Below, piece after piece: positions 1 through 64,000 of a DNA stretch of 64,000 nucleotides. The stretch is from Epinephelus fuscoguttatus. Lineage: Eukaryota; Chordata; Actinopteri; Perciformes; Serranidae. The stretch covers positions 19,555,479-19,619,478 of the forward strand of contig NC_064762.1 of the NCBI RefSeq assembly GCF_011397635.1, written 5' to 3'. A program made the position numbers and the translations under genes. Position 1 is the stretch's first letter; every line of letters starts with the position of its first letter. The notes under the pieces are model-generated. The model had not been told where the DNA came from and did no database searches. It saw only the letters and a program-made list of their open reading frames with translations.

Positions 1-1000
1 TTTTCCATTTTACACACATCTCCATTATAGTTAATTTAAACACAAATTTAAGGGAAAAATATTTATGTATGCATTGAGCCTATACAAAAGAACAATCTGT
101 ATTGGCTGATTTATTATTTGATTTTTTTTTAAACACTCAAATATTGATATTGTTATTGGTATTAATATCATTGGCTGCAGCCCAGCTTTCATCTGAATAC
201 AGATTACGTAGAGAACTTATACTTGGCACACAGACTCTGACCTTGTCTGGCATAGACAAAACATACCAAAAGCAAAGCAAGTAACTGGGCCAAGCATTGA
301 CATCCTAACTATATCATCTCAATACAAACACTGTTGGATATGTGCTGCAGCCAGAACAGGATGTTGTGTGAGTGTATCAGAGCAAATCAATTTCTTTGCC
401 AGAACAAGTGTGCAGGCTTTGGGCCATTTAAATAAAGTTTGCAGACTTTTATAGCTTTTTGTGAATTAGTCATGTCACACGTTGCAAGTCAAACTCTTCT
501 CACATGTAGGGGGTGCTTTGTGATATATGATCCAACCACTTTAGCACTGGTGCCCGCTGAGTTGTGTACTTGCTTCAGTGCATGGATTTAAGCCAGTTTT
601 TTAAAGTTAAAAGTGATATTTCACTTCTGTCACGCATCTAAGCTCACGTTCAATCAAGTCCTTCTTTTGATCCAGGGTTCTGTCTTGTCTGCACATTGTC
701 AAATCTCTTACTTCATCACCTTGTAAAGACAGTATTCGATTAGGTCTTTCGTTCTTTGATCTTGCAGCTTCTCTCATTCATGCCTCAGTCTTTGTTGAAC
801 TGGTACCAAAACGTCATAAACATCAGATAATTTCCCAAAGGTCGACATGTGTATCTAAGTGATATCTTTACTCTTGGAGCCAAAACTATGTCAGGTTTGC
901 TCTATATATAGTCTTGTAGAAACAGATGTACTGTAAACACACAATGCATGGAGCCAAAGAGGGGGTGCATGGAAAATGAACTCAATTCTGTCTTAATATA
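1..1000. other. Intergenic sequence, nothing recognised
   Basis: AT-rich single-copy-looking DNA. The only open frames are short and carry no domain or splice context that I can recognise. Confidence 0.5.
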
Positions 1001-1019
1001 TGTTTTATTTTATTAGTTA

Positions 1020-1845
1020 TTAGTTATTTTTACTCATTGCTCTTTTCAAAAGTAATACTGTTACCTTATTACTTTTCAGCTACACCCACAAAATTGGAAA
1101 TTGCTTCCTTTCTCCTCACAATTCCAACTTGGTGTGTACACCTGTGTAAATGTCAGGGTTACCTCTGGTAGGCGCCGCCAAGGCTAGATAGCTTGCAAAT
1201 GAGTTTTTACCCAGGGGTCTCCTGTTGCCTGTGACCAGTATTTTCCCAAGGATCTGTCCGAAGGACGGAAAGTCAATCGTGTCGACAAGCAACATTTCAT
1301 CCACCACACATTCAGCCGCAAGCTTCATTAGTTTTTTTGTCCCCTGTAGCCTGCAGCTGTCCACCATTAAAATCCAATTTTGGTTGCCTAACCGTTGTAG
1401 GGATACAGACATCCTCGGCGGCTGCAGTGGACTCATCTTTGGTGGGAAGTATTTCCAAAAGCTTCAAGTTGTTTTGATGTATGTTGTAGCAGGTGTTTGA
1501 GGGGGTTTTAGGTCATGATTCTTGCAGTGGAGAGAGTCTTGTTTCTTGTTCTTGTTTCTCCTGACAAAATCAAAGCATGGGGAATATTTACAGCTGCTGA
1601 ATGTATGATAAGCATTTCGATGTTTTAATATAGCTTGCTGTTTTGTGACATGCATACGCTGTGCAACGATTATGAAAATGAATCCAGTAGGGGGCTGACA
1701 ACAAAAGTAAGGTTGTAAAGAGTTGTTTGTTTGGAGGGTAACAGTAACTGTAATATTACTATAGGAATTGTATCCATTATTTGTTACACTACTCATTAAT
1801 GGGAAAAGTAATTTTACTGTAATGCATTATTAGTGCCCAACACTG
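1020..1845 (-). mobile_element. Decayed hAT-superfamily DNA transposon
   Basis: On the minus strand the right-hand edge (1835-1845) reads CAGTGTTGGGC followed by ATTAC/GTTAC-rich sequence, the same terminal style as the intact hAT MITE at 8663-10069. Inside it, a 106-codon minus-strand frame (1116-1436) contains a stretch with AAECVVDEMLLVDTIDFPSF, which resembles the conserved segment of hAT/ZBED transposases where a 'fi.eemlP.stv..pgF' pattern precedes the catalytic core. Only this short part of a transposase is left. The other terminus is not sharply defined; TTACC/TTACTTTT motifs near 1050-1075 may be its remains. The family assignment is from the terminus plus one motif and is moderately secure. 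Confidence 0.5.
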
Positions 1846-4150
1846 TTGCCTGCAAACAGCTCTAAACATGGAGGTGCTAACAACAGTGCTGACAGAGCTA
1901 ACAATGTTAAGTGGGGGAGAACTGGAGGGTGGGCCTCTGCAAAGATGCTGCCCCAATATCAATAGTAACCGCCATCTGAGCGCAGTGCAGAGCGGCAGCA
2001 ATAAGCTAGCTGGTGGGATACACACACAGGGACATGCACTAACATGCACTCATTGCTGGACTGTCCAGCACAACAAAGAGAATCTCAGATTACAACACAC
2101 AAAGAGAGCATGACTTTATTCTCTGCTCAGGACGCCATTACTCCACCATAGCATTGCATTCAAATAGTGGTTTGCTGCTATGTTAATGCTCTGAATGCTG
2201 TATAGCGCATTTAATGCGTGTTTATATTTCATTAAATCAGCAGTAAATCCTTCAGGCACATGCTAAATAATGGCATTTCCTATGAGAGAAGCCAAAGACG
2301 CTGCCACTCTGGCTACTGTCGCATCTTCTGCCACTTTTGAGGATACCTGGAAATGTGGGAGAAAAAGGAGGTTTTTGTGTTTATGGAAGTTTTTGTCATA
2401 AGAGGCCACCTGGAGAGACTGATATGATTTTAAATACGAAAGTACACTCCATCCCAGACAGGAAGTCCAGTCTACTGCACTTGAATGCACCGTATTGCAT
2501 TAAAATGCTCTCTAGTCTCTGGGTGTCCTCCAGATACTCTTCATGTCTTTTCAGTCTCTTCTCCCTCTGACATCCTGAGTGCCTGGCCAAAGAGGATCTG
2601 CTGAGTGCTGACTCTCAGCAAAGGATGAGAGGGGGCCGCCAAATTCTGACAGAAAAACTTATCCGCTCTCTTGATTGAATCCAATGGGATTATTGAATCA
2701 AAATCCAACAGGCTTAATTGCCAAGACGAATAATGCAGAAATGGAGACGGCAGCTTTAGTAATTATGGATATGGAAAAAGAAAATATAGGCAAAGAAAAT
2801 AACTTTTAAACAACTTTAAAACAAGGTGTCAGTGTTATAAAGCTTTTCACTTCCACGCTCAAAGCTAGTGCTCCAGTTTCACTGATTTGAGCCTGTAAAA
2901 TGATCCATAAACCACGCAGAGGTGGGGCTTGATGAGCATAAATATGTGCAATTATTGTTCAGTTCATAGATACAAGGTTTTTTTTGTCCTTGTATGAGCT
3001 ACACTTGGCAGTGAGGAGAGCATTTCACTTTTTAGAGAAAAGTCAGTGATCTCTGTGTGGATTTGTCAAGCTTGGATCAATCCCACATAAACCTAAATGA
3101 CCCCGGGCCTGCAGTGATTTATCACACTCTGCTGCCTGAACGATGTCCACAAGCCTTTAGACTCACTGGTGCAAGTGACTGTTACATAACTGGGAAGAAT
3201 TAACCAGACACAGTCACGCCCTCTTGCTAAAACAATCTTTTCCTCTCTTTTCTTGAAAGAAAACACTTTCTCAGAGAGAGATTTTCAGGTGTAGAAATGT
3301 TAATGCTGAGATGAAACACTAACAGAGGCAGATGAGTCCAAGTCATAGGGAGCTGATGAAATATACTGTATACACCTATACTTTATTCAAGCTCTTGAGG
3401 ATGCTTTTCTGTCTGCCCGGTTTTCTCAGAAGCCATGATGAATCAATCACTCTGTCAGGCTGAGGTATCAAAAGCTTCCCACAAAAGCCTGCTGCCACGG
3501 ACCCACTGAAATGTCTGGTTCCTGGCTCTCAGCGCCTGGTGGAGAGCTCCCTCTCCAAAGCACTCAGACTCGGGCTCGGACCCAAACGGGTGCCCCGAAT
3601 TTAGCTCCGTCACCCTCTCTGCCAGGAACAACGGACGGCAAATGCTGGAAAGTTTTACCTCCTTAATGTTGACACTTCACTTTTTCTAATGGCTTTCCAG
3701 TCCAAATGGGACAATGACAGCTTGTGTAGAGCAAACAGCACTGGCAATTCCCATGAGGGAACAATGTGGGACAGCTTTGCAAGGCGGAGGAGAGTCTGGA
3801 GCCTAGAAATGTGATGACAAAGCTGCAAGGGTTGAGGAGACAGAGATTAAAGACCTCCATTCAAGAGAGAGTCATATAACAAGTATGCAGTGCTTGAATA
3901 TCAGATTTGCTTGCAGGCTAATGACAAGTATTAATCTTTCTCTGCAGGTGTGAATGCTGTAGACCACGTGGATCCCAAGCTTTTTTTGTATGATGTATCA
4001 TGCAGCCCTGTCAGATGAACTCAGTTCCCTCATTGACATCACCAGTCATGTTCCAAACTGTTCATTTAGATGGATTTTAAAGTGGATGATACTTCATATC
4101 ATTTATCCATGAATTTTAACAAACTTTTTAAGTGTATATTACTTTTTGCT
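1846..4150. other. Intergenic sequence, nothing recognised
   Basis: No exon-like frames with splice sites, no RNA gene and no clear transposon termini were seen in this stretch between the fossil hAT element and the minisatellite. Confidence 0.45.
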
Positions 4151-4645
4151 AACTAACGCACTACATAGGATATCCAATTGTTTGAGCTGATGAGTTTAAC
4201 TGAATAGCCATTATCTATTAGTTTTAGCTAACTATATTCATTACTTTCAGCAAATATATATATATATTAGTTTTAGCTAACTGTGTTAACTAATGTTTTA
4301 TATCCATTAGTTTTAGCTATCTAGCATAACTGTTGTTCAATTGTATACCCATTAGTTTTAGCTAACTAGTTCAACTATATCCATTTGTTTTAGCCAACTA
4401 GTTCAACTAACAATATATATATTGCGTTAACTAATGTTATATATCCAATAATTTTAGCTAATTAGTTTAACTGTATATCCATAGCTAACTAGTTGAACTA
4501 ATGGTATATCCATTAGTTTTAGCTATCTAGTATAGCTGTATATTGATTATATTGATACTAGTTCAATTGTATACCCATTAGTTAGCTAACTAGTTCAACT
4601 AACATTATCTATTAGTTTAAGCTAACTAGTTCAACTGTATCCATT

Positions 4646-4688
4646 TCTCAATTGTGGGATTAATAAAGGTGTATCTTATCTTATCTTA
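4646..4688 (+). mobile_element. 5'-truncated LINE 3' tail inside the minisatellite
   Basis: The array copy AACTGTATCCATTTGTTTTA is uninterrupted near 4950 but is split here by about 43 bp that read CAATTGTGGGATTAATAAAG followed by GTATC and TTATC repeats. Fish LINE 3' ends of the Rex/RTE kind finish in this manner, with a short AATAAAG-like motif and a small tandem tail. Only the last few dozen bases were copied in. The exact LINE family cannot be fixed from so short a piece. Confidence 0.5.
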
Positions 4689-5254
4689 TTTGTTTTAGCT
4701 AACTAGTTCAACTAACAATATATATAGTTTTAGCTAACTGCGTTAACTAATGTTATATAACCAATAATTTTAGCTAATTGGTTGTATATCCATAGCTAAC
4801 TAGTTGAACTAATGGTATATATCCATTAGTTTTAGCTATCTAGTATAACTGTATATCGATTAGTTAGCTAACTAGTTCAATTGTATACCCATTAGTTAGC
4901 TAACTAGTTCAACTAACATTATCTATTAGTTTAAGCTAACTAGTTCAACTGTATCCATTTGTTTTAGCTAACTAGTTCAACTAACAATATATATATTAGT
5001 TTTAGCTAACTGCGTTAACTAATGTTATATATCCAATAATTTTAGCTAATTGGTTGTATATCCATAGCTAACTAGTTGAACTAATGGTATATATCCATAC
5101 TAGCTATCTAGTATAACTGTATATCAATTAGTTAGCTAACTAGTTCAATTGTATACCCATTAGTTTTAGCTAACTAGTTCAACTGTATCCATTTGTTTTA
5201 GCTAACTAGTTAAACTAACAATATATATATATTAGTTTTAGCTAACTGCTTTAA

Positions 5255-5826
5255 AGGCGCTGTATGTAAGAATGTGGCCAAAACGGTTACTGCACTCAAA
5301 TTCAAAATACTGCCACGAGTTGTGTCCGCCACCCCTCCCCTACAGATTCGAGGTTGCTGGACAGCGGCACGCTGGAGACTGATTTGTTTGCCCATGGGTG
5401 GCTGCCGTGGCAGGGCCGTGTCGCCGCGTCCTTCGGTTTCCAGCGGACCATTCGAGCAAGTCCGGCTTCTCTGCTGCTAACGCTGCTGCCGGGATACAGT
5501 GGAGGAGCCGGCTGCTAATGTTATCTACCGGGACACTGCTAACATTGCTGCTTGCCGTGCTGCTGTAGCTCAGTCGTAACTGTAACTGATGCTGAGACTC
5601 TACTGACTGCGTGACTGGTAGACGATGGTGGGTGGCGCAACAGGCCAAAACACAAGTTCAAAACATAAACATGATTTGCGGACCGTAAAATATTTTTTTT
5701 AAATGCAAATATTCTGGCTGTACTATTGTTGTCGTTGAGATCAGTATGAACATTATTTCGTAGTCTCTGTAACATATTAGGAGGATTTTACGACTATTTG
5801 CTTTAGATTTTTTACATATAGGTCCT
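5255..5826. mobile_element. Non-autonomous TTAA-target element (piggyBac-like MITE)
   Basis: A 572 bp insert starts AGGCGCTGTATGTAAGAATG and ends, on the opposite strand, AGGACCTATATGTAAAAAAT: imperfect terminal inverted repeats. It is flanked by TTAA on both sides (5251-5254 and 5827-5830). The minisatellite copy at about 5008 (ACTGCGTTAACTAATG) is the empty target, so the insertion duplicated exactly TTAA, the hallmark of piggyBac-type integration. The interior is GC-rich, unlike the host array, and has no transposase. An autonomous partner would be needed to move it. Confidence 0.8.
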
Positions 5827-6490
5827 TTAACTAATGTTATATATCCAATAATTTTAGCTAATTAGTTTAACTGTATATCCATAGCTAACTTGAACTTATG
5901 GTATATATCCATTAGTTTTAGCTATCTAGTATAACTGTATATCGATTAGTTAGCTAGTTCAATTTAGTTTTAGCTAACTAGTTCAACTGTATATTCATTA
6001 GTTTTTGCTAACTAATTCAACTAATGTTATACATCTATTAGTTTTAACTAACTAATATAACTATTCGTTTGGCTATCTAGCTCATTAGTTTTAGCTAACT
6101 AGTTCCAACTGTATAGCAATGGTATCTGTTACTTTTTGCTAACTAGTTCAAACTGCTAACTGTTCTAACTGTATCTCCATTAAATTGAGCCAGCTAGTTT
6201 AATTGTATATTCATGAGTTTTAGCTAACTAATTTAACTATACATTATTTTTAGAAAAACTAATTCCAGCTGTATAGCAATTACTTTTTGCTAACTACTTT
6301 AACTGTAAGCTTTATCCGTTATTTATAACTAACTGATTCAACTGTATAGTAATTCTATCCATAAGTTTTTACTCACTAGGTTAACTGTATATCCTTTAGC
6401 TTTCGCTAACTAGCTCCAACTGTATAGCTATCCATTACTGTTTGCTAACGAGTTTAACTGAACATCCATTAGTTTTAGCTTTGGCTTGTG

Positions 6491-8654
6491 AGTTATTGCT
6501 GGATAGTTAGGGTTTTATGGTATTTAATTGATGTCTATTTTATGGTATTAGTATTTATTTAGAGTTGGGACAACCCCGCAAACACTGTTAAGTTTTACCT
6601 GCATTACTGTTGTATGTTTGGTGAGATGACAATAGATGGCATATTCTGTTTATGAGAAACCCGAATAGCTGGAGCTGGAGTCTGAAAGAAATCAGGGTGT
6701 ATACAGGGAATATGAATAACCCTATTTCTCCATGCTCCATGCTTTAAACACCATATCCTTTCCATTGTTCCTGTGTTTGAAACCCAACAGAAGGCTAAAG
6801 AGGCATAGAAAATGCTAACAAGCCTGAATAATGTGATTTTATATTTGAAGGTTTCTGCGTTCCAACATTTATCTTTGAAATATGGGACAACATTAACAGT
6901 GTTATGCAAGAAGAAAAATAAATGCCTCTGTGTGTGGTGATGCAGGCCATAATTTGAATGAGTAAAGAATACAGTATGTGATGGGCACGCACTTCCACCA
7001 CTCATGCCCTGACAATGAAAGAAAGGATGTGAAACAAAGCCACATGCGAGTCCCATTGCATGCTTGTGTGCGCGCACTGAGGAAACCACACCAACAGTTG
7101 AGCTCATGTTTCCCAATGTGTGTGTCTGTGCCTGTGTGTGTGTGTGTTTGAAGACAGCTAAACAAAACAGTCTTGGTTGAAATCGAAAGTTCTCTCTAAC
7201 ACTGATCAACATGTGTTTCTTTTGGATGGACATTCATGATGGAGGGTGATAATAAGATAAGCCACAAAGTTGAATGTGTTTCACTTGCAGATTTTTGCAT
7301 GAAAATTGGTTTTAAGGAAAACAGAGAAAATCAGGGAGAGGGGAGTAAGACAAAAAGACAGACTTCAGAGAGGAGTTTTACTCAGTCCCACTATTTTCCT
7401 CTCTTCCCTTCCAGAGGTTAAAGAAACTTTATCCTGAGTGAGTTCCATCTTTTTTTACGAGTTGTGGAAGAAGGAAATAATTTTTGGCACACCCCAACTT
7501 TTACAGAGCAAAAGTAGGCCACATTTAGACAAACCACCATCTTATAAATGGGGGAGACTTCTGTTTTTAAAGGCTGGCAACGTCTCAGAAATGAAACTAC
7601 TCAAGTTTGTCTTGTCGTATTTACAGCTCTGATAAATTCAGAGAAATTCTTAGTCGTCCTTTCCAAAGCAGTCAGAAGTCAGTTGTCATTAGCTTGTGTT
7701 CCCACAGGCTTTCAGCTGCAGCTGGTCTCTACCACATCAGTAGTATTTTGATACACAAGTCCCAAAAGGCCTGTAGGTCAAATTGAACAATTAATATCCA
7801 TGTAACAATGGAGTCAAAATACGCCAATCTGTAATAACTCACAGACGCGTCTGCAGAGTGTAAATCAAAACTGTTTAAATGACATGCTTCTGATTCATTC
7901 AGTTATCCCTCCTGACCAAAATCACACATAACTTAATAAAGGGTGCTGATTCCAGTCGCTCAGTCAGAGTCTGGTCGCCATGTGCCTGAGCTCACAGTGT
8001 CCACCGAAAACCAGTTCACCTCTCCATCATGACACCACCTCCAGGAAAAGGGAGAGATCTCTGGAATGTGAAATTCCCACTGGCAAACTGGTCAGTCTTA
8101 ATCACTGACAGGAAGAGCGGAATCACTTGGATGACGGGAGATGAAGCAGCTGGAAACTATTTGTACAGGCAAAGTAAAGTCCTTGATATCATTTTAAAGG
8201 AAACCTATTTTTTTAACATAGAACTCCTGAGGCAAGCACACTGTGCTGCTGAAGCCTTTGAACAAATCCACTGTGGGTTGTGTGGATTAAGAGGTGATGA
8301 TCTTTTGAAAGCTTGTCTGAGCCAATTCCATGAATATATAAGTCCTGTATATTCATCATTTAAATGCACTTGATCATAAAGGATTTTTTTGCAAAGGAAA
8401 ATGTGCGCATACAAGCCACAGAGCATCTACAGCAGAAAACCTTGGCAAACACTGCCCCCTTTTGGTCACACTGTAAAAAGGCAGCACAGATCACACAACA
8501 TACCACCAGGGTGTCCACAGGTATCAGACATTTAAATTTAATGCTTTCGAAGACCTCTTCAAGATCATTATTAACATGGATGAGTAAGTACACCATTATC
8601 TTTAACTGTATTTGTATTTGTACTCTTGAATGATCAGAGTTTAAACTGGAAATG
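6491..8654. other. Intergenic sequence, nothing recognised
   Basis: Contains a short imperfect (GT)n run near 7118-7150 and no recognisable gene. The longer frames here, including one of 209 codons on the minus strand (6604-7233), have low-complexity and unbiased composition with no domain that I recognise. Confidence 0.4.
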
Positions 8655-8662
8655 GGTGGGAC

Positions 8663-10069
8663 CAGTGTTGGGTAAGGGTTACTTTAAAAGTAATCAAAGT
8701 ACGTTACTGCATTACTTTTTTTAAAAAAAGTAACCAGTTACTTTACTGCGTTACTCCCTGAGTAAAGTAACTCAATAACTTTAAAAGTACTTCCAACGTT
8801 ACTCCAAGTAACTTAAGCACTTTTAAAGTACTTTTGAGTATTTTACATTTCCTACTGGGCAATGGACCACAGGGCGCTAAGCCTACATTTTTTGTCTCCA
8901 AAATTAAAGTTATGGACCACTTGCCCTTCACTGAGGTCCAATTCTCCCATCACAGCCGTCACTTTGACCAGTAGAAACACAGAACGATCTGCTGCCATAG
9001 ACAACTGTATGACAACAACACCCCAGCATTTTTAATATTTCCTCTAGGGATGTTACCACACAGAGTAAAAGGGGGAAATGATGGTGTGAAACAGCAGAGG
9101 CACTTTGTCAACCCGCTGAGTTAACGTTACTGTCATTAGCATCAAGCTAGCAAACAATGGTACATCCTCACAGTCGGACATAAAGTAATAACATTAACAA
9201 ATAGCAGCGGGGCTTTTACTCACCACAACTGCAGAGGCTCCCAGCTTCATTTCAAACAAACTACATTATAGACGGTCCGTTATTTATTAATCCCTCTGTG
9301 TGTTATATATTTACTTTTTATCCGCTCCGTTGTCTTTGTAAAGTTAACATATCGCACCCTCATTTCAAACTCAACACTTGTTTCAAATTAAAAGCCCCTT
9401 ATAACCTCGGCTAGAGAATCCCTCCATTTTCTAAATAGGCTTTTATTCTGAAACATTTGTCGGAATTTCCTGTGGAAGATACAGTAACTTGATAGTTTAC
9501 ATATGGCGCTTCAAATGTAGCTCCTGCCATCTGATGACGCTTTTAGGTGACTACAACAACATGTCGGCTGGCACATATTTTTATACAGTCTATGGAACAG
9601 ACGCAGTTCTGGCAGTGACTCAAATAATAGTGAAAGTAATAAAAACATGACAAGAATAACCCGATGACATCACACACGCCGTGAAAGACGACCGGGGATA
9701 ATTGGTGAGTACCAGCGTGTACCAGGCATAATGCAAGTCCTGAGTCTGAAATATGTCTGTCAGCAAGTCCTACTCCACCTATTTAGACAACAGCAGCATT
9801 TCTCCGACCACGTAGCGAGCCACAAGCTCCGTGGCTTCTTTCAGACTGATAGGTTTAACGTTATCTCCGTTATTAGAACCAAACGACAGCCATTGCTGTT
9901 TTGGACCTGAAGGACCAGCGTTCTAAAAGTAACGGAAGTAACTGATGTCTTGTTTGAAAATGTAGCCTACTTAAGTATCAGCAAACTAACGCGTTAGGTT
10001 ACTCGTTACTGCAAAAAGTAATCAAAGTACTCTAACGCGTTACCAAGTAACGCGTTATAACCAACTCTG
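8663..10069. mobile_element. Complete non-autonomous hAT element with 8-bp target duplication
   Basis: The element starts CAGTGTTGGGTAAGGGTTAC and its other end, read on the minus strand, starts CAGAGTTGGTTATAACGCGT; both continue with runs of AAAGTAAC / AACGCGTTAC and a shared AAAGTAATCAAAGTAC core. It is flanked by a perfect 8-bp direct repeat GGTGGGAC (8655-8662 and 10070-10077). CAG...CTG termini plus an 8-bp duplication are diagnostic of the hAT superfamily. At 1,407 bp it has no transposase frame. The perfect duplication suggests the insertion is not very old. Confidence 0.9.
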
Positions 10070-10077
10070 GGTGGGAC

Positions 10078-10785
10078 ATTAGTTAGGTTAGGAAGTTATT
10101 TTAAGCCTGAAATTAATATGGGTTGATCAGACATTACTGTATTTACTGTTTATTAAAAAACTGTTTACAGAGCAGCCTCAGAATTGAGTGTCAGATCATT
10201 TTTGATCATCATTTTTGGTAAGAGACTGAACACATGTACCCAAATGAGGATTTTCCTTCATCACAGGCACAGATATTGATAAAATTTCCTCGGATGATAT
10301 TTGCACTCGTAAAAACCTTATCTGTACCGAACACTTGTGTCATCCAATTCAGCTCAACCTTAGTTATTAACTAAATTTAGGACTGTTTTTTAAGACAAGT
10401 CATCATCTGCACTGCAGGGAAGTATAAAGGCAAGTATATATGTGGTCCCATGCAGAGATAGGTTTATAGGAATATGGTTATTGGAGTTTCTTCAACAGGT
10501 AAGTGTAAATATTAAGTTAAGAGACAGTATTGGATGATAGGTTTAAAGATTTGTAACATCAGAAATGTAGATGTTCACAAAGAAGAGCTTGACTCATTTT
10601 GACAGAGAAATTAAAAGATAAAATGTGACAATTAAGACCTCATATATTAAAATTTAGGACTATTCAATGAGTTTAAAGGGTAATATTTGTAAAATTGAAT
10701 TTAAGACATTCTAAGGAATTGTAGACATCCTTGAACTTTATGGCTGGAAACTTTTTATCTTCCCCAAGTGTGATATTTCAGCTCA
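10078..10785. other. Intergenic sequence, nothing recognised
   Basis: AT-rich DNA between the hAT element and the LINE fragment. No gene, RNA or repeat termini were identified. Confidence 0.4.
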
Positions 10786-11345
10786 GAAAAGTTCAGGAGG
10801 TTTTAATATTACCCAGACTGCTTTCTTCCACCTGCGCAACATGTCCAGACTCTGCCCATAACTGTCCCAGTGCAGCACTGAGGTCTTGGTCCATACATTT
10901 GTCACATCTCGTATTGACTATTGTAATGCAGTTCTCTCTGGCCTTCCCACCAAACTCGAACAGGCTTCATCTCACCACATCGCCCTCATTCTTATCCAAC
11001 TATACTGGCTCCCTGATCAGTACCGGATTGATTACAAAAACCCTGTGCTCACTTTCAAAGCCCCCCACTTATCCCTCTGACCTTCTCCAGGAGTACACCC
11101 TTTCCCGCTTCCTGCACCCTTCCTCTGCTGGTCTCCTGACCATTCCTACCTCACGCCTCAGCACTGTGGGTGCCAGGGCTTTCAGCTGCACTGCCCCCAG
11201 GATCTGGAACCCCCTACCTCCGCGCATTTGACAGTACGACAGCGTACCATCCTTTAAATCCCATCTCAAAACTCACCTGTTCAAACTGGCATATGCACTT
11301 TACACTGACTGTACCCTCTGCACCCCCACCTTCCTGATTTTATCA
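10786..11345 (+). mobile_element. 3' fragment of an L2/CR1-like LINE (reverse transcriptase C-terminus)
   Basis: Plus-strand frames spell pieces of the C-terminal half of a non-LTR retrotransposon protein: FHLRN-like residues near 10830, then [19 protein letters not shown] (about 10893-10950), PRIWNPLPP (about 11200-11223) and, in another frame, HLKTHLFKLAYAL (about 11260-11300). The order and wording match the end of L2/Rex1-type ORF2 proteins. The pieces lie in different frames and the middle is shortened, so this is a dead, 5'-truncated copy. Sequence after about 11,345 may be its 3' untranslated end. Confidence 0.75.
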
Positions 11346-12028
11346 CAGCAACAATAGGCGCCTTTTTAAATAGAATATATTATTATTAAGAAGTATTATT
11401 ACAGTACTGGACATACAGTATATGCCTCATCTAGTGTTTAACGTCCTGTTTGCACACCTCGTTCACTCATGTTGACTTTATCAGCAGGGCTGTGGTTTCT
11501 CAGCAAGCACTCTTTTTCCAACTAAAACTTAATCCTTTTGATTGGACTAAAGCCAACTTGGCCGTGCTGTAGAAGAAAGACATCTCTAAATCACTACAAA
11601 ATAGTGGGAAAACAAATGTTGATAGCCATCATGCAGCGCCATATACGAAGATGAAAGCTGAGAATTACAGCCAAGAGGAGGCCTTTGAATCGGACTGGTA
11701 ATTTAAATTCTCGATATCTTGCATGCCGCACCAAATGTGGTAAAAAATGCTTTCACTTACCTCACTAAGACTGTTGTTTTTATTATTAAATCAGAAATTT
11801 CATGACCCGTGTTTAACACCCATTAACACTGATCTTTATTGTTATTCTGAAGGCTCTGTGCTGTACACTGCTGTGACTACAATAACCATGTTTTTCTTTT
11901 CTCTGATGCCTTTGTAACTCCCTAACGACAGCTTTAAAAAACATTTTAACTGGATTATCTGTCACAACACACAAAAATAAAAGAATAAAGCACCAACCAT
12001 GCAGCCTGTATTATTGAAATCCTATAAT
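11346..12028. other. Spacer downstream of sod2
   Basis: AT-rich sequence beyond the probable sod2 poly(A) site. No gene is seen. Confidence 0.4.
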
Positions 12029-12034
12029 TTTATT
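12029..12034 (-). terminator. sod2: Candidate sod2 poly(A) signal
   Basis: AATAAA on the minus strand, about 470 bp past the sod2 stop codon, giving a 3' UTR of plausible length. A second AATAAA lies further downstream near 11,836-11,841. Confidence 0.4.
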
Positions 12035-12506
12035 ATAATACATCAAAACATGGACAGCAAACTCTTTGATTTTAGTGCGATGTATTCTGTCAAAGACAAA
12101 GCTCACTGCATATGCTCACTCTGTTTATCAGACACCTACTTTAAATTAATGCCAGGCAATATTTGGGTGTGATTAACAACAGCCAGCCTTGATGTGAAAG
12201 GTGGCCAATTTGTGCGCTTGAAAAAGGTATGAAGGTTGGGATTAGACCTGAGATAAAAAGCACTTGCAAATAATTTTTCACTTCAACTTGCATGTGTCTT
12301 TATGACGTTTGTCATAAAGAATGTAATCTCTTAAGTCAACTTAATCAACTTTGATGCAGGGGATCATCCAACAGTCCAAACTCTCTGAATACAAAAAACA
12401 CCACCACTCTGACAATCCATGTATCATAAAACTGAACATTATTTGCAACTACTGTTTAATCCAGGTCAGGGTGAGAGGAGTAATTGAGAATATTTGGGAT
12501 TAGGTT

Positions 12507-15500
12507 CTACTTTTTGGCAGTCTGGAGACGCTCGCTCACATTCTCCCAGCTGACGACATTCCAGATAGCCTTTACATAGTCCGGCCGCACATTTTTGTAC
12601 TGAAGGTAGTAGGCGTGCTCCCATACATCGATACCGAGGAGGGGGATGAGACCTGAGGGTCAGAGACAGGACAGAATTACTCTAATGGCTCGGTTTAAAG
12701 TCCACTCTCCAGACACATTTTGAAGTACGTAAAAAGACTTGTAATAGCGGCTAAGCCTTCACTTAAAGCTACGGAGGGGCTGCATAGACAGGCTACTTAT
12801 TGACTGACACCATTGCCTGGCCTAATTGACCGCTGCTCATCAGGTGAAAACAAAGAGTCTTCTTCTTCTTCTTCTTCTTCTTCGATGCATAATTTATTTC
12901 TTACCGCTGTAGTCTTCAATGAAAAAATTGATGTGGCCCGGTGTTGCGGTCAAAAAACTATGTGTGCTCCCCATCTAGCAACAACTGTCCCTCAATGAAT
13001 TGGTTCCTACCCATATTGACAGACATCCATGACAATACAGTGACCCCTACAGGACAAATTAGCATCCTGCATATACATTTCACACTGAGGATGGCTCTTA
13101 TACTACTACTACTATATTTTGTGTAACACAGTTTTCCTTCATAATATTAACAAAAAACTCCTAAAAGGAGATAAAGGAAGATCTACTGTTTTTCCATCAC
13201 TGAGAAATGTCTGTGGTAGGTTTAGTTCTCTGCTTTCTCCAGCGCTGCTCACACTTGGTTGACTGGTGAAAGAGCAGTGCGCATCTACATTGCTAACATT
13301 AGCGTTAGAAGAAACATCAGAGAGATTCAGCCAAACATATTTGAGCCTTAGTAAGACCCAGACTCAGATGAGGACAACCAATGTCTCGGAACAGTAAGTG
13401 TAGTTAGTTAGCATCTTTTATTTATGTTGTTTGTTAGCTTGTAGGCTAACTAGCAGTAGCTGAGAACACGTTGGCTGACATTGCGTTAGTGTTTTGTGAA
13501 ACATACAATAATTTCTGCAACGATGGAATTTTTGGTAGACAGTGGAAGAAAGCTCCAGGTTCCATTTTACATCCAGAAACTGCACATTCTACCATGTTTG
13601 CCGTCAAAACTTTCACAACACGAATGCTAACTCTGCCCTCTGTACTGGAGGTTTTAGGTTCCTTTGCCAGTGTTGTGTTGAAGTCTGTCCCCCTACATCC
13701 CTCTAGTGACAAACTTTGCACAGATACAAGTCAATACAGTCAAGGTCAGACACGTGAGGGGGCACTGGTATACCAAAAACACATTTTTGAGTGGAAGGTG
13801 GCTTTAAATATAAATAACATATAATAGAAAGAGTCTTGTCTCTACTTCAAAGCTGTTTTCAACTGACCTGTAGTTCCCTGCAGGGGATCCTGGTTAGCAC
13901 AAGCAGCAATACGAAGTCTTCCGCTCTCCTTCTCGTAGCCCAGCCAGCCCCAGCCTGAGCCCTGCACTGCCACTGCAACTGCGGACATCTTCTCCTTCAT
14001 CTTCTGGAAGGAGCCGAAGTCCCGCTTAATGGCCTCCATCAGCTCCCCTACAAGAAATGACAGACTGGCGCTAATTCAGAGTAACACTGGACATTAAAAG
14101 CTAAAAACAAAATCAGAAAGAGTCCATTTTTGTAATTACATAGTCTGAAAGAGAGTTGCCCTGTTGGCTGCATACTGACTAATAATTATGCAATAAATAA
14201 TATAGCAGGAAAATGTATTTTTAAGAAAGCAAAATGTCTCCGTATCAGCTGTTTTGGCAGCATTTTGGACTACTAGAGGGCAGAATGACAAAAGAAAATG
14301 CACAAAGCTGAGCCACCACCAGCTAATGGGACAGACACTGGAGTCATGTTTCTGCCCACCTAATTTACACACCACACATATTAATTTAATATAAAAGCCT
14401 TGTACTTAAGCTTACTGGATGCTTCACAAGCCACTCACTGACGTTATTCTCTGCTGATTGGTGTTACAAATGTGGTATATTTTCAGCATGTCTGAGCTTG
14501 TTAACAGGGAGTGGCTGCTTATGTTTTATACTGGTGGCTGAAGAGTGTGGTATTTTTGTGTCATTGTGAGGGCTAATAATGCAAACACAATGAGCTGCAG
14601 AGTTGGCTGTTCACTCACGTGCAGCGCTACTAACAACCCTTTCACAGCACAGAGTCACGTGTTGCTTAATGCATGTTGAAGTTAAATACAAAACTAAGCA
14701 GTGTGGGGAAAAAAATATGAGTAGTGGATGAGTTTCTGCCTTACCCTGTGGCTCGCCTCCACCATTTGGAGAAAGGTTTGTCCAAAAGATAGTGTGGTTA
14801 ATGTGGCCGCCTCCGTTAAACTTCAGAGCAGGCTGGAGGGCAACCTGAGTGGTCACGTCTCCTAAAATACAAGTCAAACACATGCAGGTGAACATGAAGA
14901 CAACTTAACAATATATTAACAGATGTCAGGAAATGTACAGATGTTTTCCTGATATAAATATTAGTTAATTCTCTCATGTGAGATCGTACCCTTTGCTAGC
15001 GCCTCCTGATATTTCTCCTCTGTAACATTGAGGTTGTTGACATATGTGGCATGGTGCTTGCTGTGGTGCAGCTGCATGATCTCTGCGTTGATGTGGGGCT
15101 CCAGGGCACCATAGTCGTAGGTCAGGTCAGGGAGCGTGTGCTTCTGCCTGGATGCAGCTACCTGGTTTATAGTTTGGCTGAGGCTGGCTGCACACCTGGA
15201 ATAAATCAGAGGTGAAACTTACCAATCAGAATTCAGCTTTTAGTCAGGTTTAGTGTAGCCAGCGTGAAAGATAAATGTGGCATACGGCTGAGCATGAACA
15301 ATAATTTATAAATGTATGGAGAGACAAGAATAACATAGCTAACAATGGTGCCTGTGTTATCAAATTGCACAATATTAGCCCAAGATAGCCTGGCACAAGT
15401 CCTGTTTGATAAGCCTTGAGCAACTGGCTGTAAGTGACCCAAATTTCTGGTGTTACATGTGAATTCACAGTACCTTGGTTAAGTGTTTAGATATTAGCTG

Positions 15501-15835
15501 AATGAGCAGGTGGCACTGAGTTAGCTAGCAATAAATACGTGTATCCAAATATAACATGAAGTTAACAATTCACACTGAAGGCCATGAGTGTAGGACTTTA
15601 CCATAGTTAAGCTAAATACTTTATATGGTGCGCCACAAGCTAACCCCGCGCTGCTACACTAAGTTAGCTAACGTTAGCTGTTAGCTCTAAATAAACAACT
15701 GTCTCAAGTTCAACGCTGCTAGCAGGAGTCAGCTGTCTTAATCCCATTTGCTCTTTGAACAGGGTAATGCCACTAAATGCTGAGGTGATATCCGTTTTAC
15801 CTGCGTATTTGGCCAACTCTGCACAGCATGTTCAT
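12507..15835 (-). CDS. sod2: Superoxide dismutase [Mn], mitochondrial
   Basis: Converts superoxide to hydrogen peroxide and oxygen in the mitochondrial matrix; works as a homotetramer with one Mn per subunit. Five coding exons (minus strand, in transcript order): 15801-15835, 14990-15195, 14745-14861, 13868-14047, 12507-12652. All introns are GT-AG and the frame is continuous, giving 227 residues. Residues 1-29 form an Arg-rich transit peptide without acidic residues; the mature enzyme begins [17 protein letters not shown] at residue 30 and is 198 residues, the same as human. The four Mn ligands are present: His55 and His103 (in [11 protein letters not shown]), Asp188 and His192 (in [11 protein letters not shown]). 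The frame opens MNMLCRVG, so the start may be Met1 or Met3; fish orthologues usually begin at the equivalent of Met3. The gene is transcribed away from wtap, as in human. Confidence 0.97.
12859..12883. repeat. (CTT)n microsatellite in sod2 intron 4
   Basis: Eight consecutive TTC/CTT units. The rest of this 1.2 kb intron (12653-13867) looks repeat-derived around 13,130-13,810, but I could not define termini. Confidence 0.8.
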
Positions 15836-17300
15836 GTTAGTGAAAGCTAGGTAAACGGAACAGGATAGACACAAACTCCTAACTGCCCTTGAAATGAGCA
15901 CTTTCAACTTGACAGCGCAGCCGACCGTACCATTATCGTCCCGCGGGGGTGTTGACGGGAGTGTACAGGAATTAAATAAACCTCAGCTGCAACAACTGAA
16001 GCCACAATTTCTGTCATTAATATGTATACGTAATAAATACAGATATGTGTGATAAAAACGTGATGTGTCGAAATATATCTAAATACGTCAGATTATGTAT
16101 TTTATCCCTCCCTGTTCTAAAACATTTTTCAACTCACCCTACAAGTGCATGAGTGCAGCTGAACTGCCATTGCATATGTTTAGTCATAGAAATAATCTAT
16201 AGTTTATAAATTATATTGTTTTCTCTTTTCGTTTAGAAACATGCGATATCATGGTAAATAAATTATACGTACTAAAATAAAAAATATAAACATGATAATT
16301 GTAAATAATTTGTAGCAGTATGCTGCACAGCTTAGCAAAAATACTGAAACTAACAGAAAAGTAAAGAATCACGTGAACGTCTCTTCTACCACAGCGGAGG
16401 CAACACCAGAGATCGTCTATGTTGAGGCAAATGAATCACTCAGAAACCAAAAAATTAAATTAAATTAAATTAAATTAAAACCAACGACACCTCAGTATTT
16501 GTGATGGGTGGGTTAAAGACTGAATAACTAACTTGGCATACAAACTTATTCTGGACAAATAAGTGAATGTTGTCACTTAGTAATTGTATGCCTACTAATA
16601 GGCCAACAAACAAAATTATTCAGTCCAGACTTCCCCATATCTCATTCAAGAACATTCTCACACTAACAAAATATGTAAATCAGTGAACATCAGGAAATAA
16701 GAAGCCTCAACTCATAACTGATGATGCACTGAAACATTCAGTCAGCATCACAGCCAAGCACTTAAACCGTTGCCACAATAAACTACACAAAGGCTGCAAC
16801 TAAAGCTAGCTGCACATGAAATGTGGTTTATAAAATCTCATTAAAAACAGTGATCAATATCAACCACATTTTTCAGAGCCAAGAGATGGCTTGTTGCATC
16901 CAGCCAAAGGCCTACATTTGAGAAAAAAAAAAAGACATGAATTATGAAAGGAGACAAAGAAAACCAGCATTTATTCACAGTTACGACAGTGGAAACAGGC
17001 GTCTTTGGCAGTCATCAGCTGATTGATTATTAAACTTGGGGCTTGGCGATATGGAGAAAATCAGTTATCAAGGTATTTTTTTAACCAAAAGTGTCATCAT
17101 CAAAATTTAACATGAATTAATTTTAGTCCTTTTACATTTTATACAATATCTATGTTTTATTCAATGTCTGAAAATGATTTTTGCATGATATTCAAATTAA
17201 CTTGTTATATATACACACACTGTGGCTCTTACATACCCATACTAAGAGTCATCAGTCTTCAGTAGATTGCCATTAACTGTTCAGAGGATCAGGTAGAGGA
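15836..17300. other. sod2 upstream region and spacer
   Basis: The first ~150 bp contain the sod2 5' UTR and a short GC-rich patch (about 15,915-15,960) that is the likely promoter. Further out, 16451-16480 is an (AAATT)n run. No gene is recognised. Confidence 0.45.
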
Positions 17301-17325
17301 TTTGTCTCTACAGTCCGTCACCATC

Positions 17326-17657
17326 ATGAAACTAGTCAGGATTTTGATTAAACTCAGCCATGAGACGCTCACCATTGAGTTGAAGAATGGCACCCAGTTC
17401 CATGGCACCATCACATGCCAATGTGAGCATGAACACCCACCTGAAGGGCAGTGAAAATGACCCTGAAAAATAGGGAGCCCACTCAGCTGGAATCACTGAG
17501 CATTCGTGGCAACAACATTCACTACTTATCCTCCCCGACAGCCTCTCACTGGACACCCTGCTGGTTGACATCGAGCCAAAGACCAAGTCCAAGAAAATAG
17601 AAGCAGTGGCTGGACGTGGAGGAGGAAGAGGATGAGGGCGGGGTGGTCCGAGGAGAT
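17326..17657 (+). pseudogene. snrpd1: Processed pseudogene of snrpd1 (Sm D1)
   Basis: Reads from ATG as [20 protein letters not shown] and continues [10 protein letters not shown], then in shifted frames [50 protein letters not shown] and finally a GRGGGRG tail ending GGPRR. This is spliceosomal Sm D1, covering both Sm motifs and the Arg-Gly tail, in one uninterrupted genomic block although the parent gene has introns, so it is a retrocopy. It is dead: the frame shifts at least twice (after GTIT and in the HYFILPDS segment), an in-frame TGA replaces an Arg codon in the Gly-Arg tail, and the stop after PRR is lost. No clear poly(A) tail or target duplication was found, so its age is uncertain. 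Confidence 0.9.
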
Positions 17658-17947
17658 TGTACAGGTTGTTTTTTTTTTAAATTTTCTTTAACAAAACATT
17701 TGAGTGAGTTTCTATGTGTTTTTGGTTCAGTTTTTTTCTTCCTTATTTTGTATATTTAAATCCTTATGTAGAGGAGGGAAAAACACAATTTTAAACTCTT
17801 ATTTATCAGTCCTTCTTCACATATTTTCATCATGCGGTCCTCTTTTGTGCACATTCCTTCTTGTAGCAAGCATAAATTGCTCCGTCCAAAAATAATAAGT
17901 AATCATAATTAGCTGATGTTTTGGCTCTACTACACAGCTTTTACATC

Positions 17948-18686
17948 TACACCCATCAGCCAAAACATAAAAACCACTGACACGTGAAGTGAATAACTTT
18001 GATTATTTTGTTCCAGTAGATTGTTTCATTCTTTCATGTGGATACCACCTGACATGTTCCACCCACTCAAACCTCCCCAATGGCAGTGGCCCTCCAGCAG
18101 GATAATGCACCATGCACTGCAACCACCACTCATGAATGGCCAAAGGAATGTGACAAAAACCTCAAAGGGTCAACCTGGCCTCCAAATTCCCCAGATCCCA
18201 ATCTGAATGAGCATCTGTGGCATGTGCCATTAACCCACCTCACAACCCACTGGACTAAATGAATCTGCCGCCGACGCACTAGTGCCAGACACCGCAGGAC
18301 ACTCCTTGAGATCCTGTGTCCATGCCTCGACAGGTCAGAGCCAAGTCCGATCCAAGGAAGCCCCACCTTGAGCAGATTGGGATCTGGGAAATTTAGAAGC
18401 CAGGTCAACACCTTGAGCTTTTTGTCACGCTCCACGGGCCATATCTGAACGCTTTTGTAGTGTGGCATGCTGCTTTTTTCTGCTTGGGGGCCACTGCCAT
18501 TGGGGAGTACTGGTGCCATGAGGCGGGATACTTGGTCTGCAACAGTGTTTGAGTGGGTGGAACATGTCAGGTGGTATCCACATGAATGCCAGAACCAAAG
18601 GCTTCCCAGCAGAACAATGCACTGGAACAAAATAATCAAAAGTTATTCACTTCACCTGTCAGTGGTTTGAATGTTTTAGCTTATCA

Positions 18687-18691
<5 letters not shown>
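17948..18691. mobile_element. Fold-back element made of two inverted Tc1-like transposase 3' ends
   Basis: The two ends, read inward, begin TACACCCATCAGCCAAAACA and TACACTGATAAGCTAAAACA, then share ACCACTGACA(C/G)GTGAAGTG and further similarity for roughly 250-300 bp, so the element folds into a long imperfect hairpin. TA at both borders fits Tc1/mariner target use. Within the left arm the plus strand encodes LQQDNAPCTATTTHEWPKEC and WPPNSPDPNLNEHLW, the Tc1 motif carrying the second catalytic Asp and the PDLNPIE-HLW region; the right arm carries a diverged copy on the minus strand (LTWLLNFPDPNL). Both copies are broken. A relative lies at 29182-29535. An alternative explanation is two independent insertions in opposite orientation, but the shared unique borders argue for one composite unit. 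Confidence 0.75.

Positions 18692-18724
<33 letters not shown>
18690..18724. repeat. (TA)n microsatellite
   Basis: About 17 TA units directly abutting the right end of the Tc1-like fold-back element. It may have grown from the TA target site. Confidence 0.85.
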
Positions 18725-18728
<4 letters not shown>

Positions 18729-18889
18729 GAAAAGTACCAAAATGTGTCCCATACACATTGTTTCATTACAGACAAACATTTTAATAAAATAAAATTTAAA
18801 AAGTATATAACAGCATTAGGGAATACAATGTGCCATATCTTAGAAATAAACAATTAAGATGGAGGAGCATTTATTTCCCCAGTATCTAG

Positions 18890-19158
18890 TTTTAGGTTCC
18901 GGAAATCGCTGCGGAGTGAGAGGTCTGTCTCCTTGTCCATTATCTCTGGTCGTACTCTGCAGCAACGCGAGTGCAGTGCAGCAGCTCGGCCAGAGCCATT
19001 CTGTTCCACCGTCAGTGACGAAGATGATGGTGATTACGCCGAAGCGAGTCAACTACACATAAATTTCCCAGCTAATTTTCAACCTAGTTGCATTTTCACG
19101 ACTCGTAAAGAATCCGCGAAGCCGAGAGATCCCAGAAACATCGAGAGAAACGGGTCGG
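18890..19158 (+). promoter_or_regulatory. wtap: wtap promoter and non-coding first exon (approximate)
   Basis: A change from AT-rich to GC-rich DNA, an ETS-like TTCCGGAAAT at about 18,896-18,905, and a good splice donor (CGGGTCGG|GTGAGT, exon end 19158) mark a likely 5' UTR exon upstream of the ATG exon at 19730. CGCCATTTTG at about 19,253-19,262 matches the YY1 site often found just inside such promoters. The exact transcription start is not visible. Confidence 0.5.
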
Positions 19159-19729
19159 GTGAGTGTTTTGAAGGCTGAAGGCCCGAAATCTGCAGCCAAG
19201 AGCCCGCTAGTTTCAGGAAAAGGAGCGCAAGGGAGGGAGTCATTTCCTTCACCGCCATTTTGTGATAACAAGGAGCCGAAACCAGAGCCAAGAACTGCAT
19301 GCTGCCAGGCTGAAGATAAAGAAAATACCACAGCTTAACACTGTAGCTTCATAGCTTGTATTTATTTCGCTAGCGGATGCTAAATGTTATTAGCACCCGG
19401 GAGTTAACCTTGGTTAGCTTATTTGTGTTCGCTGCTATCCATCGTTGCTGCCTGCCAGACCAGCTAACACTAGGCTCGGCTGCTCTTATTCACTGGTGAT
19501 GTTAACTTTTATTTGGTCCCCCATGTAGTTAATGTAGCCGCCACATGCTATTAGCTTTATATGTCAGCCGGAAACACAACAATAGCAGCACATAAGCTAA
19601 CATACGTGTCATATATTAGTGCGTGTGGACAGCCATCGCGTTACAGCTAAAGATGATGCAGCCGCTCCAACACACGACACCAAGCTGTGATTAATGAGGT
19701 GTCTCTTGTATTTACTTCCAGAGCTCACA

Positions 19730-22700
19730 ATGACCAACGAGGAGCCTCTGCCCAAGAAGGTGAGTGTTTTCTGGGTTATATCTCATGAGTCACGAGCCCC
19801 TCCATGTCTCAGTGTTTAGTAATTGATGAGCCTCTTTACTTAACCTCTTGTTGTTTTCCTCCTCTACAGGTTCGCCTTAGTGAATCTGACATGAAGACCC
19901 TCACCAGAGAGGAGCTGTGTGCGAGGTAAACACCAGCTCCACATATAAAGCTTAATGTTGTTGTGATCTCGGTGTATTAGAATTAAGTTGTTAATGCTTA
20001 CATGTTATGCTCCCCTCAGGTGGAAACAGCATGAAGCATACGTACAGGTCCTGGAGGCCAAATACACAGAGCTATGTTGTAAGTACATCTGCTTTCATCC
20101 ACTGCAACATGTCTTCCCTGACAGCAGTAATCGCTATGTTTGGCTGCATGTGAGAGTGTCCTGATGCATTTTCTGTTCTTGCTCTCTTCACCGTCTCAGC
20201 CAACGACGTACCGGGGCTGAAGGAGTCAGAGGAAAAGCTCAAGCAGCAGCAGCAGGAGTCTGCGCGCAGGGAGAACATCTTGGTTATGCGACTTGCCACC
20301 AAGGAGCAGGAAATGCAAGAGTGCACAGTATGTATCTATTCCTCCACTTTCTCAGCGCGCTTGATATGATTATTGGGAACTTGGTTTTCATTTGACGTTG
20401 ACTGCTTCTGACAGAATTGTTAATGGGCCGAGCATCTCCAGAAAGTGTAAACTGATGCTCTGCAGATGTTCCCTATGAGTATGAGTGACAATGTAATAGC
20501 TGTGTAACTACTACAAGACTGCAGCTAACCACCTTTCACTACTGATTAGTTACTGGACTTTTTCACAGTAAGTTGAATCGTGGGGTAAACATCAAATGCT
20601 CATCACAAATTTCTAAGTTTAGTAAATGGCAATAACCCCAAAAAGCACACTATCTATACCTTTGAGATGCCAAAAAGCAAGCAGCGTCCTTGCAAAGCTC
20701 TAATCAGCACATGTTTTGCCATTTTTATTTTGGAAACATTTAAACTAGCAAACTGGAATCCTCTCATTACCTCTCATTTGCCAATCAACATCCTTTCAAC
20801 ACTACACTACACCCTGCACTCATTCATTATCACGGCATGTGGGCCAAAGGTAAACGGTGTCAGGGAGGGCATCTTTCAGCTCTTATCAGATTGACAGCTC
20901 ACTGGATCACCCAGTGGCTTTATGGCAGCACATGCCATTCCTGCAGTGCAGCTGAGGTGATCACAACGTACTGGTAGAGGTTAGGCAGGGTTTTTTTTTT
21001 TTTTTTTTAAACATGAACCCAGATTTCGCTTTCTTCGCTTTTCTTTTCAACTGCAGCGCCCAGATTCTTAGCTTTGGCGTTTATCAGTCGCACCCTTTGT
21101 TTCTCATGTAAATATATATTCAAATAAGCTCTGTGGAAATTTGAGGTCTTCATACCTGTGCCTTTGGCAGGTGACTTTATGTTTGTTTTGAACTCGTGTG
21201 GTCTTCCTGGGTGTGTCCAGGAAAGAAACACACAGATTTCAAGTGACTTGGATATAATATAAGATTAATCTAAATAGCTGTGACTAATCATTCAGCCAAG
21301 TATTATTATTCTGCAGTTATCTGAATCTAAATCAAGGCTAGACGCTGTTCAAAACTGATGGATCGTACTGTTTGAGAAGGCAAAAACTGCTCAAGTTTTA
21401 ATCTTAGCCAATCCCAGATTGACTCTCAATTGCCATTTTACCTCGCTATATTTGCGTTTTTTGGTGCTGTGTCTCATGGATGCTTCTGCGTCACCTGAGC
21501 GCTGTGAGGGCACACGCCCATGAACGTCATGAACACAGAAAGTAAGAAGAAAATCAGAAAATTCAGGCAAAGGGGAGAAGTCGTTGCAGAAAATACACAC
21601 TTCCAGTGGGTCATAAGTGATGATTGAGAGGGATTACTTCCATATGCATTGTTTTTTAAGCAAAATCCTGCATAGTATATCTTTAAAGTAATCTCTTATG
21701 ACCCATTTTATTCTCCTGAAGTTTAGGATTTAAAATAATTTAATTACCTTTTTGATACAGCTGGATTTTAGAACCAGAATATTGCTGTTGCTGATGTGGC
21801 TCCCTCCACTGGAGACTGGTCACGCTGAAGGACTGGTACTCATAACAATCAAAAGTGCTTCATCAGTAGCGATGAACTTAATTTTTCTGGTCAGTAACAC
21901 CTGTTTGTTTTACCCCGCAGACCCAGATCCAGTATCTCAAGCAAGTCCAGCAGCCGAGTGCGGCCCAACTGCGGTCATCCATGGTGGATCCAGCCATCAA
22001 CTTGTTTTTCCTCAAAATGAAGGCTGAACTAGAACAGACTAAAGACAAACTGGAGCAGGCCCAAAATGAACTGAGTGCCTGGAAATTTACACCTGATAGG
22101 TAAAGACAATCAAAATAACCCCCCCCCCCTCCTCCCAAAAAAAAAAGTCAAGACTTCCTCATGCCCCCCACCCTCACTCTCACTGCAGGCATGCAGGAAC
22201 AATGGTGGGGGGGAAGGCTGACAAATGCTGTACTCACCACGAGACTCAGACTTTACAGAAAGCCAGTCACTGCAAAACAAACCTGTTTTTTGTACTCTTG
22301 CACTGTGCCAGCTACATATCACATAACCTAAAGCGAAAAGACAGTATGGTCAGGTGACACTTGTGTTTCAGCTCTCTCCCCTCGTATCCCCTCACCGTCC
22401 AAGGGCCTGAAGGAGTCCGGACTGTTCCTGAAGAGGTGGTCACTCACTTCCCCGACACGGATATGCCCTCCCAGCCCCCTCAGCTCAAAGCAGACAGTTC
22501 ACATATTAAATAGGGGGGTTATGGTGGAGGTGGAGGTTGAGTCAGGCAGGGAGCATCCCTAGCCTAAAACAGCAGTTGAACATTTTACAGACAATTCCCC
22601 ATACTTGGTTTGTAAAGACATTTAAATGTGGATTACACCACACACATACCCTCTAGTCTGCCTGAGAAACGTAAAGACTTTTTGGACAGTCTAGATACAT

Positions 22701-25428
22701 TGCAGTAACATGAGGGAAGTTTCTAGGAGTAAAAGTAAGACTGCGGGGGGGATGAGCCACTAGAAATGATGTTAAGACTGTGAGCGGAGCACATCCTCGG
22801 TCCACAGAGGACTAATGGTTCAGGGATGAGGGTCCAGTTGCCTGTGTCTTTGAACATGGGCCCACTCACGGTAGAGTGTATTTACATGTTTTATTTTGTG
22901 ACTTGTTTCTTTTTATTGGCATTTCATTTGATCTTTCTCTTGTTTCTCTGAAACAAACACTTACCGCAGTGTGTGTGTGTGTGTGAACGCATGATTGGCT
23001 CGGATTGTTTACACCTGTATAAATATTTGCACTTTTTACGATGAATTAAGCCTTGCTTAATTCTCCAGATACGTCCTGAAACACACTGCTGTAGGTGCAC
23101 TGAGTCCTGTTTTCAAGTTGTGAATGCAAATGTCTTAATCAAGTCATGTTATGAGTTGATGAGAATGTATTTATTGTATTTCTGTGTATTTTTGTGATTG
23201 ACCTCCCAATCTCTCCCTCAGCCATTTACGCTAGTAGCTCATTAGACGTTGTTTCTCACCTGTGTGGCGCAGATCTGTAGCCACAGTTTTCAGAATGAAA
23301 CACGTGGGATCTGTTATGTGTTTACTGTCTTTAAAAACTCATTTATACTCAGGTCTCTCACACTTCTGTGAGATTTGAGCTGGCGGTGTACATACTGCCT
23401 TTTGAGAGCTAATAACATGTCTTCCCAGTTTTCCAGAGAAATTAATGATAATGATAACTATTATATGAGGAGAAATGCAGCTATTGCAATTAAGTAAATA
23501 ATGTTCAGTGCATTTTTATGACAAGTTAGAATAACAATTGTTTTTGATGAGGTTTCTGAGCTGTTACCACTTTAATAACTGTCTCTACAGGGTACAGTTG
23601 CTGAGCCATTACTGTTATATTTCCAGATCACTTCCACAGGCATTTCTAGACATACCAGATGGCAGCTAGTTCTGGTTTTTAAATAATGTGTATGCCTGTC
23701 ATTTGTTTGAAAATTGTGGCTTCTTGATGAGGGCTTTGTAAAGCATAGCTCCAAAAACTGCTAATGTCAAACTGCCAGGTGTGCTGGGCTGTTGGAGGAT
23801 TCATTAATCTGTTGTGGAGTTGAGAAAGTGGCGCCTTAAGCTATTTGATTTTCCTGCTGAAAGACTTGAACTCCTGTGTGTTTTAAAGGGATGACTACAC
23901 AAAACCAGTGCCTGGTACTACCTTCCATTTTTGCCACTCATAGTTAAGGGTTGATATTTAAATTGGAGGGTTTTTTGTAGCGTGTTATTCTGATATTACT
24001 GTGTTACATTTCATTCTGCTTGTTCCTCACACTTAGTGATGTAGCACGTGCATTTAAATTTGGTAGACGGGTTGCTACTGTTGTTTTTAAGTGCTCACTT
24101 TTCCTCAATATGCAACATGGTGAATTAAGTGTAAGAATGGATGCATTAGTTTCAGAGAAATGTGGGTATAGGTAGCTTGTTTTGGGTTTCAGCCACAGTG
24201 AGGATATTTAAATATACTCATAATTTAGCTTTTGATATACTTAGAGAAAAATGTGTTTGCACTGTGGGTCTTTTACAAGAAAACCATCTACATTGTACAG
24301 AACAGGTTTGTGTCAGCGATTTTATGTTGCACTGGAATTTAATGATTATAATGCAAGTCTTTTTGTGATTAGAGTCATTTAGGTAAGGCCAGGTTGGTGA
24401 GTTCATATTGAGCCTTAGCTTGTGGATCAAGAAGTTGGAACATATCAAGGGCATCTCTCTGCCTGTTGTGTTTGTCTCCTGGTTCACTGCGTGATGTGAG
24501 ACTTGTCTCCCTTGCAGCCAAACGGGGAAGAAACTGATGGCCAAGTGTCGAATGCTGATCCAGGAAAACCAGGAGCTGGGCAGGCAGATGTCCCAGGGAC
24601 GCATCGCCCAGCTGGAGGCCGAGCTGGCCCTGCAGAAGAAGTACAGCGAGGAGCTCAAGAGCAGCCAGGACGGTGAGAACTCGAGCGGCATCCACAAGTG
24701 TGATTGTGTGTAACGTTTTACTGTCAGTTAGATTGTTGACTTCATTTGTTCCTGATCTGTCTCCCCCAGAGCTGAATGACTTTATCATCCAGCTGGACGA
24801 GGAGGTGGAGGGGATGCAGAGCACCATCCTCGTCCTGCAGCAGCAGCTGAAGGAGTCTCGTCAGCAGCTGTCTCAGAATCAGGGGGCTCTGGCCGGAGCC
24901 GGGCCCAGCAGGACTTCACCCGCTGCCTCCTGCTCATCCGCCGAACCGTCCACCCAGCCCGAACAGGCCAGCGCACCCTCCGAACCAATGGGCAAAGACT
25001 ACGGGAGGGTCTCCAACGGACCAAGCAACGGCAACTCATCCCAGAGGAGCGAGACCACCACACCCAGCCTGTACCGGGAGGTCAGCAGCACCGAGGAAGA
25101 CTTTCCCATGTCCCCCATGGTTTCCAGTCCCGGTGAAGCTGAGACCAAACTGTCCAACCACTCGGAGGAGGCGTCAGGGAGTCAGACCGCCGTCGGGAGA
25201 GTTGGAGGACCCGTGGGTTTCGGGAGCCAGCTCAGCGCAGGGTACGAGAGCGTGGACTCTCCGACAGGCAGCGAGACATCATTGACTCAGCACTCGAATG
25301 ACACAGACTCCACCACCGACCCCCACGAGGACAAGGCTGCCCTGGTGACCAAGGGCACCAGGACTGCAGGGTCACGGCACGCTCAGAACGGCCTGGACTC
25401 CAGCACGAGCGACAGTGCGGTTTTGTAA
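19730..25428 (+). CDS. wtap: WTAP, regulatory subunit of the m6A mRNA methyltransferase
   Basis: Brings METTL3/METTL14 to nuclear speckles for N6-adenosine methylation and affects alternative splicing. Seven coding exons: 19730-19759, 19870-19925, 20020-20078, 20200-20327, 21921-22099, 24518-24672, 24770-25428; all GT-AG, in frame, 421 residues (human 396). It starts MTNEEPLPKKVRLSESDMKT, with an N-terminal KK..R nuclear signal, then the long coiled coil (about residues 40-240, e.g. EEKLKQQQQESARRENILVM and LNDFIIQLDEEVEGMQSTIL), and a low-complexity Ser/Thr-rich tail that keeps the human-like QLSAGYESVDSPTGSE and QNGLDSS blocks. The tail is a little longer than in human. The last exon alone encodes the final 219 residues. 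Intron 6 (22100-24517) contains signals for shortened isoforms (see 22372-22513). Confidence 0.97.
22372..22513 (+). CDS. wtap: Candidate alternative terminal exon of wtap
   Basis: Lies 272 bp past exon 5 of the coding set, after a convincing acceptor (TTGTGTTTCAG|C). Joined to the upstream exon, which ends in phase 2 (..GAT AG), it stays open for 47 codons (SSLPSYPLTVQGPEGVRTVP and on to ..KADSSHIK) and stops at TAG 22511-22513. The product would be about 197 residues: the N-terminal half of the coiled coil plus a new Pro-rich tail. No canonical AATAAA was spotted before the next exon, so the 3' end of such a transcript is unknown. It is a prediction from splice signal plus frame; chance openness over 47 codons is possible but not very likely. 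Confidence 0.45.
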
Positions 25429-25958
25429 TGTACTTTGACATGTACTGTCTTTTCTTTTTTTATACAATTCAAACAAGGCAACAAATGCATAGTCTGTAAC
25501 ACAGCGCTGCTGTCCAAGACATTTTGTTTTCACCCTCCTCCCCTCGCCTATCGTGATGCCTCTGTCACAATTGTGTTGCTAAAACAGGGATATAACAGGT
25601 ATTGGTTAATGTTAGATTTGAATTGAGTGGATGTATGATTTAAAAACTAGAGCGTTTCATTCTGCTGTTTCTTTGAGCATGTCGATGCTGTTCTCGTTTG
25701 AGCTCTTGACACTGAAATCGGGCATCTGGTGTTGTAACTCATCGTCAAAAAGTCAGTAAAATCACTGAATTACAGTAGCTTCGCAATATTCAAGGTCATT
25801 TTTAGATGTTGGCCTGTATTTTTTTTTTTTTAAATGCAATTTTAATTTTTCATTGACAAAAAAATTCAGTTCAAAAGACTCTGTCGAATTGTGAGTAGTT
25901 TATATGCGATGTTCATATTATTCTGACTTCAGTCCTTTTCATGTACTGACCAAATACC

Positions 25959-25964
25959 AATAAA
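25959..25964 (+). terminator. wtap: wtap poly(A) signal
   Basis: AATAAA about 530 bp after the wtap stop codon, followed by an AT-rich stretch. It is the first canonical signal seen downstream. Confidence 0.65.
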
Positions 25965-25984
25965 GATTTTTAATACTACAGAGT

Positions 25985-27200
25985 GAAACCTATTATTACA
26001 ACCAACCCATCAGGACATTAATATGGAAACTCATTGCTTATGTAACCTACTGGCTCAGCTGGAGCATGAATATTTAAAAGGCCTCATCTAATCCACCAAA
26101 CTGGGTCTGAAAGGCTGCTCACTGAGTGTTTCACTAAATATAAGTAACCAACATTTGCCTTATATCAAAGCTACTATATTAAAAGAATGAGCATGCCTAA
26201 AAATAAACGGGGTTTTGCTCTCTTGTCTTAATTTAAGATCTTTAACATAAATGTCAGATGAGAGTAATTAGGTCAGTGAGTAAGCAGATTACCTATTACT
26301 GACATTTTATGGATATGTCACATTATATTCAATGCATAATAACAGTACTCAATGCCTGAAACTGCCATTAACCCACGTAGTGAATGCATTAACTGGAGGA
26401 GATTTTACATACATTTTGAGCAGATTATTTCCTGTGAATACTGAATCATGAGATGAGTTTTCCTGATACTTGTAGGAATGATAAATATATTTCTGTCTGT
26501 AATATATATTTGTTTGGATTTCTAACAATCATAAATACTTGATAGGCTTCTTTTCTTTCTTTATGTTGAGAAATTCAGTGTTCTTCTCTGATGCTTGGCC
26601 ATTTTTTCCTCTAGTTTTGTTTTAACTGCTTTTCTGTTAATACTTTTCTAATGCAGGACAAGGCTGTTAAGCAGAGTGAAGGCTCTGTCAGGACAGCTTG
26701 TCTTATCCTGTGAGATTCTGAAGCTTATATCTTTAATAATAATCCAAATTGGAAAAAAAAAAACCCTAACAACTTCATTTAGTTTTCTTCAAGAAAATGA
26801 ATGAAATTCCATCAGTAAGAAAAAAAAGAGCAACATATAAGTATGTAAAATAAGTAAAGTGTATAAAAACACACTTTGTGAAGCTTTGGCGACTCCTAGT
26901 GCGAGTCAGGACCCCCAGGGTGGGAACCAGTGAGTTAGGTGGCATGTAATAAGATCAAACTTCTTTAATCCCAGCATTGCAGTAGCACAAGCAGGAAGCT
27001 GGCATTAAAAAGAACAGGATACAAGCAAGTAGAAAATACACAAGCAGATAAATCAAAGTTAGAAAGCTATATAACGTATGTTACCCTGACTAATGTGGCA
27101 TAATAAATACTTAAAATTTGGAAAGCCTAATGTGACAAATAATATCAATATTAAGATAATGGAAGAATAAATATGAGGCTGTAAATTCAGCTCAATGCGA
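25985..27200. other. wtap-acat2 spacer
   Basis: AT-rich intergenic DNA. A block at about 26,950-27,080 (starting CTTCTTTAATCCCAGCATTG) looks like a dispersed fish repeat of LINE origin, but I could not classify it. From about 27,230 the sequence becomes more GC-rich, as expected for the acat2 promoter. Confidence 0.4.
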
Positions 27201-27413
27201 ATTGTCATTTTAATGAATGACCACTACCCCTCCAGGGCACAGGGTGGCGCTGTGGTGCCTTACCCCACCAGTTGTACTTCCATATAGCCGACTGAGTGCA
27301 GATCTACCGGGTGTCAACAGCGCACGGTGCAGTCGGGACGGACGGAGCAGTGTGGACAGACAGGAACAACAGTTTGTAACGAGCACTCCAACTCCAACCA
27401 GCCATCTATCAAC

Positions 27414-32895
<5,482 letters not shown>

Positions 32896-33573
32896 GATGA
32901 CACCTTGACGCTGCTTCACAGATTGCACTTGATCTCATGTTTGTAATGGATAAGGGATACTTAAACACATTGTTTACACTTCGGGTCATGATAGAAAGTG
33001 TTAACGGTTTACCGGGAATCTTCCGATCACTGTACTTGAGGCAGAAGGGATACGAGTTGTTGGATGTTATAGATTAATAGCTTGCCATTCTCACTGTGAA
33101 CCTTAACTCGCCCTTCCTCAGGTGATAGCTGTGTAGCATATGACTTAATGTTAGGGGATTTTAGACGTCAAGATCATGTAAATCTAATGTATGACAGCTT
33201 AATCATGTTCTGTCCTGTAAGATGACCTGCTTTCACTGTACCTGTACAACTGTAAAAGGTGGAACACGAACTGCAAATGCAAGGCTTTTAGCACCCAGTA
33301 TGGACAGGCTTTGGAAGACACTATACCTTGTTTGTAGACTATTTTTAACTTGTGTAATTTATGTGATAGTTGCTTCAAGCTGTCAATAGATTTCGATCGC
33401 TGTATAAATCTGACTCTGATCAACATTCCACTTTCTTTAACCAATGAAGACAGCAGCCTTGAAACATAGCTAAGTGCCATAAGGTCAAGTATGCCAGCCT
33501 TCTCTAACCTCGTGCTTCCTGTACAAAGCATACATGTGAAAATGTTTCCTGTAATCCAGCTGTTCTACATATC

Positions 33574-33579
33574 AATAAA
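33574..33579 (+). terminator. acat2: acat2 poly(A) signal
   Basis: AATAAA about 680 bp after the acat2 stop codon. The acat2 transcript probably ends near 33,595. Confidence 0.65.
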
Positions 33580-33691
33580 GAATAAGCCATAGAGTCAAAC
33601 ACTTCTTTGAATTCGGTCAAACGCCTGCACAATAACCACAGCTAGCCAATCTGAATTAACAAATCAACGGTCATTTACAACCATTGGAGCT

Positions 33692-33697
33692 TTTATT
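33692..33697 (-). terminator. tcp1: tcp1 poly(A) signal
   Basis: AATAAA on the minus strand about 175 bp after the tcp1 stop codon. Together with the acat2 signal it leaves a gap of roughly 100 bp between the two convergent 3' ends. Confidence 0.6.
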
Positions 33698-33871
33698 AAG
33701 TGTCCAAAAAAAAAATCACTTACAGTTCCTCTGGAAGAGAGAGCTCTTGAGGAGAGGGAGTGGGAGAACAGTAAACAGGCAAAGTGCACGGCCTACACTA
33801 GAGCAACAGCCATGAAGAGCTCCTTGCGTATAAATACAGATGATGAATCTATCGGGACTGATCGCAGCTTT

Positions 33872-36800
33872 TTAACCCAGGGATCCCGACTGCACGGCTT
33901 CCTGGTACGACTGCCCACCCTCCTTCGGCTCGGGGAACAGTTTGATGAGGTCGTCAATACGGAGGATGGTGATCGCGGCCTCGGTGGCAAACTTGAGGCT
34001 CTTTGTCTTGACCATGGTGGGCTCGTACACGCCGGCCTGACGGTTGTCTCTGGGCTTGCCGTTGACCAGGTCCAGACCAATCCTACAAGACAAAAATGAT
34101 AGTGGTCAAATACTGAATGTTTTGCAAAGTATGTAAGATTGTTTTATCAAACGCCTACAACATCAGGAACAGCTGTCAGGAGTTCCATGATGGTGCCGTT
34201 ACGAAGCACTCACCACTTGAGATTCTTGCGCTCAGGATTAACCTGCGCCTCGTTATGGAAGGCCCGGAGCTTGGCCACCAGATCAGTGGAGTCCTGTGCT
34301 GCGTTCACTGCCAGCGTCTTGGGGATGATGAGGAGAGACCGAGCAAACTCAGCAATAGCCAGCTGCTCTCGAGAACCCTGAAGAAACAAATGATAAGCAG
34401 GATTGCAATGATTTGAGATTTTTACAGAAGGATAACCACCTCAAAAACATCAGTTTCATGATGTCGCAATTATCAGCGACACCGAACCTCAAAGGAATTA
34501 GAGACAAGGGTTTATACATGGTTAAAATTTAAAAAGTATGTAACTATGCAGTATAACCAAAGCATATTAAATTACATGTTAGCAGCAATGCAATGGCATG
34601 TTAAATTAACTACTAAATGAAAAATAACATCAGCCATGAGCTTTTTTTTGGTCTATTTTTTAATTAACATAGCATACTGTTGTGACAATAGGCAGACTGC
34701 TCCTGTCTGTCCCTTTAACTCGCACAGACACTCAAGAGTCTGTTTTAGAGGTTCCTGAATGGACAGAAAAATTAGATGTGGCCAGGAGCTGGGATATAGA
34801 AAATGATTTTGAGGGCACGTTGTCTGATCTACGTTTAAACCTCAAGTATTAAAGCAATACACAAGATAGTTTGCATACTGGATCTCTGTCCTCGAGGACA
34901 CCCCCTTGTTCTTGATGGTGTTCTCAAGCAGATTTGGGGATATTCTAAGTAATAACACACCGCTGATTTTATTTTTTTGGCAAGGAATGGAGATAGGCAA
35001 TATCAGCCTTGCTTCTCTGACATTTTATCTGCTGTTGCATGTGGGTCTGTGGCAAAAGATGACGAGTCTGACAGGCAGTCAGAAGAGGAGAGGAGAGGAG
35101 ATGTGCATGTGCAGATAAGCAAATATACATGGTATGATAACCATCAATTTTCATACTACTGCAACCCCAATGATGATTAACATCTCAGCGTTGGAGAAAC
35201 TTGTTTAGGACAAACACTGTACTCGTGGCAAATCCTCTCATAAAAAAAGAAAGAATCCAATCCCAAATACCCCGTCAGCTGCATACTTGAAGAAATACAA
35301 GTGTTTCTGTGGATATGGCTCACCATGCTGGTAGCATAATTTTCAAGGTAGATAGACAGAGCTGCCTCCACAGCGCCACCTCCTGGCACTACGGACTTGG
35401 ACTCGAGCACTCTCTTGACCACACAGAGAGCGTCGTGCACTGAACGCTCCATCTCGTCACACATGAAGTCGTTGGCCCCTCGCAGAATGATGGATGCTGA
35501 TGTGCGTGCTTTGGTGCTGAGAGGGTTAAAAGTGAGGAGAAAACAGAGCCGGCACAGTTAGCATGCGTCAGACTGTAGAAATGTATACGCAGAGAGATAT
35601 CAACTCAGCATTGTGTAAGAAGCACTTCATAATTAGTGGTGTGTATAAAGCATAAAACAGTGCTGTAGTTGCAGTTCTTACTTCTTGACAAGGATGAGCT
35701 CATCATCACAGACGCGCTCTTGCACAACCTCCTCAGCCTGGCCAAGCATAGTGGCCTCAAACGTCTCCTCTCCCTCCAGATTGGTCAGTGAAGGGCAGAC
35801 GGTGGCTGAGAACAGACAAACACAACCAACGTCACTGTGATATTAGTTTACTGAACATAAGGGTTTTAATCAAGACATTCAAACATGTACACAAACTTCA
35901 GCGTACTGCCACCCTACCTCCTGTTGCCTTGGCGATGCGCTTCAGGTCCTTCTTCAGAACCCTTCTCACTGCCATGGCTCCTACATCCACAAAGTACTTA
36001 AGACACATGTCATCGATGCCACCGGTGGTCAGGATAACGTTGGCGCCTGATGCCAAAATCTTCTGGATCCTCTCCTTGGTGATGTCAGATTCCCTGGAGC
36101 GACAGAATCCAAACTTGTTTCAGCTTCACCAGCTATACTTAGATACAATACAATATAAATATACAAAATTGTCCAGCCCACAATACTGGTGCAACAGCTC
36201 AGGGAGAAACTGCTGCTCTATATTGAGGCTGATAATATTTTCTCCCACGCGTATCACTGTGTAAACTATTGATTGAGCATCACAGCAAATTTAAATGGGA
36301 TGATTTGGATGTGCTTATGATGGTGCAAGTAGAAGAAAATAAGTCGGTACCTTTGTCTGATCTGGTCAAGCTTCTCTGGGTCGCTGATAACGACTTGGAC
36401 TCCCATCTTCATCTTGGTCTTCTGCAGGCTGAAGTCCAGGCAAGCAATCTTGGCGTTGAGGACACGCTTTACCATCCCTTGGGAAAAACATGAAACAGCA
36501 TGTTTAGCAGGGGAAATATCCAAATAATAATTACATTTGCCAATTTTATCTCACAACTTGACAGTATGAGGACAAAATAACGCTCATTTAACTTTGGGCT
36601 ATTATTCCATTGTCTGGCTAGAAAAGTTGTGACACAGTTTAGAAACCACTGTGTCTACATTCTTTGTAAAGCCAATTTACTGTCTCCCACGCGTATCACT
36701 GCTCACGCCATCATGTGAGGCATGGCAGCAAATTAAATGGGAGTTGTAATGGTAATGACAATCATCACATTTTACTATTGAAATTTGGGAGTTTCAAGCA

Positions 36801-39528
36801 ACTAACATAAAAACTACTATACCTTGTGATCCAACTGTGCAGTTCAGTGCATAGCCATTAACCAAGAAGCTCTCCTTCTGGCTGCGGCCGTGGGCTTTCA
36901 GTACGTTGACAGAGTTGATGGGATATTTGGCCATCCCCTTGCTGTCCACAAACTTCACAGCAATGGCAGCATCCACCACCATGTTAGCAAAAAAGTCTGC
37001 GTCACTGAGGGCTCAGGGTTAAGGCAGATAAAGGACTTACTCACACAGACAATTATATGCTGCCTGCAAACTCCACTGATTCTGTCGGTTGGACGCAACC
37101 AAAATATTTCATGCACTGTGCAGCAAGAAGGATACACTCCAATGATTTTGGAGGACATGGAAGTCTTGGCTGCATTGATTAAGCACTCTCTGCCCAGGTC
37201 ATCTGTTCCAATAGTGAGGTTCTCATTAATGTAGCGAACTGCCTCCCTGGAAGATGAAAAGGCAAGTTTGCATGTCAAACATCTGCACAGATCTGAGGCA
37301 TTCAGTAATTATCAGTGTCAATTCAAAAATATTTCAGAACAGTGTAAAGAGCAGTTCTCAGTGTTGGCATCTTACTTGCAAGCCAGACGATATCCACTGA
37401 TGACTGACGTGGGGTGAATCTTCTGCTTCACCAGCTCATCTGCACTCTTGAGCAATTCTGCAGCAAGGATTACCTAAAAGAACGTAACACAATATACATC
37501 ATAAGTAAAAACTGGCATAGGCATCATAACTGAGAATACTTACAACACCAATTAAAATGTTTAGTCAAAAGGTATGAGTTTCATATTGTACCATCGTTTC
37601 ATTAGGAGTGGCAGAAATGAGGCTGCTCAACCCCTTCAGACACTGAAGGACAGTTTCTCTCTCCTGTTAGCATAGCCACACACCCGTATTAAAAGGCAGA
37701 TGCATGGTACTAAAACAGGACATATTTTTACATCAAACTTGGGATGCACTGATTTAATGGCTGAACATCAGTATCGTCCGATGTTCACCTTGCTAACTGC
37801 CATCGGCCTACTGGCAAATAATATGACATATACCTGTAGCAGTGGCCAATGTTTTTCTACTGTGTCACATCAGTTTTATGCAGGAAAGGAGAACTTAAGA
37901 TTAACGCTGTCCCATGGGACAAAAGAAAAAGTGTTTGGGATAAACAGAGATCTTCATGATGACCAGACGCACTAAACCCACTACTGACACATCAAGGAAT
38001 GCACCGTATTGCTACCCTGATTTCCCTCCACTGTGGAACTAGCTGCTAACAGAGGTCAAGTTACACTGTGATGCGTTCAAGCTCTATCCATTAAAAATTA
38101 GTATTAGGCAAAGGTAAATCATAACATTATCATGATGTGTTCAGATGTAATCTTGTGAAATTTAGTTTTTGGCGAGAAACTTAAATTCAGTTGATTGAGG
38201 GAGAAATTTTGTTGATGCTTTCACAACAATATAGAAAAGTAATGAGAGGAAATTCTATTTTAAATGTGGTAAAAGGCTTTTTGAAACCACGATTTTATTT
38301 TTAAGATGTTTTCCATGTGTAGGAAGATTGTTTCATAACAGTGTGTTTGAATTTGTGCTTATTCAAAGACAGTGTAATAAAGGACTGATTTACTTTATTA
38401 CGGTTCAGTTATTTTTTTCTATAGTGAAGATTTTTGTTTCCCTGGCACAAGATGGGGGAATAAATAACAAGAAAAACAACAGTATCTGCTATCAGCCAAA
38501 TTGTTTAACATCAGTATCAGCCCAGACTTTCTCAATCGGTGCATCCCTACAACAAACTGACCTCAGTATTATGTGAACAGCTAGAAATATGTCTATTAAG
38601 CCAGTAGCTCTGGCACCATATTGGAGCAGCTGTTGACCCGACTCACCACAGACGTGGTCCCATCTCCGACCTCTTTGTCCTGCAGGTCAGCCAGCTCACA
38701 CAGGACCTTGGCAGCTGGGTGCTCCACTTCCAGCAGCTTCAGGATGGTTGCTCCATCGTTGGTGATGGTCACGTCCTATCGTACATTAATATGACACATG
38801 AGCAACTTAGATCATAGTATATGTTATAAAGTGAAGAGACTGAAAAAAGATGATGAATGTGACACTGACCCCAATGTCGTCCACCAGCATCTTGTCGAGG
38901 CCAACAGGTCCCAGGGAGCTCTTGACGATGTTGGCGATGGATGCTGCGGCCATGACTGCAGAGACAAAAAGAAGCCGCAACTAGCCATTAGCACTACATA
39001 ACACATTCTTTACATTTAAAGGACAACCGGTTCACCCTTTAGCATGTCTGACTTTACTTGTAAAACCACCGTTATTCATTTATCCTGTCATTTTATTGAG
39101 TGGGGCTCACAGTGAAGTAGCCACACCTTCAGACCATGACAGTGTTCCTCTATCCCATTAGCATAGCCATCCATTCATGGTGTTGCGAGTGGAAGGTACT
39201 ATAATGGGAATACGACTTCATAGCTAATGCTGTTAGTGTAATGTGCACTTTGTGTATAAAAAACAGACTTCACTGTATTTAGCAGAATTTCACTAGAGAC
39301 TGCAGAAGCGGCTTAAAAAGTTAGCTAGCATTAGCATTAGCCACACGTGTGGTACATTCAGTAAATGAAATCACTTCTCCTGTCGACCATTCGTGACGCA
39401 CATAAAATACACGCAGCGTATATGAAACACCAAGTAATAGAGCACCACAACTCACCATTTTGAGTACGAACAGATTCGCCAGTTGTCCTCTGGCCGAGCA
39501 CGTTTAACGGACCCTCTAATAGCGACAT
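33872..39528 (-). CDS. tcp1: T-complex protein 1 subunit alpha (CCT1)
   Basis: One of eight subunits of the cytosolic chaperonin CCT/TRiC, which folds actin and tubulin using ATP. Twelve exons (transcript order): 39456-39528, 38870-38955, 38647-38775, 37376-37473, 37136-37246, 36823-37004, 36351-36477, 35918-36093, 35682-35805, 35324-35516, 34214-34377, 33872-34082. All GT-AG, continuous frame, 557 residues (human 556). It starts [20 protein letters not shown]. Nucleotide-site motifs are present: [19 protein letters not shown] with Asp60, and GDGTTSV with Asp91; the C-terminal equatorial part has [13 protein letters not shown]. Introns 6 and 7 contain snoRNA-like sequences, and intron 3 a hAT element and a 72-nt exon-like block. 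Convergent with acat2. Confidence 0.97.
36167..36300 (-). ncRNA. Candidate H/ACA snoRNA in tcp1 intron 7
   Basis: A 134-nt minus-strand sequence with two hairpins. Hairpin 1 has a lower stem TCCCA..TGGGA, a pocket (ATTTAAATTTG / GTGATACGCG) and an upper stem CTGTG..CACAG. A hinge AAAATA fits the H box (ANANNA). Hairpin 2 is closed by CAGCC..GGGCTG with inner CAATA..TATTG pairs, and is followed by an ACA triplet (36170-36172) three bases before the end. It is intronic and in sense orientation with tcp1, as expected for a host-gene snoRNA. Human TCP1 introns are known hosts of SNORA20 and SNORA29, and this is likely one of them or a lineage duplicate. Its 5' hairpin shares an 18-base identity with the copy at 36608-36743. 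Confidence 0.65.
36608..36743 (-). ncRNA. Candidate H/ACA snoRNA in tcp1 intron 6
   Basis: A 136-nt minus-strand sequence. Hairpin 1: lower stem CTCCCA..TGGGAG, pocket (TTTAATTTG / GTGATACGCG), upper stem CTGC..GCAG and CTCAC..GTGAG. H box ACAGTA at 36678-36683. Hairpin 2: outer stem GGCT..AGCC and a perfect inner stem GACACAGT..ACTGTGTC. The ACA box (36611-36613) sits three bases from the 3' end. Length, spacing, box placement and sense orientation in an intron all fit an H/ACA guide RNA for pseudouridylation. It is probably the SNORA20/29-type RNA known from human TCP1; I cannot decide which without alignment. Confidence 0.7.
37592..37663 (-). other. tcp1: 72-nt in-frame exon-like block in tcp1 intron 3
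   Basis: On the minus strand, acceptor TGCTAACAG|G and donor ATG|GTACAA bound 24 open codons ([20 protein letters not shown] then NETM). Exon 3 ends and exon 4 begins on codon boundaries, so inclusion would keep the frame, placing 24 residues after the ATP-site GDGTTSV. The amino-acid composition looks helical and gene-like. The polypyrimidine tract before the acceptor is weak and human TCP1 has no counterpart that I know of. It may be a cassette exon, an exon lost elsewhere, or chance. Confidence 0.3.
37739..38549. mobile_element. Non-autonomous hAT element in tcp1 intron 3
   Basis: The ends, read inward, are TTGGGATGCACTGATTTAAT and TAGGGATGCACCGATTGAGA, each followed by GGCTGA..ATCAGTATC / GGCTGATACTGATG. 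Flanks are CATCAAAC (37731-37738) and CAACAAAC (38550-38557), an 8-bp duplication with one mismatch. This GGGATGCACCGAT terminus is common in fish hAT MITEs. No transposase was found. Confidence 0.75.
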
Positions 39529-39760
39529 TTTGGACCACCACACAACCAAGAAGAAAGGGAAGCGGCGAGGTGCACTATGGGTAAACCGGCAATAACCAGA
39601 AGGTTCGAGAAGAAAATTTATTTATAAAATAAACGGTAATTGCCGTATGAGGGATTTAACTATGTAAAATATGTCAACTTTAAATTTATAACGAAGGTTT
39701 GGGTCAACAAGTTCCCTTAGCAAGTTAGAAAAGAACGCTTTGTCACGCTATTTCCTTTAA

Positions 39761-39779
39761 ACTACATTTCCCAGAATGC
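39761..39779 (+). promoter_or_regulatory. ZNF143/STAF-type site upstream of tcp1
   Basis: ACTACATTTCCCAGAATGC differs by only a couple of bases from the well-known ACTACAATTCCCAGCATGC promoter element bound by ZNF143. It lies about 230 bp upstream of the tcp1 start codon on the opposite strand, a normal position for this strong promoter element. A second TACCCATAGTGCAC sequence (minus strand, about 39,570-39,583) near the start may be a weaker copy. Confidence 0.6.
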
Positions 39780-39799
39780 CTCACCGTACCGACGCCTGG

Positions 39800-40063
39800 T
39801 CTTCACGTATGGTTCTTGCAGCGATTTTCAGACTGCGGACTGCAGCGCCCTCTGCTGTTTTAAGCAAATACATCGAGAATACTACAGTATTGAGGTGGGG
39901 TTTTTTTTTTGTTTTGTTTTTAAAAATATTTTCTCCTCTTTTTCCAACATGTCAATGTATTGGCCATTAGATTTTTGTTCGGTTGCTTTTTAAAATTTTT
40001 ATTTATTTAAAATTCTATTTTTCCTTTGCTCAAATTATTTCCCTTCTTGTAATAATAATGATG

Positions 40064-40095
<32 letters not shown>

Positions 40096-40800
40096 TATAG
40101 TTTATTTTTTAGCCATAAAGTGTCCTCAGTAAATCTCTTGGTCACAATTCTTAGACAAAATTAATTAATAAAAAATTTAAGGGATCCTTCTCAAACTGAT
40201 TGTGCTTTAAATTCACATTAAAATTAATATTGGTCAATCAATTCTTTGACTGATTGATCGATTGATTTGGTTGGGCAATATTCTTTATCTTTGACGATTT
40301 ATTTGATTTAGCCTTTTTGGGAAAGTAATTGCAAACTTTATAAGCAGGTATCTGCATATGTATGCATTTATTTATTATTTATCATCCTCAGATGAGACAT
40401 AAGCAATGCACTCTGAGACTGACCAAAATGTAATAACTAACTGGCCCCCAAGCATTATGTTGAAACCTCAAGGGAGTGTGATGATATGCAAATTATATTC
40501 TGCGTAATGTATATAAATTGATATCCTTATTATATGATAACAAAGAACATGTAGACATGTGCATATTATAAAATGACTGGGGAATTAATTATTTTTATCC
40601 CCCACTGAGCATATTCTTCACAAAATGATGATTATCATCTAGAATTATGTCAAATTGTCAGGCAGTTCTCACTGAAAGGATAAGCAGTGAGTGTTTCCTG
40701 CTGATGAAAGTATCCTCTGAATGGTATTAATTGGCTACAATTCTACACCATGTTCATATTTATTCATTAACAACCACAAAAACACAGAGATGAGTTTAAT
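39800..40800. other. tcp1-plekhg1 spacer with (AAT)n microsatellite
   Basis: AT-rich DNA with an imperfect (AAT)n run at 40051-40096. mrpl18, which adjoins TCP1 head to head in human, was looked for and not seen. The only plus-strand frame near the tcp1 promoter (39776-39970) does not resemble it. Confidence 0.5.
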
Positions 40801-40805
40801 CTGAA

Positions 40806-43513
40806 TTTATTACCTCTGATACATTGTTTTGTTGAGCAATGACAACTAGGCAGTTAAAAAAATACAGTACACTTAACTTAAACATTAAAGCATTATAAAG
40901 CATACCTATGGCATACAAGAATAACTTTCCTAAAATGTACATCTTTACAAAGTGTTTACAAATAAAACGTTAAAAAAAAAGACAGAAAAGTGCAAAAAAG
41001 AGTCAATGAAGACAAACAATCCCCACCAGTGAAACAGAGGACAAAATGTACAATTAAAAAAAAAAACATACTTCATATTCCTAACTTGTTTTTGACGTAC
41101 ATTTCCTGATATGAACAGTAGGCCATGATATTGTGCTTTTTGACTTTTCACGTGTTGTTGTGATTTGGAACTTGTGTTAAGCAGTGCGTGATAAAAAATT
41201 AAAAAAAATCTTCTGAAAATATTCACAGTATTTGATTCAAATTTTTGCCTAACTCTTAATAAAACCATCTTTTAATAAATACTTTATTTTACAACTTGTC
41301 AGTGGCTTGGAGTGAGAGTGAGAAGGGCCAAAATAACAGTGACAAATAAATAGGACATTTTTTGTGATCTTTTTAAAGACAACAAATGTGTGGTAAACTT
41401 TATAAGGGGAGAGAAAACAATTGTGTTGTATGAACCTTATTAAAGTGACTTTCTTTGTGTGACCGTGGATGCAACATCAGTAGTGTGACAGTTGGGAGTG
41501 TCCCATAACGTAAACAAAGTAAACAGACTATCCATTTGAAAAAAATAAAAATACACCAAATACAGTACTGTAGTCTTTTAACGAACTCTCCTTCCTTCGT
41601 GGTCCCTCTTAAAAACAAATGTTAAAATTAGTATGATTAAAAACAAAGAAACATCCACTTGTTGAGATGCACATTCCACTCTACAAAATGGACGCCCGCC
41701 GGACTTTAACACGTAAAAACATCTCTGATTTTACTCAGATTCAAAATAAATACAAAGCCCTACGGTTTCTTATAGATTATCTAAAATATCAGCATCTTCT
41801 CTTGATTTTAAAGCGTGATACCCTATCGATGACAAAGGTGGCAGGTAGAGTGAAACACAATAACTTCAGATAGACTTACAGGTCTAAATCTAGTTATACT
41901 TAACCTACTGGATCTTAGCCGACGTGTTTTCTTTACAGCGGCGTCCTGTTTGTTATCGCTAAGAAGCTGTTAAAAGTGACGATCTAGCCTGAGTAGCAAA
42001 TCTGAAGATCGCTATGTGAAAAAGCTGCTCGGTCAGGACTGTTTGATAGTGTAAGCATGGTCAAAAAGACTAGTGACCACTGTGGTTCACCTCTCTGACG
42101 TGGGTTAAAGGGACAGTTCACCCCAAAATCGTCTTAGCTGTCGTGCTATTTATCAGTCTATGTTAGGTTTGAGTTGCTGAGTATTGTCTTCCCCTCGCCT
42201 TACAATGGAAGTAGATGGCACTCGGCTTGTGGTGCTCAAAACGCCAAAAAAGTACATCTGAAAAACTCAACAGCAGTGTCTCCTTCCAGAAATCATGACC
42301 CGCTAACTTAAGATAATCCACAGACTTTCTTGTGAGCAGTTTCATGTAGGAACTACTTTCTTTCTACCAAACTCCACCTGCCAACTGTATCACTGCACAG
42401 AAGGAAGTGTACATCTACTCATGGATGAGAGATGCAAAAATTAGTGCTGTCCTCCTTGGCTGAGCTACAACGTTAGCTAGCTCAGTGGTGCTAGGTGAGC
42501 TAGCATAGACACGCGCTTCCCTTCAGCAGGACCGCATTAATTTTTGCATTTCTCATCCATGAGTAGATGCACACTTCCTTCTGCGCAGTGATACGGCTTG
42601 CGGGTGCAGTTCGGTAGAAAAGAAATAGTTCCTACATGAAACTGCTCACAACAAGGTCTGTGGATTATCTTAAATTAGCAGGTCATGATTTTTGGAAAGA
42701 GACATTACTGTTGAGTTTTTCAAACTTCCTGTTTTGGCACTTTGAGTGCCACAAGCCGAGTGCCATCTAGTTCCATTATATTCGAGAGAAGGCAGACACC
42801 TCTACAGCTGATATCTCCAAAACTCGGTGACTTACAACAAAAGAATCTAGTTCAATAAATAGCACTACAGGTAAGTGGAAAAATATGTACTTTTAATTTT
42901 GGGGTGAACTGTCCCTTTAAGATTACCTAGTGCTGAAAATGCAGTTAAAATAACCTTACCAGCAAATTAAAACAAAGAGCTTGACGTGGTGAGTCCGATT
43001 TTTGACGCTTGTACTTCAGTTTGAGATGTCGGGCACAGACCGGATTTTATTTCCTGCAATCGGTAACAGATATCCTGAACTACTGTAACTGTACAACAGT
43101 TTATTGGCACTGAGTCCTCCAGCTGAGCCGCTCCTCTCACACACACATAAAGCAACGTGTGAATTCCTTTGAATATTAAAAACCCATTCAGTCACACTGA
43201 ATACCTTTACCAACAACTGAGAACATTTTTGCTTTGAACGCTTCCCCGCTGACCAGATCTGATTGAAACACACACAGAAGACTGTTGGAAGTGCTGAGGC
43301 AGCTCACATGCAGGCTTTTCACTATTACTAGTAACCTATCATGTATTTTACATTGAAGTTGTTACAAATATGGCTGCGATCAAAGAAACTGCTTCTATGT
43401 TTGTTTGTGGGCTATGATGTTGACAAAGGGTGTTCAAGGCAAAGCAGCAGTGTCCCTTTTGTTGCTATATGCTGTATGTTTACATATATTTGGCTTTTAT
43501 TCGTCGTATAGAC
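40806..43513 (-). other. plekhg1: Probable plekhg1 3' UTR
   Basis: Sequence after the plekhg1 stop codon with no other gene. Candidate AATAAA signals (minus strand) occur at 40806-40811 and near 41,286-41,291. The 808-bp fold-back element at 42109-42916 lies inside, so a full-length 3' UTR would carry a long RNA hairpin. The true 3' end is not known from sequence alone. Confidence 0.4.
42109..42916. mobile_element. TTAA-target fold-back MITE with long inverted arms
   Basis: Starts AGGGACAGTTCACCCCAAAA and its other end, on the minus strand, is AGGGACAGTTCACCCCAAAA as well. TTAA flanks both sides (42105-42108 and 42917-42920). The two arms of about 350 bp are inverted copies (e.g. ATGGATGAGAGATGCAAAAA versus TTTTTGCATTTCTCATCCAT) around a spacer of roughly 100 bp. 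No coding frame is present. TTAA duplication points to piggyBac-type mobilisation. Confidence 0.85.
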
Positions 43514-46500
43514 TCAGGCGAAGCTACTGGAGCTCAGACACTGAAACTTCTCCCTCAGAGACTGGACGATTTTGGGTTGGCTCTGCTGTGGCTCGCTCCA
43601 CAGGTACTTCTCCAGTTCTTCGCGGTTCAGGGACCTCAGCGGGTCGCATGAGCGCACCGGTGTGCACGGCAGACTCTGGGAGTGGGCGAGACCCCGGCTC
43701 TGATTGGAAAGGGCCACTGAGCTGCCGTTTCGCCGCGCCAACCTGTCCTGCTCCTGCTCGCTCTCGTCCTCTGAGCGGATCTCGACATAGTCATCGTCGT
43801 CCTCCCCATCGTCCTTAAAGTTAGCCAGGTAGTTCTGGGTGGCGGTGAATATGCTCAGTGCAGAAGCCCGGTTCAGGACCACCACCTGTTGACCGTCGTG
43901 CAAAGTGAGGTCTGACTGTCCCTGGGTAGAGCGCTCTGGGAGGCTGCTCTGCCGACCAGCGCGGCCCAGACTGGGGCCATGGAGTCTGTCTGTGGATCGA
44001 TCCACAGTGGGTCCGTTACATTTGAGTCCAGACTGGTTCTTCTCCTGCTGCTGGCCGCCCAGAGAGCCGAGCGACTGACAGTGACCGGATGGGGAAGACT
44101 TTGAGGAGGGAGTCGACGGAGCGTTAAAGGAAGGATGTCTCTTAATGGAACTGTACACGTGCTCCTCTTTTTCACTCGGCGCCGACATGCACGAGCTCCA
44201 CCTCTGGGACGGCGGGGAGGTCTGAGAGGGAGGGGAGGTCTTGAGAGAAGGGATAGAGCAGGCCGAGGTGAGTCTGCGCTGTGGGGTGGAAGACGCTCGA
44301 GCATCGTTCAACTCGCTGGATGAGGAGACGAAGCTGGCCAGCTCTCCATTGCTGTATGTGGAGTGGAGCCAGTCCTCCTCCAGGGAGGTCTCAGGCATGG
44401 ACGGAGAAGACGGCAGCCCTGGATGGGAGTGATGTGGGCCAGCTGGAGCGGAAGGATCCCTAAACATCACCTGGTCATAGAGCTGGGAGTACTCCGCTAT
44501 CCTCGCACCTGGAGAGGAAACACAAAGAGGATGTAAAGAAGGTGTGAATACATATTTTTATAATAAACTATAAATCAAGGAATCTCTGTCTGTTTGTCTG
44601 TGTGGCCTTTGAGTATCTCGCAAACGGTCATCTGATCTACTTTACACTCGGTGGGTGTATTGCTGGGGGCCAGAGGACATGCGTTGTGGACTTTAGTGCA
44701 ATGGGCTTTGTGCAGCATTGGGGGCGGGGCTTCACCGTGTATTTCACCAGTGTTTCTGACCATAGCTGCGACGGGTGTTTTTCAGGGGCAGATTTAGTGA
44801 CTGGGGGTCCAAGGCAAACGCCATCTTGCTTTTCTTTACACCCTTTCTCTAACTGGGAATGTTGGCATTGGCAGTGATAGAAGATGTATTCAAAACCATA
44901 AGTACCACAAAGTAAAAGTCCTGCATTCAAATTTTTACTTTAGGTGAGGACTGAAAGAGAGGGATTATCAGCACATTGTACTTAAATGTACTGTCCAAGG
45001 TGGAGTTTTCAATTCTAATATAATGGTGGATAATTTAATGAATAATAATGCATCATATTTTAAATGTTATATTTTGTGAGTAAAATATGAATTTGAAATG
45101 AACACAGTAAATAATTACTGCTGCTGACTTGATTTTTTAAGGGTTTGGGTGGTCATTTGTCATTATTTTTGGATACAATGAGTTAGAATAGCAACATAAT
45201 TCAATATTTTTTATATATAAACATCATAATAAATCTTTAGCTGTTTGGGGCCCAGGTGTATTTGATTGTGATGTTGCAACCAGAAACCCCACAGTCCAAG
45301 CAATCGGCCAGTTCCGAGCATACATGTTTTGAAGGGGCAATGCACAAGTAAATATAAAATTTGCACAAGACTTAAAAGCATGACAGTGTATGATTGCTTC
45401 TATTTCTAGCTGAGACGTGATGTAAAGCTTGATATGACCTTGCAAATGAATGACCCCAATTATACTACTTTCCACCAACATGGAACGGGCTATGTTAAAA
45501 ATCCTGAACCTAATTTTGAAACATTTGGAGCGTTTCAACCAAAAAAAAATATTGGTCCGGAACCTAAAAGGTTTGTTTCCTGGCTGGAACCAAAAATGGC
45601 AGTTTTTTATGTTGACCTAAAGTGTGAACCGTGACAACATCAGTGGGCATGTCGTATTCTACAGGTTGGAAAACAAATAAATGAAATTCCAGAACATAAC
45701 TTTGCAGGTAGGCTAATCAATGCTATCCACCATCCATTAATGACGCATTCTTGATTACCTGAGCAGACCAAGTTCAAGAACCAGATCTCATTTGGTGAAA
45801 AAAGGGGGTATTAGTTCCTTGAAATGAGGTACAGAGATTTTATATTTGAGGAAAAAGAGAGTGCTCTAATCACATTGGTACTCAGTATTGGCAGATGCCC
45901 TGAGTTTCAGTTTTGGGAAAGCATTCAGACTGAGCGAGGTCAGTGCATTCTTAGTTGCCACTATCAACAACGCTAGAGTTAGAAACAATCGTTCTAAGAG
46001 CTACATGTTTGGTCTTACCTATGGCAGTTCCCCCTTGTTTCTTTTCTTCCAAGATGGCTGCCAGGTCTTTTTGCTTCTTCTCATTTCTGGCGCGACTACA
46101 AGCGTCTCCAGGGTCCATGCTCCTCATGCGCAGCAGCTGGTTGGCTTTCTTGATCTTCTGGCTGTACTGCCGCGCCATCAGGAACACGCGGTTCTTTGAT
46201 TTATCCATCAGGTCCAAGTCCACAGACTCACCCAGCAGGAGAGAGGAGGAGGCCAGCGGCGAGTCCAGCCCTGCCAGCTCCCCCGAAAACAAGCTGTGGA
46301 GCTCCTTGAGGGGAATATCCCTCTGAGGGGTGCTTCGCTGAGGAAGCTCCACCAGGTCGTCGTCCTCTAGGCGGAAGCTGCCGCTGCTGAGGCGAGCCAG
46401 TCTGTTACGGATGCTCTTCACGGTGCCGGGGAGGGGCTCTGGGGTGGCAGGAAGGGGGCGAGCTGCAGGACCAGGACTGTGGTTTTCTTCTGCAGTGGCG

Positions 46501-49500
46501 CCTTCACTTTGAGGGTCTGGCAGTTGGATGACTGGGATGGTGAATGACGGTGTAGAGGTGACAGGTGGGGGTTTAGGCTGATGTGCTGGGGGACTCTTGG
46601 GTGGAGGGCTGGCTGCTTGAGGACTAATTACAGGGGGGCTCTTTGTAGGGCTGTTTTTAACTGAAGACGCCTTCTTAGGCGACTCAGTGGCACCAACAGG
46701 GAAGGCAGCAGGAAATCTATCAGCTTTCTTCTCATTGTTCTTGATGTAGTTCTCCAGATCGTTCCAGATCTCATCGACCTGCTCTGACATCTTATCCCCT
46801 TTCTGTGAGCGCTGGGAGAAAGTCTCAGAGGCAGACGAGGAGGAATAATCTGGCTCAGAGGAACATGGGACAGGGTGGGACGTGTCTGGTGCTTCGTCCT
46901 CTACAAAATGGAGACTTTCCTCGGATACAAACCCTCCGAGGCTTTCAGTTAGGTCCTGCTCAGAGGCCAGGAGACTGTCCCTCTCTCGTTGTAGTTTGTC
47001 GCCTTCATTCGTTCCTTTAGGCTCTGTTGATGGAGGCTCCCTGAAGCAGATGGTGTCGTAGATGTTCTCCTCCACTATCTTGAGCTCACATGGCCCAAAT
47101 GGCCTCCCCTCCTGTGTTGAGGACCGGTTGCTGTCTGAGGAAGTGTCTGGTTCAATCAGTGGCTCTGTGATCGCAGGAACCTCTGGAGCATTTAGTACCC
47201 TTGCTGCTTGGGCCTGGGAACCCTGTGCATCTGCAGAAGTTTCTTTCCGGCTCTCCTCTGGGTCCCTTCTGACGAGGCCCATGCTCTTCAAGTCCTCATA
47301 ACTGATGTTGTCATACACGTTTTCTATATCGTCTATCGTCAGCTGCTCAGCTGAGGATGATCCAGATATGTCGTTGCTGGAGGATTCAGTGTGGATCACT
47401 TCCAGGTTGCTGTGATCAGTCTGGTCGTCATCAGGACTCTGTCGGGCCTCCGTTGCCTTCTCCCCCGCGCTGCTCGCCCTCCGCAGGACTCTGCTCCCGT
47501 CAGGTGGAGGGTCAATCTGCACAGTGGGCACCTGTTCAACATGCCAGCTGCAGGGCCGAGCTGTCTTGGGCGATGAGGTGGCTTCCATCCTCTCCGTGGG
47601 CGTCTCTGGTTCTGGCCCGCTCTGCTCTGTCGGGACAAACATCTGGTAGATGTCCTCGTCCTCGTCGTCGGGCTGCATGGTCCGCTGGCGGGTGGGGAAC
47701 ATGGCCCTGCGAGCGCGGTGGTCCGCCCAGATGTTCCTTACAGGATTCTCACTCTCTGTGATTACTACAGAGGGGATGGGGGTGTCTGGCGGCTCCTCTG
47801 TCACGTGAGGTGTCCTGAGAAGCGGTGGGTGGCGACTTCCATCCCTCACCAGTGATTCTCTGGCTTTCTGCAGGACAGGAAAGCAGACGTTGTTGTTTAA
47901 CATGTCGTTAAGTTAGTCTAAAATCATCAAGACATAAGCAGATTAAATTATCATGGTGAATTTGTGATTAATACCTGTAAGTCTGAGGAACTCATGTTGA
48001 AGGTTTTCCACTGTTCTATACTGTCGACAGATGCCTGAGGGTTCAGCCTCTTCCTACTGCTTTTGCCAGGGACTCGCAGCCGCTTTCCGCCTCCCTGAAT
48101 GCAGAGTTATCAGCATTAACAACATATCTGAAGAGGTCATACTATATGTATGAGCATCACTCGTTGGGCAGCTTTAAACTCACCAGGCCACTGTCATCTT
48201 CGTCGTCAGCATCTTGCTGATGAGGCTCCTCTTCTCTGTCACTGTGGTCAAAGTGATCGCCGGGGTCCAGGGACTCCTGCGATTGATTGATGAGGCTGCG
48301 GCTGCGGCCGATGGTGCCCAAAGCCAGCTGAGACATTGGCGAGAGCAGGGTGGCTCCCAGACTTATTCGCTGGAGAGGAGAAAGGTTTTTTCAAGAGACT
48401 GTGTGAGAACTCATGCACCTCAACTTAGAATTTATTTAGTTAACAAAACTATGAATAAATATGTCAGCAACCTTTTTTTCCATGAGTAAGACTAGACGAC
48501 GACGAGACAGCACCTACGTCATTAAACACTAACTGTGATCATATCAACATGCAGTACTGATGATGAAAAAAAGTAGTTAAAAAACTTTAAGTAAAATCTT
48601 GTTTTACTTTAGTTGCCCAAAAAAGGGCAACAAAATATTTTAGAGTGGTCAGCCAGTGTTAGTTAAGCAGTTGTGTATTTGTGTGTTGGTCCATGTTGCA
48701 AGCATTGGTTATATGAGTGGGGATGTCGACGTGAAACTGAAGTAGGGCAAGTAATAATTCAACCTGTGTTTTTCATTAGATAATAAAATAAAATCTTATG
48801 TGAAATAAGTTGGACTAAATCGACAAAATTATTTTTTAGGCTAGGCTAGATTCACCTTCTTTGATGACTAAAAAAATTAAATGGCAACAGTTGTCATCGA
48901 TTAAAACTAAACTAAAATAGTGATGTTTTTTGTTTGTTTTTTAAAAACTAAGATAAAATTAAAATTGCTCAGACTTAAAACTGGACCAAAAAACAGGATG
49001 AGGTTGGGTTAGGGTTATATGATAAAAACTAACAAGGACATTTGACACAGGACTAAGACCAGGACTAAATTAAAAAATAAAAGCAATAAATTAACACTAC
49101 CTGAAACTGTTCATCATGTCTGGTTAAGACTCACCTTTTCACCATCTGTGTTGGCAGCATTCTGCTTTGCATTCTTCAATAACTTTGATAGAGGTTCTGG
49201 AAAGTCAAAGAATTATCGATTAATTCTTGAAGTTCAGCCTTGCAAATTGTATAATTCAAAAAAGATATAAAATCCTTTTGTAATCTTGTTACCTTTCCTG
49301 CGTCCTCTACGAGGAGTTGGACCCTCCTTGGTCTGAGGGGAATCCTTCTTGTCGCCATCAGGGCTGTAATGAAACCCGGGATGATCTGGAGAAATCATAG
49401 AAAAGATGCCAAAAACATAATTATAAAATGCATCAAATATGGTTGCTGTAGAAGAACATAAAATTAAACAGACTTTAAAAAATATGATTTTGTTAAATTA

Positions 49501-52500
49501 TACATATATAAATAGACACTTACGCATTGCATCCATCTCCAAAATCGCTTGTTTGGCCTAGAATTGAAATAAAATGAGGGTGAGTTAAACAGGTTATGAG
49601 TGAACATAAAAGCTGACACTAGGTGGCGCCACATTACAGTCCTGTGAACTACTGTGCTCAAGTTTGGCACTCAAGAGGCCACTTTATGTAATCATGGTGA
49701 ACTTTCCCAGTGACCTTCACCCCTGAGGAGGAATCATCAGTTTCCACTTGCACAAGGCCAGAGGCAGAAGAAGAGACAGAAAAGTGATTGTGATTTAATG
49801 AAAACAAATGAGGGGAAGGAGTCAGAGCGCATTAAAGTGTGGAGAAAAAGCAGGGAGGGAAAAAAAAGATGGAGGTGAAGAAGAAAACAAGTGGACAAGA
49901 GGGAGTGGCATTTCCAATACATCCCACTCAAAGTCTGTGTTTACGCCGTCAGTGAACTTAGAGGGAGCTGTCAGGAGGCGAGTCGCTCTTACCTTGGCGG
50001 GGATTTTGGCCGGATGGTTTTCAAGTATGAGTCTCTTGAGGTGTAAGATCCACATGCGCTTGTCTTGCTGTGATTTGGCCTGAGGGCAGAGCGCAAAACA
50101 TCAGAGGGAAGATAATATCAGACATGCAGTTTAAGAGGCGGTCGAGAGGGCTGCGATAAAACCCTTGAACATTTGGAACACGGCTTTCTTACATCACACA
50201 TATTAGCTTTAATTTTTCAGCACTTGTCCAAAACACAGTGGTTAGGTAACAACAATGGCTGCCATTAGCCTCTAAACACTCAACATGTCTGAGCAACTCA
50301 GCAAGGTGAGCCTGGACACCTGCAAATAATCATCACACTTTCTGACTGCACCCTTGCTGCACAGTTCAAACACTTCACACTTTGACTTTTGTTATGATAT
50401 GCACTCTCTTATGTAACACTGCTGTACCTGGACTGTGTGCTGAAGTTTGGGATTCTTGTAGTGAAACACACTGAAACTCAGCGGTTCTTTAGGAATCACC
50501 TCCACCAGCATCAGGTTACAGCACTGCAGGAAAGAACAACAGGAAGTGAAAACACTGTTGCAGAGCAGAAACATCTGCATATTTCTATGTCTCTCTTGAG
50601 GACACAAGATGCTTCAAAGACACGACTGACCAGTATGTGAGCCTTGTACGTGTAGGTTTCCTCTCGTTTCTTGGTGATGAGGAGAAGCTTGTCAAACAGG
50701 AAGAGCGTTCTCTCATTTTTGGCTCGCTGCAGACGAAACGTTCCTTCGAGAACCAACTCTCCGTAGCCGATCAGGTCAGGGCCCTTCCAGTTGGTCAGCA
50801 GGCTCTGGATTTCCTGCAGAAAGCACAAAAATACAGGTAAATGTAACTAACTGCACTCCCCGAAAGAAATATTTTCATATTTTTGTAAAAATGAAACAGT
50901 GATTCCAGAGAGAAGCAGACAGAGGGGTCTACAGTCTGTGTTTGAAGGATATATCCAGGATGTGAAAATGACTCAGCAGCAACAACAGGTTAAAAAGACA
51001 AAGATAGTTAGAAGCTAAAGCCGAGCTATAGGCTACAGATCACAGTGTAAAAGCGAACCACCACATCACTGCTGATCGCCACACAAGACAATGAATATAA
51101 AGGGAAACTTTGCTGATACTGAACCAGCTGTGTGGCATCGCAGTGTGTGCAGATGAACGGTGGTTGGCTTCGCCCCCGTGTTGCTGCCAGCACCTGGACC
51201 TCCACCGTCAAACAACATTCATCTGCGCACAATGTGATGACACAGAGCTGGTTGAATATCAGCCAAGTTTCCCTGCTTCCCTTCACTGGTTCCTGTACAG
51301 CAGGATCGGTCTTTATTCACTGTTATAATCATTAAAAAGCAAAAGCAGCATGTGTACACATTCAGTAGGCTATATCTTCAGTAGCTAGCTAGCTAACCCT
51401 ACACTTTTCAGGGTTTGATTTTGGTTTTGGAACAGGGAAGAAACATATATCTTTTTCCAACCTCTCCAGGTAACGAGTATCATTAATACACAACGTGCCC
51501 CAGACACAACATTTAGCTCCAAATCCACAAAACCAGCCTGAAAATGAGGGAAATCTGAAACGACTGCATTAGAGTCAAGGGAGCACAGCTGTGTTGTTGT
51601 CAGACCCTGGTCTGACCCGGCTCGATGCTACTTTATGATTGGCCTGTCTGTGTCTATGGGCAGGACTTAGCGAAGGGTCAATTGAACAATTTACAAACTC
51701 TTGCACAATTCATGCAGTATAAGTCTCATTGATCTTATTGAATGCTCAATTCTTCCCAAACAGTCCCTCTCTGACAGGGAACTGAACTAAAAGTGAAAAT
51801 CATCTATCGCTCTTTAGAGCCAGACTCCACTGACAAAAACAGTAATTTTTCCTCACTGAACACTGAAGCTGTTGGTCTACCACTGCCTCGATCTGTAATT
51901 TGTTGGTGTTACTGTGTGACTTAACTGACTCCAAACTAATTCTTTAAAACAGCAAAGTAAAGAAAAACCCCTATGACTTTTGGATTCTTCATTTATTGTG
52001 AAGGCATGCTGGAAAAACAAAGTTTTCTTCATACATTCAAGGTAACACGGGCGAGTAACTGATGTACAAATGTTCATTTGGAAAGGTTGGTTTTTAAAGA
52101 TAGTGTGAAGGAGGACGCTAAAGGATGTCTGCTGTGCTACTGGATGAAGGGAGAAACAGACTATAACCAGAAGGTTAAGGACACGTTACAAACAGATTTG
52201 CAGGGGGGTAAACACAAAAAAAAGGCAATGAAGAGGACAAAACAACAAAATGCTGAAATCTCCACAGAGCCAATCCTTTCTCCAGAGCGAAGGCTTCCTC
52301 ACACATTCCTGCATTCATCTGACCCTTCTGGCTCCCAGCTGATAAAAGAAACAAGCTTCCCTTTTATGTGCCCTCCTTATGCAAGGCCATCATTAGCCCA
52401 GTGGAAAGCGCAGCGACTTGCGTAAGACGTGGGGAGGATCAGAGCCTTGGCTGACTCAAAGCTAGACTCCACATAACTGTTCTGCAGAACAATAAAAGAA

Positions 52501-55094
52501 TTGGCTCCTTGAAAAGGCTCGACACTGCCGCGTCTGTTTTTGTTAAAGGAATAATGAGAGACGTGGAAAGTGTGCGGGGTGCATCATGGAGGGGATCACA
52601 CGCTCGACATTTAGTGGACTCAGAGGCGTCGAACAAGTGGAAAACACCTGTTTGATAATGAAATATTTTGCGTCAGGCTTTATTCTTATGTGTGCTTGTC
52701 GTACCTGCAACCTAACGGCGTGCTCGTGCTTCCTCTTCATGTCGTTGATGTGCCAGGCCACTCTCTGCATGGTGTCTATGGCTTCCTGCACAACCTCGTA
52801 GGTCTCTGTGTCCTTCTCCATGTGGTTGGCTATCTCCTGCACGGACATGACACTGGGAGTCAGCACACACACACACACACACACTGTATGCACATGCACA
52901 GGGGGCTCACTCATACAGGCACCTATGTGTGTGTTTCTGCACTCTAATGCAAGCACATACATACACAGGAACATACACACTGAGCGCCATATGTCTAAAC
53001 ATTTGGCTTCTCCAGTGGAGATTGTCACTGGGAGCTGAGTCAGAATCGCTGCTATCCAACCGTACACATGCATTTGTATCAGTATGGATAAAAACATTAG
53101 CGAGTCCTGGACTTAACAAGTGCATGCCTGTGCTTGCATTTCTGTGGGTTTAAGAGTAATTGTTTGCGTGTAAGTGTGTTTTGGAGCGAGGCAGGCATCA
53201 GACAGACAGACGTACGTGCAGCAGTAGGTGGTACTTGAGGATCCTCTGCACTGGCTTGAGCAGGTAGGAGCCCAGGGGCAGGGAGTGCCTCAGAGATTCC
53301 TGGCGCTCGCGGAAAAACTTGGCCAACGCCTTGTTCCTCATGCACTCTGTTAGCACAGCCACCGACCTGTGGAGACAAAACACAGCCAATAAGATATCAG
53401 GGATGTGTAGCAAAGCAATTACACACTGATGATAAGTTAAAAGCTGTAATGTATGTCCTGACAGACGATACTAAAAAAGGAAAAGACAGAAAGAAATATA
53501 AGGCATGGTGTGTGAAGACTGTATATATCACATTATCAATTTGAGTATTTTTATATCTTTTGGATGTGTGTAAAATAATGCATCAACTCTCTGCATGCCT
53601 GTCCTGAATACTCTGTTTCCAATGTTTTCTCTACTCTGGCTACAGTATGACGTCACAGTGCGCAGGATTTCTTTATATGGTCGTCTGCTCCAGGCGCGCT
53701 ACTGCAAGTGTTTACATTACGTAGCCCACACTGCTACATGTAGCTACATGCTAACCTCAGGGAAACGTGTAATTTTGGTTGCTGGTGTTGTTAATTTCTC
53801 CCTGCTTTCAGATCATAGTCCTGCTGGGACATATCTGGTTGTGTTAAGAAGCTTTAATTGGTAATTTTTTATGGTAGAAAGTGCCGCTGTTCTCTGTTAC
53901 AGTTATTGTGTAGTGGCAGTGACAGTGCAGAGACACCGAGATATGGAGGACCTGGCAGTGGAGCAGACTGGGCTTTTTAAGGAGAGGGGGCTTCAAGAGA
54001 CATGTTCTAGTAGAAAGCTTAGACACAAGTGCGAACCTGAAAATGAGCATAAAAGGTCATCTTTAAAAGATCCCTTCCCTGACTATTGTTTCAAGAGCCC
54101 TGGCACACTAAGCCGACAATCAGTTATCCATTAATGTCAGGCCGTCAGTGAGCATCTGTTGCCCTACTTTTTGCAGTGTGTTCCGCACCGTTGCAACTAT
54201 TTGGCACTTGTGGAATTGGCATTGGAGACTGCGGAGCTGACCAGTGAATGAAATCGCTCTAATTTGCGGTTCTACTTAAATTGTGAGAAGAGAACTAGAA
54301 GTGAAAGTCAGGAGGGTTTGTGCAACGTCGCGTTGTGTTGTTAATGTGCTAACTGGCTAACTAGCATCTTGAATCCTTCCTGTTGGTCTCCCCTTTTTGA
54401 AAATAAGGAATTAAGACAACTGCCACCTGCTGGTATGGAGAGTAATTTCCTCTCATGCAGGCAAAGAGTGTACATGCTAATTGGCCGTTGGCTGTAGTAT
54501 CTGCGGTGTGTTCAAGTGCAACTTTTTGGCCGAGACAAAGGCAACATGAGGCGACAACAGTCAGCCCTTGTCGCCAGTACAGTACTTCTTTGATAACAGT
54601 TTGGTGTGTCTGGGCCTTCAGACTGACATGAAAAATGGTGATGCTGTCCTTAAATGTTCAGTGTTTCAAGGTTGGGTGTACTCCATCAGATAAAACTCTT
54701 CACACACAAACATTTTATTCCTTTTTAATTTCAATTTGTATTTTGTTTTTTTCTTGTCCAATGAAGGTCAGTAAATGGTGAGGCTAGTAAATAATCGTTC
54801 AGTCCTATTTCAGCTTCAGATCTCAGTCTCAATTGATGCTTTTACTGTTTTCTCCGGCGCATGCGCACGCATACACAGTGGAAAAGACAGAGAAAGACAG
54901 TTGTGAATTACCCAAAACTTTCTTACTGTGGCTCTTGTGCGTGTGTGTGTGTGTGTGTGTGTGTTTGCGTGTGTGAGCGCATGCATGTGCATGTCTGCAT
55001 GTCTAAATTCCAGTGAGGCTCCACACAGGCCTCACATTGTTCTGGAGGAAACCCGACCTTAGAGCACAGCATGGCCATGATACATCTGCAGCCG

Positions 55095-55129
<35 letters not shown>

Positions 55130-55259
55130 TGTGTGATTGTGTGAGTGAGTGTCTTCCGTGTGTGTGTGTGCACGTCTGTCGTGTGTGACCTTGGTTGGGG
55201 TCACCAGCTGTGGTGTGGATGTGGGAGAAGGTCTATCTCAAACAGCTGACAATAGCCCC

Positions 55260-55307
<48 letters not shown>

Positions 55308-58300
55308 CAGCACACAATTAGCCACAATTAGTTTGTAAATTGTTTCTTCCTCCACGTGCCTTTCTTATCCTACACTGCGAAAGAAAAATGGTAGCCAGAG
55401 GAGAAGGTGTGTTCGGTAGGTGCCGTGTATCTTGGCATGAAGAGCAGCGTCGCGTTTCACACACACACCGACACAAAGGAGCTCCACATTATTCCTCCCA
55501 TAGGAGCGCACTCACACAGAGCTTAATAAAACATTAACAGCGTTAGGTATGATAAGGTGACAACTGTAATACCCCATCTGTCAGTGTGTGAGCTGTAACT
55601 CTGTCAGTAGGCAGCGAATAAAAGAATGGAGGAAGAAGAAAAAAAACTGGGGCATGGAGGAGGGAGGCAGAGAGACCCTGAGGCACAACTGACGGCAGAC
55701 ACATTGACTCCTGCTGAGGTGACTTCTATGGAGCGTGTCAGTTTGTCAGGGAGGAGAAAAAGGTAATGCATTGATCGACGTACACAATGGAGCTATGTGA
55801 GACGCTGGGAAGACAGTATGTGGAGGTGAGATCGAGATAGGGTGACAAGCAGAAGATGGGTTTTGTACAGTAGACAGGTGAACTGAATATATGCACACAC
55901 ACACACACACACACACACTTTGGTTGCTGCCTTACCGTGGGTAGTTGGTGCAGTACTGAGTATAAATGTGGAATTCTTCACTCTGTAAAACAAAACAAGG
56001 GCAAATTAGTTGATGCAATAAAGTGACAGGACGCAGGACTAACTCAACAGTCAAGAAGGTAAAGATGATGTCATGTGATGCTGATGTGTGTTCACTTGTG
56101 TGTTAAATCCAGGCCTGGATTGCCTTCCTATTGATCCTGTTGTTTCCCATTCTCCACGAGCACGCAAAACATAGGTTTTGATCAACATTTGTATATACAG
56201 AGCAACCAGTTGTCTCTCTTTTCTATGACAAAAATATGTTTAAAAGGTGACCCTCTGTAGCTTTAACATCAGTTTTCTAACAAGCTCACAGTCACAATGT
56301 TTGCAGGTATGATGTTTTCTATGTTCACCACCGTGAGGGTGCATCTCTGACAGTTTTTTTTGGGTAATTTTTGGTTCAGCATAATTACAGGATAACATTT
56401 AATTAAAGGTCAGTGACGTATGTTTTTGCTCTTAAACAACAAATCATGTACTTTGTGTCTACTGTCAACCTGCTTGATGAGATCTGATTTGGAAAGTCAG
56501 TTTCCTCTTTCAAATCACTTCATGAAAAAGTATTTTTATCATGCGGCCTTTTGAAAAAAAAAAAAAGAACTTCATTATCATATAAATGTATAAATTGATC
56601 AGATGTTTTTATGGTTCATTGTTCTCATGTGTATGTGTTTACGACTGTATTTTTTTGTTTTTTCACTTTGTAACTTCTGGTTTTAATAAATTCAATATAA
56701 AAAAAACTTTATTATTGTCTTATTATTGTGACCATGCATGCTAAAAGCTTCCCATTTTTTATGTTTTACCAGACAGCCACTGGTTTTCTTTCATTTCTGT
56801 TTGATGAGAAAATTTCATGACAGTCTCCAGACTGATGACATCACAGTCGACATCAGGTCTACATTAGTTTTTATGAATGTTATACTATTGTTGCTTCATA
56901 ACACAGTTTAATTGCATTTTAATTTGAAAAGTCTACACTGTTTTCTCATAACAATAATGTTCCTTTGACGTTCACAAAGCTGGATTTCACAACCAAAGCA
57001 AGAGTCTGCTAATAATCACATCATATGAAAATAATCTGAACACAATGGATATCTGGAACAAGTAAAATTGGTTCCAAACCACTTGTACTGTACGATGCTT
57101 TCAAGGTCAAGATTTTCTGTCCTTCTCGCCTCACTGGTCGGACTGTACCTGTAGCGGTCCGGTGCAGATTTGATGACGGTTATTTCATGTTTACGGCTCT
57201 ACACACTCTGAGCCCACAGACAAGGCATCCCCTCTCCTCCGTTCAGTGCTACTAATTGAAAGTCAACCCTGTAGCTTATGATTAGCCCTCGCCCTGGCCT
57301 TTAAGTCTCTTTTGATCCCGACGGCCCTGAGCGCTCGGATTATACATCCCCTCATACTTCATCGCCGCCCCTTTAATTGAGACTTTTCCCACCTTGCATG
57401 CCTCTCTGAACATCAAAGACATCAGAGGCCGTATGATTTTTCAGAGCCTGAATGAACCTCTTTTTCTCCATTCTCCACGCCCTATTTCTTGATCTCATTT
57501 TCCATGCCATCTCTTTATCGATCTTCTATGGATATTTTTTTGATTTTCCTCTCTTTTAGAAATGTATTCCTGCTCTTTTCGGATCCACACTCCCCCTCAT
57601 CGAGCTCTGTTGGAGGCCCGGACGTGAACCCCTCACTGTTGCATAACGTGAGAGCCCAACTGAACTCTATTTGTGTCCATAAACATTTGGGGGTCACAGG
57701 ATGCAGGAAGCGACATCATAAACACACAGGGCAGATGACAGTCTGTCCTGGTTCATGATGTGTGCTCACACACGCACACACATTGAGAGAAATGTGGACA
57801 TTCACACATATTTCCCAACATGTGATTCATGGTCATACAGCATGCATACACTGGGCGTGTGTGGATGTTTCTTGCTTTAGATAAATATACATTCCTATTC
57901 AAGCCACAGCGAACAATTCAAGCTACCTACACAAACGCAAACAGAACACACACACACACGCAGACTCTCACGATTTGTCAGCCCGAGGTGCTCCGTGGGA
58001 ACTTTCCTAAATTGAAGAGCAGGGCTCTCCTCCTAGTCTCCAGCAGTCTGCCGCCACAGACCAGGCCTAAGCGCAACCAGATGTGCCACCATCGATTCCT
58101 GACGACACACACCAACGCACGCTGCTGATACACGCTCTTAATACCCCTCTGGACCGTGGACCCGAGACCACAAGATACATAAATGCTTCTATGAAGTTCA
58201 AATTTGTGCAGAGCATGCACGTCTGCAGACTTTGTCATTAAAGCTGACATGTCTGCACACACTCTTTGAAGCCAACCATGTAACCAGCTGACCCTGAAAT

Positions 58301-59103
58301 AGCTCAGATCTATAATATGCTTCCCTTTGAGAAATATATACAAGCTAAGCTAAATCATATAATCATCAAATCCAAATGCTGCATGTGAGAGCTTTGGCTC
58401 CGACACAGGATGAAAAATACCCCCTTCTGGAGTATCAGGATACAAATTATATAGAAAGACTTATTTTTTTGAGCTGTGGCTGCTGATCGCTCCTCAGTGA
58501 AACAAGACAAGGTTGAGTTATTTCAGCACCCGCTGATCGTTTTTAACGAGAACGTCATAAATCTGCAGTTTTCGTTGATTTGTCAAGACTGGACAGGTCA
58601 TGGTGAGTCATCAGGGAAGCACTGAATATGACAGAATCACTAGGGGCGAAAAAAAGGAGCCCGAGATCTTGTTGTAATAGTGCTCCCTGTGCTTCAGTCA
58701 GCATGTAGCAACCCATAAAACGCGTTAAAGGCTTACTCATCACATAGCAGAGCTAGGATCTAGTCAAACAGAGAGGATCATGAGGATAGATAGCCAATTA
58801 TCTGAGAGAGAGAGAGGGAGAGAGAGAGAGAGAGAGGCAGAGATTTACTACTAGATCTGACTCCTCTTCAAACACGGTGCTGGGTTGTGATTCTTGGCCG
58901 CTCAGGCTAGAAAAATATTAGCTGCGAGTGTCTGTGTGAGTGTGTATGAGTTAGATGTGCGACAGCGGATAGTGAAAGAGAGGCTTTGTGGTTTTTCTAG
59001 GTCTTAGCGACCATGACTAACCTTCTGCAATACAAAAGAACTCAGGTTACTATTCTGGTCACAACCCTTTTACCAGAAGTCAGCCTGTAAAATGATGAAA
59101 CCA

Positions 59104-59183
<80 letters not shown>

Positions 59184-62100
59184 TATGTCTCACTGTAAAT
59201 GGTGATGGTCAGTAGTTACACAATATTTCCAGTCAGTGGACGCAACCAACCTACTTACTGACAAATCCATCGAAGCCTAAAGACAGCTTTCACCATCAAC
59301 AGCTACTGTCTCCTCCTGAGACCTGAGCTATTGTCTGCTAAGCATTTTTATTTTCTCCTAGCTATTTGGGCTAAGTAGGACCTGATAACTTCAAAAAACA
59401 AAGTGTGTTATCCAGCTGTTCAATCACAGTGTAGGAGGGGCGGGACAAATACCACAAACACCAACTGTTACATCACTGAATAACAACAACGCTGAAAGAG
59501 AAATTCATACTGAACCCACACAGACTGAGGGGTTCGTCCTCTCTCCCTACATGCTTCAGCTGTCCCCTTCATCCAGAGCAAGTACTTTGGGATGGCAGTT
59601 TTACTTCTGACGATATTCTGTGTCATGGCAACCAGACGCAACCAAAGTGTCTCAGCTGAAAAAACGCTGCACCTTCTTTGCATCTCACTGTCCTTCTGTG
59701 CTCTGCATTTAACAATTAACAAGAATTTAATTTGTTTCAAAACTGTCATATTTGTTATTTAGAAAGCAACAACATACCTAATAACTAAAATCAGGATAAA
59801 CCGAGTAAAAGATGGCGGTCAAACTACACATTGCGCTCTTAATCCCCACAGAGTTAATTCCTTCACCCAGACAGCGCTAGTACCAGACAATCTTCCTCAA
59901 CGGATGAAGTTTGCCAAGCTGCATTGTGATTATCAATGTTTAGATTTTGATTTTTTTTATCAGCACTTAAAGAACTTCATGTACTTTTTCCGAAGTCAAA
60001 AATGCACTTTAACTCTCAGCGTTTAAGCCAACATGAAGGTGAAGTCTTTAAAGTGATCAGAACATCGAAAATCCCATGAGAAATGTCAAGACTTTATCTG
60101 CGGAGGCTCCAGAGCAGCAGCTAATGGAGCTTGTGGTGAGATTATTTTACCGCTGTTTCCAAGATCAAGAATTTAACTTTTAATCTCAATGGGAAATGTT
60201 TTCTTAAAGTAAACGATGAGTTGTGTAATGGGCTATCATAACTGTTTTAGGTTAAATTTGACAAAATCAAACTCACTATTTTCAAGTCCTGGCCACCAGC
60301 TGAACTATATTCATGCATATAAACATTTACAGGTACAAACAGCAGTGAAGTGTGTGTGTGTGTGTTGGAAAGGGCCAGAAGCAGCAACTCAGGAGTTCTT
60401 GCAGTAAAAAACAAGGGCTACTATCATTAGTTTTAATGGACATCTACAGTACGAGTACCAGTATCATGAGAGAGAGGTTATCAGAGGCAGGATGTGATTT
60501 GGATTTCAAGAGGTGGAGCACTATTCTCAGCTGGCTGTGATCCAATTTCACCCCCCGGCTATAAGGATGTTACTGTTTTTATACTAAATGCTGTCCTGGC
60601 TACAGAATAGAAACCAACTGTGGGGATCATTTGAGATCAGTTCACGATGCTGTAATGTTAATCAGTCGGTAGCAAGATGTCATCGCGCTGGTTTGTTTAT
60701 GGATCTCAGTTAATTATGCAGAGTGGTGCTGCGGGCTGCTATAAAACTGCTCCACCTAAACAACAGCTGCTGTATTTAGGGCGGCTGTGACGCTGACTCT
60801 GACTAGTGTTTTTTTATATATGGTCAAACAGTTGCTCTGTGGTACTGGGTGTAATTGCAGTTGGGTTGGGAGGGAATGTAAAGTGTTTTAGAGGAAGTGC
60901 AGGAATGCAGCACATTATCATGGGACATAATCATGCAGTCATTTTTTTAGGGCACGGACAGGGTGAGGAGTAGGAGTGGAGGAATAGCTGGAACACGCAG
61001 ACGAAGAAACCGGGGATACTCTGACAGGAGTTGCTGAGTCTAGTTTTTCGTGATGAAGCACTGCTATTATCCCCCCTCCAGTAAAAAAGGTGATTATATA
61101 TTTGGACGGTCCTTAAAATTCCTCTGGAGGTGTCCTTCCTCCCGGGCCCTCCTGCTGCCCTGTAAACTCACATTCCGACCGCTGAAATAATTCTACTAGC
61201 GTCAATAAACTGAGCTGACTTCATGCAGCATCTTCACCTGATTTTTGTTAACTTATCTCTCGTATTAGAGTGTTTTTTTTTTTCTATCTGTGTGTGTCTG
61301 TGTGTGTGTTATGTGTGAGTGTCTGGACCAGCTGTTTGGACATGTTTCAACGAGCAGAGGAGTGTGTACAGGCAGAGAGCCAGGACGAAGTACTCAGAAG
61401 TATCAATACTACAATGTAAAAACACTCCATGACAGGTAAAGGTCATGCACTCAAAATCCTACTTAAAGGAAACTTCACCCCCAAATGATCTTTTCTATAT
61501 CAGTTACTCATCTCATGTTATCTTTAATTTGTGAGGAAAACTTTATTTATCTCGCATGCCTCCACGGTGAACAACAAATCAAAAAACAGAGAAAATGCTT
61601 AATGAATTGAAGTCATTGGGGGCCACGTTTAACTACACCAAAAATATATCAAAACACCTGTTTACAAACTGTCACGCAACTCCTGCAGTCTGATCCAAGT
61701 CTCATTTATCCAGTCGTATGCTCAGTGCTTCCTAAACAAGTGCATTTTCGGAAAAAACAACTATCTCAAAAACTTCTACATAAATAGTTTCACACACAGA
61801 TGAGTAGCACACCTGCTCTGTTAATGCGGAAGGGTTTTGAACAGTAACATGTTACTACAGTTATAAACAGTTATAGGTTACTTCAATTCATCACGTGTGT
61901 TCGCTTTATTGGATTTTTTTGTTCACCTTGGAGGCATGAAATTAACACAGAGCTTCCTTTGCAAATTCAAAGTAACAGGGCAGGGCTGCTGTGTATGTAA
62001 TAAAATTCAGTTTTTAATACTGACTCAACAATAGGCATATTAAGACTGGATTAACCTTTACATTGTTCCAGGAACCTCTCTTTCCTTGTGTCCACACAGC

Positions 62101-63967
62101 ACAATAAAGTAGTAACAATCGTTATTCTCAAAACGCCATTTTGAGGGACTTGTGTATACTTGCAGATACAAAGAGTATTACGGTTTACAGCATGACTTAA
62201 AACCTTCTTTCCTCATTTTTCTTATTTAAACAGTGTGTACCCTCTAAAGTTTTCTTTAACTATTTTACATTGTGATAAAGGGATGTGTAACAAAGGTACA
62301 CATTATCAAATTGGGAGACATTCCAGTACATTATTTTAAGTTGGTCAGGACACCAGGCATTCTTTAAGGCATCTATTAATTTGTCTATACCAAAAAAGGT
62401 GGCTGTGACTGCTGCACATATGGGATCCAGTTGAGCATAACTTTGTAGATCTATTAATTTGTAAGCGAAGTGAGAGGGTAATTTTTTCCATTATGTGTAT
62501 TTCATTTACTATATCTGTATATTGGCGGTGTGAATGCAAAAAGAAAAAAAAAACCCTTGACGGTATGTCGTTTTTCTGTGGCCTCCCTAGAACTGCTTGG
62601 TCCAAAATTCCCCTAGTTTAGGAAAGAATTTTAATTTTAATTTTTTGCTTTGGGCTCCAAACAGTAATTTAACTTAAACAGTAACTATACCAGTTAAATA
62701 AATGCCATGGGGTAAAAAGGGGGCAGGGAGGCGGCCATCTTTACCTTGGATACGAAGCACTCTGCGATGGCCACGGGGTCGGCGTTGCACTTCTCAAGAT
62801 CATGAAGAAGATCCCTGAAACACACACAGAGCTCAAAGACATCAGTATTTGACCGTACACCCATAATTTCCTGCATCTTCACACATTAACGACTCTCCCA
62901 CGGCTCATTGTTCCCAACAGTTTGTCAGGAGCAAGAGTCACCCTGGGTACAGAAATGAGGTCTAAGGCCACTATAGGCTCTGAACAAATGAGAAACTTCC
63001 ATGAATTCAAACAGGGCAGCTCCCGTGTGTAGCTGTGTATGTGTAAGAGCACACTGTGGAAAAAAATAAAAACTGTTGGGAGTTATTGTTTCATGGCTGA
63101 AGCATGAGGTCATTGTGTCCGCTTTAAACTGCTTTTATGCTTCCTTTTACTGGCCAGTCTGTCTGCGCGTGACAGCTGAGAAATGAATAGGTGTGGGGAA
63201 AGAGTGTGCACGTTTGTGTCTTCAGACCACCAGGGCTGATGCTCGACCGGCCACCTCGTCTGAATACACAACTCGCAGACACACACACGGTTTAGAATGG
63301 TGCCGGAGGAGACAAATATGCAGACGTGGACTTATGACACACAAACACACACCTGACTGCAACAACAACGCCCTTCCCTGAAATCAACAGGTGCTCAGCC
63401 CAGTTTCGCCACGGGCAGCACATTGTTTGTTGATCCTGGGAGAGACAAGCGTCTGTGTGTGTTTTTAGCCTCCAGTCGTCATCAGCAAACTGAAAGTCAA
63501 GATCAATGTTTTTCACTAAACACGTCAGAGTTCTGAACATTTACTGACTCACTTTCACGCAGCTGAGACACTTTACATGAAGACGACTAATAATGAAATA
63601 CTGAAGTAAAGTCTATCTGTTAATATATTGTTTATTTTTTAGTTTCAGTTAAAGTCTTCGGGGAGTGGAGTCGAGACTAAAATGTCAAAGCACAGTATTT
63701 TAACCCTCACTTTCCCAGCGTGACAATCACACACCTATCTTGAGTTATTCTCTGATGATGCTGCTTGCAAGTCGTAAACACAGGAATCTTTCCCGACTCT
63801 CCCACCCAGTTAATATGATGTGAACACAGCATTAGGTCTGAGTCTCCAGCTCTTTGTGTGCTGTACCTGTTAAAGTGGTAGATGTCCTGGATGTTGCCAA
63901 ACAGGGAGCCTTTATCCTCAGAGCTCAGGGCTAGCCGAGACTGGTTACTGATGCACTCCAAGTAGTC
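43514..63967 (-). CDS. plekhg1: PLEKHG1-type Rho guanine-nucleotide exchange factor, 3' part
   Basis: Activates Rho-family GTPases; DH domain followed by PH domain and a long disordered tail. Fifteen exons in view (transcript order): 63867-63967, 62745-62814, 55936-55982, 53216-53366, 52705-52836, 50631-50813, 50428-50523, 49993-50079, 49524-49557, 49293-49385, 49135-49196, 48184-48369, 47975-48094, 46019-47867, 43514-44508. The frame is continuous for 1,401 residues; the first codon in view (DYLECI) lies inside the DH domain, so the start is outside. DH hallmarks are [15 protein letters not shown] and [20 protein letters not shown] residues follow ([30 protein letters not shown]). The 1,849-bp exon encodes [15 protein letters not shown] and a Pro-rich stretch. 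The protein ends [14 protein letters not shown], a PLEKHG1/2/3 signature. The assignment to PLEKHG1 rather than PLEKHG3 rests mainly on linkage to 6q25 genes. Confidence 0.85.
44509..46018. other. Last plekhg1 intron
   Basis: 1.5 kb with diverged repeat-like sequence (for example around 44,580-44,770 and 45,430-45,670) for which I found no definable ends. No additional exon was recognised. Confidence 0.4.
48370..49134. other. AT-rich plekhg1 intron
   Basis: Low-complexity A/T-rich sequence with many AAACTAA/AAATTAAA motifs, probably an old repeat. No exon, RNA or transposon end is identified. Confidence 0.35.
51102..51273. repeat. Short palindrome in plekhg1 intron
   Basis: Left arm 51102-51169 (GGGAAACTTTGCTGATACTG ...) and the minus strand of 51207-51273 (GGGAAACTTGGCTGATATTC ...) are about 80% identical over roughly 67 bp around a 37-bp GC-rich loop. 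It probably is the core of a fold-back MITE; outer borders and target duplication were not found. Confidence 0.6.
52864..52884. repeat. (CA)n microsatellite
   Basis: About ten CA units close to the splice acceptor of a DH-domain exon of plekhg1 (exon 52705-52836). Confidence 0.85.
53500..54093. other. plekhg1 intron, repeat-like
   Basis: The stretch from about 53,640 (ATGACGTCACAGTGCGCAGG) is GC-richer than its surroundings and resembles dispersed fish MITE sequence. Termini were not resolved and no gene was seen. Confidence 0.3.
54094..54620. mobile_element. Possible MITE, superfamily unresolved
   Basis: The left border GCCCTGGCACACTAAGCCGA and the minus strand of the right border GCCCAGACACACCAAACTGT are imperfect inverted repeats about 520 bp apart. 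GCCC..ACACACCAA ends are seen in fish Harbinger-like MITEs. No target duplication was recognised, so the call is tentative. Confidence 0.4.
54939..55302. repeat. Cluster of (GT)n and (CA)n tracts
   Basis: Runs at 54939-54964 (GT), 55098-55127 (GT) and 55262-55302 (CA). The GT and CA runs lie in opposite orientation and could pair in a transcript of the plekhg1 intron. Confidence 0.85.
55893..55918. repeat. (CA)n microsatellite
   Basis: Thirteen CA units (TG on the transcribed strand) about 18 bp beyond the donor of plekhg1 exon 55936-55982, close enough to influence splicing. Confidence 0.85.
58804..58836. repeat. (GA)n microsatellite
   Basis: Sixteen GA units with one interruption. Confidence 0.85.
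59105..59180. repeat. Long (CA)n microsatellite
   Basis: About 38 CA units with a single TCAC interruption. It is the longest simple repeat in the window and likely polymorphic. Confidence 0.9.
61467..61957. mobile_element. Diverged fold-back MITE, TTAA-type
   Basis: Left border TTAA|AGGAAACTTCACCCCCAAAT resembles the AGGGACAGTTCACCCCAAAA end of the element at 42109. The right border, on the minus strand, reads AAAGGAAGCTCTGTGTTAAT, and both arms then share CATGCCTCCA(C/A)GGTGAAC and GAATTGAAGT. The right TTAA has decayed to GCAA. An old copy without coding capacity. Confidence 0.5.
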
Positions 63968-64000
63968 CTGCAGAGAGAAAACAGTCATGTTAGCGCATTC

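Follow-up and report, generated by a model that had tools for sequence, protein, structure and literature searches.

The tcp1 gene carries, in two adjacent introns, a pair of sequences that resemble H/ACA snoRNAs and share the bases of a putative guide pocket. This raises the question of whether the two elements, designated A and B in the following, belong to a known snoRNA family, how they are related to each other and which RNA they may guide. TCP1 is the host of SNORA20, for which 18S U651 is given as the target (PMC3766210). In chicken, intron 9 of TCP1 hosts ACA20, with 18S-612 (3+7 pairs, 5' pocket) and U2-91 as predicted targets, while ACA29 is listed as an orphan in TCP1 intron 1 (PMC2653536). 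The same text describes intra-host duplication as the route by which almost all chicken snoRNA paralogs arose, often into adjacent introns and with the guide regions kept (PMC2653536).

In the present work we analysed the window, a stretch of 64,000 nucleotides, with tcp1 at its centre of interest. We consider it probable that A and B are paralogous SNORA20-type H/ACA snoRNAs which originated by duplication inside the gene into neighbouring introns, and that their 5' pocket pairs with 18S around U651. Two further RNAs of the SNORA29 type were found in the same gene, and their predicted pockets may point to a position close by.

Results

The host gene and its introns

The tcp1 gene (CCT alpha) was located on the minus strand at 33875..39528, with 12 coding exons mapped by peptide blocks. 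The translation of the hand-joined exons was recognised as T-complex protein 1 subunit alpha (1044 bits; residues 4-557 of 558), with 554 of its 558 residues aligned. Introns were numbered by counting coding exons. Intron 6 (36822-36478, 345 nt, GT...AG) contains element A and intron 7 (36350-36094, 257 nt, GT...AG) contains element B, both in sense orientation; the shortness of the introns is in keeping with a fish gene. Intron 1 (39455-38956) contains SNORA29 and intron 3 (38646-37474) a second, SNORA29-like RNA, designated C and not mentioned in the earlier note, which brings the H/ACA RNAs in tcp1 to four, two of SNORA29 type in introns 1 and 3 and two of SNORA20 type in introns 6 and 7. 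Upstream of tcp1 and on the same strand, long open stretches were noticed at 45954-47912 (-) and 43517-44557 (-); a Pfam search of 43517-44500 within the latter returned no family.

Two H/ACA elements in adjacent introns

Element A occupies positions 36608..36744 and element B positions 36167..36302, both on the minus strand. A (36608-36745) and B (36167-36303) each fold as two hairpins with z values of -5.85 and -4.07, respectively, and in either case none of 200 shuffles was equally stable. The 5' hairpin of A (36684..36742, minus strand), with the predicted guide pocket arms UUUAAUUUG and UGAUACGCG, folds at -30.6 kcal/mol (36684-36745, z -6.00), and that of B (36242..36300, minus strand), with the predicted arms UUUAAAUUUG and UGAUACGCG, at -16.9 kcal/mol (36242-36303, z -2.79). 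The remaining part, made up of an H box candidate, the 3' hairpin and the ACA box, extends over 36608..36683 (-) in A, where the H box candidate reads ACAGTA (fold z -2.63 for 36608-36686), and over 36167..36241 (-) in B, where it reads AAAATA (fold z -3.11 for 36167-36245); these features were read from the letters and in B also from the SNORA20 alignment. The 3' hairpin of B has a nearly closed pocket and resembles in outline the 3' hairpin of Rfam SNORA20. Both H box candidates are situated 15 nt past the CAG of the upper stem. A and B display the layout of box H/ACA RNAs, namely two hairpins, an H box between them and an ACA 3 nt from the 3' end, the ends being those set by the Rfam match, from which the real ends may differ. 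The earlier note's description of two-hairpin, H/ACA-like sense elements with boxes at the right spacing was thus confirmed, and the assignment of A and B as H/ACA snoRNA-like elements, one per intron, is supported.

The two elements share the 18-mer CAGTGATACGCGTGGGAG, present in two exact copies on the minus strand, at 36259-36242 (B) and 36701-36684 (A), as had been described before. These are its only places in the window, even with 3 mismatches permitted; 0.02 would be expected by chance and none of 100 shuffles yielded two copies. The right side of the 5' pocket is identical in A and B, and the left side, which reads TCCCATTT-AATTTGCTG in one copy and TCCCATTTAAATTTGCTG in the other, differs by one A.

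Family assignment

The Rfam SNORA20 model aligns end to end (positions 1-128 of 128) with both elements, reaching 44.9 bits for B (E 5.8e-6 in a search of 751 bases, 4.9e-4 in the whole window) and 37.4 bits for A (E 2.5e-4 and 0.021, respectively). Both matches were found at a permissive threshold and both stay under the SNORA20 gathering score (GA) of 60 bits. SNORA20 is nevertheless the best family by bit score for A and B, matched over the full length, and its host, TCP1, is also theirs. In the 751-base search, SNORA74 surpasses SNORA20 for A by E value (4.9e-6), at fewer bits (31.1; GA 71); in the whole-window Rfam list at E up to 1, SNORA74 is missing.

At curated cut-offs, the only RNA that Rfam reports for the whole window is SNORA29 (39211-39074). 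An assignment of A or B to SNORA29 was considered and rejected, since SNORA20 outranks it at both elements and the SNORA29 match sits in intron 1; of overlapping matches from one Rfam clan the best alone is reported, so that a weaker SNORA29 match at A or B would be hidden. An orthologue of SNORA20 or SNORA29 had been expected among the two elements. SNORA20 does align to both, albeit below its gathering score, and neither corresponds to SNORA29. One model matching twice is the outcome which the earlier note had named as settling the relationship.

Rfam searches of 33500-36120 (introns 8-11) and of 36800-39700 gave no further SNORA20 match, and a model of A and B detected no third SNORA20-like copy in the window, its next match having 14.2 bits (E 0.32). 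Searches for relatives of A and B by DNA pattern yielded 0 matches in viral contigs and prokaryote genomes, collections which are uninformative on fish; a eukaryotic 28S sequence likewise gave 0 matches there. Elsewhere in the window, weak SCARNA7 matches at 59139-59274 (-) and 55222-55371 (-) scored 22.3 and 21.6 bits against a cut-off of 65 and are probably due to chance. Weak matches below cut-off to mir-297 and mir-1277 on both strands and to mir-466 on one strand, all at 18672-18744, probably reflect a simple repeat.

Relationship of the two elements

Judged by their alignment, the 5' hairpins of A and B are clearly paralogous; their score of 28 was reached by none of 2000 shuffles, which averaged 6.8. 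For these hairpins the proposed intron-to-intron relationship holds. Fifteen column pairs are predicted in both 5' hairpins; 13 of them do not differ, one has both of its bases replaced (C-G to U-A) and one a single base. The compensatory change that had been claimed for the upper stem is accordingly real, but amounts to just one of the 15 shared pairs. The stem tips of the two hairpins differ in build.

A pair of this kind might consist of one working guide and one decaying pseudogene with its pocket still intact. Decay into a pseudogene is the fate of many duplicated snoRNA copies (PMC10234308), and each element shows one sign of weakness, B in its less stable 5' hairpin (-16.9 versus -30.6 kcal/mol) and A in its lower SNORA20 score. 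We nonetheless regard such decay as unlikely, given that hardly any difference is seen in pocket and lower stem though tips and 3' hairpins have diverged, that one upper-stem pair was altered on both sides with pairing maintained, and that candidates for H and ACA boxes are retained in A as well as in B.

The 3' halves are a different matter. Their local alignment score of 10, against a null mean of 7.2, was reached by 85 of 2000 shuffles, and among 300 structure-keeping shuffles 19 reached the identities and 60 the alifold energy. One alignment of A and B preserves 5 pairs of the 3' hairpin by double change; when the 3' halves alone were realigned, 5 pairs were kept with 2 double changes, figures matched by 167 and 178 of 300 structure-keeping shuffles. 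We grade the similarity of the 3' hairpins as marginal, in support of neither homology nor its absence, and the statement that they are "unrelated" could not be upheld. With strong identity limited to the 5' hairpin and 3' halves that are marginal by score and alifold energy, it is conceivable that gene conversion or a template switch transferred the 5' hairpin alone to two 3' hairpins of independent origin. The 3' halves, however, align best locally over a colinear stretch of 58 columns that extends to the ACA box, and the SNORA20 model covers both elements fully, which makes a copied hairpin quite improbable. We favour a duplication inside tcp1, which would have placed SNORA20-type copies in the adjacent introns 6 and 7; the extent of divergence suggests that it may be old.

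Target of the 5' pocket

Target scans were run on working versions of 18S (human) and snRNA sequences, in which U651 lies within GCGUAUA-U-UAAAG. A first scan, with mismatches disallowed, placed U651 for neither A nor B. It favoured U649, with the upper stem extended by UUG/UGA, a geometry that leaves just 12 nt from target to H box; U649 ranked second for A, behind U1673, and for B it came first when up to 3 spacer bases were permitted but was missing when the limit was 1. In the second scan, which ranked the 446 uridines of 18S and U2, the distance to the box was set to 13-16 nt and one mismatch next to the target was permitted. For each of the two elements, U651 then came first among the 446, with 6 right and 3 left pairs, one mismatch and 14 nt to the H box, the fit requiring a G opposite A650, adjoining the target. 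As the mismatch rule was set after the first scan had been seen, this ranking is support for U651, short of proof. Matching the pocket arms to 18S, as the earlier note had proposed, gives U651 only with a mismatch beside the target and on a working 18S sequence.

The Rfam SNORA20 consensus served as a positive control; its fit to U651 comprises 7+3 pairs without a mismatch, in accord with the published one. Under the mismatch rule it places U652 at the top, with the known U651 next; since the control puts U652 above U651, the scan resolves a site to about a base and points to a segment, not securely to a base. When the arms were shuffled, U649 or U651 appeared in the top three in 9 of 300 cases for A, 6 of 300 for B and 5 of 300 for the SNORA20 consensus. 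Most likely, the conserved 5' pocket would pair with 18S around U651.

The 3' pockets of A and B gave no convincing target in the working 18S, U1, U2 and U6 sequences, and the suggestion that the 3' hairpin had diverged towards a new target found no backing there. The same result weighs against a division of labour in which the 5' pocket keeps 18S U651 while one copy, or the 3' hairpin, has gained another target, for example U2 U91 or an rRNA site. Such a division would fit the prediction of both 18S-612 and U2-91 for chicken ACA20 (PMC2653536), and U2 U91 ranks 2 of 446 for A and 29 for B in the second scan. The right arm on U2, though, forms 3 pairs only and contains the mismatch, and the Cajal-box-like UGAG near the 3' loop of B has a counterpart in 409 of 1000 B shuffles. 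We judge divided work to be improbable and retain 18S around U651 as the likely target of the 5' pocket in both copies. UGAG as a Cajal-body signal was discounted; all four RNAs of tcp1 contain it, but so do, depending on the RNA, 385 to 487 of 1000 shuffled versions.

SNORA29-type RNAs in introns 1 and 3

SNORA29 in intron 1 (39074..39211, minus strand) was matched by Rfam with 63.7 bits (GA 50, E 1.7e-8). Its 3' box is apparently AUA instead of ACA (GGATAAAT, Rfam alignment). The permissive search of 36800-39700 revealed RNA C in intron 3 (37580..37722, minus strand; fold z -2.43), whose SNORA29 score of 44.1 bits (whole-window E 3.6e-4) is below the cut-off of 50. The similarity between C and the intron 1 SNORA29 was reached by 5 of 2000 shuffles for the 5' half and by 6 of 2000 for the 3' half. 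In the 5' hairpin, 4 of 19 shared pairs show double compensatory change, and on these predicted folds the two RNAs are a stronger compensatory case within tcp1 than A and B.

In the second scan, the intron 1 SNORA29 and C both had U649 in third place, and the Rfam SNORA29 consensus had it in second. The right arm formed 7 pairs in each of the two RNAs and 6 in the consensus, without a mismatch and with exactly 14 nt to the box in all three. Two sites outranked U649 for the intron 1 SNORA29 (U1400 and U1596, the latter itself counted among the modified sites) and two for C (U1400 and U160), against one, U220, for the consensus. With shuffled arms, U649 or U651 reached the first three ranks in 4 of 300 cases (intron 1 SNORA29), 8 of 300 (C) and 1 of 300 (consensus). 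Because the three pockets are mutually related, the three fits are not independent tests. We grade the predicted fit of the SNORA29 pockets to 18S U649, a site two bases away from that of SNORA20, as a moderate lead.

Discussion

From sequence, predicted structure, family match and the paralogy of the 5' hairpins we infer the expression, processing, target and age of A and B. Following duplication, each would probably be released from the spliced tcp1 intron and bound by H/ACA proteins. The 5' pocket would pair with 18S around U651, with GCGUAU on one side and AAA on the other, and direct pseudouridylation as published for SNORA20, while the 3' hairpin, which has drifted, probably serves mainly as a second protein-binding arm.

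If SNORA29 guides 18S U649, the RNA listed as an orphan in chicken acquires a simple target next to the one of SNORA20, with which it shares the host. It would also bear on the expression of SNORA29, which is reported to be lower in humans than in mouse, macaque and chimpanzee (PMC11758842). U649 seems to have a guide already: the chicken table gives 18S-610 to ACA46 (PMC2653536), and 610 would be human 649 provided that the offset of 39 that separates 612 from 651 applies here too. Searches of the open-licence literature returned no report on a SNORA29 target or on fish copies of SNORA20. It is tempting to go further and to view tcp1 as the dedicated host of one old guide family, whose members in introns 1, 3, 6 and 7 aim their 5' pockets at 18S 642-656. 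Members of the SNORA29 type would address U649 and those of the SNORA20 type U651, and the orphan SNORA29 would act as a second U649 guide. We put this forward as a tentative idea that is more probably wrong than right.

Among known systems, SNORA20/ACA20 (RF00401, clan CL00030) is closest to A and B, sharing the TCP1 host, the full-length match, the box layout and a predicted pocket for the same 18S segment. A and B differ from it in scoring under its gathering score and, compared with the Rfam consensus, in a G for U in the right arm that creates the mismatch adjoining the target. Chicken ACA20 has one isoform in the published table, as opposed to two copies here, and is reported from intron 9, as opposed to introns 6 and 7 (PMC2653536). 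SNORA29/ACA29 (RF00429) belongs to the same clan, CL00030, and shares the host. A, B and the intron 1 SNORA29 have CCCATT in common at the start of the 5' hairpin; aside from this motif, the 5' hairpins of A and B show no significant similarity to the SNORA29-like ones (scores reached by 425 to 1001 of 2000 shuffles).

As duplicated members of the known SNORA20 type, A and B constitute a finding that is sound and ordinary in kind. Three of the four tcp1 RNAs score below the gathering score, and annotation based on cut-offs only would therefore miss them. Like the cis-duplicated snoRNAs described for chicken (PMC2653536), A and B retain their guide regions, have diverged in the remainder and lie in adjacent introns, as those often do. 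Less ordinary, and different from the chicken cases, is that here two families of one Rfam clan, both hosted by TCP1, are each present in two copies in one tcp1 gene, and that all four predicted 5' pockets can be read onto one segment of 18S.
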